64,000 bases of DNA. Origin: Brevibacillus massiliensis. Its GTDB lineage: Bacteria > Bacillota > Bacilli > Brevibacillales > Brevibacillaceae. Below are positions 1-64,000 of the stretch, piece by piece. The notes under the pieces were generated by a model, which worked only from the letters and a program-made list of their open reading frames with translations, did no database searches and was not told the origin of the DNA. The position numbers and the translations under genes were made by a program. The first letter of the stretch is position 1, and every line of letters starts with the position of its first letter. The DNA is taken from contig NZ_HE978542.1 in NCBI RefSeq assembly GCF_000311785.1, forward strand, positions 1 through 64,000. Direction: 5' to 3'.

Positions 1-246
1 CAAAGAACATTCAAATTAGTATCGTCGGTATCAAGCGCCGACCTTTTTAATACTATCACATCGAACTCAACTTTGCAAGAGTTATTTTTTGCTATCGATT
101 TCGTTCGCAGCGACAATGATTAATATAGCAAATCTATACGCTGTAGGTCAACAGGAAAATAATCACATGTAAAACATTTTCACGGGCAGATAAGTTTTGC
201 ATAAATACGCCATACTAACGTAACGAACCAAAGGCAGGTGATAGGA

Positions 247-510
247 ATGGGTAAACGGAAACACTTTAGCGAACTTCGCACAGTAGAATCCACGCGAAAT
301 GAGCTTGCCCGCGAAGAATTTCCCGAGGGTCCATACGGCGCCTCCACCAATGAAATCAGACTTGGCAAAGCAACTGGCTGGGAGGAAGGCCAATACTCTT
401 CTCCCACGCAGTTTGGCTACGAAAATCGCGAATTGCATGAAGACATCAGCAGACAATTCCCTGGATCCCATCCGGCAAACGACCAGCCGGAGATGCCTGA
501 TGATTACTGA
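247..510 (+). CDS. small hydrophilic hypothetical protein (87 aa)
   Basis: The function is not recognised. The start chosen is the ATG at 247 because an AGGTG ribosome site lies about six bases upstream; a GTG at 238 is also in frame but overlaps that site. The product is very polar, rich in Glu, Arg, Pro and Asn, and has no membrane segment or Cys motif. It ends just before a perfect hairpin at 526-552. It is convergent with the FAH hydrolase gene. The 5' flank (1-246) is AT-rich and shows no recognisable gene. Confidence 0.6.
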   Translation: MGKRKHFSELRTVESTRNELAREEFPEGPYGASTNEIRLGKATGWEEGQYSSPTQFGYENRELHEDISRQFPGSHPANDQPEMPDDY

Positions 511-525
511 GGCCCGATTGAAATA

Positions 526-552
526 CACCCTCTTACTGGCGGTAAGAGGGTG
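526..552. terminator. hairpin between convergent genes
   Basis: An 11-bp perfect stem (526-536 with 542-552) encloses a 5-base loop, directly after the stop at 510 and before the stop of the convergent FAH gene at 560. The T-run is weak on both sides, so efficiency is uncertain. Confidence 0.55.
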
Positions 553-559
553 CCTCTCA

Positions 560-1336
560 TTAACTGTCTGCTACGACGCGATTCGTCAATGTTCCAATTC
601 CTTCAATCGTCACGGAGACCTCATCGCCCGGCTGAAGCGGTCCTACTCCTGCGGGCGTCCCGGTAAGCACCACGTCACCCGGGAGGAGCGTCATTACGGA
701 AGTAATCGCCTCGAGCAGCTGCGGAACCTTAAACACCATTTGGCTGGTATGAGAATCCTGGCGTACTTCCCTGTTTACTCTCGTCGTAATCCGCAAATTG
801 TCGTAATCCAATTTTGAAGCGATAGCCGGCCCCAACGGACAAAAAGTGTCAAAGCCTTTGGCCCTGGTCCACTGTCCGTCATGGTTTTGCAGATCTCTCG
901 CCGTCACGTCATTGGCACAGGTAAAACCGAGGATGTAGTCATCGGCTTCCTCTGCCTTGATTCGGTAAGCCTGTTTTTTTATGACGACCGCCAATTCCCC
1001 TTCGTAATGCAGGTTGCTCGTCAATGTCGGGTAAACGACAGCTTCCTCCGGGCCGATCACCGATGTAGACGGCTTGAGAAACATCAGCGGTTCCTCCGGC
1101 AGTTTCATCCCAACCTCTTCCGCGTGATCCTTGTAGTTGACACCGATGCAGACCACCTTGCTAGGTGTGCACGGGGTCAGCACCTTCACCTCGTTCAGCG
1201 GCAATTCCAGTCCGGTCATTACTGTAGATTTCCCGTCTCGCTTGTAAATGTCGCCTTCAATGACGCGTATCTTATTCTCTTCAGCTACAGTCCAACCGTG
1301 CTTGATCTTCCCGTTTCGTTCATAACGAATGATCAT
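560..1336 (-). CDS. fumarylacetoacetate hydrolase (FAH) family protein
   Basis: A 258-aa member of the FAH superfamily, which covers fumarylacetoacetases, 2-hydroxyhepta-2,4-diene-1,7-dioate isomerases and acylpyruvate hydrolases; these hydrolyse or decarboxylate beta-diketo acids with a bound divalent metal. The sequence shows the core GVNYKDHAEE near residue 65, the metal-binding HYEGELAVV near 110-118 and the ANDVTARD block near 141-148. The C-terminal part carries LTGTPAGVG, typical of the fold. ATG start at 1336. The gene stands alone, so the substrate cannot be assigned from neighbours. Broad family assignment is firm; exact reaction is open (YcgM/YisK-like proteins are alternatives). 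Confidence 0.9.
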   Translation of the reverse strand: MIIRYERNGKIKHGWTVAEENKIRVIEGDIYKRDGKSTVMTGLELPLNEVKVLTPCTPSKVVCIGVNYKDHAEEVGMKLPEEPLMFLKPSTSVIGPEEAVVYPTLTSNLHYEGELAVVIKKQAYRIKAEEADDYILGFTCANDVTARDLQNHDGQWTRAKGFDTFCPLGPAIASKLDYDNLRITTRVNREVRQDSHTSQMVFKVPQLLEAITSVMTLLPGDVVLTGTPAGVGPLQPGDEVSVTIEGIGTLTNRVVADS

Positions 1337-1363
1337 GGTTCTCCTCCCTGCTCTGCCTTCAAG

Positions 1364-2563
1364 CTAAAACAAATCGGCAACGGCCCCGCGCGGCTGTGTG
1401 GTGATTACTTCCACAGCCGTCTGTTCTACGGCACGCGAGACAAGATTCTCGATGTCAAGCTTCTCCTCGTATCGGCCGGCCATCTCCGGACGCGGCCGGG
1501 TTACCGGATTTTTCGGCGTAAAAATCGTACAGCAATCTTCATATGGCAAGATGGATAGTTCAAAGGTGTCGATTCGCTTGGCAATCTCGGTAATTTCCGT
1601 CTTGTCCGATGCTACCAGCGGCCGCAGGATCGGGATATTGACCACGCTGTTGATCGTGTTCATGCTCTCCAGCGTTTGCGAGGCGACTTGTCCCAGACTT
1701 TCCCCGGTAGCCAGGGCAAGCGCACCCGTTTTGGCTGCGATCCGTTCGGCGATCCTCATCATAAACCTGCGCATGATCGTGATCGTATAGTCTTCCGGAC
1801 AGTGTTCGCGAATCGATGTCTGTATCTCGGTAAAGGGAACAACGTGCAGGTTAATCGAGCCCCCCCATTTGGTCAGCTTGTGGGCCAGATCCCGCACTTT
1901 TTCCAATGAGCGTTCACTTGTAAACGGATAGCTGTAAAAGTGGACGGCCTCAAGCGTAACCCCCCGTTTCATCATCGACCAGCCGGCAACCGGGCTGTCG
2001 ATGCCTCCTGACAGCAAGAGCAGCACTTTTCCGGCCGTACCTACCGGCAAACCGCCTGCTCCGGGCAGCGTCTCGGTAGAAAGGAACGTCCCTTCCGTTC
2101 GGATTTCGATGCTGATGGTTGCCTGCGGCTGATGCAGGTCAACCTTGATCCCGGGCACATTTTTCAGGATGTGTCCTCCCACCAAACGGCTCACCTCCAT
2201 CGATTGAAGCGGAAAACGCTTGTCGGCGCGCCTGGTCTCGACGCGGAAAGTGGCCGGCGGTGGGGACATGGAGGTGATCAGCTTCTCTGCTCCCTGTTTG
2301 ATTGCCTCCTCGTTTGCTTCCACCTTAATGGTCGGACTGAGGGACGTAATGCCAAAAATGCGCTGCAGCCGCTCGGAGATCTCCCCGGCGCTCTCTCCGT
2401 TCAGTTCGACGTACATCCGTCCGTAATTGCGCCACACCCTGCAGCGGCGGAATTCTTTTAAGACCGATTTTACGCTTCGGAGCAGCGTCTCTTCAAACAC
2501 CTCGCGATTGCGCCCCTTCAGGGCCAACTCGCCGTAACGTATTAAAATCGCATCGTACTCCAT
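1364..2563 (-). CDS. thiI: tRNA 4-thiouridine synthetase ThiI
   Basis: ThiI adenylates tRNA uridine 8 and receives sulfur to form 4-thiouridine; in many bacteria it also supplies sulfur to thiamine synthesis. Visible parts are an N-terminal ferredoxin-like region, a THUMP domain to about residue 165, and the PP-loop SGGIDSPVAGW near 185. The protein is 399 aa and lacks the C-terminal rhodanese domain of the E. coli form, as is usual in Bacillales, so sulfur transfer must use the dedicated cysteine desulfurase encoded directly upstream. The ATG at 2563 is chosen because AAGGAG sits six bases ahead; an in-frame GTG lies at 2578. The gap to the desulfurase stop is 11 bases, indicating an operon. 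Confidence 0.95.
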   Translation of the reverse strand: MEYDAILIRYGELALKGRNREVFEETLLRSVKSVLKEFRRCRVWRNYGRMYVELNGESAGEISERLQRIFGITSLSPTIKVEANEEAIKQGAEKLITSMSPPPATFRVETRRADKRFPLQSMEVSRLVGGHILKNVPGIKVDLHQPQATISIEIRTEGTFLSTETLPGAGGLPVGTAGKVLLLLSGGIDSPVAGWSMMKRGVTLEAVHFYSYPFTSERSLEKVRDLAHKLTKWGGSINLHVVPFTEIQTSIREHCPEDYTITIMRRFMMRIAERIAAKTGALALATGESLGQVASQTLESMNTINSVVNIPILRPLVASDKTEITEIAKRIDTFELSILPYEDCCTIFTPKNPVTRPRPEMAGRYEEKLDIENLVSRAVEQTAVEVITTQPRGAVADLF

Positions 2564-2574
2564 ACCTGTCTCCT

Positions 2575-3720
2575 TCACTTGTTCATCAAAGGTCGAATAT
2601 AGTTGATACAGTCCCTGAGCGCAAGTAAAAATTGTTCCATGTCCTGAAGCTGATTGTTTCGTCCAAGACTTACCCGTACGGCCGATACAGCCCGCTCATG
2701 CCCCATGCCTGCCGCGAGCAGAATGCGGCTGGGTTCCCCCGTTTTGGAGGAACACGCCGATTTGGTGGAGACGAGAAAGCCGCGTTCTTCCAACGCATGC
2801 AGCAGCACCTCCGCCTTTGCGCCCGGCACGGAGAAGTTCATGATGTGCGGGGCCACTTCTGTTTTAGGCGTATTGACGACGCATTCGGGAAGCTGTTCGA
2901 TGCCCTCGCGAAGTGTCTGCAGCAGGCCGTACAGCCGTCCGGTTTCCCGGTTTCGATCTTCCTCGGCAAGACGGATCGCCTTGGCCATGCCGGCAATCCC
3001 TGGGATGTTTTCCGTTCCGGAGCGAAGCCCCGCTTCCTGCCCGCCTCCGATCAAGAGCGGTTGAATCTGCAAGCCTTCTCGTTTTGCCAGGACGCCTACT
3101 CCGCGGGGACCGTAAAATTTATGGGCGGACAAACTGAGCAAATCAATTCCCCATTCGTGCATGCGGATCGGCAATTTGCCGAAACTCTGCACGGCATCGA
3201 CGTGAAAGACGATTTTTGGATGCTGCTTCAAGAGCTTTCCAATCTGATCAATGGGCTGAATGGTTCCCAGTTCGTTGTTTACATGCATCACCGACACGAG
3301 GATCGTATCAGGCCGAATCGCGCGTACAAGCTCGTCCGGCGATACCCGGCCATCCTGGTCGACGGGCAAATACGTCACGGAAAAGCCAAATTCCTCTAAC
3401 TGTTTGCAAACGTCGTAAACACAGGGATGTTCCACCTGTGTCGTAATGATGTGTTTCCCGCGTTGTTGAAACTGAAAGGCAACTCCCTTTAAAGCGGTAT
3501 TATTGCTTTCTGTCCCTCCAGAAGTAAAAAATACTTCAGAGGGCTTCACCTGCAGAGCCTGTGCCACAACCAGCCTGGCCTGCTTCAAGACGTTTTCCGC
3601 TTCGATCCCCAAGGAGTGAAGCGACGAGGGATTGCCGTAATAGCTGTCCATCGCCCGCTTTACAGCTTCGATAACCTGCGGATATGGCCGGGTTGTTGCG
3701 CTGTTGTCGAGGTAAATCAC
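2575..3720 (-). CDS. cysteine desulfurase, NifS/NifZ type (ThiI partner)
   Basis: A PLP enzyme of class V aminotransferase fold that converts cysteine to alanine and a protein persulfide. It begins with the typical YLDNSATT block, has the PLP lysine in SAHKFYGPRGVG near residue 201, and the catalytic cysteine in STKSACSS near residue 323. Length is 381 aa, normal for the family. The GTG at 3720 is chosen because GGAAGGGTG lies six bases upstream. It is the first gene of the pair with thiI; in B. subtilis the equivalent enzyme (NifZ) delivers sulfur specifically to ThiI, which the gene order supports here. Confidence 0.92.
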   Translation of the reverse strand: MIYLDNSATTRPYPQVIEAVKRAMDSYYGNPSSLHSLGIEAENVLKQARLVVAQALQVKPSEVFFTSGGTESNNTALKGVAFQFQQRGKHIITTQVEHPCVYDVCKQLEEFGFSVTYLPVDQDGRVSPDELVRAIRPDTILVSVMHVNNELGTIQPIDQIGKLLKQHPKIVFHVDAVQSFGKLPIRMHEWGIDLLSLSAHKFYGPRGVGVLAKREGLQIQPLLIGGGQEAGLRSGTENIPGIAGMAKAIRLAEEDRNRETGRLYGLLQTLREGIEQLPECVVNTPKTEVAPHIMNFSVPGAKAEVLLHALEERGFLVSTKSACSSKTGEPSRILLAAGMGHERAVSAVRVSLGRNNQLQDMEQFLLALRDCINYIRPLMNK

Positions 3721-3966
3721 AAAAGACACCCTTCCTGCTAAACCTTCTTCTCCATTCAATTATCGTTCATCACGAAACAGATTCCAAGGTTTTTTCCTGT
3801 TCCTCTCCTATTTTACCCAAGGCGCACGGGCCGCACTCCGGCACGGCTGCTGCAGGGAAAACAGTATGTCAGTTTTCCATAATCTTCTCCTTTACTTTGC
3901 CAAAACAACTTGTTAGAATAATCTTTAAATTCAATTTGGATACAACGTCAAGGAGGAGAGACATCG

Positions 3967-4119
3967 ATGACGGGAAGTACAGCCATACAAGAGAAAATAA
4001 AGAAAATGGAAGACGAGCTGAAACAGCTGCAGCGGGAGCTGGATCGCATGAAACGCTCTTCTGACCATTTTGAGCCGACGGATGTACAAACATACTTAAC
4101 GGAGGTATACAACGGATAA
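3967..4119 (+). CDS. 50-aa coiled-coil small protein
   Basis: An unrecognised small ORF with a very strong ribosome site (AAGGAGG at 3950-3956) in front of the ATG at 3967. The product has a heptad-like helix at residues 7-30 (KIKKMEDELKQLQRELDRMK) and an acidic tail ending DVQTYLTEVYNG. It is on the plus strand between two minus-strand genes and is followed by its own strong terminator at 4151-4194, so it is probably an independent transcript. The ribosome site, coiled coil and terminator together make it a credible gene; function unknown. Confidence 0.7.
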   Translation: MTGSTAIQEKIKKMEDELKQLQRELDRMKRSSDHFEPTDVQTYLTEVYNG

Positions 4120-4150
4120 ATGGCGGGCAGATTCCAGTCTCCTTACGAAT

Positions 4151-4194
4151 AAGTGGTTGTTTGCGCGAGCTGTAGGCAAACAACCACTTTTTTT
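4151..4194 (+). terminator. Rho-independent terminator after the small coiled-coil gene
   Basis: A 14-bp perfect stem (4151-4164 with 4176-4189) is followed by a run of seven T. It also lies just beyond the dapF stop and may work in both directions. Confidence 0.9.
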
Positions 4195-4197
4195 GCA

Positions 4198-5058
4198 TTA
4201 TTTCTGCGGGATTTCCCCCAGGTATACCCCGGTAAATACCTCTGTTGCCGGTCCGGTCATGTAGACGTGATTGTCGCTTTCCCGCCATTCGATCTTAAGA
4301 CTGCCCCCCGGCAAATGTACAGTTACATTTCGCTCAGTCCGGCCGCTCAAAATAGCCGCGACGGCAGCCGCACATGCTCCCGTACCGCACGCGAGGGTGA
4401 TGCCAGAACCCCGCTCCCAGACCTTGAACAAGATCTCCCGGCGATTTTTGATCTGGATAAACTCGACATTGGTCCGTTCGGGAAACCATTCATGCGCTTC
4501 CAGCAGCGGTCCGTATTTTAAAACGTCCTGCTCGTCCAAACGATCGACCATCAACACAGCGTGCGGGTTGCCCATGGATACGGCAGTCATGTGAAACGTG
4601 CGGTCCGCCACCACAACGGGATATTGAATCACCTGTTCCTCCGCAGGACCAGTCATGGGGATCTGCCTTCGCGTCAACCGAGGCTCCCCCATATCGATGA
4701 CGACCTGCTCGACCAGGCCGCCTGGGCCAAGCTCGACGACAGGTGTGACAATGCCGCCCAAGGTTTCAATCGTAAACTGAACGCGGTCAGTCAGGCCGTG
4801 GTCATGAACGTATTTGCTGACGCAGCGAAGTCCGTTGCCGCACGTTCTCCCTTCACTTCCGTCGATGTTGAAGATCCGCATGCGAAAATCAGCCTTGTCC
4901 GAAGGCAGGATCAAGATCATCCCGTCCCCGCCGACGCCAAAGTGGCGGTCGCTGATGCGCCGCGCGAGCTCGGGAAGATCGACCTGCGAGAGATCTTCCT
5001 CAAAGCCGTTTATATAAACATAGTCATTGCCGAGGCCATGCATTTTGGTAAACTTCAT
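4198..5058 (-). CDS. dapF: diaminopimelate epimerase DapF
   Basis: DapF interconverts LL- and meso-diaminopimelate with two catalytic cysteines, giving the precursor for lysine and cell-wall peptide. The protein begins MKFTKMHGLGNDY. It carries the first catalytic cysteine in SEGRTCGNGLRC, about a quarter of the way in, and the second in GITLACGTGACAA near the C-terminus. With the ATG at 5058 the length is 286 aa, usual for the family; GGGGAGG lies upstream, and an alternative ATG at 5076 would add six residues. Monocistronic, convergent with the 50-aa gene and divergent from the DUF84 gene. Confidence 0.95.
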   Translation of the reverse strand: MKFTKMHGLGNDYVYINGFEEDLSQVDLPELARRISDRHFGVGGDGMILILPSDKADFRMRIFNIDGSEGRTCGNGLRCVSKYVHDHGLTDRVQFTIETLGGIVTPVVELGPGGLVEQVVIDMGEPRLTRRQIPMTGPAEEQVIQYPVVVADRTFHMTAVSMGNPHAVLMVDRLDEQDVLKYGPLLEAHEWFPERTNVEFIQIKNRREILFKVWERGSGITLACGTGACAAAVAAILSGRTERNVTVHLPGGSLKIEWRESDNHVYMTGPATEVFTGVYLGEIPQK

Positions 5059-5185
5059 CAACCTGGCCCTCCCCATCTTTTTCCCCTCATCTTACCACAC
5101 GGAGAGGGGAATCGTGAATGGAAGGAAATCTGCTCTTTTGTGGTATACTTTTGTTCGTTCAGATCGATTCCAGGAGGGGACATCA

Positions 5186-5704
5186 ATGAAACTCGCACTG
5201 GGCACGACAAATCAAGCGAAACGCGCAGCCGTGGTGCTTGCCACGGGGGTTGAACCTGTTTGCCATTTTATGCCTTCAGGAGTGTCTGATCAACCGCTGT
5301 CGGAAGCCGAGACCATTCAAGGGGCGATTAACCGGGCGAAGGCAGTAGCCTCGGCAGTGCCCGGAGCAGATATCGGACTGGGCCTGGAAGGCGGACTCAC
5401 TTATGATGCGCAGTTTACCCGGCAGTGGTACCTGCTCTCCGTCTGCGCCGCTTGGGACGGGCAGCAGTTATATCTCGGAAAAGGGCTGTATTTTCCCATC
5501 CCCTACCAGATCGGCGAGCGGATAAAAGCGGAGTCGCTTGAACTCAGCCAGATCATAGACGAACTCGGCGGCACATCCGGCAGAAACCATCGCGACGGGG
5601 CATACGGCCTGTTTACCAATGGACGGATTACGCGGGCCGGTGTTTTCAGTGAAGCGGTGATCGCTGCTTTAACCCCTTTCCATTCAGAGCTGTACAAGCA
5701 GTAA
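5186..5704 (+). CDS. DUF84 / YjjX-family nucleoside triphosphatase (inosine/xanthosine-type)
   Basis: A 172-aa protein that starts MKLALGTTNQAKRAAV, the P-loop-like opening of the ITPase superfamily. It continues with GADIGLGLEGGL, the conserved glycine-rich active-site segment of the YjjX/DUF84 branch. Members hydrolyse non-canonical purine nucleotides such as ITP and XTP to keep them out of nucleic acids. The start is the ATG at 5186 with AGGAGGGG eight bases upstream; the frame is open further upstream but without a ribosome site. Divergent from dapF and followed by four successive hairpins. Confidence 0.85.
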   Translation: MKLALGTTNQAKRAAVVLATGVEPVCHFMPSGVSDQPLSEAETIQGAINRAKAVASAVPGADIGLGLEGGLTYDAQFTRQWYLLSVCAAWDGQQLYLGKGLYFPIPYQIGERIKAESLELSQIIDELGGTSGRNHRDGAYGLFTNGRITRAGVFSEAVIAALTPFHSELYKQ

Positions 5705-5710
5705 ACGAAC

Positions 5711-5785
5711 AAAACGGTCATGACCGTTTTGTTGACCGCAAGCGGTCATATCCAAGTTTTATGAAAAACGTCAAGACGTTTTTCA
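5711..5785. repeat. three consecutive short inverted repeats
   Basis: Three near-perfect hairpins lie back to back: a 20-bp palindrome at 5711-5730, a 7-bp stem at 5733-5748, and an 11-bp stem at 5762-5785. The first two share the words CGGTCA and TGACCG, so their arms can also pair with each other. The third has T-rich arms and could act as a terminator for the DUF84 gene. A fourth hairpin follows as a separate terminator. Confidence 0.8.
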
Positions 5786-5790
5786 CAAAC

Positions 5791-5817
5791 AAAAAACTCC
5801 AAGGATGATCCTTGGAG
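5791..5817 (-). terminator. terminator of the minus-strand membrane protein gene
   Basis: A 10-bp perfect stem (5797-5806 with 5808-5817); reading the minus strand it is followed by six T. It sits just past the stop codon at 5836. Confidence 0.9.
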
Positions 5818-5835
5818 CATGACGCACATCCAATT

Positions 5836-6528
5836 TTAGTAAGCCCGGTAGTACGGGTAAATGAGCAGCGCGCCCAAAATGGCCAGGGCACCGATTACCA
5901 TGGCCCACGTACCTGTTGTACGGGCATTGCGGCGAAAAGCCAGATACCCGACAATGATTCCGGCAGGGGCCAGCAAATAGGGGAGCAAAAACAAGGAGAG
6001 TACGGACAGGCCGATTCCAACCATACCCATGGTGTTTCCTGCGGCATCTGTCTCTGTGTCTGCGCCATCCGATGAGCGAAGATCGTCTTCTCCCTCATTC
6101 CTGGGATCATTGATCCGACCCACCGTCGGGGTTAACTCTGAGCCCATTTCGTACTTGGTTTCCTTATCATCGGCAGCATCATCCGTCTGATCCATCGCTA
6201 CCGGTACGCCAAGCAAGGACGTTGGCGCCTGGTAAGCGGGATTTGTCGCGACTTCGGCACTCTGGTCGACCGGAGAATCCGGCTTGTCCGCTTGTTCGTT
6301 TGCCTGCTGTTTGCCGGTGTAAGCCTGATTTCCATTCGGCCTTGCCGCTTCTGGATTTAATACGGCTCCCATCCAGGTATCAGCGGCAAACTCCGTATCG
6401 ATGTCGTTGCCTCGATCCGTGTTGTTAACCGATTGGCCATTGATGCTGCCGTTGGCGGTGGTTTGGTTTGCTACTTCCTTTTGGCTGGTATTTTCGCGAT
6501 CATGTTGATCGAACGCCACGTTGCTCAT
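5836..6528 (-). CDS. putative membrane protein with polar N-terminus and two C-terminal TM helices (DUF4190-like)
   Basis: About 150 residues of polar, Asn/Thr/Asp-rich low-complexity sequence precede two hydrophobic helices. These contain GMVGIGLSVLSLFLLPYL and WAMVIGALAILGALLIYPYY, separated by a short basic loop (FRRNARTTG). This two-helix hairpin resembles DUF4190-type membrane proteins; function unknown. Start is uncertain: ATG at 6528, GTG at 6537 or GTG at 6519 are in frame, and AAGGGG lies best placed for 6519. It is followed by a strong terminator. The next gene upstream on the same strand encodes a DUF1540 protein. Confidence 0.7.
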   Translation of the reverse strand: MSNVAFDQHDRENTSQKEVANQTTANGSINGQSVNNTDRGNDIDTEFAADTWMGAVLNPEAARPNGNQAYTGKQQANEQADKPDSPVDQSAEVATNPAYQAPTSLLGVPVAMDQTDDAADDKETKYEMGSELTPTVGRINDPRNEGEDDLRSSDGADTETDAAGNTMGMVGIGLSVLSLFLLPYLLAPAGIIVGYLAFRRNARTTGTWAMVIGALAILGALLIYPYYRAY

Positions 6529-6558
6529 CCCCTTCACAAAGGATTGGTAAGGAAGCAG

Positions 6559-6774
6559 CTAACTCTGTTTCGGTGTAAAGGTATGGCAGCAGGTCTCGGC
6601 GCTGCTGACAGCAGCGTCCTGATGCCGGGTGTCATAAGCAAATTCGCCGGTAAATTCCGCTTTAAAATCCTTCTTCGAATGCCTGTCAATCTCCACCATA
6701 ATCAGGTCGGCGATACAGTTATTGTCCTCTCCCCAATAGGTGCAGTTAGACACGCTGCATTTTACAATCGGCAA
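6559..6774 (-). CDS. DUF1540 domain protein
   Basis: A 71-aa protein with the Cys pattern of DUF1540: CSVSNCTYWGEDNNCIADLI near the N-terminus and a second Cys pair later (ETCCHTF). The four spaced cysteines suggest a small metal-binding fold, common in spore-formers. The start is TTG at 6774, preceded by an AGGGGGGTG ribosome site. It lies upstream of the two-helix membrane protein on the same strand with a 30-base gap, so the two may share a transcript. Confidence 0.8.
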   Translation of the reverse strand: MPIVKCSVSNCTYWGEDNNCIADLIMVEIDRHSKKDFKAEFTGEFAYDTRHQDAAVSSAETCCHTFTPKQS

Positions 6775-6867
6775 AGTAATTCACCCCCCTAGGGGGTATC
6801 CTGCACTATGTCAAGAATGCTTATGCACTGCGGAGCAAGAACCAAAAATGGAAATGAGGGACGAGGG

Positions 6868-7650
6868 ATGAACGCAAAACAGCACATTGTGGTTATTACC
6901 GGCGGCTCAAGCGGATTGGGTCTGGCGCTTGCCCGGCTGCATCTGAAGGATGGCGATCACGTCGTCATTACCGGCCGCGACCCCCATAAACTGCTCACGG
7001 CCGGCCAAGCTCTTGACAGTCCAGCGCACCTCGATACATATCCGCTGCAGGTAGACGACAACGAAGCCGTCCGGCGCTTCGCCGCCTGGGTGCAAATCCG
7101 CTTTGGCGGCTGCGATATCCTGTACAACAACGCCGGTTCAACCGTTTTCAAACCGTTTTTGCAGATGAGTCTGGAGGAGATTAACGAAACGATCCGCGGG
7201 AATGTTGACGGATTGATCTACATGACCCGTGCTTTTTTGCCGATGATGGTGGCAGAGGGCCGGGGCCGCTTGGTCAACATCGCCTCTCTCGCCGGCAGTG
7301 TCGCGACAGCGAAAGCCTCTGTCTACGCCGCCAGCAAGGCAGCAGTGATTCGCTTCAGTGAAGGACTGCGTCACGAATTGGCGGGGACAGGCGTCAGTGT
7401 CACCTGCGTCATGCCCGGTCCGATCGACACTCCGTTTCTCGATGCCACCGACCCTTCAGGAGGCTACCGTTCCCGTGTTCGCCGGTATCTGCTCTCGCCC
7501 GAACGGACGGCGCTTTCGATCAAGCGCGCCGCGGAGGCAAACAAGCCGGAAATTGCCATGCCGTTTCGCCTGCATGCGATGTCGGTCGCTTATCAATTGC
7601 TGCCCGCGGGAGTAAGGCGCCTGTTCGCTCCGCTGCTCAACCGGAAGTGA
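6868..7650 (+). CDS. short-chain dehydrogenase/reductase (SDR)
   Basis: A classical 260-aa SDR with the dinucleotide motif TGGSSGLG at residues 10-17, NNAG near residue 89, catalytic Ser in NIASLAGS and the YAASKAA (YxxxK) active site near 152-158, followed by PGPIDTPF. These enzymes oxidise or reduce alcohol and carbonyl groups with NAD(P)H. The ATG at 6868 is chosen because it has GAGGG seven bases upstream and puts the Rossmann motif at the usual distance; an earlier ATG at 6808 lacks support. Substrate is not predictable from the neighbours. Confidence 0.9.
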   Translation: MNAKQHIVVITGGSSGLGLALARLHLKDGDHVVITGRDPHKLLTAGQALDSPAHLDTYPLQVDDNEAVRRFAAWVQIRFGGCDILYNNAGSTVFKPFLQMSLEEINETIRGNVDGLIYMTRAFLPMMVAEGRGRLVNIASLAGSVATAKASVYAASKAAVIRFSEGLRHELAGTGVSVTCVMPGPIDTPFLDATDPSGGYRSRVRRYLLSPERTALSIKRAAEANKPEIAMPFRLHAMSVAYQLLPAGVRRLFAPLLNRK

Positions 7651-7662
7651 CGATGCGCTGGC

Positions 7663-8610
7663 CTAAGCCGCTGAGCTTACTTTGGTCTTTTTATGTTTGG
7701 CCGCCGTCAGCCAGGTTATTCCCGAGCCGACTGCCCACAGCGCCAACATCCAGGCGACAGCAGCACTGCCAAACTGTTCAGAGGTGTAGCCCACCACCAG
7801 GCAGCTTGCCGAATACGTGCCCATCGTCAGCATCTCTCTGGCAGAAAACAGGCGGGCCAGATAATCCGGGCTTGCCAATTGCTGCATACGGGTCACTGTG
7901 ATAATGACTGTACTAAAAGAAGCCAATGCCAACAGTAAGGAGCTGAGCACCATCAACGAGAAGGGCTTCAGCTGAAACAATCCCAGAATGGCAACCCCTA
8001 CAATCACAAGAGCGCCGCCAAGCACCTTGTCGACAGCTTCTCTGCCTAACCTGCCCGCCCAGCGGCCGACGATAATACCCGCGAGCACACCGCCGATCCC
8101 GAGCGGAATATCCATTAAGCCAAACACGGCCAATGACTCTTTTCGTTCCTGCAACAGGTAATACATCAATAAAATGTAATACGCCCCCGCTGCCCTCTCC
8201 GCCATTTGCAGCCACAGCACTCGGCTGATTTCCCCGTGTTTAAAAATGTAGCCAAATCCTCTGCGCAGCCGTTTCCCCAGCGAGCCCGTTTTCTGCCGAT
8301 TCTGAACGACCAATTTTGGCAGCCTGATCAACAGCAGCAGAGAAAAGAAGTAACAGCCGGCATCGATCAAAAAGTTCAAGCGGTAGGAAAACAGGGTGAC
8401 AAGCACGGCAGCAAGTCCTTGCCCCACGATAATCAGAAAGGAACTGGTCCCCTGCAGGAGCGAGTTGGCCGCCAGGCGCTGCTCTCTCTTGACGGATTCC
8501 ACGATCACCACTTGCATCGCCGGTTGAAAGAATGCGGAACAGACATTGAGCAGTATCAAGATGACAAAGGCTATCCAAAGATAACGTGGATCCACAGGCT
8601 TACCAGGATT
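7663..8610 (-). pseudogene. MFS transporter, N-terminus lost at IS3 remnant
   Basis: The reading frame encodes the last 310 or so residues of an MFS drug-efflux-type permease, with ten or so hydrophobic helices and the motif GVLAGIIVGRWAGRLGR between transmembrane segments. It enters at what should be about the third helix (LWIAFVILILLNVCSAFFQPAMQ). The first ~80 residues expected for the family are absent, and the frame runs directly into the left end of the IS3 element at 8612. A GTG at 8595 is available, but no ribosome site or first helix pair is present. Probably inactive. Confidence 0.85.
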
Positions 8611-8611
8611 C

Positions 8612-9442
8612 TGATATGCTCCCCTTATAGTAGACAGGTTAAATAATAAAACCTGCTACTGTGAGGGGAGCTTTTTCATGCCTAAAGTACAGTATAGTGC
8701 GTCAGAGAAACTGGCCGTTCTACGAGAAATTGAAAGCGGCCAGATTGGCGTTAAGGCTGCAGCTAAAAAATATGGGATTACGAAAACAACCTTAGCGAAA
8801 TGGCGACGTCGTTATGAGGTGTACGGATACGAAGGGTTAGAGATTCGAACCCGCAATAGAAGTTATTCTGCGGAGCTTAAGCTTCAAGCGGTGAAGGATT
8901 ACCTCTATGGGGGATTGTCACAATATCAGGTCATCGATAAGTACAAGATAGCCAGCCGAACACAACTCTCCAACTGGGTTAAGAAGTATAATGGTCATAG
9001 CAGCTTAAAAACCTATACAGGGGGAGCAAAAGCTATGACAAAGGGTCGGTCTACAACTTGGCAGGAACGGATTGAGATTGTTCTTTATTGTCTTGCCCAT
9101 CACTATGACTATCAAAAGGCAGCGGAGAAGTACCAGGTCTCCTACCAGCAAGTGTACCAATGGGTAAAGAAGTATGAAGATGGCGGTCAGGATGCCCTGC
9201 AGGATGGTCGGGGACGAAAAAAAGCGCCTGAGGAATTAACGGAAGCGGATTGCCAAAAGCTCGCGATGAAGAAGCTGGAGTATGAAAATGAGCGGCTTCG
9301 GGCAGAGAATGCTTTCTTAAAAAAGTTACAGGAATTCGAAAGGAGGCGACTCTAAGCCAATACCGACAGGAGAATGTCTACCTTGCCATTCAAGCCCTTC
9401 AGCAAGAAGGGCAGTTCAGCGTCCAGGTATTGTGTGAAATCG
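8612..9442 (+). mobile_element. truncated IS3-family insertion sequence (left end, orfA, start of orfB)
   Basis: The left end begins TGATATGCTCCCC at 8612, followed by a GTAGACA block and an inner inverted copy ending at about 8672, an arrangement seen at IS3-family ends. It includes complete orfA and only about the first 30 codons of orfB. Homology to orfB stops near 9442, where MFS coding sequence begins. The right half and right inverted repeat are missing, so the element cannot move by itself. Confidence 0.85.
8678..9355 (+). CDS. IS3-family transposase OrfA (double helix-turn-helix)
   Basis: A 225-aa protein with two successive helix-turn-helix units: residues 1-60, with IGVKAAAKKYGITKTTLAKW and a YEGL segment, and about 125-190, with KAAEKYQVSYQQVYQWVKKY. 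A C-terminal leucine-zipper-like tail follows (KLEYENERLRAENAFLKKL). This is the DNA-binding half of an IS3/IS150-group transposase, normally joined to OrfB by a -1 frameshift near the 3' end. ATG at 8678 has GAGGGGAG seven bases upstream. The ORF is intact, but its catalytic partner is destroyed. Confidence 0.9.
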   Translation: MPKVQYSASEKLAVLREIESGQIGVKAAAKKYGITKTTLAKWRRRYEVYGYEGLEIRTRNRSYSAELKLQAVKDYLYGGLSQYQVIDKYKIASRTQLSNWVKKYNGHSSLKTYTGGAKAMTKGRSTTWQERIEIVLYCLAHHYDYQKAAEKYQVSYQQVYQWVKKYEDGGQDALQDGRGRKKAPEELTEADCQKLAMKKLEYENERLRAENAFLKKLQEFERRRL

Positions 9443-9475
9443 CACTTCGTCAACCTCTTGTTTTCAGGGCCGATT
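9356..9475 (+). pseudogene. IS3 orfB fragment (first ~30 codons)
   Basis: Directly after the orfA stop, a different frame reads SQYRQENVYLAIQALQQEGQ and continues for about ten more residues to CEIA, the start of an IS3 OrfB. The DDE catalytic core is absent; the frame passes into unrelated MFS sequence near 9442 and stops at 9475. Confidence 0.75.
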
Positions 9476-10051
9476 AATGTCGGGCTGCCCAGCTTGATCA
9501 AAAAGCTGGGGTGGGAAGGGAGCGCATATGGCTTTCTCGAAGGAGCTGTTGGAGCGGGAGCGATTGCCGGCGCCGCTGTCGTCTGGCTGGCAAAGGGGCT
9601 GCGGGGCCGCTTCCGGCTGATTGCGCATTTTCTGGGGCTGATGGGGATGGCCGTCGCCGCACTCGGAACGATGAAATCATTGGGATTCGGGCTGTCGATG
9701 ATGTTCATCACGGGCCTGACCATCAGCCTGGTGGATCTGCCGATCATCACGTACATCCAGACGATCGCAGCCCCGCACATGCTGGGCAGGGTCATGTCAC
9801 TGCTGACAACGACATCTCTTGGACTCACGCCAGTAGGCTATACCGTGACCGCGTTCCTTCTGCAGCATGGCCTCGTTTCCTCCCAGGGTATTCTGCTGCT
9901 GAGCGGCATTGCCATGAGTATCTTTGGACTCGCCACCATCCTGCTTCCCAGCTTTCGCCATATGGAGCAGCATCCGAAGTGGCAGCAGGCCGGGCCGGGC
10001 GGTGCTGCAAATGCAGGGATAGAGGGCTTGGCGCAGCAGGCAGGAAACTGA
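9443..10051 (+). pseudogene. MFS transporter C-terminal half fused to IS3 remnant
   Basis: Six hydrophobic helices of an MFS efflux permease C-terminal half are readable, beginning FVNLLFSGPINVGLP and ending in a polar tail. The helices match transmembrane segments 7-12 in order and spacing. The in-frame residues before this point are translated IS3 orfB in a wrong frame. Thus the N-terminal half and promoter were lost. It faces away from the other truncated MFS gene at 7663-8610. Confidence 0.85.
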
Positions 10052-10067
10052 AAAATGAACGAGCAAA

Positions 10068-10095
10068 GCCGGCCTTCGCCACAGCGAAGACCGGC
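10068..10095 (-). terminator. terminator of codY
   Basis: A 12-bp stem with one mismatch (10068-10079 with 10084-10095), GC-rich at the base, lies 35 bases beyond the codY stop. On the minus strand it is followed by a T-rich stretch. It also separates codY from the convergent MFS fragment. Confidence 0.75.
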
Positions 10096-10129
10096 CCGCA
10101 ACCAGCTTTTACGTATTTGTTCCGCACGT

Positions 10130-10906
10130 TTAAGACGTTTTCCACTTTTCCAATTCCGAGTGAAATTTGTCGTTCAGGACCTTGATGTAGGTTCCTTTCA
10201 TCCCCAGCGAACGGGATTCCAGCACACCGGCCGATGCCAGCTTGCGCAGCGCGTTGACGATGACCGAACGGGTCAAGCCCGCCTGATCCGCCAATTGGCT
10301 GGCGACGAGCAAGCCTTCCTTGGCATCCAGCTGCTCCATGATCTTCTCGATTGCGATCTGCTCGCTGTAGGACAGAGAGGAAAGAGCAATTTTGGCAAAC
10401 GTTTTTTCCCGCACTTCGGTCTCAATTTCCTCTGTACGCTGGCGGACGATTTTCATGCCGATCACGGTAGCGCCTATTTCGGCCAGGATCAGATCGTCTG
10501 TTTCAAACTGGCCCATCGGGCGCAGCAGGACAAGGGTGCCCAATCTGCTTCCTCCGGCGTTAATCGGCACGATCGTCGTCCGCATCAGCGGAAAGAGCGA
10601 CTTCCACTCTGTCGACACCATGCTGTACGGGCTGTCAATGTCTTCATTCGCCAGCGATTGGCCTACTTCCAACAGTTTGACGTTGTAATCTTTCGGCAAT
10701 GGACTGGTGAATCGTCCTTCCTCCTGCAATCCGATTTCGTGGGATAAACCGCTGCCCAGAATCATGCCGTCCGCAGTAATGATGTAGACGTTGGCTGACA
10801 TCACGTCGGAAAACAGCTTGGCCATCTCCTGGTAACTTACACCGCTTCCTCCCATTGTCTTTTGCAACATGGAATTCACTTTTCTTGTTTTCTCTAACAA
10901 ACTCAC
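10130..10906 (-). CDS. codY: GTP- and branched-chain-amino-acid-sensing global regulator CodY
   Basis: CodY represses stationary-phase, amino-acid and virulence or sporulation genes when GTP and isoleucine/valine are abundant. The 258-aa protein starts MSLLEKTRKVNSMLQ. It shows the N-terminal GAF ligand domain (residues to about 155, with YIITADGMILG and LVLLRPMGQF) and a C-terminal winged helix near 200-250 (ASQLADQAGLTRSVIVNALRK). The GTG at 10906 is chosen because AGGAGG lies nine bases upstream; a TTG at 10924 falls inside that site. In B. subtilis codY follows hslU; here it stands alone with its own terminator. Confidence 0.97.
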   Translation of the reverse strand: MSLLEKTRKVNSMLQKTMGGSGVSYQEMAKLFSDVMSANVYIITADGMILGSGLSHEIGLQEEGRFTSPLPKDYNVKLLEVGQSLANEDIDSPYSMVSTEWKSLFPLMRTTIVPINAGGSRLGTLVLLRPMGQFETDDLILAEIGATVIGMKIVRQRTEEIETEVREKTFAKIALSSLSYSEQIAIEKIMEQLDAKEGLLVASQLADQAGLTRSVIVNALRKLASAGVLESRSLGMKGTYIKVLNDKFHSELEKWKTS

Positions 10907-11082
10907 CTGAAAATTCCTCCTCAAAGGGTTTTATGCTCTTTAGTATTGTCAGAAAAATGTGCCTTCATACCCTCGCTGTAAAAAACTTTTTTGCTCTATG
11001 CAAAAGAAGCACAGATCTGCCCCTCTGTACTTCTTCCCTTCTTTTACTTTTATATATGAGAAAACAAACCAAGCTGCCAAGG

Positions 11083-11577
11083 CTAAGGGTTTTCATTCTT
11101 TACCCGAACCGTAACGAAAAGCTGAAGAATACGGGAGATAATCACGGACCTCAACTTCACTTCCACTACTTTGCCGTCGATGACGTACTCCCGCCGCTCC
11201 AGCAATTCATGCAGGATGACGTGCATGTCTGAGAATTGCTCCACCTTCTTGCCTTTGAGGGGAGCGAGGTCGCTCTTCAATTTGCGGATTAGCGCCGCTT
11301 CGATAAACGCGTTCGGCTTGGGTTCCTCTACCGTCGCCTCAATCTCCTCGATCACGAGCTCACGTTTTTTGCGCTCGGCCTTATTGGTATTTCGCAGAAT
11401 TTCGATATCCTGCAGCAGTTGTTCGTTATGGAGGCTGAGCAGTTCATTGGCCTTCATCAAATTTTCCAGTCTCTCCGCGTACAGAAACTGAAACATGCTG
11501 GCCCCTGCGATCGCGCCGAAAAGGAACATAACGAAATACCTCAGCAGCCCTCGTACGCGTTTTTTTACAGTCGTCAT
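11083..11577 (-). CDS. ytrI: sporulation membrane protein YtrI
   Basis: A 164-aa protein with one N-terminal transmembrane helix (YFVMFLFGAIAGASMFQFLY), a long coiled coil at about residues 35-75, and a basic C-terminal domain. Size, topology and position match YtrI, a sporulation membrane protein of Bacillus. Its ATG overlaps the ytrH stop (ATGA), so the two are translationally coupled. Identification rests on architecture and the recognisable YtrH partner rather than on a catalytic motif. Confidence 0.8.
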   Translation of the reverse strand: MTTVKKRVRGLLRYFVMFLFGAIAGASMFQFLYAERLENLMKANELLSLHNEQLLQDIEILRNTNKAERKKRELVIEEIEATVEEPKPNAFIEAALIRKLKSDLAPLKGKKVEQFSDMHVILHELLERREYVIDGKVVEVKLRSVIISRILQLFVTVRVKNENP

Positions 11578-11897
11578 GGACGCTCGGGGACCAGGGCGTG
11601 AATCGATACCGTACCGGCATGCGCCCCGAGAAAGGCGGCAAAAATCAAGAGCAGCTGCTTGGCGACCGGAGAAAAATTGCCAAAGAAGATCTTCTCGATC
11701 TGGTAAAACGAGTCAAACGTCCCGCCTAAAGCCCCGACCAGTCCCCAAATCTTTAGCTGAGTTGCCAGGTCGTGCATTGTCAGCAGGGAAGGCTTGTTGG
11801 TTAAAAAAGCGCCAATGCCGCCCGTGAGCGTTCCGCCGACGACAATGCCGTAGGCTACGAAAAACGTCATGATAAATTGGATGATAAACTGTCCCAT
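11574..11897 (-). CDS. ytrH: sporulation protein YtrH
   Basis: A 107-aa integral membrane protein with three hydrophobic segments (FIMTFFVAYGIVVGGTLTGG, LKIWGLVGALGGTFDSFY, and QLLLIFAAFLGAHAGTVSIH). This matches the YtrH family, made in the mother cell under sigma-E in Bacillus and needed for efficient sporulation. ATG at 11897 lies close behind a GGGGGTGGGAG ribosome site. First gene of the ytrH-ytrI pair, overlapping by four bases. No convincing sigma-E promoter could be picked by eye. Confidence 0.88.
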   Translation of the reverse strand: MGQFIIQFIMTFFVAYGIVVGGTLTGGIGAFLTNKPSLLTMHDLATQLKIWGLVGALGGTFDSFYQIEKIFFGNFSPVAKQLLLIFAAFLGAHAGTVSIHALVPERP

Positions 11898-12010
11898 TCT
11901 CCCACCCCCACAGTAGGCGTTTGCTTATCCCTACGCAACTCGTCCGAAAAATATGATGGCGGGTTGATAAAACGCTCAGGTAATACCAACACTAATTCTC
12001 ATGGAAATCG

Positions 12011-12062
12011 CCCGTGATTCGTGCTATATTGCTGTATTGGTGAATTCCTGCAATTCACGGGC
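12011..12062 (+). promoter_or_regulatory. leader with two mutually exclusive inverted repeats upstream of the permease
   Basis: A 7-bp hairpin (12040-12046 with 12052-12058) overlaps a second possible pairing in which CCCGTGATT at 12011-12019 pairs with AATTCACGGG at 12052-12061. The conserved core of a purine riboswitch was looked for and not found. A regulatory role is only a suggestion. Confidence 0.3.
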
Positions 12063-12093
12063 GGGAGAGGGGCTTTTGCAAGAAGGATAAGAC

Positions 12094-13378
12094 ATGCAAC
12101 GATACTTAGGGCGGCTGTTCGCATTGCGAAGCCATGGAACCACGGTTAAGACAGAAATCCTTGCCGGATTGACCTCGTACTTGACCGTCGTTTACGTGAT
12201 TGCTGTAAACGCGGCGATCCTGTTTGACGCTGGAATCCCCTATTCAGCCGGCATGCTGGCGACGATCCTGACCGGATGTATCGGCTGCCTGCTGATGGGA
12301 TTGTGGGCGAACTCGCCGATCGTGCTCGTCCCTGGAATGGGTGTCAACGCGCTGTTCACCTACACGATCGTCCATTCCTTGGGACTTGCCTGGCAGGAGG
12401 CCCTCGCGGCTGTCTTCGTCTCCGGGCTGATCTTCACGATCACTGCCTTTACCCGCTACGCTGCCGTGCTGGCACTGGCGATCCCGCAGTCCTTGAAGGA
12501 GGGGATTACCGTCGGAATCGGTCTGTTCCTGACGTTCATCGGCCTGCAAAAAGGCGGCCTAGTCGTCCCGTCGGAAACGACGTTCGTCGCGATCGGCCAT
12601 CTGGGCAGTCCGCAGGCGTTGACCGCGATCCTGACGCTGCTTCTGACTGTGCTTTTGTTCGCGCGGAAAGTGACGGGAACCTTTTTGATTGCGATGGGGG
12701 CGGGAACGCTCGTGGCCGCGTTGTTTGGCCTCGTCGATTTTAGCGGGCTCAACTGGGCTGGGATTTCCTTTGCCGAGTATGCATCGGTGTTCGGGCAGCT
12801 GTCTTTTGACCGACTTACTGCCCTGCCGTTTTGGATCGCAGCTTTTTCATTGACGATGGTCGTGTTGTTTGAAAACATGGGGCTACTGTACGGACTGCTT
12901 CCGCAGAAAATTTCAGCGCTCCTACCAGGCAAACGCGATATCTGTGATGACAGCCGGACTTTTGGGCACCAGCCCGACCATCTCTGCGGCAGAGAGCGCA
13001 GCCGGGGTGGCCGCTGGCGGTAAGACAGGCTTGACAGCAGTGACAACCGGCATCCTGATCCTCGGATCCGTCTTGTTTATTCCGGTGATGAAGCTCATCC
13101 CGGACAGCGCCATTGCCCCGGTACTGATCGTCGTGGGCGGCCTGATGCTGCAAAACGTGAAAAACATCCCGTTCGCAGACTTCTCGGAAGGGTTTCCGGC
13201 CTTTTTGATCATCGCTTTGATCCCCTTCACCTACAGCATCGTAGACGGCATTGCTTTCGGTTTTATCGCCTACCCGCTGATCAAATTGGCGCTGGGACGG
13301 ACGAAGGAGCTTTCCCTGCCGCTTTGTCTGATCTCGGGACTGTTTTTGCTCGGGCTTGTATTGGGAAGCAAATTGTAA
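12094..13378 (+). pseudogene. NCS2-family purine permease (AzgA/PbuG-like), frameshifted
   Basis: The first frame gives about 270 residues of a guanine/hypoxanthine permease. It has the opening RLFALRSHGTTVKTEILAGL, VPGMGVNALFTYTIV and GITVGIGLFLTFIGLQKGG. After ENMGLLYGLLP (about 12904) the match continues only in the +1 frame with FQRSYQANAISVMTAGLLGT and SAAESAAGVAAGG to the stop at 13378. Both frames together span 428 codons plus one base, the usual family length, so a single-base indel separates them. Either the gene is inactivated or the read has an error here. A terminator follows at 13388. Confidence 0.88.
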
Positions 13379-13387
13379 CAGGAGTAA

Positions 13388-13422
13388 GAAGCGATTGGCG
13401 TGATTGCCAATCGCTTCTTTTT
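13388..13422 (+). terminator. Rho-independent terminator after the purine permease
   Basis: A 12-bp perfect stem (13388-13399 with 13406-13417), six-base loop, then five T. Confidence 0.95.
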
Positions 13423-13478
13423 GTGAATAGCAAGATGACGAATATTTACCGCTGCCTTTCTCCCATACTAAACAGGAA

Positions 13479-14750
13479 TTGAACGGGAGGGGAGGTGTAG
13501 CCCTGCAAGCCTTAACAAAGACCTTGCTGAAAAATCGCCCCTATGTTTTCCTGCTGTTCGGAGTTTTCATCGTTCACGTCGCTACGTACCTGATCACTCC
13601 CATCTTTCCCGTCTTTTTGAAAAAGGTCCACTCCTTGTCTCTGACGGAAGTGGGGACCGTGCTGGGAATCGGAAGCTTCGCCTTCCAGGCGGGGAGTCTG
13701 GTTGGCGGGGTACTGGCTGACCGCTTCGGAAGACGCGCAGTGATGACGACAGGTGCCGCTTTGCAAGGTGCAGCCATGCTGGGCTACAGTTTTAGCCAGC
13801 CCTATCTGGCGTTTCTGGCGTTCTCGCTGATCAACGGGATTGGCCTGGGATTTTACGCACCGGCACTCAAGGCGATGATGGCCAATGTCGTTGCGGAGAA
13901 ATACCGCACCACAGCTTTTTCGGGACGGGCTATCTCCGCCAATCTGGGGATCATTATCGCCGGCCTGGTGGTGACTTTGTTTGCGCTGACGCCGAATCGC
14001 CGCTTGTTCCTCTACGCCGCCGGGCTGTTCTGGCTGGTGGCGCTGCTCGCCAGATTTTCTTTGCCGGGCGACCGCTGTACCCGGGACGACTGCCGGCCGC
14101 TGCCCCTGCCTGAGTATACGCGAATTTTGCGGCATCGCAGTTTTTTGCTCTTTTCCGCTGTATCCCTGTTGATCTGGGCGCTGTATGCCCAGTTTGCCTT
14201 CGTCCTGCCGCTGCGCGGGGAACACGTCCTCGGCACAGCTGCCACGATCGGCCTGATCTACACCATAAACTCCACGGTTGTCGTCCTGTTTCAAGGGCTG
14301 ATTTTGCGGCTTGTACTCAACAGGATAAACCCGTATATCTCCTTGGTCGTCGGCACGCTGCTGATCGGGACGGGGCTGTTTTTGCTGGGCTTTGCCCACA
14401 GCTTTCCGATGCTGAGCGCGTCGGCCGTCATCTTTATTTTTGGAGAAATGATGTTTTTGCCGGTGCTGGACAGTTTGATCGGATACTTCTCGGAGACACA
14501 ATGGCTCAGCGTATACTTTGCGATCGGGAATTTCATTTCCGGGATCGGCAGCGCCCTGGGCACCTCGATTGGCGGCTACCTCATCCAAAAGTTAGGCGGC
14601 GTGGGCAGCAGCACCCCCTGGATCGTTTACGGATTGGTTACGGTGTGCTTCGCCTCTCTGGTCGGCCTGTTTGCCCTTTACGCCAAACCGCGCTACCGGC
14701 AGGGGCGGCCCGAACAACTCATCTTTCGCCGAAGGGAGAAACTCCGATGA
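13479..14750 (+). CDS. MFS transporter (DHA1-like, 12 TM)
   Basis: A complete 12-helix major facilitator with the motif GVLADRFGRRAVM between helices 2 and 3 and the helix-5 GIGLGFYAPALKAMM block. The length of about 420 aa is standard. Substrate is unknown. The start is unclear: the listed TTG at 13479 has no ribosome site, whereas GGGAGGGGAGGTG at 13486-13498 points to the CTG at 13503 (eight residues shorter), an unusual start codon. The stop overlaps the ATG of the next small ORF (ATGA). Confidence 0.85.
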   Translation: MNGRGGVALQALTKTLLKNRPYVFLLFGVFIVHVATYLITPIFPVFLKKVHSLSLTEVGTVLGIGSFAFQAGSLVGGVLADRFGRRAVMTTGAALQGAAMLGYSFSQPYLAFLAFSLINGIGLGFYAPALKAMMANVVAEKYRTTAFSGRAISANLGIIIAGLVVTLFALTPNRRLFLYAAGLFWLVALLARFSLPGDRCTRDDCRPLPLPEYTRILRHRSFLLFSAVSLLIWALYAQFAFVLPLRGEHVLGTAATIGLIYTINSTVVVLFQGLILRLVLNRINPYISLVVGTLLIGTGLFLLGFAHSFPMLSASAVIFIFGEMMFLPVLDSLIGYFSETQWLSVYFAIGNFISGIGSALGTSIGGYLIQKLGGVGSSTPWIVYGLVTVCFASLVGLFALYAKPRYRQGRPEQLIFRRREKLR

Positions 14751-14899
14751 ACCATCGACCTTATGAAGAATACGACTTTGAATCCCGCGCTGTGCCGCTC
14801 GTTTCCCTGCTTTATCGCATGGAAGACAAGCAGGCGGCCAGGTGGCATGAGGAACTGCAAAGACAAGATGACGATTATCGCTTCCTGTACTGGGAATAG
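14747..14899 (+). CDS. 50-aa acidic/aromatic small protein
   Basis: The ATG overlaps the stop codon of the MFS gene (ATGA) and has GAAGGGAG upstream. The product begins MNHRPYEEYDFESRAVPLVSL and ends with an acidic, aromatic tail, QRQDDDYRFLYWE. No family is recognised. Translational coupling to the transporter suggests co-expression. Confidence 0.6.
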   Translation: MNHRPYEEYDFESRAVPLVSLLYRMEDKQAARWHEELQRQDDDYRFLYWE

Positions 14900-14914
14900 C
14901 GCGGAGGGGCTGCC

Positions 14915-15052
14915 ATGGAGTATTCCAAAGAACGTGTTTCCAATAACGTCGACGTCCGCAAGGAGACCAACCATCAGCCAAAATCCGTGCAAAACGACGA
15001 GCCGGGACATGGCAGCAAAAAACTGGAGGGGCCAAACCGCCCGTCAACCTGA
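14915..15052 (+). CDS. 45-aa hydrophilic protein, possibly SspP-like small spore protein
   Basis: A short ORF with GCGGAGGGG upstream of the ATG at 14915, followed by a terminator. It is rich in Asn, Lys, Pro, Gly and His, with no hydrophobic residues in clusters. The segment EPGHGSKKLEGPNRPST resembles the Gly-Ser-Lys-Lys region of small acid-soluble spore protein P. The similarity is weak and from memory of the family, so the assignment is tentative. Confidence 0.5.
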   Translation: MEYSKERVSNNVDVRKETNHQPKSVQNDEPGHGSKKLEGPNRPST

Positions 15053-15059
15053 AAACGCA

Positions 15060-15094
15060 GAAGGTGTTTGCGAACTCAAGTCGTAAACACCTTC
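15060..15094. terminator. bidirectional hairpin between convergent genes
   Basis: A 10-bp stem (15060-15069 with 15085-15094) with a 15-base loop lies between the small ORF stop at 15052 and the convergent gene stop at 15107. T-runs are short. Confidence 0.65.
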
Positions 15095-15106
15095 TCTTAT
15101 GCCGTC

Positions 15107-15613
15107 CTACTTTTGGATGTTCCGTATCTTATACGGCACCTGCCAGCTTTCGAGCTGATCGTAAAACTGCCGTTCCTCCGCAAGCGGAATCCGCAGCAGC
15201 AGGTACTGGCCAAAATGGAACAGGATGCGCTCCCGCTCCCCCTCTGACAACCGAAAGCGAGGAAACTGCGCCACGTCCAGCAGCTTGTAAAAGTATTGAA
15301 AGCGCTCCTCGGTCAGCTCTGCGTGAAAACTGCGGCTGACGACGACATCGCCGCTCCTGTGATCCACCAGGTTATCCCGGCTCGCCCCCAAAAACCGGAG
15401 CACCTCACCGGCCCGCCGTCCCAGCTTTTCGGCGAGCAGGCTGTCGTTGTACTCCACCTCCAGGCGGTCCAAACGCCGACGCACCGAGTCGAGCATCGCC
15501 CTGAACACTTTGTGGACGACGAGATTGGTCGGGGCGAACTGATTTTCGTAAAAGTCGTATTCCAGCCGGGCATCGCCGTCCTGCTCCCAGCGGTAAAACA
15601 AGATCCCGTTCAT
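15107..15613 (-). CDS. hypothetical protein downstream of the M42 peptidase
   Basis: A 168-aa soluble, charged protein with no recognised family. It has a mainly helical central part (VFRAMLDSVRRRLDRLEVEY) and a C-terminal region with many aromatic residues. An ATG at 15613 follows the peptidase stop by 15 bases with AGGGACCGGG upstream, so it is the second gene of that operon. Confidence 0.7.
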   Translation of the reverse strand: MNGILFYRWEQDGDARLEYDFYENQFAPTNLVVHKVFRAMLDSVRRRLDRLEVEYNDSLLAEKLGRRAGEVLRFLGASRDNLVDHRSGDVVVSRSFHAELTEERFQYFYKLLDVAQFPRFRLSEGERERILFHFGQYLLLRIPLAEERQFYDQLESWQVPYKIRNIQK

Positions 15614-15628
15614 CTGATCCCGGTCCCT

Positions 15629-16705
15629 CTAGCGAGCGCGAATCGCATCCAGCGCAGCCCGGTCCATCTTCTTCGCAACGGCGATCAGCAGCCGTTTGGC
15701 AGCTTCGTAGTCGTCTCGGTTCATGATCGCCGCATGGCTGTGGATGTAGCGGGCAGGAATGCCGATAACGGCAGAGGGTACTCCTTTTCCATGCAGGTGA
15801 ACCGCGCCGGCATCCGTACCGCCCTGGCTGATGAAGAACTGGTACTTGATCCCTTCGCTTTCACAGATGTCGATCAGAAAATCCCGCAGGCCGGGCAGCG
15901 TCACCATGGTCCGGTCAAAAATTCGCATCAGCAGCCCTTCTCCAAGCTTGCCCATGCCGTCCTTTACTCCCGGTATGTCGCCTGCCGGACTGGCATCAAG
16001 CGCCAGGAACAGCTCGGGGTCGATCAGGTTTGCCGCCGTTTTGGCGCCGCGCAATCCCACCTCTTCCTGTACGGTCGCACCCGCGTAGATGACGTTCGGG
16101 TGGCCGGGATGCTCGCTCAGTTCTTTCAGCAGTTCGATCGCCAGGGAGCAGCCATAGCGGTTGTCCCAAGCTTTGGCCATGATCTTCCGCTCATCTGCCA
16201 TGACAGTAAACGGACAGACGGGAACGACCGGCTGGCCGGGGCGAACGCCCGCTTTTTCCGCCTCTTCCTTGTTATCCACCCCGATGTCGATGTACATGTT
16301 TTTGATCTCCATCGGCCGGTTCCGCACCTCGTCACTCAGGACGTGCGGCGGAATGGAGCTGATCACTCCATCGATCGGCCCCTTGTCTGTGATCACCTGC
16401 ACGCGCTGGGCCAGCAGCACCTGGCTCCACCAGCCGCCAAGCGGTTGAAAAGACAGGAAGCCTTTTTCGGAGATGCGGGTAACCATGAAACCGACTTCGT
16501 CCATGTGGCCCGCCACCATGATCCGCGGCCCCTGCTCGTCACCCCGTTTGACGCCAAAGATGCTGCCCAGATTGTCATATGTAATCTCATCCGTGTATTT
16601 TTCCATGTACTCCCGCATGATGACGCGAACGGGCCCTTCAAAACCGGGAACGCCCGGCGCCTCAGTGAGCCGCTTCCACAATTCCAGTTGAAAATCAGCG
16701 GTCAA
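15629..16705 (-). CDS. M42-family metallopeptidase (glutamyl aminopeptidase/YsdC-like)
   Basis: A cocatalytic di-metal aminopeptidase of the M42 family (358 aa). Metal ligands are visible in order: His in AGHMDEVGF, Asp in KAWDNRYGC, the Glu pair in [12 protein letters not shown], Asp in [13 protein letters not shown], and His in [12 protein letters not shown]. Such enzymes form large tetrahedral complexes and trim peptides. The TTG at 16705 is chosen because AAGGAGG lies eight bases upstream. Operon leader for the following unknown gene. Some relatives are annotated as endoglucanases, which the metal motifs do not support here. Confidence 0.93.
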
Positions 16706-16841
16706 GCGAACAACCTCCTTCGATACGATCCAGCTTGGGAAACCTACCATTTATTATCTGCTAACCGAAGGGCAAATGCAACCGGCTTTACGGCACGCAA
16801 ACCGGGCGGCTTCCCCGGCGAATGGCACCGAGGTCTGACCG

Positions 16842-18050
16842 CTAGCGGGGGCGAACGCTGTCAATCACTTCTTCGGCGTTAAACAACGGCTTTAGCCGAT
16901 CCTGCTGGGTTTTCAGCGAAATGCCGTCGATGTGCCGGCGGTCCATCATGACGGAATCGGGCGTGTGTTTGAGATAGGGAGCCGGTCCAACCGAGCAGAG
17001 CACGGGAAAACCCGCTTTGACCAGATAGTTGTACTTGGCGCTGCCCGTCTCGACCCGGCTGCCGTATGGATAGATGTAGACCGAGGTAGGTCCGACCAGC
17101 GGCTCCACTTCCTTTTTCCACTGCTGGGTATCATTGGCCAAGCGATCGTAACTTACCCGAACGGCATCCAGATGGCCGTAGCCGTGTGAGGCAAACGTCC
17201 ACCCGGTCTCCTTCAGGCGGGCGATGACCTGCAGCGCCTGCTTCTTGACGGACTCGTATCCGGGCGAATCAAGCTCGTTGGTCCGGTAGCCCAGCACCCC
17301 TTGGTATCCGGTCAAGGCAATCACGCCTTTTGCTCCGTGAAAAGAGAAGTCCGGATGCTGCCCCACAAACGCATCCAAGAGCGGGATAATCTCGTTATCA
17401 TGGGAGATGACCTCTTCTCCTTTCGGATTCTTCGAATACGTCGCAACATTTCCATTATCATCCAGAATCAATCTGTACACGTTGCCGTTCTCCAGCATGT
17501 AATCGTAGTAGTTGAGATCGTCGATGGAGAGAATCAGCGGCTTCTTATTCCTTGGCAAAAGCAGCTCTTTGGGCACGATCACCTTTTTGCCGTTCTCCAT
17601 TTTTTCCTCGTACAGCGCGTGAATGTCAATCAGCACGTAATCGTGTTCATAGAGAGCCTGGATGATCCGTTCAAATTCCTTTACGGTGACAAACCAATCG
17701 TCATATCCCTTGGCCATCGCATCACCGTCAAACGCCAGTTCCGGGTAGGCGATCAAGGGATGAAAAAAAATATGTTCCACGGGTCCTTTGTAGACGACCA
17801 AATCTTCCGCTTCCGTATTTTCCGCCGCTTGATCAGGCTGCTCCTGCTGCTCTGACGGCGCCTGCGGCTCAGGCGGCTTTGCCGGCGTTTCCGCGGGATC
17901 AGGCGGCACGCTCGCCGCTTGCTGCTGCTCTCGATGCTCCGGCACCTGCTGCGGAGTATCGACCCCCATTCCGGTCGCTGCCGAACATCCCGTCAATAGC
18001 ACAAAAGAGAGCGCCCCGATCAGTGCAGAGGCTGCCCCAAAATGTCTCAT
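16842..18050 (-). CDS. polysaccharide deacetylase (CE4) lipoprotein
   Basis: The N-terminus is a lipoprotein signal (ALSFVLLTGC) followed by a Gln/Pro/Glu-rich linker of about 75 residues. The CE4 domain then shows the catalytic Asp pair in LSIDDLNYYDYM and the metal-binding SHGYGHLD, with YIYPYGSR near the end. It probably removes acetyl groups from cell-wall or extracellular amino sugars at the membrane surface. Start uncertain among GTG 18059, ATG 18056 and ATG 18050; the last has AGAGAGG nine bases away. Monocistronic, divergent from the flavoprotein gene. Confidence 0.88.
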   Translation of the reverse strand: MRHFGAASALIGALSFVLLTGCSAATGMGVDTPQQVPEHREQQQAASVPPDPAETPAKPPEPQAPSEQQEQPDQAAENTEAEDLVVYKGPVEHIFFHPLIAYPELAFDGDAMAKGYDDWFVTVKEFERIIQALYEHDYVLIDIHALYEEKMENGKKVIVPKELLLPRNKKPLILSIDDLNYYDYMLENGNVYRLILDDNGNVATYSKNPKGEEVISHDNEIIPLLDAFVGQHPDFSFHGAKGVIALTGYQGVLGYRTNELDSPGYESVKKQALQVIARLKETGWTFASHGYGHLDAVRVSYDRLANDTQQWKKEVEPLVGPTSVYIYPYGSRVETGSAKYNYLVKAGFPVLCSVGPAPYLKHTPDSVMMDRRHIDGISLKTQQDRLKPLFNAEEVIDSVRPR

Positions 18051-18190
18051 CTCCATCACCCTCTCTTGCCTATTTGGACGAAAGGCACCGGGTCGCCGTT
18101 ACAATTTTTTCACTCGTCCTCCTTGGAAAGCGTTTTGCTTTTGCGCTATGATAGTACCAATTGCATTTAGGTATAAAGGATGGTTGTAAA

Positions 18191-19486
18191 ATGGACACGA
18201 GCAACTACGATGTGATCGTCGTCGGCGGCGGGCCGGCCGGGTTAATGGCGGCAGCCTCGGCCTCTGCTGAGGGAGCTGCTGTCTGCCTGGTGGAAAAGGG
18301 AGCGAAGCTGGGGCGGAAGCTGATCATCTCCGGAGGCGGGCGCTGCAATGTCACCAACGCCAAAGAGTTGGACGAACTGATCAAGATGATGCCAGGCAAC
18401 GGGCGGTTTATGCACAGCGCATTTGCCCAGTTCGGCAATCAAGACATCATCAGCTATTTTGAAGGGCTGGGGGTGGCTTTAAAGGAAGAGGATCACGGCC
18501 GGATGTTTCCCGTCACGGACAAAGCGTCCACTGTCGCGGGCGCCTTGATCGACAAGGTACGGCAGCAGGGGGTGACGTTTCGCCTTGCCAGCCCGGTCCA
18601 GCGTGTGCTGTACGAGCAGGGCAGCGTCCGCGGCATCCAGCTAAAATCAGGGGAAACTCTGCTTGCTCCTTGTGTCATCATCGCCGTCGGCGGCTGCTCG
18701 GTCCCGCAGACAGGATCCACCGGGGACGGATACAGCTGGGCGGAAGAAGCCGGACATACGATAACCGACCTGTACCCGACCGAGGTGCCGCTGGTGGCCA
18801 GCGACCCTTTCATCCGGGACAGGGTACTGCAAGGGCTGTCGCTGCGCGAGGTGGTGCTGACCCTCTACCATCCCAAGGGGAAAAAAGTGAGCACACAGAC
18901 AGGAGACGTGATTTTTACCCACTTTGGCCTGTCCGGTCCGGCCGCTTTGCGGATGGGCCATTACGTCTCGGTCACACAACGTTCGGTCGGACAGGTCCCG
19001 CTGTCCCTCACGGTCGACATCATGCCGGATAAAACGCAGGATGAGATCTTTGCCGAGAGCTGGAGCCGCATGGCGGATCAGCCGAAAAAGGCGGTAAAAA
19101 ACGTCATGAAAGGCTTTCTGCCGGAACGCATGATTCCGCTCCTGCTGAAGCTGGCAGATATTCCCGAGGAAATGACTTATGACCATCTGTCCAAGCGACA
19201 TTGGCAGAAGTTTTCCGCAGCCATCAAACGCTTTCCCCTGACGATAACCGGCACGCTGTCGCTTTCCGAAGCTTTCATCACGGGCGGAGGCGTCTCAGTG
19301 AAAGAGATTGATCCCCGGACGATGCAGTCCAAGCTGATGCCCGGACTCTTTTTCGCCGGTGAAGTGATGGACGTCCACGCTCACACCGGGGGCTACAACA
19401 TCACGATCGCCTTCTCTTCCGGTTATGTAGCCGGATACCACAGCGCTCGTATGGCGCTCGAAGGAAAGACAGAAAAAAGTCTCTGA
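18191..19486 (+). CDS. HI0933-family NAD(P)/FAD-dependent oxidoreductase
   Basis: A 431-aa flavoprotein with the FAD-binding VIVVGGGPAGLMAA at residues 8-21, the family hallmark KLIISGGGRCNVTN and the C-terminal FFAGEVMDVHAHTGGYN. Members are predicted oxidoreductases (B. subtilis YtfP group) whose substrate is not established. The ATG at 18191 has AAGGATGG upstream; an earlier ATG at 18161 lacks one. The last codons overlap the stem of the downstream terminator. Confidence 0.9.
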   Translation: MDTSNYDVIVVGGGPAGLMAAASASAEGAAVCLVEKGAKLGRKLIISGGGRCNVTNAKELDELIKMMPGNGRFMHSAFAQFGNQDIISYFEGLGVALKEEDHGRMFPVTDKASTVAGALIDKVRQQGVTFRLASPVQRVLYEQGSVRGIQLKSGETLLAPCVIIAVGGCSVPQTGSTGDGYSWAEEAGHTITDLYPTEVPLVASDPFIRDRVLQGLSLREVVLTLYHPKGKKVSTQTGDVIFTHFGLSGPAALRMGHYVSVTQRSVGQVPLSLTVDIMPDKTQDEIFAESWSRMADQPKKAVKNVMKGFLPERMIPLLLKLADIPEEMTYDHLSKRHWQKFSAAIKRFPLTITGTLSLSEAFITGGGVSVKEIDPRTMQSKLMPGLFFAGEVMDVHAHTGGYNITIAFSSGYVAGYHSARMALEGKTEKSL

Positions 19487-19511
19487 CCGGCTGGCGGTGA
19501 GAGACTTTTTT
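19473..19511. terminator. bidirectional terminator
   Basis: A 12-bp perfect stem (19473-19484 with 19500-19511) with A-run and T-run arms lies between convergent genes. It overlaps the stop codon of the flavoprotein at 19484-19486 and serves the minus-strand operon ending at 19517. Confidence 0.93.
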
Positions 19512-19516
19512 CAACT

Positions 19517-19723
19517 CTACTGGGTTGTCGCCCGATACAAGAGGGCAAATCCTGAGAGAACAAAGCAAAAGCCGAGTAAAAAGAATGTATTGGCGCGCGA
19601 TTTTACCCGTCTTTGATCCCCGCCCACGTGCGCGGAGATGCGCCGCTGCCACCTTTTCGTCTTCGGCTGCCACATCACAAGCAGTCCGATCAGGATGAGG
19701 AATACCGGGTAAAACAAGGGCAC
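19517..19723 (-). CDS. small two-TM membrane protein coupled to the TPM protein
   Basis: A 68-aa protein with an N-terminal helix (FYPVFLILIGLLVMW), a basic loop (KTKRWQRRISAHV) and a second helix (FFLLGFCFVLSGFALLY). Its GTG start at 19723 shares one base with the TAG stop of the upstream gene, so translation is coupled. GGGAGCGGGG serves as ribosome site. Family not recognised. The coupling suggests a membrane partner for the TPM protein. Confidence 0.75.
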   Translation of the reverse strand: MPLFYPVFLILIGLLVMWQPKTKRWQRRISAHVGGDQRRVKSRANTFFLLGFCFVLSGFALLYRATTQ

Positions 19724-22209
19724 TAATTCCCCGCTCCCTTCTGCTTTTTCCGCAGCAGCCAGCGGCTTGCGGCAACCGGCTCTTCCTCCGGCTCTCCTTC
19801 GACGACCAGCCGCGCCTCCTCAGCCAGCTGCATCGCTTCCTGGAAGCGCAAATCGCGGAAGGCCAGCTCCGCCTTGCCGAGCAGCTCGTCCACCTGCCTG
19901 TTGTGCCGGCGGTAGCGGTTCGTATACTGAATCGCTCCCTCTGCCTTTTGGCAGTAGGAGATCGTTTCTTTTGCCGATTTTTCCGTCAGCCTGAGTTCTT
20001 CATTGGCTTCGCGCAGCAGGATGGCGATTTCATCCATGCTGTAGTTGTACCGCTCCATGGCAATCTTGACGCGGCCCAGCGCTTGCACCACGCTGTCAAA
20101 GTGCATCAACACGCTGGCCGGAACTCCCGGCAGGTAGCTTCGCTTGATCTGCTGGCGGATCCGAACCAATGAGCCGGAGATGCGCTCCATCTCGTCGAGG
20201 ACGTCATCCTCTGTTTCGAGAATCAAGTGGTACACGGACAGTGCCTGCTTCTCCGCCGGCGGCTCAGGTTCAGGCGCGGGCTCACTGTTCTTCGGAATTA
20301 CCAGTTCATACTCAACCTCTTCTGCGGGCTCGCCGGCCGGTTCCCGGGAGGGTCTGGCAACAGACTGTTTCCCGTGCCTTTGCGCTGTGGTATCGGCTGG
20401 ATTTACCTCACGTTCCACTCCCGGCCCGGGCACGAAGATCCCTGGAGCTTCCTCTCTTGGTTTTGCTGCAGGTGCTTCCGCCGGTTCCTCCGCCATTTCT
20501 GCTTCCACCTGCTCTTCAATGGCCGGCTCTTCGGCTGCGAGCGGCAGATCGGCTGCTGGTGTTTCGGCTGCGGGTTCTTCTACCGCAGGAGCTTCGGCTG
20601 CAGATCCCGGCTCCTCCACCGCCGGTTCGCCTCTTGCTTCCTGCGGGACTTTCCCGAGATCCCTTGGCAGCACTTTTCCAACCGGCGCATCGGGTGCCGC
20701 TTGCACTGCCGCCGCGGCCTCCCGCTGCTGCAGCGCACTCTCCTCCAAGCTGCGGTAGACGGCTTCGCGCTTGATTTCAAACGCCTTGATATGCGTCTCG
20801 ACGAGCTGTACATTTCCTTCTTCAAAAGCGGTTCTCGCCGCGATGAGCAGCTGCTTCACCTGCAGCAGGGAGTCGTCGAGGTAACTTCGGCCAAGATCGT
20901 ATCCGCTGCCAGCATGCTCCAAGATGTCGTTTTCCAACTGCTTCAGATCCTCGGGCAGTTCCTTGTTCACACGCGTATACAGCCCCGGCAATTTTTCCAG
21001 CGACTCCGATAAGGCCGTCAACTGCTGCTGAGTGCTCACGCTGATCTCATACGCTTTCAGTTCATCGCCGCTGGCCAGCGCCCGCTTCACCTCGGAGCGC
21101 CTTTTTTCCGCTTCGTCCAAGGCCGCCTTCATCTCGTGAAATGACAGCCCGTAATCCAGGCGGACATTGGTCAGCTTTCGTTCCACGCTCTCCAGCAGCT
21201 TGCCGATTTCCGGAATGGCCGACTTGTTCTCTTTTTTTGCCGTGGCGACCTTTGCCGTCTCTGCCTTTAATTCGGCCAGCTCTGCTTCTATCGACTCGAG
21301 CAGTTCTCGCCCTTCCTCCAGCAGGTCCAAAGCCTGGCCGAAGCGCATCCGATAACATGCTTCCTCCGCATCCAAAATGATCATTTCCACATCCGGTATG
21401 CGGACACGCAGCAGGTTTTCCTTGCGGTTGATCAGCTGCGTGTACCATTCCTCGGTCGATCCAGCGGCGTGGCGGAGCGATTTTTCCAAATCGATCGCGT
21501 TGATTTTTTCCACCAGTTCGTCCTTCCAGTCCTCCACATCGTCCACCTGGAAATAGAGGCGGCGGCGGGCAAAGGCGAACATCATCGCCGCAATTCCCGC
21601 GACGATCAACAGAAAGATCAGATAGACCCACCAGGGCACGATGCTCCAGAGAGACTGCTTGTCCTCCACTTTCTTTTCATCATCTGGCGGGGTGGCAGAA
21701 TCAGCGCTGCCCGGCGTGCCCGTCGTTCCCTTGCCGGCAGCAATCTGCTCAAGCTCGCGGTTTACCTCCGTGACGAACAGTTCGATGCCGGGCAAATACC
21801 TTTTTTGGTTGCGATACGGCTCATAGTAAGCTTTGACCATGTCGTGAAGCATATCCATCGTTGCGCCCCTCGCCTCATAGGCGGGCCCGGGATATACCCC
21901 CAACTCTTGTGTTTCCATATCGAGAACGATCATTAACGTGTCTTCGCTTAAGTTGTAGTTGTCGTACAGCTGCCCGGCGTAGGCGTCAGGGGAATCGGCT
22001 TCCGGCTTGGTGCTTTTGACCACGACCACCTTGTACTCCCCAGCAAGCTGTGAAACGTAATCGGAAAAATTCTGACGATCCTGCTGTTGAAAACTACCCG
22101 TGGCGTCCTGGACGACAGCGTCAGTCTTTTCTGGAAAAGGCGCTGCTTTCGCAGCGTGGGAAAAACAGAGAACTCCCGCTGTGACGAGCAGTAGTATCTT
22201 TTGTTTCAC
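19723..22209 (-). CDS. TPM-domain membrane protein with long cytoplasmic coiled-coil region
   Basis: An 828-aa protein with a signal peptide (LLLVTAGVLCFSHAAKA), an extracytoplasmic TPM (YgcG/Psb32-type) domain at about 25-170, and one transmembrane helix near 200 (WWVYLIFLLIVAGIAAMMFAF). A cytoplasmic region of about 600 residues follows, built of helices rich in Glu, Leu and Lys and interrupted by a Pro/Glu/Ala-rich spacer. The layout recalls EzrA-like coiled-coil proteins joined to a TPM sensor. GTG start at 22209 with AAGGGG nine bases upstream. Its stop overlaps the small membrane gene. Role unknown; membrane or envelope function is an inference. Confidence 0.8.
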   Translation of the reverse strand: MKQKILLLVTAGVLCFSHAAKAAPFPEKTDAVVQDATGSFQQQDRQNFSDYVSQLAGEYKVVVVKSTKPEADSPDAYAGQLYDNYNLSEDTLMIVLDMETQELGVYPGPAYEARGATMDMLHDMVKAYYEPYRNQKRYLPGIELFVTEVNRELEQIAAGKGTTGTPGSADSATPPDDEKKVEDKQSLWSIVPWWVYLIFLLIVAGIAAMMFAFARRRLYFQVDDVEDWKDELVEKINAIDLEKSLRHAAGSTEEWYTQLINRKENLLRVRIPDVEMIILDAEEACYRMRFGQALDLLEEGRELLESIEAELAELKAETAKVATAKKENKSAIPEIGKLLESVERKLTNVRLDYGLSFHEMKAALDEAEKRRSEVKRALASGDELKAYEISVSTQQQLTALSESLEKLPGLYTRVNKELPEDLKQLENDILEHAGSGYDLGRSYLDDSLLQVKQLLIAARTAFEEGNVQLVETHIKAFEIKREAVYRSLEESALQQREAAAAVQAAPDAPVGKVLPRDLGKVPQEARGEPAVEEPGSAAEAPAVEEPAAETPAADLPLAAEEPAIEEQVEAEMAEEPAEAPAAKPREEAPGIFVPGPGVEREVNPADTTAQRHGKQSVARPSREPAGEPAEEVEYELVIPKNSEPAPEPEPPAEKQALSVYHLILETEDDVLDEMERISGSLVRIRQQIKRSYLPGVPASVLMHFDSVVQALGRVKIAMERYNYSMDEIAILLREANEELRLTEKSAKETISYCQKAEGAIQYTNRYRRHNRQVDELLGKAELAFRDLRFQEAMQLAEEARLVVEGEPEEEPVAASRWLLRKKQKGAGN

Positions 22210-22570
22210 GGTAGACAACCCCTTTGACAACTTGCCTTCCCTGTCGTCAGGAAGGATGAGTGGGTACTGCACTTATGTATGACGGACGTTCGCCTAAATC
22301 GTCACGTTCCTCTGAATGTCATGAGATACCCGCTGCCGTTTTGGCACGGGCGTTTTTGACCTGGAAAAGACTGCCGGCAGTCTGGAAGAGAACCGTATCT
22401 TCCACGCGCCGGCTCCCAGATTCATTTACAGATCTTATATATTATAGTACAGATTTCCCTCCAAAAAAAGCATCCGTTCTCGCATATTCGACAGCTATTT
22501 CTGCAGCTTCGCTCCCCGCAACAACAAAAGCGCCTTCCTGTTGGGAGAAAGACGCTTGACTGTCCTGGTG
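22210..22570. other. 361-bp intergenic stretch with two palindromes and an AT-rich promoter-like region
   Basis: No gene is apparent. A 16-bp perfect palindrome at 22368-22383 and a 6-bp hairpin at 22231-22251 lie between the TPM gene and an AT-rich block around 22437-22460. On the minus strand that block contains TATAAT followed by TATATAAG. If transcription begins there, the TPM mRNA has a leader of over 200 bases. A terminator-like hairpin for the lipoprotein gene lies near 22528-22558. Confidence 0.5.
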
Positions 22571-23446
22571 TCACTTTTGTTTTTGGGCCGGATTGGGCAA
22601 GCGGTAGGTCTTGCCGTAATTTTGCAGATAGGTGTCTACTTCCGAGTGCTCATAGATTCGTTGACCGTTCAGATCGTACCGGGAATGAATCCTCATCAAT
22701 GTGCGGGTTGGCAGCTTGCTTGTCTTGTCGTAATAAAGCGTGTACTCCGCATCCAGCACCATGTTATTCAGCAGTTCGTCGATGTCGCGGTGAGATTGCC
22801 CTGCCTGGATGTGGGCCCCGCTGGAATTCGTTCGCCAATCCCGTGCGGACAGCTGCCAGGCCAACTTTTGTTTAGGAAGATGAACGGATTGCACTCGACT
22901 GCTTGCTTGATCTTTCAACTGCCTGGCGAGCAGTTCCTTCAGCTTGTCTGAGTTAAGCACTACCCGCATGGCTTGTATGTTGTCCGTTTGCACGCGATCG
23001 CGAACAGGCAGCACCATCGCCCTCATATCGTCCATTTGCAGAAAGGTCGTTATCGGATTCCAGTTGGCAAACTCCTGGATCAGACCGACATGATCATCGC
23101 CAACCGGTTCCCACTCCTGCTGATTGCTCTGTTTGACGTACAGGTTTCGGCCTTGGGATAAAAGCGACATGTTTTTCGAGTGCTTCTGATCAGGATCCGC
23201 TATGTTGACATTGAGCACCATATCCGATCCCTGCTTGTGCCCGAAAAAGTTGACCGGGCTGGCATCCACTGTATTTCCCGTCAGCGCCCTTGTCGTCCCG
23301 TAAAATGAATAGCTGTTCTCCGAGAGAAACTGGTTCCGCACCTGCTTGAATTCCGCCTCTGGACTTTGCGCGGTTTTCACCTGTGAACACCCCGCGATAA
23401 CGGCCAGGGCGAGAATCAGACAAATGCCGTTACGCATCTGTTTCAT
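22571..23446 (-). CDS. putative lipoprotein of unknown function
   Basis: A 291-aa protein with a lipoprotein signal (ICLILALAVIAGCSQ), then a globular domain of about 270 residues. It lacks recognised catalytic motifs and includes YSFYGTTRALTGNT and LSQGRNLYVK, reminiscent of extracytoplasmic LppX/LolA-like beta folds. AAGGAGG precedes the ATG at 23446. Lies alone between the TPM and GGDEF genes. Confidence 0.75.
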   Translation of the reverse strand: MKQMRNGICLILALAVIAGCSQVKTAQSPEAEFKQVRNQFLSENSYSFYGTTRALTGNTVDASPVNFFGHKQGSDMVLNVNIADPDQKHSKNMSLLSQGRNLYVKQSNQQEWEPVGDDHVGLIQEFANWNPITTFLQMDDMRAMVLPVRDRVQTDNIQAMRVVLNSDKLKELLARQLKDQASSRVQSVHLPKQKLAWQLSARDWRTNSSGAHIQAGQSHRDIDELLNNMVLDAEYTLYYDKTSKLPTRTLMRIHSRYDLNGQRIYEHSEVDTYLQNYGKTYRLPNPAQKQK

Positions 23447-23528
23447 CGCGGCTCCCTCCTTGTCCTGCTGTTAGGGTTTCCTTTGGACAGGAGGGTTATT
23501 CCAAGTCATGATCCGCCCATGCTGTTCG

Positions 23529-25775
23529 TCATGCCAGACAGATCTGGTTTCTGCCTTTGTTTTTCGCCTCATAGAGGGCGAGGTCGGCCAAATGAAACAG
23601 CCTGCTCACCGTCATCTCTTTCTGGACGGTCCGATCCCACTGCACAACGCCGCTGGAGATCGTCACCTGCGGCTTTGTCTCGGTCTCAACGCGGCTGCGG
23701 ATGCGGTTGGCTATATTGAGCGCAGTCAACAAATCCACGTTGGGCAGGTAGATCGCCATCTCCTCTCCCCCCCAGCGCGCCGCAATGTCGCCCTCCCTGA
23801 TATTCTGCTTGATCAGGCCTGCTACCTGAACCAGCACTTCGTCACCCATCTGGTGCCCGTACGTGTCGTTTACCTCTTTAAACAGGTCGATATCGACGAG
23901 GATAAGCGAACCGAAACTGTCCTGCTCCAAAGATGCCGCTATCTGCTCGTCCAGATAGCGGCGAACGAACAATCCGGTCAGGTTGTCCGTTATGGCCATC
24001 CGCTCCACTTCGCTGTGCAGCAGGGCATTGGTCATCGCCAGACTGGTGTGTTGGCCGAAGATCTGCAGCAGTTTAAAATCGTCAAAGCCAAAAAAATTCC
24101 GGCGCGAATCCAGGACGAGCAAAAGACCGACCACCTCTGCTTCATGCAGCAGTGGAACAGCCATTAAAGAAGCGTATGGCATGAGCGAAAACTCCCCCGA
24201 CTCCGGGCGGGGACTGGCCAAAATAATCGGCTCTTTGTCCCGGACAATCTCGGAGAGCAGCGATTCCTCCACAGAAATCGTCCTGCCGATCTGTTCCGGC
24301 AAAGAGCTGGACAGCACAGTGAAGCAATCATCCGATTTTTCCAGTATGGCACAGTACTCGGCCGCAAAGTTGTCCAGCATCAGCGAGGTGACGAACCGCA
24401 GGATTTCCTGGACATCCAGACTGCGATTGAGCTGTTTGGCCATTTCGTTGATCAAGCGAAGCTCGCGGATGAGATTGCGGGATTGCTGATATAACTGCGC
24501 ATTTTCAAAGGCCGTTCCGGCCGTTTCAGCCAAAATGCCGATCTGCTCCATCCCGTTGTCATCGATCTCAACTAGTTTTCCGGAAGTCAACTGCAGCACG
24601 CCGTAAATGCCCTGTTTTCCCATCAGCGGCGCTGCCACGATCGTCACCTGCCTGCCTGAGATGTGTTTGCTGCCGACGATCAAGCTTCCCTGCATGTACG
24701 CCTTGCTGCTGAAATCGCAGGCTTCGTCTTGAAAGGACAGCTGTTTTACCGGCAATGTCGTATTGGTATCGACCGTCAAATAGATATCCAGTTCGAAGCC
24801 GGGGTAGAGCTGGCCGACACTCTCCATGATCTCGGTAAGGACATCGTTGACATCGATGGATGCGAGCATCTTTCTCGTCAAACTGTACAGCATGTCTTTC
24901 TTTTGGGCCTTCTTCAGGATGTCGCCGGTAGTGACTGCCCGCAGCAGCACATTTTTCAGTTTTTCGCCCACGTTCGCCAGGAAAGCGGCATCCTGCTCGT
25001 CAAATCCACTGAACCATTGCTCAGAAGATTCGTGCAGAAAAAATGCGTAAAGTGGTTTATCCTCGCAGAAAACGGGTATTAAAACCAAGTGACCATTTTT
25101 CTCGTTTACCTGCTCAGTACACTTGATGCTGTTTTGGAAGAGGTACTCGCTCAGCAGATCATGGGCCCGCTGGTCCGTGCAGACCAATTCGCCCGGCATG
25201 ACATATCCATTTTCATCCAATTTGGCTGCTGAGCAGTACCCTTTCCCAATTTTTTCCTGCACGTGTTCGATCACATACTTGACCATATCCCGTTCCCGGT
25301 CGCACTGGCTGGCGTACATCACGATCTCGGCTGCTGCCTGATCCAGGTAAGCTTCATAGCCAAGGCTCAGGAGCGATTCGACTCCGAGCAGACAACCGGC
25401 GATGTCGAACTGATTCCCTCCAGGGGGAACCACCATGCCGATCGTCGCACACACACTACCGTCGTCGCCAAGCAGCGGTACCACGCCCCAGTACAGATTG
25501 CTGTCCGCAGCCTTTACGGCAACCTGCTTGCTGCGGATCGCCTGGGCCACGGCTGTGTCGCCGCCTTCGGCAAGATTTACTCCGACGGCTATCGGCGGCA
25601 AAGACGGCGTCCAGGATTGTCTGCTTTTAAGCGGCGCAGCTTTCAACACACGACCATCCCTGTCGGTCAGGAAGAGGAAGCCGGAGTGGCGTTCCTGCCA
25701 AGTACGCAGGAAAAAGCGGCTCATGTATGTAAAGGCTATTTCTATTTTTCCAACTATTTTTTTGTTGATGACCAC
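23529..25775 (-). CDS. GAF-domain diguanylate cyclase (GGDEF)
   Basis: A 748-aa soluble signalling protein. Several GAF-type sensor modules fill residues 1-570 and a C-terminal GGDEF domain begins TDNLTGLFVRRYLDE near 595. The active loop is GGEEM (about 669-673), a conservative variant of GG[DE]EF. An RxxD inhibitory site (REGD) sits five residues upstream, as in cyclases with product feedback. It should make c-di-GMP from GTP; the Met at the last motif position may lower activity. GTG start at 25775 with AGGGGGG upstream. No transmembrane helix is visible, so input is probably cytosolic. Confidence 0.9.
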   Translation of the reverse strand: MVINKKIVGKIEIAFTYMSRFFLRTWQERHSGFLFLTDRDGRVLKAAPLKSRQSWTPSLPPIAVGVNLAEGGDTAVAQAIRSKQVAVKAADSNLYWGVVPLLGDDGSVCATIGMVVPPGGNQFDIAGCLLGVESLLSLGYEAYLDQAAAEIVMYASQCDRERDMVKYVIEHVQEKIGKGYCSAAKLDENGYVMPGELVCTDQRAHDLLSEYLFQNSIKCTEQVNEKNGHLVLIPVFCEDKPLYAFFLHESSEQWFSGFDEQDAAFLANVGEKLKNVLLRAVTTGDILKKAQKKDMLYSLTRKMLASIDVNDVLTEIMESVGQLYPGFELDIYLTVDTNTTLPVKQLSFQDEACDFSSKAYMQGSLIVGSKHISGRQVTIVAAPLMGKQGIYGVLQLTSGKLVEIDDNGMEQIGILAETAGTAFENAQLYQQSRNLIRELRLINEMAKQLNRSLDVQEILRFVTSLMLDNFAAEYCAILEKSDDCFTVLSSSLPEQIGRTISVEESLLSEIVRDKEPIILASPRPESGEFSLMPYASLMAVPLLHEAEVVGLLLVLDSRRNFFGFDDFKLLQIFGQHTSLAMTNALLHSEVERMAITDNLTGLFVRRYLDEQIAASLEQDSFGSLILVDIDLFKEVNDTYGHQMGDEVLVQVAGLIKQNIREGDIAARWGGEEMAIYLPNVDLLTALNIANRIRSRVETETKPQVTISSGVVQWDRTVQKEMTVSRLFHLADLALYEAKNKGRNQICLA

Positions 25776-25819
25776 ATAATCCCCCCTCTCCTTTTCCGCT
25801 CTTCCCGCCCAAGAACCGT

Positions 25820-26413
25820 TCAGCCGGATTTTCGCAAATGCTGAATGTCATTTACCTTTAACACTTCCCATTCCTTTTGATCGTAGCGCAGTACGTTAAT
25901 CGAAGTATTCTCAAGCCGCGTCACGCCCGTCCCGCATGCACCGCCCGAGACGTAATGAAGGAACGAATTGATCAGACCGCCGTGACTGACTACCGCCAGC
26001 GTTTCGCCCGGATGAGCTTCTGCCAATGAGGTCAGACATTCATAGGCGCGCCTTTGCATAGCTTCGAATGGCTCGATGCCAAAGCGCGCTTCGTCTTGCT
26101 GCGGATTTTTGAGTTTCTTCCTGATTTCTTCATAAGAAAGGCCTTCCAGTTTCCCGTAACAGCGTTCGCGCAGGACAGGCAGCGTAAACAAAGGGCAACT
26201 GACTTTTTCAGCCACCCGTTTGGCCGTTTCGTATGCACGCTGCAGATCACTGCAGTAAACAGCGGAAAACGCCTGTCCGGCAAGGTGCTCAGCCAGTCGT
26301 TCAGCCTGTTCGATGCCCGCGGGTGTCAGGGCGATGTCGCTATGTCCCTGAATCCGTCGCGCTTTGTTCCACTCAGTCTCTCCGTGTCTGATAAAGTAGA
26401 TGGTTGTACTCAC
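25820..26413 (-). CDS. histidine phosphatase family protein (phosphoglycerate-mutase-like)
   Basis: A 197-aa acid phosphatase with the catalytic IYFIRHGETEWN near residue 5, an active-site RERCYGKLEGLS and the second histidine in LAVVSHGGLINSFLH. Family members include broad phosphatases and alpha-ribazole phosphatases; no cobalamin genes are nearby, so the substrate is open. GTG at 26413 is chosen because GGGGGATC precedes it closely. It is divergent from the YcdB/SLH gene, with a 10-bp A/T-armed hairpin (26478-26504) between them. Confidence 0.88.
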   Translation of the reverse strand: MSTTIYFIRHGETEWNKARRIQGHSDIALTPAGIEQAERLAEHLAGQAFSAVYCSDLQRAYETAKRVAEKVSCPLFTLPVLRERCYGKLEGLSYEEIRKKLKNPQQDEARFGIEPFEAMQRRAYECLTSLAEAHPGETLAVVSHGGLINSFLHYVSGGACGTGVTRLENTSINVLRYDQKEWEVLKVNDIQHLRKSG

Positions 26414-26598
26414 GTGCAGATCCCCCGATGTAAAACATATCATTACTATTATAAGGGATTGGCTCGGGCACTGCTATAACCTCTTTTTGTCGAAAAAAGA
26501 GGTTTGAAGGAAAAAAGAAAATTCGCTCCTTTGAAACAAACGAACTTCTTACACGTCCATAGGAGTAGAAAAAACTCTGCTGTTAGGGAGGGACATTC

Positions 26599-28863
26599 AT
26601 GAGAAAACTCTGGAAACAATCCTGCTTCATCTTGCTGTCAGCTTCCTTGGCGCTTCCCGCCACGACAGCCTTTGCCCAGTCTGCCTCAACCTCGGCTTCA
26701 TCAGGGGCTGCCGTTTCCGTGAACAGCGTCAAGCTGAACAAGACGCAGGCACTGGCAGCAGCCACCCGCTTTGCCCAACCGCCGGATGATTACAAACTGA
26801 CAGACACCTACCTGCGTTCCGCCGATCCCTGGCGCCCCTTCCCCGAGTGGTCCTTTCAATGGACGAAGGTAAACGACAAAGGGGAGCGGGGCAGCGGTTC
26901 GATCAGTGTCGGCGTCAATGCCGACACAGGTGAATTGACGAGCTATTATTCGTACGATGACAGCGACAATCAATCCTCCACCGGCAAACGCATCTCCCGG
27001 CAGGAGGCCCAGCAAGTGGCGGAGCGGTACCTGCAGCAGGTCGCGTCCGAGCGTGCAGGCCAGGTCAAACTGGATACTGCGGGTCCTGCACCAAAAACTC
27101 CGCTTGGCCCCAACGTCTATCACTCGTTCCATTACGTTCGGATGGTCGACGGGATCGCTGTCCTGGACAACGGCATCGACATTACGGTCAACGGTGCCGG
27201 CAAGGTGACCAATTACGGGCTGAACTGGGATGATCGGGCGCAGTTTGCCAAACCTGCCGACACGATCAGCACAGAAGCTGCGCTGGAACAGTTTACAAAA
27301 AACACCGCCGCCAAACCGATTTTCTTCATCCCGTGGGAGCGTCAGTCAGGCAAACAGACGGCCCGTCTCGCTTACCGCAACCCCTTTACCTTTTACGTGG
27401 ATGCGGAAACCGGAGAAGCGCTGAACCAAATGATGCAGCCGCTGAAACAAGCTGCTCCCCCGGAGGCGGTCAGCAAGAACCCGCTCAGTCAGCGGAACAG
27501 AGGGGGCGAGCTCAACCAGGCGGAAGCGGTCAAGATGGCTGAGTCTGTACTCGGATTGTCCGGTTACCAACTGGAGGGGGCCAATTACTCGGAGAACGAT
27601 TACCGCGGCACCCCCTTTTGGAGTCTGCAGTTTGCCAAAGGAAAGGACTCGGAGGAAAAGAAAGCCCTGTACGTGTCAATCTCGGCAACCACCGGTGACA
27701 TCATGTCCTATTCGACCGACAGTATACGGCCCCTTGAAACCAAAGAGTCAAGCAAATTGACCGTCGAGCAGGCCAAGGAAAAGGCGATGGAAACCATCCG
27801 CAAGTGGTCTCCATCCGTTGCCTCGCAGCTGTTTTATACCAAGAACGAGGATGAAAAAGGGTTCGACCCGCGCTCCGAATGGGCCTATGTCCAATTCCAA
27901 CGCCATGTCAACGGCATTCAAGCAGCGACGGGGGGCGCGTATGTCCACTTTGACGTCCGGACCGGCGAAATCAATTCCTACGACATCAACTGGGGGAACG
28001 AAACCTACCCGAGCAACCTGCCGGCTCACAAGCAGCCGGATGAAGCGGCAGAAGCGTGGTTGAAAGAAGGCCAGGTGGAACCGGTTTACATGTTCTACTC
28101 GGATGTTGATACGATCAACCGGATGAAAAAAGGCGAAGCGGTCGACCCCAACACCCCGCGCCGGGCCAAACTGGTCTACCGGGTGAATGTGACTCCATCG
28201 GAGGAATCGTACCTCTACGATGCGCAATCCGGCGAATGGGTCAGCGAACAAACCGGCAAGCCGATTGTCCTGCACAAAGAGATGCCGACTGACATCAAAG
28301 GCCACCCTGCCGAACAAGAGCTGATGCTGATGTACGAATACGACGCCATTTCCCTGATCGACGGCAAACTGATGCCAAGCAGGCCGATCAGCCGCGGCGA
28401 AATGATCGAGATGCTGATCATCAGTATGAATCAGGGTTCCTTCTACAGAGCCCAGTACGCCAACCGCAAAGCGACATTTAGCGACGTGGCCAGCGGCTCT
28501 CCCTATTTCGCATCCGTCGAGGCGGCGGTAGACAGCGGTCTGGTCGACAAGTCGCAAAAAGAACTGAAGCCGGATGAACAGATTACTCGCGGGGAACTGG
28601 CAGAGATGCTGGTGCGGGCACTGGGATACTCCAAGCTGGCAACCTATGACTCGATGTTCAAAACCGACCTGCAGGACGTGCAGGATTCCAAATACCGCGG
28701 ACCGATCGCGATCGTCACCACACTGGGGATCATGACGCCGCAGGATCAGAAGTTTAATGTCCAAGGTGTCGTCTCCCGCGCCGATGCCGCCGTTGCCTTC
28801 TCCCGCTTCCTGGAGAAGAGAAACGAACTGTCAAGTCAGAGACTTCCCTTCATCGCTTACTAA
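26599..28863 (+). CDS. secreted YcdB/YcdC-domain protein with SLH anchor domains
   Basis: A 754-aa exported protein with signal peptide (LLSASLALPATTAFAQS). Repeated PepSY/YcdB-type units follow (WSFQWTKVND, GVNADTGELTSYY and YVSISATTGDIMSYS with similar spacing) over residues 40-560. S-layer homology domains occupy about 600-750 (ISRGEMIEMLI, FSDVASGSPYFASVEAAVDSG, ITRGELAEMLVRAL, VSRADAAVAFSRFL). The SLH part should bind pyruvylated secondary wall polymer and hold the protein at the surface. ATG at 26599 with AGGGAGGG upstream. The role of YcdB repeats is not established; PepSY domains often inhibit proteases. Confidence 0.88.
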   Translation: MRKLWKQSCFILLSASLALPATTAFAQSASTSASSGAAVSVNSVKLNKTQALAAATRFAQPPDDYKLTDTYLRSADPWRPFPEWSFQWTKVNDKGERGSGSISVGVNADTGELTSYYSYDDSDNQSSTGKRISRQEAQQVAERYLQQVASERAGQVKLDTAGPAPKTPLGPNVYHSFHYVRMVDGIAVLDNGIDITVNGAGKVTNYGLNWDDRAQFAKPADTISTEAALEQFTKNTAAKPIFFIPWERQSGKQTARLAYRNPFTFYVDAETGEALNQMMQPLKQAAPPEAVSKNPLSQRNRGGELNQAEAVKMAESVLGLSGYQLEGANYSENDYRGTPFWSLQFAKGKDSEEKKALYVSISATTGDIMSYSTDSIRPLETKESSKLTVEQAKEKAMETIRKWSPSVASQLFYTKNEDEKGFDPRSEWAYVQFQRHVNGIQAATGGAYVHFDVRTGEINSYDINWGNETYPSNLPAHKQPDEAAEAWLKEGQVEPVYMFYSDVDTINRMKKGEAVDPNTPRRAKLVYRVNVTPSEESYLYDAQSGEWVSEQTGKPIVLHKEMPTDIKGHPAEQELMLMYEYDAISLIDGKLMPSRPISRGEMIEMLIISMNQGSFYRAQYANRKATFSDVASGSPYFASVEAAVDSGLVDKSQKELKPDEQITRGELAEMLVRALGYSKLATYDSMFKTDLQDVQDSKYRGPIAIVTTLGIMTPQDQKFNVQGVVSRADAAVAFSRFLEKRNELSSQRLPFIAY

Positions 28864-28883
28864 GGGTGTCCACTAATTTCTCC

Positions 28884-28911
28884 TTGACTTTCCGGGGGGC
28901 AAGCGTATACT
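28884..28911 (+). promoter_or_regulatory. sigma-A promoter of rpsD
   Basis: TTGACT at 28884-28889 and TATACT at 28906-28911 are separated by 16 bases. They precede a leader of about 195 bases before rpsD. Confidence 0.8.
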
Positions 28912-28917
28912 ATTGAT

Positions 28918-29113
28918 TGTATGTGTCAGGGTAGCATTGATTGTAGGTAAAAACGGGAGGAACCCTCTTAGTTTCATCCCTTTAGGCAGCGGCTGACTTC
29001 CCTAAATGGAGCACGATGCGGAAACGCTACCGTCCGACGTTCGTGTAGTTAAAGATGGAACTAACCTTCTGGAAGTAAACACCTACGAATCCACATTAAA
29101 GGAGAATGAATTC
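28918..29113 (+). ncRNA. rpsD (S4) autoregulatory mRNA leader
   Basis: The region between the promoter and the rpsD ribosome site has complementary segments GGTAGC (about 28929) and GCTACC (about 29023). Shorter hairpins such as GTAGTT with AACTA lie around 29045-29065. B. subtilis rpsD is known to be repressed by its product S4 through such a leader. The structure here is judged by eye; boundaries are approximate. Confidence 0.5.
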
Positions 29114-29710
29114 ATGGCTCGTTACACAGGACCTCGCCACAAGTTGGCTCGTCGCCTGGGAATCTCCCTCGACGGAACCGGAAAAGACATTAAGCGCAAC
29201 TTCCCGCCCGGACAACACGGCCACAGCCGCCGCAAGTTGAGCGAATACGGGATCCAGCTGCAAGAAAAGCAAAAACTGCGCCATATGTTTGGCATCAACG
29301 AAAAACAATTCCGCCGCACCTTCGAGCAGGCTTCCAAAATGCCTGGCGTCGTCGGCGAAAACTTCATGAAATTGCTCGAGTCCCGCCTGGACAACGTCGT
29401 ATACCGCATGGGCTTCGCCCCTACCCGTCCGGCAGCTCGCCAATTGGTGAACCACGGTCACTTCCTGGTGAACGGCAAGAAGGTAGACATCCCTTCCTAC
29501 CGCGTACAACCGGGTGATGTCATCAGCCTGCGCGAGAAATCCCGCAACCTGGCTATTGTAAAAGAATCTGTGGAAAACCGCAATTTCCTGCCGAATTACA
29601 TCACCTTCAACGACAATGCAATGGAGGGTACTTTCACCCGCATGCCTTCTCGTGAAGAGATGCCGGCAGAAATCAATGAAACGCTGATCGTCGAGTTTTA
29701 CAGCCGTTAA
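29114..29710 (+). CDS. rpsD: 30S ribosomal protein S4
   Basis: A 198-aa S4 with the N-terminal [18 protein letters not shown], the central [14 protein letters not shown] and the S4 RNA-binding domain [21 protein letters not shown]4 nucleates 30S assembly on 16S rRNA. The true start is the ATG at 29114 with AAAGGAG nine bases upstream; the open frame extends back through the leader without being coding. As in other Bacillales, rpsD is a single gene outside the main ribosomal clusters, near tyrS. Confidence 0.98.
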
Positions 29711-29730
29711 TGGCCGTATACAACAACACG

Positions 29731-29775
29731 AAAGTCCTCAGAATTGCCCGCAGGCGATTCTGAGGACTTTCTTTT
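29731..29775. terminator. bidirectional terminator after rpsD
   Basis: An 18-bp stem with one wobble pair (29731-29748 with 29753-29770), tetraloop CGCA, followed by CTTTTT. It also lies at the end of the convergent ykoFEDC operon. Confidence 0.95.
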
Positions 29776-30560
29776 TACAACTCCCCGCTGTACCAAGACA
29801 ATTGGCCTAATCTTCCCGAGATATAAAAACTGACCAGTACGAAGGCGACGACCGCCGCGAGAAACAGCCAGTCTTTTGCCGTTACAGACAGGCGCAGGTA
29901 AAACGTCCGCTGCCTGCTGCCGGTAAATCCCTTGGACTCCATCGCCATCGCCGTCCGTTCTGCCTTGCGGATCGCGCTCGCCAGCAGGGGGATCGCATAA
30001 CGGCCAAGCTGTTTCACCTGATCGGCCCAGCCGCCTGTTACCCCCATTCTGCGGATCCGATGAGCCGTACGGATCACGGCAAGTTCCTCCTTCAGCAATG
30101 GCAAAAAACGGTACCCTGCCAAAATTCCGTATGCGATTTTCGGAGAGAAGCGGCATTGCTGCATCAGGCTGAACATAAAGTGACTGGGGCTTGTCGTCAG
30201 TACGAACAGCAGAGACAGCGCCGCAAACGACATCACTCTCAGCCCCAGGGAAATCCCCCGGGACACTCCGGCAGCAGTCACCTGCAGCGGTCCAAAGCTC
30301 CACAGGATCTGGGCATGTGCACCGGACGGGACGCGCCCGAACAGCATCGCCGACCAGACGTAGCCGATGGCGATGAGCAGAAACGGGCTGAGGCAGAGCA
30401 GCCACTTTTTGACCGAAACGCCTCCGAAGCGGCATGCGGCTGCACTGCTTCCCAGCAAGACCAACAGCGGCGTGACCGGATCAAAGGCGAACGCCAGCAG
30501 GATAATGGCGATGACGACTGCACCCGCTTTGACGCTCGGGTTAATCTCCTGCAGCCGCAT
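29775..30560 (-). CDS. ykoC: ECF transporter T component (YkoC-like)
   Basis: A 261-aa membrane protein of the EcfT/CbiQ family with about five hydrophobic helices. The coupling motif is in the C-terminal half (GVTGGWADQVKQLGRYAIPLLASAIRKAERTAMAMESKGF, of which AIRKAERTAMAMESKGF is the hallmark A-R-G-type helix). It joins the ATPases to the substrate-binding S component. ATG at 30560 with AAGGAGGG upstream; it overlaps the end of the ATPase gene by 20 bases. Last gene of the TPP-regulated operon. Confidence 0.9.
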   Translation of the reverse strand: MRLQEINPSVKAGAVVIAIILLAFAFDPVTPLLVLLGSSAAACRFGGVSVKKWLLCLSPFLLIAIGYVWSAMLFGRVPSGAHAQILWSFGPLQVTAAGVSRGISLGLRVMSFAALSLLFVLTTSPSHFMFSLMQQCRFSPKIAYGILAGYRFLPLLKEELAVIRTAHRIRRMGVTGGWADQVKQLGRYAIPLLASAIRKAERTAMAMESKGFTGSRQRTFYLRLSVTAKDWLFLAAVVAFVLVSFYISGRLGQLSWYSGEL

Positions 30561-32268
30561 GGCATTCCCTCCTTGAACCCGCATCAGCCGCAGCCTGGAA
30601 CTGCTTGCGCAGCGACCAGCGAAACGGCGGGAGCAGCTGTGCCGCCTTCCAGGGCTCATCCTGCCGCGACCAAAGCTCGTTCGGCGGCCCGTCGAAGGCG
30701 ATCCGGCCCTCATCCAAAAGAACAATCCGGTCGGCGTAGCGATCCGCCAGATTCATGTCGTGCGTAATCATGCAGACGCTGCCGCCTTGGCCCGTCACCT
30801 CTTGCAGCAGCGACATCAACATTTCGGTCGAGTGCGCATCCTGGCCGGCCGTCGGCTCATCGAGGATCAACAAATCCTGGTGGTTCGCAAGCATCGCAGC
30901 GATGCTCAGTCTGCGCTTTTGACCGAAGCTCAATGCGAATGGATGGGCCTTGGCCACCCCCGTCAAGCGGCAGCACTCCAGCAGTTCGGCTACTCTGTGG
31001 TCAATCTGCTCCGGCGTCCACTGCAGCAGCCGCAGGGAAAAGGCAATCTCTTCGTAGACGCTGTCAGTCACAAACTGGTGTTCGGGATTTTGAAACACAT
31101 AGCCGATCCGCCGCCGCAGCGCAGATTCATTCCAGCTCTCCAACTCCTTCCCCGCAAAACAGATGCGCCCTTTCTGCAGCGGCAAAACGTTGGCCAACAG
31201 CCCAGCCAATGTCGTCTTGCCCGCCCCGTTGCGCCCGGCCAGCATCACCCACTCCCCGGAATACAGGCAAAGGTCCACCGATTCCAGCACCTGGACGCCG
31301 CCTCTGGCATACGCGAGCCGCTCCGCCGCAAGAAGCGGCGGACCTGCAGGCTTCATCCCGCCGCGGGAACGCTTGTGTTCCGCTCTCCAGTCTGCTTCTT
31401 GCTGATCCAATAACGCTTCCGCCATGGCGGGATGCCCCACCCCAGAGACCAGCTCGCCCTCTGTAATCGGCGGCAGAGATCCCCGGTAAATCCCTCTCGC
31501 CATCCATTCCCGCCCCAGCTTGTACGCCTCCGGCAAGCAGACTCCCTCTGCATCAGGGCGCTCTTGCAAAAAAGCGAAAGCAGAGCGCGGATCGCCTTCG
31601 AACACCAGTGAACCGCTTCGGTCAAGCAGCGCACAGCGGTTCGCCGCATCCATCCATTCGTCCAACCGGTGTTCGATAATGATGACAGTCAGTTTTTCCT
31701 CATGATGGAGTCGCTTTACCAGCCGGACAAACTCCCGTGCCGAGTGGGGGTCCAGACTGGCCGTCGGCTCATCGAGAATGAGAATACGCGGCTTCATCGC
31801 GATGACACAAGCGAGCGCCAGTTTTTGCTTCATCCCGCCAGACAGGGAATGGATCGGGGCGCGACGGTAAGGCGTCAAGCCGAACAAATCCAGTGTCTCC
31901 CCCGCGACCTTCTCGATGGCCTCCGGCGGCATCCCGAGGTTTTCCAGACCAAAGACAATTTCTTCCTCGACGCTGATCATGCAGAATTGACTCTCCGGAT
32001 CCTGGAACACGACGCCGATCTCCCGGCAAACTTCTCCGAGGCGATACTCGCTCAGGCTTCGCCCCGACAGCGTGATGCTCCCGGCCAGAACGCCGTCTAC
32101 CGCCTCGGGATACAGCCCGTTCAGGCAGAGGGCAAGCGTGCTTTTGCCCGAACCGCTCGGTCCGAGCAAAAGCAGCACGTCTCCCGGCTGAATGTCCAGA
32201 TTGACCCCGTGCAGTACAGGAGCCTCCCCTTCGGCGAAGCGAAAGGTCAAATCGCGAACGCCGATCAT
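30541..32268 (-). CDS. ykoD: ECF transporter double ATPase (YkoD-like)
   Basis: A 575-aa fusion of two ABC ATPases. First domain: Walker A GPSGSGKST, signature LSGGMKQKLALA, Walker B LILDEPTASLD. Second domain: Walker A GRNGAGKTT, signature-like LSFGQKRRLSIA, Walker B LLILDEPTAGQD. Note the signature LSFGQ in the second half. ATP hydrolysis drives uptake through EcfT and the S component YkoE. The start is the ATG at 32268, which overlaps the ykoE stop (ATGA). Confidence 0.95.
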   Translation of the reverse strand: MIGVRDLTFRFAEGEAPVLHGVNLDIQPGDVLLLLGPSGSGKSTLALCLNGLYPEAVDGVLAGSITLSGRSLSEYRLGEVCREIGVVFQDPESQFCMISVEEEIVFGLENLGMPPEAIEKVAGETLDLFGLTPYRRAPIHSLSGGMKQKLALACVIAMKPRILILDEPTASLDPHSAREFVRLVKRLHHEEKLTVIIIEHRLDEWMDAANRCALLDRSGSLVFEGDPRSAFAFLQERPDAEGVCLPEAYKLGREWMARGIYRGSLPPITEGELVSGVGHPAMAEALLDQQEADWRAEHKRSRGGMKPAGPPLLAAERLAYARGGVQVLESVDLCLYSGEWVMLAGRNGAGKTTLAGLLANVLPLQKGRICFAGKELESWNESALRRRIGYVFQNPEHQFVTDSVYEEIAFSLRLLQWTPEQIDHRVAELLECCRLTGVAKAHPFALSFGQKRRLSIAAMLANHQDLLILDEPTAGQDAHSTEMLMSLLQEVTGQGGSVCMITHDMNLADRYADRIVLLDEGRIAFDGPPNELWSRQDEPWKAAQLLPPFRWSLRKQFQAAADAGSRRECHAAAGD

Positions 32269-32864
32269 GCCAGGCTCTCTCCCCGCCCTGCCCGTCCTTG
32301 GTTCCGCTCGGCCGAAGCGATAGCGAAGCCGCGCAGCGCCCCGGTCTTGAGCAGGGCATCGCAGATCCACTTGCCCAGCAGGCCGGCCAGCAAGGCACCG
32401 CTAATCAAGCGAACGGCAAACATGGCTGCAACATAGCCGGGGGCGAGGGCGGCAAAGCCGGAAATGAAGTATCCCCAGATAAAACTGGTCACGGCAGACC
32501 CCATACCGGCCGCCATCAGAACCGGCGTGCCAAATCGCTTGTAACGGACAGCGGCAAATACCAGTTCGGCACCAACTCCCTGGATGAAGCCGGACAGGAT
32601 CAGACGCGGTCCAACGGCGTTGCCGATCAATAGTTCCACGATGGAGGCGACCACTTCCGCCAGCAACGCCGCTCCCGGCTTGCGAATGACGTTGGCCGCG
32701 ATCACCGACACGATAAACCAGATGCCGAAGATCACCTCATACCCCATCGGCCCCATGAAGCCGGTCAAAACATTGCCGAGCTGCAAAAACAAAAGATAGA
32801 TGACGGCGAATACCACCGACAGGACGGACATCATCACGATCTCTTTCAGCTTCCAACGGCTCAT
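32265..32864 (-). CDS. ykoE: ECF transporter S component YkoE (HMP/thiamine precursor)
   Basis: A 199-aa membrane protein with six hydrophobic helices, starting MSRWKLKEIVMMSVLSVVFA, of the YkoE family. With YkoC and YkoD it forms the energy-coupling transporter for hydroxymethylpyrimidine or related thiamine precursors. ATG at 32864 with AGGAGGCGAAGTAGG directly upstream; only one base separates it from the ykoF stop. The TPP riboswitch at the head of the operon supports the substrate. Confidence 0.93.
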   Translation of the reverse strand: MSRWKLKEIVMMSVLSVVFAVIYLLFLQLGNVLTGFMGPMGYEVIFGIWFIVSVIAANVIRKPGAALLAEVVASIVELLIGNAVGPRLILSGFIQGVGAELVFAAVRYKRFGTPVLMAAGMGSAVTSFIWGYFISGFAALAPGYVAAMFAVRLISGALLAGLLGKWICDALLKTGALRGFAIASAERNQGRAGRGESLA

Positions 32865-32865
32865 C

Positions 32866-33474
32866 CTACTTCGCCTCCTGGTTTTGGCGCGAAGGGCTGT
32901 TTGCAGACACCGCCGCCGTCATCACCACATGGGAAGCGCCGCTCTCTTGCGCCCGGGCAAAGGATTCCTCCAGGCTTTTGAACACGTGCCGGGCATCGCC
33001 GTCCAGACGGGTTGCGTAGTGAATCCCCTTGGTATAGGTGCCGAGTTCTTTGCAGTGCTCTACCTGATCGTAGATGACCGACATGTAGTCAGCCGTACCG
33101 AGCGGATACAGGGCGAACTGCGCGGCAGCCGGGACTGAGCGATCCGCCAACTTTGGTTCGTTCAGCCTGACGTCATCCACCTCCAGATATGCGTCTTGCT
33201 GCGAATCCCCAGGGCAGCCAACCGAAAACGTTCCGTTCCATACCACGTGAATCCCTCTGTCGGCAGCCAGGACAAACATCGCCTTGGCCACGTCAAACAC
33301 GTGTTCAGCCCGGCCGCGGATGCAGGTGCTGACATCGTCTGTCATCATCCACACTTTTGACGTGTCCACCTCCTGCAGCGTATCCAGGATTACCTCTACG
33401 AAATGATCGCACATCGGATACAGGGAAAACCTGCATCCGACAATCCTGCTTGTTCCACAACATTCTGCAGCCAT
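32866..33474 (-). CDS. ykoF: thiamine/HMP-binding protein YkoF
   Basis: A 202-aa protein with two repeated ferredoxin-like halves (GCRFSLYPMCDHFVEVILD near residue 13; AQFALYPLGTADYMSVIYDQVE near 118). This is the duplicated fold of YkoF, which binds thiamine and pyrimidine precursors. It is the first gene of ykoFEDC. ATG at 33474, GAGGAG nine bases upstream, downstream of a TPP riboswitch and terminator. Confidence 0.93.
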   Translation of the reverse strand: MAAECCGTSRIVGCRFSLYPMCDHFVEVILDTLQEVDTSKVWMMTDDVSTCIRGRAEHVFDVAKAMFVLAADRGIHVVWNGTFSVGCPGDSQQDAYLEVDDVRLNEPKLADRSVPAAAQFALYPLGTADYMSVIYDQVEHCKELGTYTKGIHYATRLDGDARHVFKSLEESFARAQESGASHVVMTAAVSANSPSRQNQEAK

Positions 33475-33512
33475 ACCTCACGTCTCCTCGCCAAATTTTT
33501 TTATTTGGCAAT

Positions 33513-33539
33513 AAAAAAACTGCACCCGGGTAGGTGCAG
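33513..33539 (-). terminator. riboswitch-controlled terminator of ykoFEDC
   Basis: On the minus strand, a CTGCACC/GGTGCAG stem (33520-33526 with 33533-33539) is followed by seven T (33513-33519). It lies between the TPP aptamer and ykoF. Confidence 0.93.
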
Positions 33540-33587
33540 CCGATCAGGCGAGGTTGCTTGCAAATGCCAACCTTTTTGACAGATGAC

Positions 33588-33676
33588 TACACTTCCCCAC
33601 GCTAGTATTATCTAGATCGGGTAGTAAGGGATCGGAACAAAGCGTTCCATCTCAGCCCGCAAGAGCACCCCTAGTG
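33588..33676 (-). ncRNA. TPP riboswitch (THI element)
   Basis: The minus strand reads AGGGGTGC, then GGGCTGAGATGG, a variable arm, ACCCGATCTAGATAATACTAGCG and GGGGAA; this is the conserved order of the thiamine pyrophosphate aptamer. The closing P1 stem is ACACT/AGTGT (33671-33676 side with 33588-33594 side). Bound TPP should favour the terminator at 33513-33539 and shut off the transporter operon. Confidence 0.96.
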
Positions 33677-33725
33677 TATTTCACGTATGCAGTTTTTTTA
33701 TTGCTACCGTAGACTTTAACAAACC

Positions 33726-33731
33726 TGTCAA
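33726..33731 (-). promoter_or_regulatory. probable -35 element of the ykoFEDC promoter
   Basis: The minus strand has a perfect TTGACA here. At about 17 bases spacing the -10 would fall at 33703-33708 (GGTAGC, poor), so transcription should begin near 33696, within the outer inverted-repeat arm. The -10 is not convincing. Confidence 0.45.
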
Positions 33732-33760
33732 AGAAGTTCAAGAGGGTACGGCCGCGGTTT

Positions 33761-35023
33761 TTACGCCAGCGTGATCCGGACGAACTTGCGCTTGCCGACC
33801 TGAACCACCATGCCTTCCGCAAGCTCGATCAGCGCATCGATATCCGTCACTTTCTGTTCGTTCACCTTTACCGCCCCCTGTTGGACGCTGCGGCGCGCCT
33901 CGCCTTTGCTGGCGGCCAGCTTGACGTCGAAGAGCAGATTGACGATACCCACCTTGCCGTCCGCATATTGCGCGGGGTCGACTGTGACCTCCGGGATGTC
34001 GGTCGGCAGAGCGCCTTGCTGGAATACCGTCTTGAAGTGATTTTCCGCTTCTTCTGCGGCCTGCTCGCCGTGGAACATGCGGACAAAAGTCCGGGCCAGC
34101 CGCATCTTGGCATCGCGCGGATGCAGGGTGCCGTCCGCCAGAGCGCTGCGAATCGCTTCCACTTCCTCCATCGGAATATCGGTCGCCAGTTCGTAGTACT
34201 TCACCATCAGCTCATCCGGTACGGACATGGTCTTCCCGTAGATTTCGTTGGCCGGCTCGCTGATTCCGATGTAGTTGCCGAGACTCTTGGACATCTTTTG
34301 CACCCCGTCCAGGCCTTCGAGAATCGGCATCGTCAGGATCACCTGCTGTTCCTGTCCAAATTCTTTTTGCAGGTGGCGGCCCATCAACAGGTTGAACTTC
34401 TGGTCCGTTCCTCCCAGCTCCACGTCGCTCTTCAGCGCGATGGAATCATATCCCTGCATCAGCGGGTAGAAAAACTCGTGGATGGAGATCGGCTGCCCGC
34501 TTTGGTAGCGTTTCTCAAAGTCGTCACGCTCCAGCATGCGGGCGACCGTCGTCTTCGCCGCCAGTTCGACGACATCGGCAAAGGTAAGCGGCGACAGCCA
34601 GGTGGAGTTGTAGTTTACCTCCATTTTGCTCGCATCCAGCACTTTGCCGAACTGCTCCACGTAGGAAGCGGCGTTGGCCTTCACCTGTTCCTCCGTCAAC
34701 TGTTTGCGGGTCTCCGACTTGCCTGTCGGATCGCCGATGCGGCCGGTAAAATCGCCGATCACCAACTGCACGGTATGGCCCAGCTCCTGGAACTGGCGCA
34801 GTTTTTGCAGGACCACGGTGTGGCCGATGTGGATGTCAGGCGCAGAAGGGTCAAGCCCCAATTTGACCCGCAGCGGTTCGCCGGTCGTGACAAAGCGCTC
34901 CAGCTTCTTTCGCAAATCCTCTTCCGGGATAATCTCTGCAACCCCGCGGCGAATCACCTCAAGCTGCCGCTCCACCTCCCGGCGTTGTTCCTCCGTCAAT
35001 TTCACTTGCTCGTTGTTTGCCAT
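33761..35023 (-). CDS. tyrS: tyrosyl-tRNA synthetase
   Basis: A 420-aa class I synthetase that charges tRNA-Tyr. It has HIGHT near residue 66 ([15 protein letters not shown]), the KMSKS loop in [12 protein letters not shown], and a C-terminal S4-type RNA-binding domain ([20 protein letters not shown]). The sequence is of the HIGH-containing branch represented by B. subtilis TyrZ. The ATG at 35023 is the best start (MANNEQVKL) with CAGGGAG upstream; the frame is open through part of the T-box leader. A Tyr-specific T-box precedes it. Confidence 0.97.
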
Positions 35024-35066
35024 CTTCTTTTCGCTCCCTGCTAGCAGAATCATTTGTTTAAAACAC

Positions 35067-35093
35067 AAAAAAACCCGCCCCCATAGGGACGAG
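35067..35093 (-). terminator. T-box terminator upstream of tyrS
   Basis: An 8-bp GC-rich stem (35074-35081 side with 35086-35093, including wobble pairs) followed by seven T on the minus strand, next to the T-box sequence. Confidence 0.88.
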
Positions 35094-35318
35094 ATTGGAC
35101 TCGCGGTACCACCCTAATTGGAAATCGGTTCGCTTGCCTATGCCGACTTCCCGCTTAAACAGAATAACGGTCTGCTTCCGTCCGGCGCCTGCCGAACCGC
35201 TCCCGGCGTGTACTTCGCCAAAGGAACGATGCTGGTTCGCACCTGCCACCAGCTCTCTTGGATCGTCAGCCCTCTCGCTACTGTCGCCGTTCAACGCGTC
35301 TGTGGTTGATGAAGTTAC
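35067..35318 (-). ncRNA. T-box leader, tyrosine specific
   Basis: The minus strand contains the invariant T-box AGGGTGGTACCGCG (35102-35115). Upstream lie AGTAGCGAGAG (about 35273-35283) and the specifier region GAAGTACACG, whose TAC at 35210-35212 is a tyrosine codon. Uncharged tRNA-Tyr would stabilise the antiterminator and allow tyrS transcription. Confidence 0.96.
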
Positions 35319-35323
35319 CTACG

Positions 35324-35352
35324 ATCTTACCACCGACAATTTGCAGTGTCAA
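35324..35352 (-). promoter_or_regulatory. sigma-A promoter of tyrS
   Basis: The minus strand has TTGACA (35347-35352), 17 bases, then TAAGAT (35324-35329), just upstream of the T-box. Confidence 0.88.
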
Positions 35353-35388
35353 CAAGCCCGGCATTGTTCCGAGAACGGATATGGACCG

Positions 35389-35422
35389 CCTTCAGCCAAA
35401 TTCAGCCTTCAGCCAAATTCAA
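35389..35422 (+). repeat. 17-bp tandem repeat
   Basis: CCTTCAGCCAAATTCAG at 35389-35405 is followed at once by a copy differing only in its last base (35406-35422). It lies between the divergent tyrS and PBP promoters. Confidence 0.85.
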
Positions 35423-35459
35423 CTTTTTCGAATGTACAAAAAACCATCCGAATACGGTA

Positions 35460-35488
35460 TTTTGGCGACTGCCAGTGTATGGTATAAT
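35460..35488 (+). promoter_or_regulatory. promoter of the penicillin-binding protein gene
   Basis: A perfect TATAAT at 35483-35488 with TTTTGG (35460-35465) 17 bases upstream, about 33 bases before the ATG. Confidence 0.65.
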
Positions 35489-35520
35489 TCTTGTGATTGT
35501 CTAGGAGGGGACGTACATAT

Positions 35521-38500
35521 ATGGAGAAAAACCAAGCGCCTGCCGCAGGGAAGACCAAGCGCAAGCGACGCCGGGGGAACAGACAGGGACACCCGATTTT
35601 CACCGTCCTGAAAGTAGTCCTTCTGCTCGGCTGCATGGGCGTGGTCGCCGCGGGAGGAGTAGTCGCCGGCTACGTGGCATCGCTGGTGAAGGACGAACCC
35701 GTGCTAAGCCGCGAAGAGATTCAGCAGAAGATCTTCAACGTCTACCAGACCGGCTTTGCCTACTACAACGACGGTACGCTGATCGGGCAGTTGCGGGCAG
35801 GGGGGGAAGACCGCCGCGTCGTAAAAAAATCAGAGGTGTCGCCCTATTTGATCAATGCCATTATCGCTACCGAAGACAAGTACTTTTACGAGCATCACGG
35901 CATTGTCTTTCAATCAACGCTGCGGGCCGCTTACCAGGAATTCACCCATCAGCCTGTTGTGACCGGCGGCAGCACCTTGACCCAGCAGTTGATTAAAAAT
36001 ACCATCCTTTCGCAGGAGGTAAGCCACAAGCGCAAAGCAACAGAGATTTTTTACGCCTTGCGAATTGAACAGATGTTTTCCAAGGACCAGATTTTGGAAG
36101 CCTACATAAACGAGATTTACTTTGGCAAAGGTGCCAACGGATCTAACATATACGGCGTTCAAGCGGCCGCAAAGGGGATTTTTAACAAGGACGTCAAGGA
36201 TCTCACGCTGGCTGAGGCCAGTTACCTCGCCGGAATACCGCAGAACCCGATCGGTTATTCGCCCTTTTCCAGCGAGGGCTACGCCAACGGGAAAAAGCGG
36301 CAGAAAACCGTGCTGGACCGCATGCTGGAAAACGGTTATATCACACAAGCGCAGTACGATCAGGCTCTCAACACTGATCTCAAGGCAAACCTGGCCAAGC
36401 CCGAGGCGCAAGCCTACAGCAAACACCCCTTCCTGATGATGGAGATCGAGGAGCGGGCTGCGAAGGCTCTGGTCGATACGAAGCTCGCCCAGGAAGGACG
36501 TGACAAGTCCAGCGTCGGCAGCAACGAATACCGCCAGATGACGGAGGACAAGCGCAGGGAAATGCTGCGCAACGGCTACCATGTATATACCACGATCGAC
36601 AAAGACGTAAACGACATCATGGAGCAGATCGCGTCCGATCCGAAAAACTTCGGCAAGAACATCAGCTATACGGTGCGCCGTTCCAACGGCAAGACCGAGA
36701 AGATCGAAAACGCTCTGGAAGAAGTAGGTTCCATGCTGATTCAGAACAAGACGGGCAGGATCCTCGGCATGATGGGAGGCCGCGACTTCCAGGTGGAGCA
36801 GACCAACCACGCGACTGCCCCCCGCCAGCCGGGATCGGCGATGAAGCCGCTTGCCGCTTACGCTCCCGCCTTCGAGCTGGGGTACCTGCAGCCCGGATCG
36901 CCCATTGACGACTCGCCGCTGCTGCTCTCCGACGGAACCAAGGGCAGCCATCTGCCGATGAACTGGGACAACAAGTTCCGCGGTGTCATCAGCGCCCGGG
37001 AAGCCCTGCGCCAATCGTGGAACGTGCCCGCGATCAAGACCTATCTGCAGGTTGGCATCCCGACCGCACTGGAGTACGTCAAGAAAATGGGCGTAACCAC
37101 GCTCGCCGACAGTGACAATTACGCGGCAACCGGAGCCATCGGCGGACTTGCCTACGGGCTGACCGCTGAAGAGATTACCAATGCCTATGCGACGTTTGCC
37201 AATGGCGGCACGTTCATCGACGCTTACATGATCGAACGCATCGAAGACAGCCAGGGGCGGGTCGTCTATCAGCACACCCCGCAGCCTGTACCGGTGTTCA
37301 GCCCGCAGACGGCCTACCTCATCACAGATATGATGAGAACCGTCGTCAACTCCGGGACGGGCGCAAGCGTCCGCAATTTTGTTCCGCGCAGCGTCGATGT
37401 GGCCGGAAAGACGGGGACGACCAACAGCTCTTACGACTTGTGGTTTGTCGGCTATACCCCGGAGTTGTCGATGGGAGTATGGACGGGGTATGACGATCCC
37501 TATATGCTGCCGAGTTCGGCGTCCAGGCGGCCGATGGAGATCTGGGGGAAAGTGATGAAGCAGGTCTTGGAAAAGAAACCTGACCTCGCATCGCCGACAG
37601 ACAAGTTTGAGCGGCCAAGCGGGATCGTCAGCCTGACGGTAGACAGCAAGTCAGGGCTTTTGCCGAGCGAGCTGTCCAAGGAGAGCGGCGACTTGATCAC
37701 CGATTTGTTCAACCGCCAATTCGTCCCGACAAAAGTGGACGATTCGCACCAGAAGGTAAAAGTGGTCCAGTTTGACAACAAGCGGTATCTGGCGAAAGAA
37801 GGAACACCTGACGACTTTGTCTCGGAAGGCGTGTTCTTCAAGAGCCCGGACAAAGCGGCTGCCAACCTTGACGAGGTTCTAGCGAAGAATCCCAAAGCGG
37901 CACGACCCGCGGACTGGGAGCGCCGCCTGCCGGAAAAAGAAGATCCGCGAACAGGTGACGGCAGTGTGCCAAGCGCGCCGAGCGGCCTTACGGTTGCGGC
38001 GGGCGACAAGCAGCTGACGCTCAACTGGAAGTCGGCCGGTGAAGCGGATTTGCTGGGTTACCGCATCTATCGCGCCGATGCCAGCGGGGTTTTTACCAAG
38101 TTGGCCACGGTAAAAGACCCGAAAGTGACGACCTATCAGGATGCTTCCGGCGGAGGCGGTCCGTTCGGCTACTACGTCACCTCGGTCGACGTCGAGGGGA
38201 ATGAATCTGCACCTTCCGCCGTCGCTTCTGCCAGTGCGGGAACCTGGGAAATACCTGTTTCGCCGCCAGGGGAAGTACCGCCGCAGCCCGGCCAGGAGGT
38301 GCCCGATATCCCGGACATCACCGATCTCCCCCCCGGCGAGCCGGAGCCGTCCAATCCGGCCGGCCCTGCACGTGCTCCCGAGACGCCCAAGCAGATAGCG
38401 ATCAGCAAAGCGAACGGCGGGTTCCAGCTTTCCTGGAAGGCCAATCCGGCCAGCGATCACGTTGTCGCTTACAACATTTACTACGCGACCGATCCGGCTG

Positions 38501-38634
38501 CAGGATTCCAGCTGCTGGATACGGTATCGTCCACGACTTACCTGCATAAATCGGCAAATGCCGGCGTTTACCGCATCACTGCCATCAACAGTTACGGGGA
38601 GTCCCCGCAAAGCGGAAACGTCAGCGCTCGCTAA
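35521..38634 (+). CDS. class A penicillin-binding protein (PBP1A) with fibronectin type III repeats
   Basis: A 1037-aa bifunctional peptidoglycan synthase. A basic cytoplasmic tail and one transmembrane helix (VLKVVLLLGCMGVVAAGGVV) come first. The glycosyltransferase 51 domain has the catalytic Glu in TEDKYFYEHHG near residue 117 and TGGSTLTQQLIKN. The transpeptidase has SxxK in GSAMKPLA near 440, the SxN-type SWN, and KTGTT near 630. The last ~230 residues contain two Fn3 modules (SAPSGLTVAAGDKQLTLNWK and the later PKQIAISKANGGFQLSWK) joined by a Pro-rich linker. ATG at 35521 with AGGAGGGG upstream. Monocistronic with a strong terminator. Confidence 0.96.
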   Translation: MEKNQAPAAGKTKRKRRRGNRQGHPIFTVLKVVLLLGCMGVVAAGGVVAGYVASLVKDEPVLSREEIQQKIFNVYQTGFAYYNDGTLIGQLRAGGEDRRVVKKSEVSPYLINAIIATEDKYFYEHHGIVFQSTLRAAYQEFTHQPVVTGGSTLTQQLIKNTILSQEVSHKRKATEIFYALRIEQMFSKDQILEAYINEIYFGKGANGSNIYGVQAAAKGIFNKDVKDLTLAEASYLAGIPQNPIGYSPFSSEGYANGKKRQKTVLDRMLENGYITQAQYDQALNTDLKANLAKPEAQAYSKHPFLMMEIEERAAKALVDTKLAQEGRDKSSVGSNEYRQMTEDKRREMLRNGYHVYTTIDKDVNDIMEQIASDPKNFGKNISYTVRRSNGKTEKIENALEEVGSMLIQNKTGRILGMMGGRDFQVEQTNHATAPRQPGSAMKPLAAYAPAFELGYLQPGSPIDDSPLLLSDGTKGSHLPMNWDNKFRGVISAREALRQSWNVPAIKTYLQVGIPTALEYVKKMGVTTLADSDNYAATGAIGGLAYGLTAEEITNAYATFANGGTFIDAYMIERIEDSQGRVVYQHTPQPVPVFSPQTAYLITDMMRTVVNSGTGASVRNFVPRSVDVAGKTGTTNSSYDLWFVGYTPELSMGVWTGYDDPYMLPSSASRRPMEIWGKVMKQVLEKKPDLASPTDKFERPSGIVSLTVDSKSGLLPSELSKESGDLITDLFNRQFVPTKVDDSHQKVKVVQFDNKRYLAKEGTPDDFVSEGVFFKSPDKAAANLDEVLAKNPKAARPADWERRLPEKEDPRTGDGSVPSAPSGLTVAAGDKQLTLNWKSAGEADLLGYRIYRADASGVFTKLATVKDPKVTTYQDASGGGGPFGYYVTSVDVEGNESAPSAVASASAGTWEIPVSPPGEVPPQPGQEVPDIPDITDLPPGEPEPSNPAGPARAPETPKQIAISKANGGFQLSWKANPASDHVVAYNIYYATDPAAGFQLLDTVSSTTYLHKSANAGVYRITAINSYGESPQSGNVSAR

Positions 38635-38648
38635 ATCCACATCTCGTT

Positions 38649-38681
38649 CAGGCTGCCAGGCATACGTGGCAGCCTGTTTTT
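38649..38681 (+). terminator. Rho-independent terminator after the PBP gene
   Basis: A 10-bp perfect stem (38649-38658 with 38667-38676) followed by five T. Confidence 0.93.
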
Positions 38682-38785
38682 CCATGTGGTGACGTTTTTC
38701 TGAATATTCGCTTTGCCGAGGGTTCAGGCTTGTGTCCTTCAGGTATAATAGAAGGAGAAGCAAAAGGGAAGCAGAGGTGGACTGA

Positions 38786-39418
38786 GTGCTCCACATGAAA
38801 AGATACGCGGCTTGCGAGATGGATGTACGGGGTCATAGACTTGTCATCGAAGGTCCGGTAGAACCGGAGCGTCTGGCGGCTTTGCGGTTTGACGAGGGCC
38901 TGCGGGCCTTTCGCGTACCCGCGGAACAACAAAAAGCGCTGGTGGAAATTGCCGCGCTGCCGGAAGGGTGGATCATCATCGCCCGCGAAGATGATCTCGT
39001 CTTGGCTTATGTAACCATTCTCTACCCGGATCCATTGGAGAGATGGTCTGAGGCGAAGATGGACGACTTGCTGGAGCTGGGCGCCATCGAAGTGAGTCAC
39101 CAGGTGCGGGGATGCGGGGTCAGCAAAGCGATGCTGGGTGTGGCCTTTTCTGACGATGCGCTGGAAGACTTCATCGTCATTACCACGGAGTATTACTGGC
39201 ACTGGGATTTAAAAGGAACAGGGCTCAATGTCTGGCAGTACCGCAAAGTGATGGAAAAAGTCATGGGCAGTGTCGGGATGGTATGGATGGCCACGGATGA
39301 CCCCGAAATCTGCTCTCATCCTGCCAACTGCCTGATGGTTCGCATCGGCAAGCGCGTACCGCAGGAGAGCATTGAAAAGTTTGACAGCATTCGGTTCCAG
39401 AACCGATTTATGTACTAG
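38786..39418 (+). CDS. acuA: acetyl-CoA synthetase acetyltransferase AcuA
   Basis: A 210-aa GNAT-type acetyltransferase of the AcuA family. In B. subtilis AcuA acetylates and inactivates acetyl-CoA synthetase (AcsA). Visible parts include the beta-strand WIIIAREDDLVLAYVTILYPDP and the acetyl-CoA loop region IEVSHQVRGCGVSKAMLGVAF (Q/RxxGxG/A type, VRGCGVSK). GTG start at 38786 (AGAGGTGG close upstream); an ATG at 38795 is also possible. First gene of acuABC; a TATAAT lies at 38744-38749. No acsA is present in this window next to it. Confidence 0.93.
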   Translation: MLHMKRYAACEMDVRGHRLVIEGPVEPERLAALRFDEGLRAFRVPAEQQKALVEIAALPEGWIIIAREDDLVLAYVTILYPDPLERWSEAKMDDLLELGAIEVSHQVRGCGVSKAMLGVAFSDDALEDFIVITTEYYWHWDLKGTGLNVWQYRKVMEKVMGSVGMVWMATDDPEICSHPANCLMVRIGKRVPQESIEKFDSIRFQNRFMY

Positions 39419-39435
39419 GGAAAGGGGATTTGCCG

Positions 39436-40080
39436 ATGCGGCTAGAGGATATGATGAAAAAACAGCTCATCACGGTGACTCCTGCCACCAGTATTGGCGA
39501 AGCGCTCACCTTGATCAGGCACAACCGGATTCGCCACTTGCCGGTGATCGAAGGAGAAAAACTGGTCGGCATCGTCTCCGACCGCGATTTGCGCGATGCC
39601 CTCCCCTCCCGTTTTTCTCCGCATGAGGGCGGCAATGCCATACTGACCAAGCCGGTGGAAGACATCATGCAGCGAAATGTGATTACGGCCCATCCCCTGG
39701 ATTTTATCGAGGACGCGGCCAAAACCGTCTACGATCATAAAATCGGCGCCCTGCCTGTCGTCTCGGACGGTCAACTGAGAGGGATCGTCACTGAATCGGA
39801 TCTGCTGTACAAACTAATCGAGCTGTTTGGGGTGGCGGGGCCCAGCTCCTGTTTCGAGGTGGAGGTAGACGACCGGGTCGGCATGTTGGCAGAAGTAAGC
39901 CAGGCATTCCAGGCTGCCGGGGTAAATGTGGTCAGCGTGATCGTCTATCCCGGCAAGACGCCTGGCAAGAAAAAACTGATTTTTCGCGCGCAGACGATCG
40001 ACCCGCGTACCGTGATTGAGCTGCTTCAGGCAAAGGGCTACACCGTACCCGACCCAATCGAAGGGAGGCATCGCTCTTGA
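39436..40080 (+). CDS. acuB: acetoin/acetate utilisation regulator AcuB (CBS-CBS-ACT)
   Basis: A 214-aa protein with two CBS domains (residues 1-60 with IRHLPVIEGEKLVGIVSDRDL, and 78-130 with IGALPVVSDGQLRGIVTESDL). An ACT-like domain follows (FEVEVDDRVGMLAEVSQAFQ). CBS pairs bind adenine nucleotides, so AcuB probably senses energy state; its target in the AcuA/AcuC acetylation cycle is not settled. ATG at 39436 with AAAGGGG eight bases upstream. Its TGA overlaps the acuC TTG start. Confidence 0.93.
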   Translation: MRLEDMMKKQLITVTPATSIGEALTLIRHNRIRHLPVIEGEKLVGIVSDRDLRDALPSRFSPHEGGNAILTKPVEDIMQRNVITAHPLDFIEDAAKTVYDHKIGALPVVSDGQLRGIVTESDLLYKLIELFGVAGPSSCFEVEVDDRVGMLAEVSQAFQAAGVNVVSVIVYPGKTPGKKKLIFRAQTIDPRTVIELLQAKGYTVPDPIEGRHRS

Positions 40081-41231
40081 GCCGCCGTTCGCGCCTGATC
40101 TATTCACCTGACTATACGAAGTACTACTTTCACGATGAGCATCCATTCAACCAGCATCGCCTGCTGCTGACGCACGACTTGATGACGTCCTACGGGCTTT
40201 TGTCCGAACAGGATATCGTCCCGCCGCGCCCCGCTACCGATGAAGAACTGGCGCTGGTTCACGATCCAGGCTACATCGAAACGGTTCGGGCCCAAGGGCA
40301 TAGCGAGACGGAGCTGCCGCAGGCAGCCAGCTACGGCCTTGGCACAGAAGACGTCCCCTGCTTCCCGCGCATGCATGAAGCCAGCGCGCTGATCGTCGGC
40401 GGAACCCTGCAGGCGGTCGATCTGGTCATGAACGGCGAAGCCGATCACGCCTTTAATCCGGCCGGCGGATTGCATCACGCTCTGCGGGCGCGGGCATCCG
40501 GTTTCTGCATCTACAATGACTGTTCGGTTGCAATCGCTTACTTGCGCAAACGCTGGAAGGCGCGCGTCCTGTACATCGACACCGACGCCCACCACGGCGA
40601 CGGCGTTCAGTGGTCGTTCTACGACGATCCCGACGTCTTGACGATCTCCCTGCACGAGACGGGCAAGTATCTCTTCCCCGGAACCGGCAATGTGTCCGAA
40701 CGCGGCGAGGGCAGCGGCTACGGCTTTTCCGTCAACGTTCCATTGGATGCGTTTACAGAAGACGAGTCGTTCCTGGAAGTGTATCAGACCCTGGTTCCCA
40801 AACTGGCAAGAGCTTTCAAGCCGGATGTGATCGTGACGCAAAACGGCTGTGATGCCCACGCTTACGACCCGCTCACCCACCTCTCCTGCAGCATGAGAAT
40901 CTACCAGGAGATCCCCCGGCTCGCTCACCGCCTGGCCCATGAGCTGTGCGGCGGCCGCTGGATCGCCGTCGGCGGCGGAGGCTACGATATCTGGCGGGTC
41001 GTTCCCCGCGCCTGGACGCTGCTTTGGAGCGAAATGACCGACCAGTGCCTGGAAGATTCGCCATTGCCGGAAAATTGGGGAAAGCGCTGGAGGGATAAGA
41101 GCAAACTGCCGCTGCCGACGCATCTGTTTGACGATGTCCAGCCGTTCCCGCCGATTCCCCGCCGGGGGGAAATTACCCAGAAAAACCGTCTGATCCTGGA
41201 GCGAGCGATGATGTACGCTCCTTTGGGGTAA
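40077..41231 (+). CDS. acuC: class I/II-type protein deacetylase AcuC
   Basis: A 384-aa histone-deacetylase-family enzyme that reverses AcuA acetylation of acetyl-CoA synthetase in B. subtilis. Zinc ligands and catalytic residues are seen in NPAGGLHHA, DTDAHHGDGVQ (Asp-His ligands), and QNGCDAHAYDPL; the loop GGGGYDIWRVVPRAW carries the conserved Tyr. The TTG start at 40077 overlaps the acuB stop (TTGA), giving translational coupling. It ends 17 bases before an unusual long hairpin at 41249. Confidence 0.95.
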   Translation: MSRRSRLIYSPDYTKYYFHDEHPFNQHRLLLTHDLMTSYGLLSEQDIVPPRPATDEELALVHDPGYIETVRAQGHSETELPQAASYGLGTEDVPCFPRMHEASALIVGGTLQAVDLVMNGEADHAFNPAGGLHHALRARASGFCIYNDCSVAIAYLRKRWKARVLYIDTDAHHGDGVQWSFYDDPDVLTISLHETGKYLFPGTGNVSERGEGSGYGFSVNVPLDAFTEDESFLEVYQTLVPKLARAFKPDVIVTQNGCDAHAYDPLTHLSCSMRIYQEIPRLAHRLAHELCGGRWIAVGGGGYDIWRVVPRAWTLLWSEMTDQCLEDSPLPENWGKRWRDKSKLPLPTHLFDDVQPFPPIPRRGEITQKNRLILERAMMYAPLG

Positions 41232-41248
41232 AACATCCCGGACCGAAA

Positions 41249-41330
41249 AAAACCACCAGCTTTGAACTGCACCCCGATTGTTAGACACAACGAACAATTG
41301 GAGGTGCAGTTCAGAAGGCCTGGTGGTTTT
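41249..41330. terminator. long compound hairpin between acuC and mtnN, with IS-end-like core
   Basis: Outer arms AAAACCACCAG (41249-41259) and CTGGTGGTTTT (41320-41330) pair perfectly. Inside lies a second perfect stem, TGAACTGCACC (41263-41273) with GGTGCAGTTCA (41303-41313), and a third, ATTGTT with AACAAT. The inner 51 bases read like the left end of an IS3-family element (TG start, CCCC, GTTAGACA). The outer arms with flanking A/T-runs make a bidirectional terminator. Confidence 0.8.
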
Positions 41331-41334
41331 GCGT

Positions 41335-42279
41335 TTACTTTTTCAAACCGTCAAGCAGCGCCTGCAGTTCTTCCGGTTGAAATCCTTTTACCGCCTTGCC
41401 GCCGACAACGGTGACCGGCACGCCGAGGAAGCCGAACTTCTCCACCTCGTCGCGGTACTGTTGACTGGTCATTACATCCCTCACTTCAAACGGGATGCCC
41501 TGTTCCGTCAGCAGCTTTTTCACCATATCGCATTCAATGCAGCCAGCCGTGGAGTAGACAATGACACCCGCTCCCGCGGCAGGGGACTCGTGTTTCAGCA
41601 TGCTGCTGACGATCTCGAACGAACGGCGGGAAGCCAGCTTCGTAAATTCGGCGAAGTTGACGTCAGCCGAGCCGTCGGCCTTGTCCGACATGGAGCGGAC
41701 GATGACGAACGGCACGTCGTTCATCGTGCACACCTGGGCAGCCGCCGCTCCCTCCATCTCCGTACAGTAGGCGTCAAAGCGCTCATAAAGCCTCCTCACC
41801 TTGTCCCTGTCAGCGATAAACTGGTCGCCGGAAAGCACCTTCCCTTTGACGATATTTACGTCATCCCCGATGGCTTCCCCCGACTTCATAGCCAGCTCGA
41901 TGAGGCGGGGATCCGCTTGCCACTCCCAAATTTTAGCATAAGGGATCTCTCCCGGTTGAAATCCGAGGGCAGTGGCGTCCACATCGTGCTGCAAACAAGT
42001 TGTAGAGATGACGATATCCCCGATTTCGAGGTCGGGATGGACCGCTCCCGCCACGCCGGTGAAGATCACCTGGTCGACGCCAAACCGGTCGATCAGAATT
42101 TGTGTGCAGACTCCGGCGTTTACCTTTCCCACGCCTGATTTGCACAGCACGACTTCCCTTGACTCAAGCTTCCCCTGATAATAGGTGATTCCCGCTTTTA
42201 CGGTCTTTTTCGTCTCTTCCATCGCTTCCAGAAACAGGACGATTTCTTCATCCATCGCCCCGATGATGCCTGTGCGCAT
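41335..42279 (-). CDS. mtnN: MTA/SAH nucleosidase fused to a glutaredoxin-like domain
   Basis: Residues 1-230 are a complete 5'-methylthioadenosine/S-adenosylhomocysteine nucleosidase. It begins MRTGIIGAMDEEI (Glu12 region), has SGVGKVNAG and the substrate-binding YCTEMEGAAAAQ, and ends its active site with the catalytic Asp in RSMSDKADG. After a short Ala/Pro/Gly linker, residues 236-314 form a glutaredoxin/NrdH-like domain. That domain has a CIEC redox motif (Cys247, Cys250) and the cis-proline segment GFLGVPVTVV. The fusion in one frame is unusual: normal MTAN ends near residue 231. ATG at 42279 with AGGAGG close upstream. Twenty bases after ccpA, so co-transcribed. Confidence 0.92.
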   Translation of the reverse strand: MRTGIIGAMDEEIVLFLEAMEETKKTVKAGITYYQGKLESREVVLCKSGVGKVNAGVCTQILIDRFGVDQVIFTGVAGAVHPDLEIGDIVISTTCLQHDVDATALGFQPGEIPYAKIWEWQADPRLIELAMKSGEAIGDDVNIVKGKVLSGDQFIADRDKVRRLYERFDAYCTEMEGAAAAQVCTMNDVPFVIVRSMSDKADGSADVNFAEFTKLASRRSFEIVSSMLKHESPAAGAGVIVYSTAGCIECDMVKKLLTEQGIPFEVRDVMTSQQYRDEVEKFGFLGVPVTVVGGKAVKGFQPEELQALLDGLKK

Positions 42280-42299
42280 ATCGTTTCCTCCTCTCTCGT

Positions 42300-43310
42300 T
42301 CAGCCCTCAAGGGGGCGTGTGCTTTGCCGGTACTCGATGCGGTGAGGCAGAAGTACGACGTGTTCCTCCACGTGTTCATTGTTCATGTACTTGGTCAACA
42401 GGCGCATGGCAACTGCCCCGATATCGTACATGGGCTGCACCACCGTCGTCAGGCGGGGGCGAACCATCTCGGCCAGTCGGGTGTTGTCAAACCCGATCAC
42501 TTCGATGTCCTCCGGAACAGACAGCCCTGCGTCCTGTACGGCGTGAATGGCGCCGATGGCCATCTCGTCACTGGCGGCGAACACGGCGGTCGGCGGATTT
42601 TTCAAGGACAAGAACTGAGTCATGGCCCGCAGTGCCGCGTCGTGCCGGTAGTTTCCATTCATCGCCAACGACTCATCAAACGAAATCCCTGCGTCCGCCA
42701 GCGCTTTTTTGTACCCCTCAAAGCGGAGCAGCCCGCCCAGCGGATCGTCCAGCGGTCCGGTTATCATCGCAATGCGTTTGTGGCCTCTCGACAACAGGGC
42801 CTCGGTCGCATCGTACCCCGCCTGATAGTGATCGATCGTGACGGACGGCAGGATATTGTCGGCGTCCCTGGTAGCAGCCAGAACGACCGGTACGGAAGCG
42901 GTGGAGAACACCTGCATGTGGTCTTCCTTGATCTCCGCGCCCATGAACAACAGTCCGTCCACCTGTTTTTCCAACATCGTATTGATCAGCTGCAGTTCTT
43001 TGTCAAGGCGCTGATCGGAGTTGCACAGAATGATGTTGTATTTATACATCGTGGCGATATCCTCGATCCCCCTGGCCAATTCCGAGAAGAACATGCTGGC
43101 GATGTCGGGGATGATGACGCCCACTGTCGTCGTTTTTTTGCTGGCCAGTCCCCTCGCCACTGCGTTGGGACGATACCCCAGCCGTTCAATGGCAGCCATC
43201 ACTTTTTTCCGCGTAGTCGGCTTGACGTTGGGATTTCCGTTTACGACACGGGAGACGGTAGCCATCGAGACGCCGGCTTCCCGCGCTACATCATAGATTG
43301 TAATTGGCAT
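42300..43310 (-). CDS. ccpA: catabolite control protein A
   Basis: A 336-aa LacI-family regulator. The N-terminal helix-turn-helix with hinge is [32 protein letters not shown], then the hinge helix [12 protein letters not shown]. The C-terminal periplasmic-binding-like core has the HPr-Ser46-P contact region. CcpA mediates glucose repression by binding cre sites. The ATG at 43310 gives MPITIYDVA, the normal start; the open frame runs further upstream through the promoter. Position next to acuABC and upstream of aroA(G) matches Bacillus order. A cre-like site lies in its own promoter region at 43397. Confidence 0.96.
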
Positions 43311-43396
43311 CGCGAACCACTCGCTTTCACCCAAAATTTGGCTTTCAATACTATTTTCAAAAATTATAGGCATATCATACGACATGCTGGAAGCAG

Positions 43397-43412
43397 TTGC
43401 AATCGTTTTCTT
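43397..43412 (-). promoter_or_regulatory. cre-like site at the ccpA promoter
   Basis: The minus strand reads AAGAAAACGATTGCAA, one mismatch from the cre consensus WTGNAANCGNWNNCAW. It begins about eight bases downstream of a TACAAT -10 box (minus strand, 43420-43425), thus at the likely transcription start of ccpA. Confidence 0.5.
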
Positions 43413-43508
43413 TGAAGTTATTGTAACAAATCGGCGCGATCTTATCAGTTTTTTTCTATACCCTCGGGAACATTCAACAGATCGTCACACATTCCAACAT
43501 CCGAGTGA

Positions 43509-43537
43509 TTGAAACAAAGGGATAAACCCACTACAAT
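43509..43537 (+). promoter_or_regulatory. sigma-A promoter of ycnKJI
   Basis: TTGAAA at 43509-43514, exactly 17 bases, then TACAAT at 43532-43537. An AT-rich stretch follows before the ribosome site of ycnK, where a YcnK operator would be expected. Confidence 0.85.
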
Positions 43538-43597
43538 TCTTGATAGTTACGGATTGTTATATTTTGTTGGAATATGATAAAAAGCGAGGTGAATCCC

Positions 43598-44188
43598 ATG
43601 ATGCTGCCCAAAGAGCGGCAGGCGAAGATACGCGAATGGCTGGAAAGCAAACACAGCCTGAAAATCTCCGAATTGAGCAAATGGCTCGGCGTTTCCGAGA
43701 TGACCGTCCACCGCGACCTCAAACCGTTGATTGAATCGGGAGTGGCTGAAAAGGTGTTCGGCGGCATAGCACTGGCCAGGCCAAAACCAGGGTCGGCAGA
43801 ACAGCCGCCGGCAGCAGACGAATGCGCTCTGTGCCAGCGCAAAATTGAGCAGCGGCTGGCCTATCGGCTGATCCTCGAAGGCAACCGAATCGAGAGCACT
43901 TGCTGCGCTCACTGCGGACTTTTGCGGCAAAAACAATGGGGAGATCAGGTCATCCAGGCGATCTGCTACGACTTCCTGTCCCATACGACGGTAAGCGCAC
44001 GGACTGCCTGGTACGTGCTGGAAACCTCTATCGACATCCGCTGCTGTCAGCCTCAGGTGCTGACGTTTGAACGTCGGAATCACGCCGAAGGCATCGTGAA
44101 AGGATTTGGCGGCATCGTCATGTCTTTTGAAGAGGCGCTCGCCTACATCGACAAAAGCATGGGAAGAGAGTGTCCGGGATGCTCGTAA
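43598..44188 (+). CDS. ycnK: copper-sensing repressor YcnK (DeoR-type HTH + NosL-like domain)
   Basis: A 196-aa regulator with an N-terminal DeoR-family winged helix (RQAKIREWLESKHSLKISEL, SEMTVHRDLKPL). A C-terminal NosL-like metal-binding domain starts at CALC (Cys76, Cys79) and is followed by CCAHC, a CC pair and FGGIVMSFEEALAYI. This is the architecture of B. subtilis YcnK, which represses the copper gene ycnJ when copper is sufficient. The ATG at 43598 has GAGGTG six bases upstream. It overlaps the ycnJ start by ten bases. First gene of the copper operon. Confidence 0.93.
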   Translation: MMLPKERQAKIREWLESKHSLKISELSKWLGVSEMTVHRDLKPLIESGVAEKVFGGIALARPKPGSAEQPPAADECALCQRKIEQRLAYRLILEGNRIESTCCAHCGLLRQKQWGDQVIQAICYDFLSHTTVSARTAWYVLETSIDIRCCQPQVLTFERRNHAEGIVKGFGGIVMSFEEALAYIDKSMGRECPGCS

Positions 44189-45777
44189 ACGCGGCGGCTG
44201 CCAGACGGCTGTTTCTTTGCTGCTGCAGTCTGCTGCTCGTCTTTTGCCTGGGATATACGCCGGCGTCGGCACACGCCTACCTGATCAGCAGCACTCCCGC
44301 CAACGGGGAGGTCATGGAAAACAGCCCGGCACTGCTTGCGCTCTCCTTCAGCGAACCCTTGGAACAGGGGTTGTACGAGGTACAGCTGTACGATTGGAAC
44401 GCCCGGCTGGTCGAATTGCCCAGCGTCGGCTTGACCCCGGGCAACGCCTCCAAGGTGACGGCGCTCCTGCCCGACCTGCCGCAGGGTACCTATACGGTGC
44501 GCTGGAATGTGCTTTCAGCAGACGGACATCCCGTTCACGGCGTGTTCTCCTTTTTTGTCGGACAGCCGTCAAACGGCTCCGTTTCGCCGCTCCCTGCCGA
44601 ACGGCCGGCATCGGAAGCGCTGCTCCCCTATCTTCGCTTTCCCGTCGAAAGCCTGCTGTTGCTGGGCGGCGGTCTTTCCTGGCTGGTTTGGCCCATCCGC
44701 CGGCGAGGGCTGCCTGACCTCTGGCACCGCTGCAAAAAGCCGCGGCAGTTCATATGGGTTCTGCTGCTGATCGGAACCATTGGCGAATGCGCCCTTTCCC
44801 TTGCCAGCCTGCCTGGAGCCAATCCGCTTTCGCTGCTGTCATCAGGAAAGTGGGAACTGCTCTTGCAGCCGCCTTTTATCCGCATGGCGCTGATCCAGCT
44901 GCTGCTCCTGCTGCTGGCTGCCCTGCCGAATATGGTGTCAGGATGGTACCCGGCCGTCTGGCTGCTGCTCGTCTGCAACCTCGCCATCGGCGGCCACGTC
45001 TGGGGCACAGAGCATGTCTTGCCTGCGATCGCCGCCCGCATGCTGCACCTGATCGGCATCGCCATCTGGCTTTCGGCTCTGGCCTGCCTTGCGTTTGTTC
45101 TCGCTTGCCGCAAAGTGACAGGAGACAGGGAACAGCTGGACGGATTCCGCCCCTTCTTCGTCCGCCTCGCCGCCGTCGCGGCCGGCTTTGTCACCGTCAG
45201 CGGTGCGGGGATGGTCATGCTGCAGACGGACTGGGCCGCTCTGCTGGGCAGCTTGCAGCTGTGGAACCTGCTCCTGCTGCTGAAAATCGTGCTCATGCTC
45301 GCCATGCTGCTCCTTGCTTTGCTGCAAACTGTCCGTTGGCGCAGCAGCAGCAAACGTCTCTCGCGGTCCCTGCTGTACGGCGAGCTGACCGCCGGCATTG
45401 CTGCGCTGCTGGCGGGCGTGTTGATGAGCCAGACAGCTTATCCCCTTCCGGCAAAAGGGTACAGCGAGAGTCTGGGCAGCGGTCACGTTCAGGTTCAAGT
45501 CGACATCCCCAGACTGCAGGTCGGCAAGCAGACAATGCAGATGCGCTTGGCGGACATGCCTGGCCAACTGCCTGAACAGGTCGTTGTTCATCTGGAGATG
45601 GCTGACATGGACATGGGGAACATTGAAATACCGGCAACAGCCACAGGCAGCGGAACGTACCAGGCCGAGCTTCTCTTCAGCATGACGGGCTACTGGCGCT
45701 TTACCATTGACGCCCGCTATCCTGACGGGACCCGGCAGCAGTGGCGGGATACCGTGTTAGTCCGGTTCTCCCGCTGA
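44179..45777 (+). CDS. ycnJ: copper transport protein YcnJ (CopC-CopD fusion)
   Basis: A 532-aa membrane protein. The signal peptide ends at SAHA, leaving a mature N-terminal His-Ala-Tyr, as needed for CopC copper binding. The CopC domain (residues about 35-130, with SFSEPLEQGLYEVQLYD and VLSADGHPVHGVFSFFV) carries the second conserved His. Eight or so transmembrane helices form the CopD domain, and a C-terminal YtkA-like beta domain follows. YcnJ is a copper importer in B. subtilis. ATG at 44179 preferred over GTG 44170; coupled to ycnK. Confidence 0.94.
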   Translation: MLVNAAAARRLFLCCCSLLLVFCLGYTPASAHAYLISSTPANGEVMENSPALLALSFSEPLEQGLYEVQLYDWNARLVELPSVGLTPGNASKVTALLPDLPQGTYTVRWNVLSADGHPVHGVFSFFVGQPSNGSVSPLPAERPASEALLPYLRFPVESLLLLGGGLSWLVWPIRRRGLPDLWHRCKKPRQFIWVLLLIGTIGECALSLASLPGANPLSLLSSGKWELLLQPPFIRMALIQLLLLLLAALPNMVSGWYPAVWLLLVCNLAIGGHVWGTEHVLPAIAARMLHLIGIAIWLSALACLAFVLACRKVTGDREQLDGFRPFFVRLAAVAAGFVTVSGAGMVMLQTDWAALLGSLQLWNLLLLLKIVLMLAMLLLALLQTVRWRSSSKRLSRSLLYGELTAGIAALLAGVLMSQTAYPLPAKGYSESLGSGHVQVQVDIPRLQVGKQTMQMRLADMPGQLPEQVVVHLEMADMDMGNIEIPATATGSGTYQAELLFSMTGYWRFTIDARYPDGTRQQWRDTVLVRFSR

Positions 45778-45803
45778 TGATTACCGAATAGGAGGTCTTA
45801 TAT

Positions 45804-46469
45804 ATGAAGTTGAAAAAGTGGATCAGTATATTCGTTTTGACCGGCGTCTTGTGTTCAACCGCCGGCATCGCCAGCGCTCACGTGACTGTCTGGCCGAAAA
45901 CCTCCACAACGGGGGCTTATGAAAAATACACCGTTCGCGTCCCTGTCGAAAAAGAGAGCAATACGACAGAGGTCCGCCTTGAATTCCCCGAGGGCGTAAA
46001 GGTGGGGACGGTCATGCCGACCCCCGGCTGGTCGTACGCGTTTGAAAACGATTCGGAAGGACGCCCCAAGGCGCTGGTCTGGAAGGCTGAAAACGGGGGG
46101 ATCAAGCCCCATGAATTTATGGAATTCTCGTTCGTCGGCGCCAATCCCAAGACTGCCGGCTCGCTGGCCTGGAAGGCCTACCAAACCTACGCTGACGGCT
46201 CTGTCGTCGAGTGGACAGGCGCCCCCGGCACAGAGACTCCGGCCTCTGTGACAACCATCGAAGCCGGGCAAGCGGAAGGCGACGGCCACGATCACGGGAC
46301 CGAGAAGGCTGCCGAGCCGCAAAATCCGGCTGCTTCGGACACACCGGCTAATGCGGCCGCTCCTGCCCCGGCAGCAGACAAAAACGGCACAGGCAGCACG
46401 CTTCCGCTCGTACTGTCCGGTCTTGCGCTTCTCCTCTCTATCATCAGCTTGCTGAGAAAGCGGCAGTAA
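45804..46469 (+). CDS. ycnI: copper-binding exported protein YcnI (DUF1775)
   Basis: A 221-aa exported and membrane-anchored protein. The signal peptide ends ASAH, exposing an N-terminal His for the copper site; the DUF1775 domain has VTVWPKTSTTGAYEKYTVRVPVEKE and later TPGWSYAF and VVEWTG. After a Pro/Ala-rich, His-containing stretch (GDGHDHG) comes a C-terminal transmembrane helix and RKRQ tail. YcnI is thought to act as a copper metallochaperone working with YcnJ. ATG at 45804, TAGGAGG upstream; last gene before the terminator. Confidence 0.93.
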   Translation: MKLKKWISIFVLTGVLCSTAGIASAHVTVWPKTSTTGAYEKYTVRVPVEKESNTTEVRLEFPEGVKVGTVMPTPGWSYAFENDSEGRPKALVWKAENGGIKPHEFMEFSFVGANPKTAGSLAWKAYQTYADGSVVEWTGAPGTETPASVTTIEAGQAEGDGHDHGTEKAAEPQNPAASDTPANAAAPAPAADKNGTGSTLPLVLSGLALLLSIISLLRKRQ

Positions 46470-46472
46470 ATG

Positions 46473-46508
46473 AAAAAACGTCCCGTCTCAACTGACGGGA
46501 TGTTTTTT
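46473..46508. terminator. bidirectional terminator after ycnI
   Basis: A 15-bp stem with one wobble pair (46473-46487 with 46494-46508), A-run and T-run at its foot. Serves the copper operon and the convergent SurA-N gene. Confidence 0.95.
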
Positions 46509-46509
46509 G

Positions 46510-46995
46510 CTATTTTTGAAAAGCGGGATCGAGAATTTGAATGTCGGCATTTTTCTTCAAATCATCCACCCAACTGTTAATTTGACTTTTATCGGCTCCC
46601 GGTTTTGCCTTTTCATACGTTTTGTTGGCCAGCAGTAGCATGTACATCTGCTCCTTCATCTGCTGCTCGGTCATACCGCGCATCTTCAGGAACTCCGAGA
46701 AGTTGCCGCCAAGCTGCGCTTTGATCGAGTCGACCTCCTTGATTACCTCCTCGTCGGTTACAGTCACCCCTTGTCTTTTCGCTTCCTGTTTGACAAGCGT
46801 GTCGGAGATGATGTTGTCGAGGACCCTTTTGCCATACAGATTTTTCAGTTCTGATGTCAATTGTTCCTCGGTGATCACCGTTCCGTTTACCTTGGCGGCA
46901 GCTGTCTCTTTGTGCATCAACGGCGACATGTGCAGCAGCACCAGGGCGATAATCAAAATGGCCAAAGCAAGAATAGACAGATCGAATTTTTTCAT
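46510..46995 (-). CDS. membrane-anchored SurA/PrsA N-domain protein lacking a PPIase domain
   Basis: A 161-aa protein with an N-terminal membrane anchor (ILALAILIIALVLLHMSPL). It then has the chaperone-type segment VNGTVITEEQLTSELKNLYG and a helical region ending in LPA-like DPAFQK, matching the SurA/PrsA N-terminal chaperone domain. The rotamase domain that normally follows is absent, and the protein ends with a natural stop and terminator, so it is a short form rather than a visible truncation. It may act as a folding helper outside the membrane. Monocistronic. Confidence 0.8.
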   Translation of the reverse strand: MKKFDLSILALAILIIALVLLHMSPLMHKETAAAKVNGTVITEEQLTSELKNLYGKRVLDNIISDTLVKQEAKRQGVTVTDEEVIKEVDSIKAQLGGNFSEFLKMRGMTEQQMKEQMYMLLLANKTYEKAKPGADKSQINSWVDDLKKNADIQILDPAFQK

Positions 46996-47100
46996 GAGTA
47001 CCTCCGATGTTTACTTCTTGTCCGCGTCTGCAAACAGGATCAATTATACACGGAAAATGTGTAATTTGTATGTAATCTATGCTATCCGACAACAAAACAA

Positions 47101-47128
47101 GCCATTCCCGAGAAGGTTCGGGAATGGC
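47101..47128 (-). terminator. terminator of aroA(G)
   Basis: An 11-bp perfect stem (47101-47111 with 47118-47128); on the minus strand a T-rich tail follows. Confidence 0.88.
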
Positions 47129-47149
47129 ATCTTCTCATACAGACAGCGA

Positions 47150-48244
47150 TCAACGGCTGGCCGCGGGAGCTTCCAATTTGTACAAGCCGGAAGCGAGCAA
47201 TTCATCCAGAAACTCGTTAAATTGCGGGATGTTCAGCTGCTGTTTGGCGTCGGACAGGGCCACGTCCGGATCAGGATGGACTTCCACCATCACACCGTCA
47301 GCGCCTACGGCAAACCCTGCTTTGGCCGTCGGCAAGAGCAGATCGCGGCGTCCGGTCGAGTGAGTCACATCGACGAACACGGGCAAGTGGGTCTCCTGCT
47401 TCAACAGCGGCACAGCGGAAATGTCCAGCGTATTGCGGGTCGCCTTTTCGTACGTGCGAATCCCCCGCTCGCAAAGCATGACCTGCTGATTTCCTTCGGA
47501 GAGGATGTACTCTGCCGCGTAAATGAACTCTTCGATCGTGGCCGACAATCCCCGTTTCAACAGGACAGGGTGGTTGATCCGGCCTACTGCTTTGAGCAGT
47601 TCGAAGTTTTGCATGTTGCGTGCGCCAATTTGAATGACGTCGATGTACTGTGTCGCCATCTCGACATCGGCAGGAGTGACGATCTCACTGATGGTGACCA
47701 GATTGAATTCTTCGCCGATGCGCTTTAAAATTTCCAATCCTTCGACGCCGAGACCCTGGAAGTCGTATGGCGAAGTGCGGGGCTTGTAGGCGCCGCCGCG
47801 AATGACGCGCAGACCGCGCTTCACATGGTTTTCGGCAACGGCCCGCACCTGCTCGTAGCTCTCCACGGAGCACGGTCCGGCGATCAGGATCGGGGCTTTT
47901 CCGCCGAATTCCACACCTTTCACGGACAAAACAGTATCTTCCATTTTTTTCTTGCGGCTGACCAGAAGCACTTTCTTGTTGTCATCCTTTTGCAAATCAA
48001 GGGAAGCTTTGAAAATTTGTTTAAACAGGTGACGAATGGTATCGTCGCTGAACGGGCCGTCGTTGTTTTCTACGAGCAGATTCAGCATCTGCCTCTCCCG
48101 TTCGGGATCAAAGCGGTTAATCCCCTGTTTTAGCTTCTCCTTGCCAATCTCCTGCACCAATTCGGCGCGCTTGTTGATCAACCCCAGGATCTGCAGGTTG
48201 ATTTCGTCCAGCTGTTGCCGCAGCAAATCTACTTCCTTGCTCAT
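47150..48244 (-). CDS. aroA: bifunctional chorismate mutase / DAHP synthase AroA(G)
   Basis: A 364-aa fusion. Residues 1-85 are an AroQ-type chorismate mutase ([41 protein letters not shown]). The remainder is a type I-beta DAHP synthase ([57 protein letters not shown]). The enzyme condenses PEP and erythrose 4-phosphate; the mutase domain allows feedback by chorismate and prephenate. In B. subtilis it is the sole DAHP synthase and lies downstream of ccpA as here. The ATG at 48244 has GGTGGAG upstream and is preferred to an ATG four codons earlier. Confidence 0.97.
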
Positions 48245-48510
48245 GTGTCTCTCCACCTCTCCATCGCAATATTCCTATTGTACAATAAGTACGGGAAAAA
48301 GTTAGGGTTTATTATAAGGGATGTTAACTCGTTTGTCAGTATTTTAGCGCCAAAAAGCGCGAAAGTGTTTGTAAAGAAATATAAACCGCTTTCATTTTGG
48401 TCGAATCTTCCCGCTTCTCCATGAAATAGGTTTCATTTCAAGAGAAATATGTCTAATATTAATTAGAAGAGATAGTACAGGCACGTCCTGTAAAAGGAGA
48501 GTCGAAAGGG

Positions 48511-50685
48511 TTGTCAAATGAAGCAGTTGCCGCACAAGAGAAAATATTTGCTTTGGATATTGGCACCCGCAGCGTCGTCGGCCTGATCGTAGAAGTGTCC
48601 GGGGAACAGTTTCGCGTCCTCGATTACGCCATTCAAGAGCACACAGAACGATCGATGCTGGACGGTCAGATTCACGATGTCCCCGCCGTCGCCAGGGTGA
48701 TTGAACAGATAAAAGTCCAACTGGAGGAAAAACACGGGCCGCTGCAGCAGGTGGCGATCGCCGCCGCCGGGCGAACACTGCGGACGCGCCGCCTCCGCGT
48801 CGACCGAGAGGTTCACAGACATACCTTGCTGACCAAAGATGATGCCGTCATGCTGGAATTTACCGCTGTACAGGAAGCGCAAAAGTCGCTGGCGCAAGAG
48901 CTGAACGAATCGGATGCGACCCGCTACTACTGCGTCGGTTACAGCGTGGTCAACTACTTTCTGGACGGCGAGCCGATCGGAAGCCTGATCGACCAGCGCG
49001 GTGAGATCGCCAGCGTCGAGGTGATCGCCACCTTTCTCCCGCGAATCGTCGTCGACTCGCTGTTCGCTGCGCTGAAGCGCTGCGATCTGGAAATGCAGGC
49101 GCTGACCCTGGAGCCGATCGCCGCCATTAACGTCTTGATCCCCCCTACCATGCGGCGCCTGAACATTGCCCTGGTGGACATCGGCGCCGGCACATCGGAC
49201 GTTGCGCTGACGGCGGAAGGAGCGATTACCGCATACGGAATGGTCCCGGTCGCCGGCGACGAGATCACCGACGCCTTGATGAACGCCTTCCTGCTCGACT
49301 TTCCCGTCGCCGAATCAGTCAAGCGGCAGCTCACGTCCGGCGATAAGGTGCAGTTTCAAGACATACTCGGGATCGAGCACAGCTTGACGGGAGACGAAGT
49401 CGTCTCCGCCATCGAGAATGACGTCGATCAGCTGGCGGGGAAGATCGCGGAGAAAATCATCGAGCTCAACGGCAAAGCCCCGCAAGCAGTCATGCTGATC
49501 GGCGGCGGCAGCCTCACCCCGCTGCTGCCGGAAAAAGTGGCGGCCCGCCTGCGCCTGCCCGCTGCCCGCGTCGCCGTGCGCGGCGCCGATGCGCTTCGCC
49601 AGTACATCGGAGAACTGGACGAGCTGTCTGGCCCGGAATTTGTCACACCGGTCGGCATTGCCGTCGCGGCGCGGCGCCACCCGCTGAAGTATATCACTGT
49701 TACCGTAAACGAAAACACCCTGCGCATTTTCGACCTGCGGACCATGACCGTCGGCGACGCGCTTATCACGCTGGGAATGGACATCAAGCGCCTGTACGGT
49801 CGGCCTGGCCTGGCCATGACGCTAACCGTAAACGGACGGATGCGCATCATCCCGGGCGGACACGGCACGGCGCCGCAGATTACGTTAAACGGTCGGCCCG
49901 CCGGCATAGACGAGCCACTCGCAAACGGCGACGTGATCACCGTCGTGCCGGGGGAGGACGGCAAAGAGGCGAAAGCCGCTGTCGTCGATCTGGTGGAAGA
50001 AGTGGACACGCTCGATTTCTTCTACAATGGAGAACCCGTTTCCCTCGGCCCGCTGGCATTTGTCGGCGGACAGCAGGTCCCCCTCGATACTCCGCTTAAC
50101 GATCGCGACCAGGTCGAGATTCGGCTGCCTCGGACCATACGGGAGGTCTCACGGGAAATCGGATTGGCATTGCCGACAGGCCAGACCGCAAAGCACGAGA
50201 TCCAATTCAGCATTAACGGACAGTCCCACACGATCAGCGACCATCTGAGCCAACTGCTGCTGGACGGCAGGCCGGTCTCCCCTGATGACCGCATCAAGTC
50301 TGGCGATTCGCTGGTGTACCGCGATGAACCGCTGCCGATTCCCTCGATCCGGGACTTGATTTCACCGGAAGATTGGGCGCAGGAAGAAATCAGAGTCAGA
50401 TTTAACGGCCAACCGGTTGCGATCAAGACGAGTCTGCTCACCGTCATGATGGATGGAGAGACGGTGTCGCTTGATGAGAAGGTCCGGCATGGCGCAATCA
50501 TTTTGGTCAAGGTAACGCCCGGCCCCGCCCCTGTCTTCAGCGATGTGTTTCGCTATGTAAATGTCTCCCTGGAAGCGAAGGAAGGGGAAGGAAGGACAAA
50601 ACTCTGCACCTTGATCAACGGCAGTCCCGCCTCCTTTCAATCGCCGATTGTCAGCGGCGACGAGCTGGAGCTCTACTGGGAATAG
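48511..50685 (+). CDS. FtsA/PilM-like actin-fold ATPase with C-terminal repeats
   Basis: A 724-aa protein. Residues 10-390 form an actin-like fold related to FtsA: phosphate-1 loop FALDIGTRSVVGLIVE, SHS2-type insertion, phosphate-2 loop ALVDIGAGTSDVALT and adenosine motif VMLIGGGSLTPLLPEKV. Residues 390-724 hold repeated modules with a common core [LMV]-x-G-x-x-[VA]-x(4-6)-[LIV]-x(2)-G/R-D-x-[IVL]. These sit at about 457, 515, 582, 646 and 700, suggesting small beta-rich domains. The true ftsA with ftsZ is not here. Neighbouring Bacillus genomes carry FtsA-annotated relatives; role unproven. TTG start at 48511 with AAAGGAG about 12 bases upstream. Terminator follows. Confidence 0.85.
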   Translation: MSNEAVAAQEKIFALDIGTRSVVGLIVEVSGEQFRVLDYAIQEHTERSMLDGQIHDVPAVARVIEQIKVQLEEKHGPLQQVAIAAAGRTLRTRRLRVDREVHRHTLLTKDDAVMLEFTAVQEAQKSLAQELNESDATRYYCVGYSVVNYFLDGEPIGSLIDQRGEIASVEVIATFLPRIVVDSLFAALKRCDLEMQALTLEPIAAINVLIPPTMRRLNIALVDIGAGTSDVALTAEGAITAYGMVPVAGDEITDALMNAFLLDFPVAESVKRQLTSGDKVQFQDILGIEHSLTGDEVVSAIENDVDQLAGKIAEKIIELNGKAPQAVMLIGGGSLTPLLPEKVAARLRLPAARVAVRGADALRQYIGELDELSGPEFVTPVGIAVAARRHPLKYITVTVNENTLRIFDLRTMTVGDALITLGMDIKRLYGRPGLAMTLTVNGRMRIIPGGHGTAPQITLNGRPAGIDEPLANGDVITVVPGEDGKEAKAAVVDLVEEVDTLDFFYNGEPVSLGPLAFVGGQQVPLDTPLNDRDQVEIRLPRTIREVSREIGLALPTGQTAKHEIQFSINGQSHTISDHLSQLLLDGRPVSPDDRIKSGDSLVYRDEPLPIPSIRDLISPEDWAQEEIRVRFNGQPVAIKTSLLTVMMDGETVSLDEKVRHGAIILVKVTPGPAPVFSDVFRYVNVSLEAKEGEGRTKLCTLINGSPASFQSPIVSGDELELYWE

Positions 50686-50689
50686 AACA

Positions 50690-50734
50690 AAAAAGTTGTC
50701 CGCTCGAAACTGGCAATCGAGTGGACAACTTTTT
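50690..50734. terminator. bidirectional terminator after the FtsA-like gene
   Basis: An 18-bp stem with one mismatch (50690-50707 with 50717-50734) with A- and T-runs; shared with the convergent ytxJ. Confidence 0.94.
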
Positions 50735-50767
50735 CTTTGACCAATGGGGGCCTTCGTCAGCTGTATG

Positions 50768-51097
50768 TTACGCCCCGACGGCTTCGCTAATCGCCTGTTG
50801 GGTAATTTTCCAGTGGGAAGTGTGCCACTTGACAACGCCGTCTTCCAAGAGGAAAATCTGCGGTGACTCGTGTTTGATCCCGTAACGGTCGGCCACCTCG
50901 TTGGACACGGGGCGGTCTTCCCGGACCAAGATAATCGCCGCCGGTATGTCCGATTGCTTGACGTACGACTGAAATTCATCAAACGCAGCCGTGCTGATCG
51001 GACAGACTGTGCTGTGTTTGAACAGCAGGCGCTTCCCTTGTTGGCTCACAAATTGATCTAATTCCTCGATGAAATGCAGATAGCCGGTTTCTTCCAT
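50768..51097 (-). CDS. ytxJ: bacillithiol-system redox protein YtxJ
   Basis: A 109-aa thioredoxin-fold protein of the YtxJ family, with HSTVCPISTAAFDEF (single active-site Cys in CPIS) near residue 32 and the cis-proline segment ESPQIFLLEDG. Such proteins act as monothiol bacilliredoxin-like factors and occur next to aroA(G)/ccpA in many Bacillales. ATG at 51097 with AAGGGG upstream. A TATAAT -10 lies on the minus strand near 51139-51144. Its presence indicates that the organism uses bacillithiol. Confidence 0.93.
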   Translation of the reverse strand: MEETGYLHFIEELDQFVSQQGKRLLFKHSTVCPISTAAFDEFQSYVKQSDIPAAIILVREDRPVSNEVADRYGIKHESPQIFLLEDGVVKWHTSHWKITQQAISEAVGA

Positions 51098-51235
51098 AAC
51101 CTGTTTCCCCTTCCTCGGTAAACTGATGCAATACCTGTATTATAGGCAAATTTTACGGTTTAAGCCAGCGGACAAGACAGCTGGCGGCCAACGAAAGGCT
51201 CTGTTTTGTGGAATTTATTGGTTATGTAATGGCAA

Positions 51236-51640
51236 TTAAACATTTCCATATATTTTTGTTAAGCGCTTCCTGATATCATTCATCCACTGTTGGTCGCCTA
51301 GTGACTGCGCCAGGAGGAACAGGTCCAAAAGATCGTTGATCCGCTGCTCCATCAACCGGGTGACATCTACTTCTTCTGTTTGGTCTGCAATGCTTACCAG
51401 AAGATGGGATAATTCAGAAACCTCGTCAAATCCGATATCCTGCCGTATCGGCGACTGTCCCAGGTCATTCATCAATTTTTTCAGATCCTCTTTGATCGCT
51501 TCAACCACCTGTGAGTTGGTGCAGTTCGCCGACGTACAGATGTGAACCGGTACATTGCGAATCCTGACCCGGTTGCGATACATGACGCTGCGAAGCATCA
51601 GAGACATTTCCCCTCCGCAACGGCTGCATTTCTTCGACAT
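51236..51640 (-). CDS. zinc-finger (YgiT-like) protein with helical tail
   Basis: A 134-aa protein whose first 40 residues form a Cys4 zinc knuckle (KKCSRCGGEM and HICTSANCTNSQVVE), similar to YgiT-type fingers. The rest is an acidic, mainly helical region (ELSHLLVSIADQTEEVDVTR). Not coupled to a toxin gene, so an antitoxin role is not supported. Start at 51640, with GAGAGGGG upstream. Function unknown. Confidence 0.75.
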   Translation of the reverse strand: MSKKCSRCGGEMSLMLRSVMYRNRVRIRNVPVHICTSANCTNSQVVEAIKEDLKKLMNDLGQSPIRQDIGFDEVSELSHLLVSIADQTEEVDVTRLMEQRINDLLDLFLLAQSLGDQQWMNDIRKRLTKIYGNV

Positions 51641-51740
51641 GTCAATCCCCTCTCTGCCAAATCAATCTCTGTTCTACCCTTTTTGTATTTCGGTCGAGGC
51701 CTTCGGAATCCTTGTGGTACTTGGTGGGTGCAGTTCCAAG

Positions 51741-51769
51741 AAAAAACGTCCGACGAAAACATCGGACGT
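51741..51769 (-). terminator. terminator of the small zinc-ribbon gene
   Basis: An 8-bp perfect stem (51746-51753 with 51762-51769) followed on the minus strand by six T. Confidence 0.9.
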
Positions 51770-51797
51770 CATTCCTGCGAAGCTGGAAAACGGCTCA

Positions 51798-52034
51798 TTA
51801 CGTGTAGACCGCATTTACCTTTTCACAGCGGGGACAGACAGCCACTTTGCCCGCGTGCCCCTGTTCGTCTTCCACGCGATAACCGGTGATCCGGTCGGAA
51901 AAACAGAAGAGGCACTCTGTGTTAAAGTCCATGTCGTACTGCGCTTTCCAAACGATGGATTTAAATCCTTCGCCCACGCTGATTTCTATGGAGAGGCTGT
52001 TTTCTGCCTCCGAAAGGGAAGGCGTCCTTCTCAT
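51798..52034 (-). CDS. small zinc-ribbon protein (78 aa)
   Basis: An unrecognised 78-aa protein with two CxxC pairs, CLFC at about 42-45 and CPRC at about 68-71, spaced as a zinc ribbon. ATG at 52034 with AAAGGATG seven bases upstream, own terminator downstream. A nucleic-acid or protein contact role is possible but not shown. Confidence 0.7.
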   Translation of the reverse strand: MRRTPSLSEAENSLSIEISVGEGFKSIVWKAQYDMDFNTECLFCFSDRITGYRVEDEQGHAGKVAVCPRCEKVNAVYT

Positions 52035-52187
52035 GCAATTTCATCCTTTCCTCTTGCATACTCAACTCATTTTGTATCCTTTAGCTTTTCCTTGTTTTCT
52101 GAATAATAAACCTTTGTCCTTTAAAAAAATGGAAGCGAAAAAGGATGCGAAAATGGGCATATGCCGTGCCGTTCTTTTGCCCAGACC

Positions 52188-52196
52188 CATATCTTA
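52188..52196 (+). promoter_or_regulatory. possible sigma-K -10 box
   Basis: CATATCTTA fits the sigma-K -10 consensus CATANNNTA and lies 45 bases upstream of the YjcZ-like ORF. No matching AC at the -35 distance was found, so this is weak. Confidence 0.3.
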
Positions 52197-52241
52197 TGGG
52201 TGTAAGGCCAGAGAAATCACTTAAGGAGGATGACTGCACGT

Positions 52242-52337
52242 ATGAGTAGCATGTTTAAAGGGAGCTTCTTTGAAGAGTTCGATATCGTTTTGGTTCTGTT
52301 CATTCTGCTGGTTATCATCGGTCAGTCCGAGAATTAA
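52242..52337 (+). CDS. YjcZ-like 31-aa membrane peptide
   Basis: A tiny ORF (ATG 52242, AAGGAGG 11 bases upstream, terminator at 52354) coding for a short polar head and a single hydrophobic helix, FDIVLVLFILLVIIG, ending QSEN. This is the layout of YjcZ-family sporulation peptides of Bacillales. Confidence 0.75.
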   Translation: MSSMFKGSFFEEFDIVLVLFILLVIIGQSEN

Positions 52338-52353
52338 TGTTGGTTGAACGGCA

Positions 52354-52382
52354 AAAAAGCTACTCGCGTCGAGTAGCTTTTT
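52354..52382. terminator. bidirectional terminator
   Basis: A 13-bp perfect stem (52354-52366 with 52370-52382), loop of three, A- and T-runs at both feet; ends the YjcZ-like gene and the long minus-strand operon. Confidence 0.95.
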
Positions 52383-52405
52383 ACCGTTTTCCGCAAGTCC
52401 GCACG

Positions 52406-53146
52406 TCAGATCAAATCGATGACCGGAATGGCTTCCGGCAATTGTTTTTGGCAGCCAATCCGTCTCCCTCCGGCGCGAACCAGCGAGTAGTATTCATAAT
52501 TGCCGATCACGCCGAAGTCGCCTTGCATTACGCCCGGATAGGCGCGATCCACCGAGTACACCTGACTCTTGTGGGCCTGCAGCGCCCGGCCCTTGCACTC
52601 GCGGTAGGCGGCAATGTCTACTTTGCCGGTAATCGGGAATGCTTCCTTGGGGCCGTCATCCCGGCAGTAGTCGTAATAGTTCGGAATGGACACGTAATAG
52701 AGCGCCAGTTTGATCCCGGATGCTTCTTCTGCCAGAATCACCGCCTGCTCTGTCGCCTTGGAGATGGTGATGTGATCCGGGTGCCTCGTCACCCCGTCAG
52801 GAGGAAACGTAATCACTGCGTCCGGCCCCGCTTCGGATATCGTCGCAGCAATTCGCCGAGCCATCTGTCCCGTGTCCAGTTCCTGCAAGCTTCCATCCGG
52901 ATACCGGTAAAAATAGAGACGGTTGACGCCCAAAATATCGCAGGCTGCGCGCAGTTCCTGTTCCCGGTGGCTTGCCAGTTCCTCGCGCGACGACAGGTCA
53001 AACCCGCCAGTCCTGCCTTTGCAGCCAGAAGTGGCGCAGATCAGGAATACTTCATGCCCTTGGGCGCGGTACTTGGCCATCGTCCCTGCACTGGCAAACG
53101 ATTCATCATCCGGATGGGCAAATACAAACAACAGCTTTTTCCCCAA
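52406..53146 (-). CDS. PIG-L/LmbE family N-acetylglucosaminyl deacetylase (BshB-like)
   Basis: A 246-aa zinc deacetylase. The metal site starts FAHPDDESFASAGTMA (residues about 9-24), with the second motif DAVITFPPDGVTRHPDHITIS. The family removes the N-acetyl group of GlcNAc conjugates, as BshB does in bacillithiol synthesis (GlcNAc-malate). Here it is the last gene of an eight-gene operon with an amino-sugar kinase and an ArgH-like lyase, so a catabolic role is also possible. TTG start at 53146 with GAGGTG upstream; 21 bases after the kinase gene. Confidence 0.85.
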   Translation of the reverse strand: MGKKLLFVFAHPDDESFASAGTMAKYRAQGHEVFLICATSGCKGRTGGFDLSSREELASHREQELRAACDILGVNRLYFYRYPDGSLQELDTGQMARRIAATISEAGPDAVITFPPDGVTRHPDHITISKATEQAVILAEEASGIKLALYYVSIPNYYDYCRDDGPKEAFPITGKVDIAAYRECKGRALQAHKSQVYSVDRAYPGVMQGDFGVIGNYEYYSLVRAGGRRIGCQKQLPEAIPVIDLI

Positions 53147-53167
53147 TTTCGTTCACCTCACTACGGT

Positions 53168-54166
53168 TTATGAGCCTTCCGCTCCTTCTCCTTTCAAATA
53201 GGCATGTCCCATCGCAATCATGCCGTAAATCGGTTCGCGCTTTGCCTTGTCCACCTGGACAAACGGAGCGTATTCCGTGATCCTGTCGATCAGCCTCTGC
53301 CGGACATAGCTGTCGTTTTGCAGTACCCCGCCTTGCAAAACCAGCTTAAACCGCCGATTTTGCAGCTGAAGCCTGCCGGCCACGGCACTTACCGCGAGGA
53401 ACAGTTCATCGCCGGCACAGGTCAAAATGCTCCTGGCCGCGTGATCACCCGCGAAGGCAGCCATGGTGACAAGGCGGGACAGCTCTGCGACTTTCCGGGC
53501 GGAGTATTCACTGCTGTAGATCCAAATAAACAAAGCCTCTACATCAGGCAATCCCAGATGGGGCAAAATCCACTCCCCCAGCCGCGTCCACACTCCCCGG
53601 CCATCATGCGCCTTCAAGACAGCGGCAATCGCCTGCTTGCCAATCCAGTATCCGCTTCCTTCATCGCCGATGCGGTGACCCCACCCACCGGCTCGTACGG
53701 AGCGGCCGTGCTCGTCGATGCCGTATACGATCGAACCGGTGCCGGCGATCGCGAGAATGCCGGGGCCGGCTTCGACCGCGCCGAGCAGGGCAGCAAAGCC
53801 GTCGTTTTCCACGATGAGATGATTGACTTGAATATGTAAACGCTGCAACACTTCTTCCACGATGCTGCGGACCTTTTTCCGGTCGTGTTCTGTATCCAGT
53901 CCGGCCAGGCCGAAAACGGCGCATTCCACCTCGATGCCAGAGCCGGTCGACAAATCGGAATAATTACGCTTTGTTCCCGCATCCTCCATCGCCGCCCGGA
54001 TCGCCTGTACCAGCTCTCTCGCGGCCGCTTCCTTGCCGATCCCCTGATAGTTGCAGGAACCTGCCCTTCCCTGGCCTACGATGACGTCCTGTTCATCGAC
54101 GAATACGGCGAGGCATTTGGTTCCGCCCCCATCCACTGCGAGCAGAGGGATCTTTCTGTCACTCAT
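53168..54166 (-). CDS. BadF/BadG-family N-acetyl-amino-sugar kinase
   Basis: A 332-aa ASKHA-fold kinase with the phosphate-1 motif LLAVDGGGTKCLAVF at residue 8, LIVENDGFAALLGA (catalytic Asp region), GTGSIVYG and GGWGHRIGDEGSGYWIG. It most resembles GlcNAc kinases and the GlcNAc/MurNAc kinase MurK group. It probably phosphorylates an amino sugar after uptake and processing. Its ATG at 54166 directly follows the TAG of the lyase gene with no gap, so translation is coupled. Confidence 0.88.
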   Translation of the reverse strand: MSDRKIPLLAVDGGGTKCLAVFVDEQDVIVGQGRAGSCNYQGIGKEAAARELVQAIRAAMEDAGTKRNYSDLSTGSGIEVECAVFGLAGLDTEHDRKKVRSIVEEVLQRLHIQVNHLIVENDGFAALLGAVEAGPGILAIAGTGSIVYGIDEHGRSVRAGGWGHRIGDEGSGYWIGKQAIAAVLKAHDGRGVWTRLGEWILPHLGLPDVEALFIWIYSSEYSARKVAELSRLVTMAAFAGDHAARSILTCAGDELFLAVSAVAGRLQLQNRRFKLVLQGGVLQNDSYVRQRLIDRITEYAPFVQVDKAKREPIYGMIAMGHAYLKGEGAEGS

Positions 54167-55675
54167 CTACCTTTCACTCCATCCTGCTAACACGTCGTCA
54201 AGATGCTGCAAGGCACAGCGGCATTTCTCCCGCGCCGCTTGCAGCCACTGCCTGCTGTCCGCCAACTGGGCCTGCCGAAGCCGGATCACCCGCGTAATCT
54301 CACTCGGGCTGGGACCTCCGGGAAGGGAACGAATCGCGACGAAGTGAACCGGGTCAAGCGATTTTTTCAGTGTCTCCTCATCCAGCAGCAGATTCCGGCC
54401 AATGATCTCCCCGGCAGCTTCGTTGACCAGGGCCAACGTCACCTGATCAGCCCGCAGTCCCTTGGCTAGCGCTTTTTTTACCACCGAACTGACGATCTGA
54501 TGGGCTTTGCGAAAGGAGAGACCCCCCGTTCCTACCAATGTGTCGGCCAGCTCCGTGACGGTTGCAAAGCTGCCGAGAGCCCGTTCGCGCAGTACTTTCC
54601 TGTCGACTTCGAGCGTGCCGATTACGGTAGCCAGCAAGCGGTAAATCCTGTCCATCTGGTCCAGTCCCTTCCAGGCGTACGGCTGCATGTCGTCTTCCGT
54701 ATCTACAATATCACCGAACGGCGTATTGTGCAGCATCGTCAATACCGTATGGGCATTCCCGGCACAGCTCGACAAGAGGGCTCGGATGTGTTCCAACGAG
54801 ACTGGATTGCGCTTTTGCGGCATGATCGAACTGATTTGCACATATGGATTGGCCACTTTCAGCGCAGCAAATTCCTGCGTGCACCAGAGCAGCAAATCTT
54901 GTACCACCCGTCCGAGATTGACCGCGGCCAGCTGGATGGCCGAAGCGATTTCCCCAATGTAGTCCGCCCCTGCGATCGCGTCGTAGGAATTCTCGATCAT
55001 CTCGTCAAACCCCAGCAAATCCATCATTCTTTCCCTGCTGATGGCAAAGCCGGTCGTGGTAAGAGCCGCCGCTCCCATGCTGCTGCGGTTGCAATTCCCG
55101 TAAGCGGCCTGCATGCGGCGAATATCTCTGAAGAGCGAATCCACCGCCGCCATGACGTAATGGGCAAGGGTAGTGGGCTGGGCCTGCTGCGTGTGGGTAT
55201 AGCCAATCATCAGCGTATCGACGTGTTCCTCTGCGAAAGACAGCAGGTGTTCCTGCAAATACAGAGCCGAGGCCAGCACCGTCAGCAATTTCTCCCGCAG
55301 CACCATGCGGTAGATCGCGATCCCCATGTCGTTGCGGCTTCTCGCCAAATGAAGATTCCCGGCGATATCTCCCGCCGCCTGCAGCAGCCCCTGCTCTACC
55401 TGAAAGAACAAATCCTCAAATTCTCCTGTGTAGACACCGCTCTTTACACTCTCCAAATCCAGCTCACGCAGCGCCTTGGCGAGCTGCACCGCCTCGTCTT
55501 TGGCGACCAGGTTCTGCTCACACAGCATGATCAAATGAGCCTTGTTGATCGCCATCATCGGCCCGAGCAACTGCTGTTTCGCTTCGTTATAGGCCGGTTC
55601 CAACACGGTTTCGACATACGTTTTCCCCGGAAAAACTGCTCCTTCGCTGTCAAACAATCGTTGACGGTAATCCAT
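54167..55675 (-). CDS. ArgH-like fumarase/aspartase-superfamily lyase
   Basis: A 502-aa lyase. The three superfamily regions are clear: HLARSRNDMGIAIYR, IGYTHTQQAQPTTLAHYV, and the SSIMPQKRNPVSLEH signature loop with the catalytic Ser. Argininosuccinate lyases usually read HTGRSRND, YTHLQ and PQKKNPD; the variants here recall ArgH-like C-N lyases such as EDDS lyase that release fumarate from N-succinyl compounds. Its place in a transporter and sugar-kinase operon, not with argG, argues against arginine synthesis. ATG at 55675 with GAAAGGAAGG upstream. Confidence 0.85.
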   Translation of the reverse strand: MDYRQRLFDSEGAVFPGKTYVETVLEPAYNEAKQQLLGPMMAINKAHLIMLCEQNLVAKDEAVQLAKALRELDLESVKSGVYTGEFEDLFFQVEQGLLQAAGDIAGNLHLARSRNDMGIAIYRMVLREKLLTVLASALYLQEHLLSFAEEHVDTLMIGYTHTQQAQPTTLAHYVMAAVDSLFRDIRRMQAAYGNCNRSSMGAAALTTTGFAISRERMMDLLGFDEMIENSYDAIAGADYIGEIASAIQLAAVNLGRVVQDLLLWCTQEFAALKVANPYVQISSIMPQKRNPVSLEHIRALLSSCAGNAHTVLTMLHNTPFGDIVDTEDDMQPYAWKGLDQMDRIYRLLATVIGTLEVDRKVLRERALGSFATVTELADTLVGTGGLSFRKAHQIVSSVVKKALAKGLRADQVTLALVNEAAGEIIGRNLLLDEETLKKSLDPVHFVAIRSLPGGPSPSEITRVIRLRQAQLADSRQWLQAAREKCRCALQHLDDVLAGWSER

Positions 55676-55805
55676 GCGGTCCTTCCTTTCCCGTTGCTGA
55701 TTCTCTGTACGGGACAGGCACGATGGCGGCGCCTCCTCCTCTGTCACAAGCACATGGGAAGCGCCGCCGCCCGCGCCAGTCTCCGTTTCTCTTCCTCTTT
55801 GCGGT

Positions 55806-58346
55806 CTACTGTTTCAGGCTGACCATGTTGACAAACATCCGGATCGCCCCCGGCACCATGCTGGGGATTTCACGGTACCAGACCAGCGAACTGTAGGTGT
55901 ACGTTCCCCTGCCGTAGGGAGCTGTCAAGAAGGTGCCGGCAAATTCGTCCTCGCCGGGATCGCCGGTCGAGATCAGGGCTGTGTACTCCCGGCCCCACTC
56001 TGCAGGGTTGTATGCCGCCCGGTCCTGAATCCAGTTGTCCCAATCCGCCTCGGTAATCTTGTTGGGCTGGTTAAAGATCTTGTGATCCGGGGCCAGCATC
56101 GTCACTTTGGAATTTTCGTCGGTGACCCGCCATTCGATCAGCGGCTCGCCGATCTTGATCGGGTAAGGCGCCAGAGAAGGCGACCATTTGTCTTCCGGCT
56201 TGTGGTACTGCACCACCAGATTGCCGCCGTTTTTCACGTAGTCGAGCAGGCGCTGGTTGCTGGGGATCAGCTCCGGCCGAAAGGCGTAAGCGCGGATGCC
56301 CAGCACAATCGTGTCGTATTGGGAGAGATCGCCAAACTGGATGTCTTTTTCCTCCAGATTGACGACGTTAAGGCCCACTTCGCGCAGGTATTGGTCGATG
56401 TTGTCAAAGCCGCTGGAGACGTAGCCAATCTTGATGTTCTCTGGCAGCTTCAAGTCGAATGCCTGGATATCAACCTTGGCCGGCTGAATGTAGTAGGTCT
56501 TGCCGATGTGCGGATAGGAAATCACCTGCACGTTCTCTGTGCTTTGTCCTTGCGCGCCTTTTGCCACCGCTTGAATCTCGTACTTGCCGTTGGCCACCTG
56601 GGAACCTGCCGTAACGGTAAAGGACAGCGATTTCGTCTCTCCTTTGGACGAAAACTGCAGCTGCTTCGACGCGGGTTCTGCCTTCCAGCCGTTCGGCACG
56701 GCAAGGGAAATCGTCGCCTGAGACGCGCCGGGCGCGTAGTTGCGAACGCTCACTTTCACGGGAATCGGCTGATCGGGTTTGAGCGTGTTGAGAATCGTCG
56801 CATTCGGACTCAGGTTCATGGCGTACGGCGGCAGGACGCCAACGGCATTCTCCGGCGTCGCGTGCACGGCAGCCGAAGTGCCAAAGGCTTCATACGTGAC
56901 ATCGGCGCTGACAATCGACGGTTCGTACGGGTGAAACTTCTCCGCGTTGGCCGGCACGTTAACCTCGTAGGTGACGGAAGCCGTCTGACTGTTCTTCAGT
57001 TGTTCAAACGACTCCGGACCTGTGGCCCTGGCTGTCCAGCCTGCGGGAAAATTCAACTTGACCTTGAGCTTTTTCAGCTCTACCGCTCCGCCGTTGTACG
57101 CTGTGACAGTGATCCTGGTTGCTTGACCGGCGACCAGCTCGCCCGTGTCCGGCTTCACCTTGACGACCAGCGAAGCTGCCTCTGCGCTCGCCCGATCCAG
57201 CTGTCCCGCTTTCACCTGCAGACGGTGCAGCAGGTCTGTCTTGAGCGCATCGTCAAGCTGGGACTTGTTCACGTCATTGATCGCGGCCGTGACGTCCGCT
57301 TTCATGGCGTGTACCTGGCGCGCCACCTCGGCAAATTTCGGGTAGGCCGCCATCACCTCGTCGGCGTCCTCCTGCAGCTTGCGCAGATCTTTGGCGACAT
57401 TGTGGTCCTGGCCCTTGGCTTTGGTCTCGACCTCCTGCGCCAGGTCGTGAAACGTGTAGGCGATGCCGTCAAACAGGCTGGCCTCTTTCTCCTTTGCTTT
57501 CACCACCGATTCCGCCAGTTTGTAATAGGCGTTTTTCGGTCCGTCATCGTACTGGCGCCCCATTCCCTGGCTCTTGTGCATGAAGCGGGACTCTTCGCCG
57601 AGCTGCACATACGAGGCGCCGTACACCTCATCGTAATTGCCGACCGGGACTGCGACAGTATAATCCTTTTCGCTGGCCGGCAGGTACAGCTTTTTCACCT
57701 GCCAGGGGTGCAGCCCTGCTTTCAGCTGTTCGGGGAACACATGGGGATCGGCCGCATCTTTATAGGCGCGGACGGTAATGATGCTGATCGCCCGATGGTG
57801 CCCGTGCGTCGACGGCTCGTTCAGGAAGGCAGGGATCAACACATCGGGCCGCTGCTCGCGAATGCTCTTGATCAGCCGTTCGTAGACGACCTCTTCTCCC
57901 CACTTTTCCAGTGTTTCGTCCGGGCTCTTGGAAAAGCCGAAATCGTAGATCGGGTCGTTCAGCTCCTGGCTCAGCAGCCCCAAGTGGACGTTGGTGATTT
58001 TGGAGGCCTCCTGCAATTCACGGGTGCGGATAATCCCCAGCGCGTTGCCAAGCTCGCTGCCAATCTCGTTTTGTCCGCCTTCCCCGCGATTGGCGATGAT
58101 ACTCGCTGTGTCTACTCCCCGCCCCAGCGAAAGGTAGGCAAGGGTGGCGCTGTGCTCGTCATCCGGATGTGCACCGGTGTTCATCGCGCTGGCAATGGTT
58201 GTAAGCGGCTTGATCGCCTTCCACAGATCAACGACTCCACGGTCTGCCAAAGCCGGCGGTGCAGCGGCGGGAAACAACAGGCCGCCTGCTATCGCCAGAC
58301 TGCTGACAAGTGAAAGAGATGTTGAAATCCAGCTTCCTCGCTTCAA
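55806..58346 (-). CDS. secreted PIG-L deacetylase with NEW3-type and C-terminal domains
   Basis: An 846-aa exported protein. Signal peptide (LVSSLAIAGGLLFPAAAPPALA), then a PIG-L/LmbE catalytic domain with TGAHPDDEHSATLAYLS near 55-70 and PSTHGHHRAISIITVRA. Two NEW3-like beta-sandwich repeats (PDTGELVAGQATRITVTAYN, and the later LKPDQPIPVKVSVRNYAP) follow. The C-terminal region of about 180 residues has a glutamine-amidotransferase-like fold (IVLGIRAYAF, GGNLVVQYHK). It likely works outside the cell on a GlcNAc-bearing conjugate or polymer. TTG at 58346 with GGAGGG six bases upstream. Confidence 0.85.
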   Translation of the reverse strand: MKRGSWISTSLSLVSSLAIAGGLLFPAAAPPALADRGVVDLWKAIKPLTTIASAMNTGAHPDDEHSATLAYLSLGRGVDTASIIANRGEGGQNEIGSELGNALGIIRTRELQEASKITNVHLGLLSQELNDPIYDFGFSKSPDETLEKWGEEVVYERLIKSIREQRPDVLIPAFLNEPSTHGHHRAISIITVRAYKDAADPHVFPEQLKAGLHPWQVKKLYLPASEKDYTVAVPVGNYDEVYGASYVQLGEESRFMHKSQGMGRQYDDGPKNAYYKLAESVVKAKEKEASLFDGIAYTFHDLAQEVETKAKGQDHNVAKDLRKLQEDADEVMAAYPKFAEVARQVHAMKADVTAAINDVNKSQLDDALKTDLLHRLQVKAGQLDRASAEAASLVVKVKPDTGELVAGQATRITVTAYNGGAVELKKLKVKLNFPAGWTARATGPESFEQLKNSQTASVTYEVNVPANAEKFHPYEPSIVSADVTYEAFGTSAAVHATPENAVGVLPPYAMNLSPNATILNTLKPDQPIPVKVSVRNYAPGASQATISLAVPNGWKAEPASKQLQFSSKGETKSLSFTVTAGSQVANGKYEIQAVAKGAQGQSTENVQVISYPHIGKTYYIQPAKVDIQAFDLKLPENIKIGYVSSGFDNIDQYLREVGLNVVNLEEKDIQFGDLSQYDTIVLGIRAYAFRPELIPSNQRLLDYVKNGGNLVVQYHKPEDKWSPSLAPYPIKIGEPLIEWRVTDENSKVTMLAPDHKIFNQPNKITEADWDNWIQDRAAYNPAEWGREYTALISTGDPGEDEFAGTFLTAPYGRGTYTYSSLVWYREIPSMVPGAIRMFVNMVSLKQ

Positions 58347-58455
58347 ATCAGTCCCTCCATTCACAAAGTGTTTTCCTGCTTCCAGCTGTAAGCACGGCCA
58401 GAGCAAGTCTTTGGCCCTCTATCATCACGCGGACGCTGCCGCGAAATGAACCGCA

Positions 58456-60186
58456 CTACACCGCTGTCCCCGCCTGATCCCCTGTAAATTTGCGGGTGAT
58501 GAACAGCACGATGATGATCAGCATCACCTGCAGCACGCCATAGGCGCAAGCCGTGCCGAATTCGAACGCGTACATGCGCTGGAAAATTTCCACGGAAATC
58601 GGTGTCGTCCTGGGCGTAAACAGCAGGATGGAAGCGACGAATTCGCCGATCCCCTGCACCAGCGCCAGCAGCGTTCCGGCGAGAATCCCGCCCAGCGCCA
58701 TCGGAAAGACGACACGCCGGAAGCTGTACCACCAGGTTGCCCCCAAATTGCGGGCCGCTTCCTCGACCGAGCTGTCCATCTGCATCAGCGCAGCCGAGGT
58801 GGAGCGGAATACCAGCGGCAGGTGGCGCACAAAGTAGGCGAGCGGCAGGATCCAGAACGAGCCGACGAGGATCTGGTTCAAACTGAAAATCGTCTCCTGG
58901 TTGAACGCCGCGATCAGGTTGATCCCCACCACGGTGCCGGGCAGCGCCCACGGCAGCATGATCAGGACGTCCAGCAAAGTCTTTCCTTTAAACTTCAGCC
59001 GGACCATCGCATAAGCGGCCGCCACCCCGAAAATGATGTTGCCAAGGGTAGCGATCAGGCTCATCTCAAAGCTGTTGGCGATCGGCCGCCACGTCTTGCC
59101 GTCCGTGAACAATTCCACGTAGTGGCTGACCGTGTACTTGGGCGGAAGGATTTGCACCGTCCACGTCCCGTCCTCGGAAAAAGAGATCAGCACCAAGACG
59201 AGAATCGGCAGCAGCAGGATCACGACCCCGATGAAGGAGAGAACCATCGAGACGTACTTGCCCAAAACGCTCTTTACCTCGGTCCGGTGGACGCCGACCC
59301 CTTTGCTCAGATTCTGATAGTTGCGGACGCCTTGGTACCAGCGCATCAGAATCAGGAATAAAATGGAAACGATCGACAAGATCGTCGACTGCGTTGCCGC
59401 CATGTCCAGGCTGCCGTTTGTGCGCGACAGGTAGATTTGCATCGTCATCGTCCGGTCGATGCCGAAAATGAGCGGCGCCGTATAAGATGCCATCGAGATC
59501 ATGAAGACCAGGAGGGACGAGGCGACGATCGCCGGGGTCAGCATCGGCAGGATGACGCGGCGCCAGATGTACAGCCTGCCTGCGCCGAGGCTGGCTGCGG
59601 CCTCTTCGAGAGACGGGTCCAATCCTTTTATTGCCGCAGAAGCTGTCATGTAAAAATAGGTGTACATGGTAAAAGTGTGAACGACGACGACTCCCCAAAT
59701 CCCTTTCAGCGAAAACGGAACCTGCTCCAGGTGAAGCAAGGCTTTTAACGCCCGCGGGATAATCCCGCTCTCTCCGTAGAGAAACGTAAACGACAGCACG
59801 CCGATCAGCGGCGGCAGGGCCATCGGCACCATCGCCAGCACCGAGAGGATTTTTCGGCCGGGAAATTCGTACCGCTCCAGCAAGAAAGCCATGCCGACGC
59901 CGACGATGCCGCAGCAGATGACGCTGAGGACAGATATGTAGAAGCTGGTCCAGAGCGCTTCCAGGTTGGCGGTGTGTTCCAGGCTGAAGAACCTGGCGTA
60001 ATTGGCTAACGAAAGCTGACCGTCGATCTTGACGCTTTCCAAGAAGGTCTGGTACATCGGATAGATGACGTATGCCAGCAAGACCAAAAACAGCGGCGCC
60101 ACCAGGATATAGACGAAGTAACGGGAGGACGAAAGCGAAAACCGGCGGCTGACAGGGGCGGCGGTCGGTCTAAGTTCTGCTTTCAT
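58456..60186 (-). CDS. ABC transporter permease, fused double unit (AfuB/PotBC-type)
   Basis: A 576-aa membrane protein made of two permease halves with about 12 helices. Each half has an EAA loop (LEEAAASLGAGRLYIWRRVILPM and VEEAARNLGATWWYSFRRVVFPM), the contact point for the ATPase. Such fusions are usual in ferric-iron, thiamine and 2-aminoethylphosphonate-type importers. ATG at 60186 with GGGAGAGGTGG upstream, 15 bases after the ATPase gene. Confidence 0.93.
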   Translation of the reverse strand: MKAELRPTAAPVSRRFSLSSSRYFVYILVAPLFLVLLAYVIYPMYQTFLESVKIDGQLSLANYARFFSLEHTANLEALWTSFYISVLSVICCGIVGVGMAFLLERYEFPGRKILSVLAMVPMALPPLIGVLSFTFLYGESGIIPRALKALLHLEQVPFSLKGIWGVVVVHTFTMYTYFYMTASAAIKGLDPSLEEAAASLGAGRLYIWRRVILPMLTPAIVASSLLVFMISMASYTAPLIFGIDRTMTMQIYLSRTNGSLDMAATQSTILSIVSILFLILMRWYQGVRNYQNLSKGVGVHRTEVKSVLGKYVSMVLSFIGVVILLLPILVLVLISFSEDGTWTVQILPPKYTVSHYVELFTDGKTWRPIANSFEMSLIATLGNIIFGVAAAYAMVRLKFKGKTLLDVLIMLPWALPGTVVGINLIAAFNQETIFSLNQILVGSFWILPLAYFVRHLPLVFRSTSAALMQMDSSVEEAARNLGATWWYSFRRVVFPMALGGILAGTLLALVQGIGEFVASILLFTPRTTPISVEIFQRMYAFEFGTACAYGVLQVMLIIIVLFITRKFTGDQAGTAV

Positions 60187-60201
60187 CGGTCCACCTCTCC
60201 C

Positions 60202-61284
60202 TTACCCCACAAAGTAGACGCCCTCTTTCGGGATGTAAAAGTGAATTTCCTCGCCGCGCTGTCTGACCCGCCGCCCTTCGTTGACAAACATCGCCTTTAA
60301 CTGGCGGGACCCTACCTCTGTGACGTAGTTGACGCTGACGCCGGTAAACTCCGACAAGGCCACTTTTCCCGCGAGCACATTGTGATCCGGCTGTCCCTCG
60401 CTCCCGATCAGGCGAACCGATTCCGGACGGATCGAAGCGGTTACCGCCGCTCCCGCTGTCAATCCGCATCCGGGCGAGCAGTTTTTGCGCAAACCGCGGA
60501 GCACGACATCCCCGGCAAAGCGAACCGCCACTTCCTCCCTGTCTACACTCTCGACGATTCCGTCCCACAGGTTGGTCTCGCCGATGAACGAAGCGACAAA
60601 GCGGTTTACCGGCCGGTTGTAGATCTCCTCCGGACTGCCGATCTGCTGTACGACGCCCTCCTGCATGACCATGATCCGATCTGACATGGCCATCGCCTCC
60701 GCCTGATCGTGGGTGACGTAGATCGTCGTGATGCCCAGTTCCAGTTGGAGCCGCTTGATTTCCAGTCTCGTCTCTTCACGCAGTTTGGCGTCCAGGTTGG
60801 ACAGCGGTTCGTCCAGCAGCAGAATCCGGGGCTCGATGACCAGCGCCCTGGCCAGTGCCACCCGCTGCTGCTGTCCACCGGAAAGCTGATCGATCCGCCG
60901 GCTGCCAAGCCCTTGCAAATGGACTTGTTCTTGCGCCCGCTCCACCTTTTCAATGATCTCCGCTTTCGGCTTTTTCCGCACCTGCAGGCCGAAAGCGATA
61001 TTCTCAAATACGGTCAAATGGGGAAACAGCGCGTAATTTTGAAAGACCATGCTCGTGTTCCGCTTGTTGGGAGGCAGGGTGGTCACATCCTGACTCCCAA
61101 AGCGGATGAGTCCGGCACTCGGGTAGTAAAAACCTGCGATCATGCGCAGCGTTGTCGTCTTGCCGCAGCCGCTCGGTCCGAGAAAGGTAAAAAATTCTCC
61201 CGGCCTGATCTGGATGTGGACATCTTCAACCCCGGTAACGCTGCCAAATCTTTTGCTCACGTGGTCTAAAGTTACATCAATCAA
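60202..61284 (-). CDS. ABC transporter ATP-binding protein (AfuC/PotA-type)
   Basis: A 360-aa ATPase with Walker A GPSGCGKTT, Q-loop FQNYALFPHLTV, signature LSGGQQQRVALARAL and Walker B LLLDEPLSNLD. A C-terminal TOBE regulatory domain follows (ASIRPESVRLIG, LSEFTGVSVNYV). It energises the fused permease. TTG start at 61284 with GGAGGT upstream. Confidence 0.94.
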   Translation of the reverse strand: MIDVTLDHVSKRFGSVTGVEDVHIQIRPGEFFTFLGPSGCGKTTTLRMIAGFYYPSAGLIRFGSQDVTTLPPNKRNTSMVFQNYALFPHLTVFENIAFGLQVRKKPKAEIIEKVERAQEQVHLQGLGSRRIDQLSGGQQQRVALARALVIEPRILLLDEPLSNLDAKLREETRLEIKRLQLELGITTIYVTHDQAEAMAMSDRIMVMQEGVVQQIGSPEEIYNRPVNRFVASFIGETNLWDGIVESVDREEVAVRFAGDVVLRGLRKNCSPGCGLTAGAAVTASIRPESVRLIGSEGQPDHNVLAGKVALSEFTGVSVNYVTEVGSRQLKAMFVNEGRRVRQRGEEIHFYIPKEGVYFVG

Positions 61285-61339
61285 GGGGCTACCTCCTAAC
61301 GTGCGGGGCGGAGATCAACTCCGCCCAATTACTACATGA

Positions 61340-61773
61340 TTACTTGGCTCCTTTGCCTTTTATGTTCTCGTCCCAATACTCCATCCACTCTTTTTCTTTC
61401 TTGGCCATCACCGCCCAGTCGAGGTCCAGCGGCTTCAATTCTACGCCCTGGAGCCAAGCGGGCAGTTTGTCTTTGCTGATATCGGTCCGCGTTGGAATCT
61501 GGAAGAGCTTCTCCGAAAATTCCACAACCTGGTTTTCCTCAAATAAAAACTCGTAAAATTTCTTCGCGGCATCCAGGTTTTTGGCCCCTTTGACGATCCC
61601 GACGCCATCGACCAGTATCGGCGCGCCGCTCGCCGGATATATGTAGTCAACGGTTGGTTTTTCTGTTCTTTTTGAATCATGAACTTCTCTGCAGGTGCAC
61701 CGCCGCATGCCGTCAGCAGCAGAAACAACGAACTAACGAGCAAACCGCTCAGCCATTTTGCAGATTTCCTCAT
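61340..61773 (-). pseudogene. ABC solute-binding lipoprotein with large internal deletion and frameshift
   Basis: The 5' part encodes an intact lipoprotein signal (WLSGLLVSSLFLLLTACGG, from the ATG at 61773). The 3' part, in a different frame, encodes the last ~105 residues of an AfuA/potD-like iron- or polyamine-type binding protein (VDYIYPASGAPILVDGVGIV, NLDAAKKFYEFLFEENQ). About 200 residues normally found between them are missing; the switch falls around 61660-61690. The cluster therefore lacks a working binding protein in this sequence. Confidence 0.88.
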
Positions 61774-61801
61774 TTTGAATTGCCCCCTTTTTTTCCGAAG
61801 A

Positions 61802-62968
61802 TTATGTCACTTGCTTTGGAAACGGTTCCAAAACGCTGAATACGGCGCCGACCAATCCCGCCTGCTCCCCCAATGTGGCGAAGGTGATTTGCGGTACAAC
61901 GGGCACCCACTGACGGAGCAGCTCCTCCATCCGGTTCTTCCCGGCTTTGCCGATGTGGATCATCTCGCCGCTCAAGACGAGCAGCTCCGGATCGAGCACA
62001 CTCACCAGGTTGGCCATGCCCAGCGCCCAATGCTGGTACACATCCTCCAGCAGTTGACGTGCAGCCGCGTTTGTCCCTGCAGCTTGCACCAACTGCTTGA
62101 CGACGCTGACCGCCGGATCAGTCTCCGGCAAGATCGCCATCGCTTTGTCCATGACCCCGGGGACAGCGTAATTTTGCTCAAAGGCGCCATATCCCCCGGG
62201 AGAACACTTGCGGACGGGGCCGATCATCATGTACCCGATTTCACCTGCCGCCTCGGTGCTGCCCCGGTAAAACTGGCCGTCGATGACAATTCCCGCACCG
62301 ATCCCGGTCCCCACGTACATGTAGACCAGATTGGACACACCTTTGCCGACACCCCGGTAGTACTCGCCCAGCGTCATCATATTGACGTCGTTGTCGATGG
62401 TGACCGGGACCCCCAGGCGGGCCTCCATTTCCTGCTGCACGGGCAGTCCCATCCATCCGGTACTGGGAGCGTAGCTGACGGTGCCGTTCCGCTTTCGCGT
62501 GATCCCCGGCAGCCCCAGGCCCATTCCCAATAACCTGTCTTTTTCAAACCCGGTCTCGGCGAGCAGCGCAGCAAGGCCCGCTTCCAGGCTTTGCGTCGCC
62601 GTCTCCCCGTCTGTCGGCTGCACCAGCCGGGTGTGGTAACGGGCCAGCAGATCGCCGTGCAGGTCAGCGATCGCCATATGCAGCATGCTTCCTTCAAATA
62701 CGGCGCCAACCACCAATTGAGCCTGTGAATTGTACTCCAGCAAAATCGGTCTGCGCCCGCCTTTCGACTCGCCAACCCCCACTTCGTGGATCAGCCCTTC
62801 CTGAATCAGTTCATCTACCAGCGCAGAGACACAAGGGCGGCTCAACTCGGTATGCTTCGCCAAATCCGCCCGTGACATCTGGCCTCGCTTTTTCAGTTGG
62901 TACAGGATACCCTGCCTGTTGATTTGCTTAACGAACTTGGCATTACCGGTTCGACCGCGGCCTAGCAA
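61802..62968 (-). CDS. ROK-family transcriptional regulator (NagC/XylR-like)
   Basis: A 388-aa repressor. The N-terminal winged helix is LYQLKKRGQMSRADLAKHTE and LSRPCVSALVDELIQEGLI. The C-terminal ROK sugar-kinase-like domain has VTIDNDVNMMTLGEYYRG and GTGIGAGIVIDGQFYRGSTEAAGEIG. The usual ROK zinc site is degenerate: GEIGY instead of GEIGH, and CSPGGYGAFE in place of CxCGxxGCxE. It likely controls the downstream operon in response to an amino sugar. TTG at 62968 chosen for its AAAGGTGGTG ribosome site; gap to the binding-protein gene is 28 bases. Confidence 0.9.
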   Translation of the reverse strand: MLGRGRTGNAKFVKQINRQGILYQLKKRGQMSRADLAKHTELSRPCVSALVDELIQEGLIHEVGVGESKGGRRPILLEYNSQAQLVVGAVFEGSMLHMAIADLHGDLLARYHTRLVQPTDGETATQSLEAGLAALLAETGFEKDRLLGMGLGLPGITRKRNGTVSYAPSTGWMGLPVQQEMEARLGVPVTIDNDVNMMTLGEYYRGVGKGVSNLVYMYVGTGIGAGIVIDGQFYRGSTEAAGEIGYMMIGPVRKCSPGGYGAFEQNYAVPGVMDKAMAILPETDPAVSVVKQLVQAAGTNAAARQLLEDVYQHWALGMANLVSVLDPELLVLSGEMIHIGKAGKNRMEELLRQWVPVVPQITFATLGEQAGLVGAVFSVLEPFPKQVT

Positions 62969-62987
62969 AAATTTTTCACCACCTTTA

Positions 62988-63004
62988 TTAGTTAAAATGA
63001 CTAA
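62988..63004. promoter_or_regulatory. XylR/NagC-type operator palindrome
   Basis: TTAGT at 62988-62992 and ACTAA at 63000-63004 form an inverted repeat of the TTAGT-N7-ACTAA type bound by ROK repressors. It lies 20-36 bases before the regulator start, consistent with autoregulation. Confidence 0.55.
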
Positions 63005-63066
63005 CAAAGTTCTTGCTCCGAATTATAAGAAAGGAATAATTATCCAGTCAATATTTTCTTAATATT

Positions 63067-63096
63067 TTGTCTCTTGCTGTCAGGTTCCGCTATAAT
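63067..63096 (+). promoter_or_regulatory. sigma-A promoter of the DUF2007-like gene
   Basis: TTGTCT at 63067-63072, 18 bases, then TATAAT at 63091-63096, followed by a ribosome site and the ATG at 63130. Confidence 0.75.
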
Positions 63097-63129
63097 AAAC
63101 GGTAAGAACCGCATTGTGGAGGTCATGAA

Positions 63130-63378
63130 ATGGTCAACAACCCGTTTGCAAGGTTGTTCCGAAAAAAATGGGAACTCGTCTACTCGACTCAGAATCTGCA
63201 GACGTACGCGGAGATTGCCGGCAGGCTAAGGAATCACGGCATCCGGGTAAAAACAGAGTCATTTAGCGGAGGCGGCGGCCAGGGGGGCGGATACGGCATT
63301 GCCACGACGTACCACATCTACGTGCCCGCCCAGGATGTCCATCAGGCGCACACCGTGGTGCATCACGCCGGATCGTGA
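63130..63378 (+). CDS. DUF2007-like small protein
   Basis: An 82-aa protein with WELVYSTQNLQTYAEIAGRL, a glycine-rich loop and THYIYV-like end (TTYHIYVPAQDVHQAHTVVH). The beta-alpha-beta pattern with a following IYV strand is that of DUF2007 (putative signal-transducing) proteins. ATG at 63130 with GGAGG upstream. Function unknown. Confidence 0.7.
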   Translation: MVNNPFARLFRKKWELVYSTQNLQTYAEIAGRLRNHGIRVKTESFSGGGGQGGGYGIATTYHIYVPAQDVHQAHTVVHHAGS

Positions 63379-63458
63379 GGATTTTTGGAACTTTTTAACG
63401 GGCTTCTGCGTATACTGATAGTACCGGATCCTGTTATTTACAGCGCGTTTCGTCATTG

Positions 63459-63490
63459 GAACTACTCCATCGATGGGTAGTTCTTTTTTT
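63459..63490 (+). terminator. Rho-independent terminator
   Basis: GAACTAC (63459-63465) pairs with GTAGTTC (63477-63483), enclosing CAT/ATG, then seven T. Confidence 0.9.
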
Positions 63491-63507
63491 CTCTGGACGA
63501 AGGCCTT

Positions 63508-63525
63508 GATAAAAATATTTTTATC
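63508..63525. repeat. 18-bp perfect palindrome upstream of the aminopeptidase gene
   Basis: GATAAAAATATTTTTATC is fully self-complementary and lies just upstream of the promoter region (TACAAT at 63567-63572). It could be an operator; nothing else supports that. Confidence 0.6.
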
Positions 63526-63607
63526 TACAGCTTCCTCCTGCTATTCGTTTTTTCCCGGCTTTTGTGTACAATATGAACGTAATAACCATGAAATGGAGGG
63601 ACAGTCG

Positions 63608-64000
63608 ATGAAAGATCCACGCCTTGATCAGCTGGCAGGCAATCTGGTCAACTACTCGACCCGTGTGCAGCCGGGTGAAAACGTTCTGATTTATGCCATC
63701 GGCCAGGTGCCAGAACTGGTCCGAGCGGTGATCCGCAAGGTGTACGAAGCGGGCGGCCATCCGTACGTACAGCTGATCGACCAGACGATCAACCGCGAGC
63801 TGATGTTGGGCTTGAAAGAGGAACAATTGGCGGTCATGCGGGAAGCAGACGTCAGCTTCATGAAAAAAATGGACTGTTACATAGGGATTCGCAGCGGCGA
63901 CAACATCAATGAACTCTCCGATGTGCCTGACGAAAAAATGAGCATGTACAACCGGCTGTTCCAGCGCCCCGTGCTCGACGTGCGGGTGCCGGAAACCAAG
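63608..64000 (+). CDS. M29-family aminopeptidase (AmpS-like), 3' end outside the window
   Basis: The first 131 codons of an aminopeptidase are present, starting MKDPRLDQLAGNLVNYSTRV, then QPGENVLIYAI, VYEAGGHPYVQLID and YIGIRSGDNINELSDV. These match the N-terminal domain of M29 (thermophilic) metallo-aminopeptidases, which release N-terminal residues using two metal ions bound in the C-terminal domain (not in the window). ATG at 63608 with GGAGGG upstream. The frame is open to the last base. Confidence 0.9.
   Translation, partial: MKDPRLDQLAGNLVNYSTRVQPGENVLIYAIGQVPELVRAVIRKVYEAGGHPYVQLIDQTINRELMLGLKEEQLAVMREADVSFMKKMDCYIGIRSGDNINELSDVPDEKMSMYNRLFQRPVLDVRVPETK

Follow-up and report, generated by a model that had tools for sequence, protein, structure and literature searches.

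A predicted 5′-terminal leader strand matched to the terminator 3′ side in TPP riboswitches upstream of ykoF, with a probable role in holding the switch ON

In the leader of a ykoF operon on the reverse strand of the window (the whole stretch of 64,000 nt of Brevibacillus massiliensis DNA that was analysed), a strand upstream of the TPP riboswitch aptamer is perfectly complementary to the 3′ side of the transcription terminator, and a corresponding strand was found in most of the ykoF leaders compared. Conservation of this tail, leader-specific matching of tail and terminator, and the folds predicted for the leaders were computed. The leader is interpreted as a TPP-binding OFF riboswitch with an expression platform that would straddle the aptamer and consist of five strands, a to e, and this reading is given a probability of about 0.58. 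The tail variant is regarded as genuine, conserved and new for a known riboswitch type, and the mechanism as probable.

According to the proposed mechanism, strand a would form the 5′ tail of the RNA, strands b and c the aptamer helix P1, and strands d and e the terminator. In the presence of TPP, P1 (b:c) would be locked, strand d would be left free to form the d:e terminator, and transcription would stop. When TPP is absent, the ordinary antiterminator c:d would form, and the freed strand e, together with the U-tract and frequently some of the bases after it, would be captured by the tail, giving an ON state in which the aptamer and the c:d helix are enclosed by a long a:e helix. The tail would have no TPP sensing of its own; by removing the competitor e it would bias the exchange towards ON and keep the read-through mRNA in the ON state. 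In cells, the a:e helix may form and alter termination, and its extension past the U-tract may serve the read-through mRNA.

Table 1. Features of the ykoF leader region in the window
Feature	Position	Strand	Basis or remark
Candidate −35 box TTGAAC	33736..33741	-	17-nt spacing to TAAAGT
Candidate extended −10 box TAAAGT, TG at 33721-33720	33713..33718	-	weak by consensus
Predicted transcription start	33705..33706	-	6-7 nt past the −10 box
Strand a: 5′ tail GCAATAAAAAAACTGCA	33688..33704	-	complements terminator 3′ arm, U-tract and AUUGC
Core CTGCAT of strand a	33687-33692	-	kept as YYGCATA/CTACATA in 91/109 parsed leaders
TPP riboswitch aptamer (RF00059)	33577..33682	-	78.7 bits, E 7.5e-14
Strand b: P1 5′ strand UACACU	33673..33678	-	aptamer alignment; folds
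Strand c: P1 3′ strand and following bases, GUGUAGUC (ordinary antiterminator strand)	33585..33592	-	8 bp with strand d in the MFE fold
Strand d: terminator 5′ arm GGCUGCAC	33534..33541	-	terminator scan; folds
Strand e: terminator 3′ arm GGGUGCAG	33520..33527	-	terminator scan; folds
Terminator U-tract	33513..33519	-	terminator scan; sequence
3′ arm of the 17-bp repeat (part of strand e, U-tract and AUUGC)	33508..33524	-	repeat search
Short hairpin GCCAAAU-AAAAAA-AUUUGGC upstream of the ribosome-binding site	33490..33509	-	sequence; folds
ykoF (thiamine/HMP-binding protein family)	32866..33474	-	Pfam Ykof E 3.2e-57

The aptamer covers positions 1-105 of the 105 positions of the RF00059 covariance model, and its score of 78.7 bits compares with a curated threshold of 54.3. 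Downstream of ykoF, genes for a permease, an ATPase and a CbiQ-like protein complete a ykoF-E-D-C-like operon (Pfam Ykof, ABC_cobalt, ABC_tran and CbiQ), by which the riboswitch is linked to thiamine genes. An intrinsic terminator (33541-33518 followed by U7) is located between the aptamer and ykoF, and the P1 3′ strand can form 8 bp with the terminator 5′ arm, as in a transcription-terminating OFF platform with a P1-based antiterminator. The A-run of the short hairpin upstream of the ribosome-binding site is also complementary to the terminator U-tract and could pair with it. Additionally, 10 of the 17 bases of the repeat described below (AATAAAAAAA) recur at 33505-33496, which gives the U-tract a second, local partner of 10 bp immediately downstream.

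The initial annotation had described a TPP riboswitch framed by a 17-bp perfect inverted repeat and had considered a chance match of this length unlikely, and both statements were borne out. The arms (33508-33524 and 33688-33704) are 100% complementary and separated by 163 nt, and the 64 kb of the window contain no other perfect inverted repeat of at least 13 bp whose arms lie 100-300 nt from each other. In 40 dinucleotide shuffles of the window, repeats of 13 bp were obtained eight times, of 14 bp twice and of 15 bp once, with none of 17 bp, and a match of 17 bp to the terminator 3′ side never occurred when the 5′ leader was shuffled in the same way 20,000 times (best, 15 bp); the matching in orthologous leaders reported below points in the same direction. 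The window is an extreme case, the longest perfect run being 4-11 bp in the other 108 parsed leaders among the ykoF matches listed, the tail helices of which are broken by bulges. A mobile element or an inverted repeat acting at the DNA level was ruled out, since the match is limited to the presumed transcribed tail and the DNA upstream of the promoter gave no own-specific match.

The start of the RNA was predicted from a candidate promoter (TTGAAC-17-TAAAGT) that falls below the 9-of-12 cut of the promoter scanner, and the predicted +1 lies just outside the 5′ arm of the repeat. Orthologous promoters at the matching place are stronger, with TTTACA-16/17/18-TATAAT-like arrangements; examples are TTGACA-17-TACGAT in L035 and many of the type TTTACA-17-TACAAT/TATAAT, and in most orthologous leaders the conserved core is at most about 30 nt from the predicted start. 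As proposed in the initial annotation, the terminator complement would therefore be part of the transcript, the whole arm being probably transcribed, and the tail probably sits at the 5′ end of the RNA. In L049, L052 and related leaders, a small hairpin (e.g. CGGG..CCCG) precedes the tail at the predicted 5′ end of the RNA.

Homologues of ykoF were collected from named Paenibacillus records (L035-L038), a class-wide sample, a Paenibacillus-like family and two further groups. A match was found in 54 of 398 genomes of the class-wide sample (five of them weak and partial), in 22 of 295 genomes of the Paenibacillus-like family and in 75 of 159 and 47 of 249 genomes of the further groups; among 39 genomes of the same family or order as the window, ykoF was found in the window's own genome only. 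From at most 30 listed ykoF matches per search and 12 further stretches, 120 loci were entered, 109 of which could be parsed into aptamer and terminator, the remaining 11 being L060, L093, L105, L110, L114, L116, L132, L133, L141, L146 and L147. TPP aptamers were located upstream in all four named Paenibacillus loci, in 20 of 20 loci of the series L040-L059 and in 8 of 9 loci of the series L060-L068 (not in L060). Some ykoF matches (G385, G506, G666, G693, G806 and others) contain one internal stop codon (TAG, TAA or TGA) and may be pseudogenes or reflect effects at the match ends.

Shortly upstream of P1, the sequence YYGCATA or CTACATA was present in 91 of the 109 parsed leaders (among the ykoF matches listed). 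Between 62 and 104 nt upstream neither form occurred in any of the 109, and among 61 non-ykoF TPP leaders just 1 had such a sequence; L180, which is a ykoF leader, was left out of this latter control in the motif test and the A+T-matched test. The two forms were spread over 14 of 16 family labels and 29 of 38 genus labels, where one family may bear two labels, and the core motif was missing from 15 of the 109 parsed leaders. Loss of the repeat from orthologous leaders, named in the initial annotation as an outcome contrary to its proposal, was thus not what was found, the tail element being kept in most of them. In eight leaders (L044, L113, L115, L117, L118, L120, L124 and L125) the tail reads TTGCATAA, and its best match is seemingly (A)TGCAA just past the U-tract and not the terminator arm.

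For the analysis of tail-terminator matching, the 109 leaders were clustered to 44, duplex energies were calculated for each tail against a segment made up of the terminator 3′ arm, U-tract and 18 bases after it, and the partners were then swapped between leaders. The tail pairs better with its own terminator 3′ side than with those of others, with a mean of -17.98 kcal/mol for own partners and -13.90 kcal/mol for swapped partners (z -9.1; 0 of 5000 permutations), and the effect was of the same size in A+T-matched swaps (z -9.1) and was retained in 20 stricter representatives (z -5.3). The 3′ arm with the U-tract alone gave z -5.7 and the bases after the U-tract alone z -3.7 in the 44 leaders; in the 20 strict representatives the latter part alone was not significant (p 0.17). 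The outer tail, 5′ of the core, was own-specific for the U-tract and the following bases in A+T-matched swaps (z -5.6 for n=44 and -2.7 for n=20), and for the bases after the U-tract by themselves, with -5.98 for own and -4.84 for swapped partners (p<=0.0002, n=44). Joining the own 3′ arm and U-tract to a swapped following segment gave -15.50, which is worse than the fully own combination. Flat results were obtained in the 44 leaders for the c-d spacer (p 0.38), for the stretch 18-52 nt past the U-tract (p 0.89) and for the DNA upstream of the promoter (p 0.16), and the tail had no own preference for strand c (p 0.37); c and d showed an own preference of p 0.014. Among other leader classes, the effect was small in 61 non-ykoF TPP leaders (z -2.4, p 0.01; A+T-matched p 0.065) and weak in 19 FMN leaders (p 0.008), and an own-specific match of the 5′ tail to the terminator was absent from 21 SAM and 22 T-box leaders.

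At the level of single positions, 89 leaders were readable. The second core base and its partner were T-A in 49, C-G in 31, T.G in 5, C.A in 2 and A.A in 2, and the third core base and its partner were G-C in 82, A-T in 5 and A.C in 2, one A.A and one A.C in these counts stemming from the misread L148. Position e5 is occupied by G in 36 of the 89; C stands opposite it in the tail of 31 of these, and the terminator arm d has C in 11 and a wobble in 25. In L094, both sides of a3:e4 are changed to A-U and strand c retains C; clear breaks of the core pairing occur in L072, L073, L076 and L106. In a tree of 98 proteins the core positions changed only 8-9 times, and in the four well-supported independent pairs that differ at a2, e5 follows in 1.6 on average and never in the opposite direction; with only four such pairs, the tree counts are unable to reach significance.

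The conservation of strand a has more than one cause, because the flanks AAYY..ATA of the core are kept even where complementarity is lacking and in other riboswitch classes. The wider motif AAYYNNATA, chosen after inspection of the ykoF leaders, occurs near the predicted start in Bacillota leaders (window 33681-33705; L035-L154; SAM leaders L195-L224; FMN leaders L225-L254), with observed counts above those expected from shuffles in other TPP leaders (18 of 61; expected 2.8), SAM leaders (16 of 30; expected 1.5) and FMN leaders (17 of 30; expected 1.2). T-box leaders showed little enrichment of a looser motif (11 of 30; expected 5.7), and the signature check left the strand unconfirmed in 17 of these 30 loci. 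A set of 77 other strong promoters was chosen by sequence alone and many of them may not be promoters, for which reason the motif claim rests on the shuffles and the upstream stretch. Outside ykoF leaders, no consistent pairing partner of AAYYNNATA was found. Since the motif is present in other classes, conservation of the tail by itself proves nothing about pairing, and the argument is carried by the swap tests. In the tyrS T-box leader of the window (35082-35303, with upstream sequence to 35420, reverse strand; 113 bits), the promoter-proximal TAAGATCGTAGGTAACTTCATCAACC holds AACTTCATC near the predicted start. Two aptamers of the TPP class on the same strand, about 180-190 nt apart, were observed at G009:C37:93-384 and G017:C15:30906-31183 and are possible tandem TPP riboswitches.

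Folding of the window RNA from 33705 to either 33512 or 33508 gave an unconstrained minimum free energy (MFE) structure in which a:e encloses the 8-bp c:d helix. As c:d is the usual antiterminator and is present inside the tail helix, the tail would be added to the common design; the view of the initial annotation that the upstream strand replaces the usual antiterminator was therefore not supported. At the end of the U-tract, the MFE structure had at least 5 bp of a:e and no d:e in 25 of 44 representatives. The ligand-free terminator probability in the 44 leaders had a median of 0.11 for the native RNA, 0.86 after removal of the tail and 0.74 after its shuffling (corresponding means 0.38, 0.66 and 0.64), in agreement with the earlier suggestion that pairing of the 5′ tail counters the terminator, as far as equilibrium models go. 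With a P1 bonus that mimics TPP, the terminator returned (mean 0.89 at U+4) and tail pairing dropped from 0.41 to 0.07; the tail can thus be coupled to TPP even though it touches no aptamer base. The modelled switch amplitude at U+4 was 0.47 with and 0.26 without the tail, and these folds indicate that the tail probably helps to hold the switch ON.

The models also set limits to this role. At U+1, with the U-tract not yet out, the effect of the tail was smaller (mean terminator probability 0.44 native and 0.58 cut), and in the window the terminator probability was 0.98, 0.85 and 0.04 at U+1, U+4 and U+8, the tail winning only after about eight U, which in this model is likely later than the decision of the RNA polymerase. 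A comparison of folds with and without constrained P1 had been suggested in the initial annotation: the unconstrained fold contains a:e, and when P1 was forced in the window RNA ending at 33508, the structure with P1 and the 17-bp a:e helix reached -67.2 compared with -64.2 for P1 and terminator. Helix a:e and P1 are hence not exclusive, the tail of the window is no simple thermodynamic alternative to P1, and the decision would be kinetic, with c:d forming first. For a 246-nt RNA extending into ykoF, the OFF fold was preferred.

A late action of the tail is the main alternative to the five-strand reading: the tail helix would form after the decision, in the read-through mRNA only, would place the RNA 5′ end in a duplex with the terminator 3′ side and the following bases, and would in this way stabilise the mRNA or keep the leader open with termination unchanged. 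It is kept as the main rival because of the late flip in the window at U+8, the coexistence of a:e with P1, the OFF fold of the 246-nt RNA and the geometry, pairing of the 3′ arm next to the U-tract not being that of an ordinary antiterminator. The complementarity also runs past the U-tract into bases transcribed only after read-through, the outer tail being own-specific for them and their exchange costing duplex energy, and L044 with its relatives and L150 seemingly pair best with this stretch. Against it, the part after the U-tract lost significance in the strict representatives, strand e itself is strongly matched although protection of a 5′ end needs no exact pairing with e, and L049, L052 and their relatives already have a short 5′ hairpin able to protect the end; on balance, we consider an exclusively late role rather unlikely. 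The pairing past the U-tract nevertheless suggests that the tail of the five-strand switch has a role in the read-through mRNA too. A duplex adjoining the U-tract could, moreover, itself serve as a terminator stem, and the tail might be an auxiliary terminator strand that promotes RNA release when d is unavailable. Helix a:e uses the same 3′ strand and register as d:e, and RNA release in vitro can be brought about by oligonucleotides that pair at this position; an auxiliary strand, however, would close the operon at low TPP, and pairing past the U-tract implies unterminated RNA, which makes this function very improbable.

The resemblance of strands c and e raised the question of whether a pairs with c as a competing or auxiliary P1, the match to e being a by-product. 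CYGCA can pair with UGYRG of c in many leaders, and L072 retains a:c while breaking a:e; the tail has no own preference for c in the swap test, however, a:c is broken at a2 but a:e retained in L036 and in the L080 group, and L094 retains a:e only. The alternative P1 was rejected mainly on the swap test and the leaders with broken a:c, and its probability is as low as that of the auxiliary terminator. Slightly less improbable, but still hard to sustain, is that strand a is kept only as a version of the 5′-terminal AAYYNNATA and its terminator match is functionless. The motif does precede SAM, FMN and other TPP aptamers and is still present in 10 of the 15 ykoF leaders in which the pairing core is missing, but this explanation would leave unexplained both the own-specific matching outside the core and the fact that e5 follows a2 rather than d2, and leaders of other TPP, FMN, SAM and T-box elements show weak or no own-specific matching. 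That a promoter-proximal stretch rich in A matches the U-tract merely by chance could be argued from the 10 of 17 bases that are A/T and are repeated 3′ to the terminator, but in view of the swap tests, the motif conservation and the shuffle counts this is scarcely credible.

It is conceivable, though we hold it only tentatively, that in the ykoF leaders the RNA's own 5′ terminus works as one strand of the five-strand switch. A 5′-terminal motif common to different classes of Bacillota riboswitch leaders (AAYYNNAUA, close to +1) would then have been adapted, through its middle two bases and its A-rich 5′ flank, to pairing with the terminator 3′ arm, U-tract and later bases, one and the same helix first disfavouring termination and afterwards sealing the 5′ end of the mRNA made by read-through. 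Searches for expression platforms are normally confined to the region downstream of the aptamer, and in vitro constructs often begin at the aptamer. Should the tail be a working strand, constructs of this kind would misjudge the switch, by the shift in modelled median terminator probability seen on tail removal. The tail would also be a natural design for tuning a riboswitch with the aptamer and the terminator left untouched, and it makes testable the question of whether pairing of a terminator 3′ arm beside the U-tract leads to read-through, to release or to mRNA stability only.

According to reviews, the alternative structure of riboswitches is usually made by P1 bases and expression-platform sequence (PMC2258182, PMC10907184, PMC3280964). 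The Paenibacillus ykoC-F operon for HMP/thiamine transport has already been reported with an upstream TPP riboswitch; it is the same operon and riboswitch, and the switching strands of the leader are not described in the sections of that report available to us (PMC5627462). In the full-text literature, with few subscription papers covered, no pairing of a 5′-leader strand with the terminator of a TPP riboswitch was found, and a prior description is possible. T-box leaders and other attenuators likewise have mutually exclusive terminators and antiterminators, but their antiterminator is located downstream of the sensor and the ykoF tail upstream of the aptamer. With the terminator-type RF00059 TPP riboswitches such as that of Bacillus subtilis tenA, the ykoF leader shares the aptamer, the expected OFF logic, the terminator and the pairing of the P1 3′ strand with the terminator 5′ arm. 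Unlike this type, it carries one further strand, placed ahead of the aptamer at the probable RNA 5′ terminus and able to pair with the 3′ arm of the terminator, its U-tract and bases beyond; aptamer and operon are ordinary, and the 5′-tail strand is the new part.
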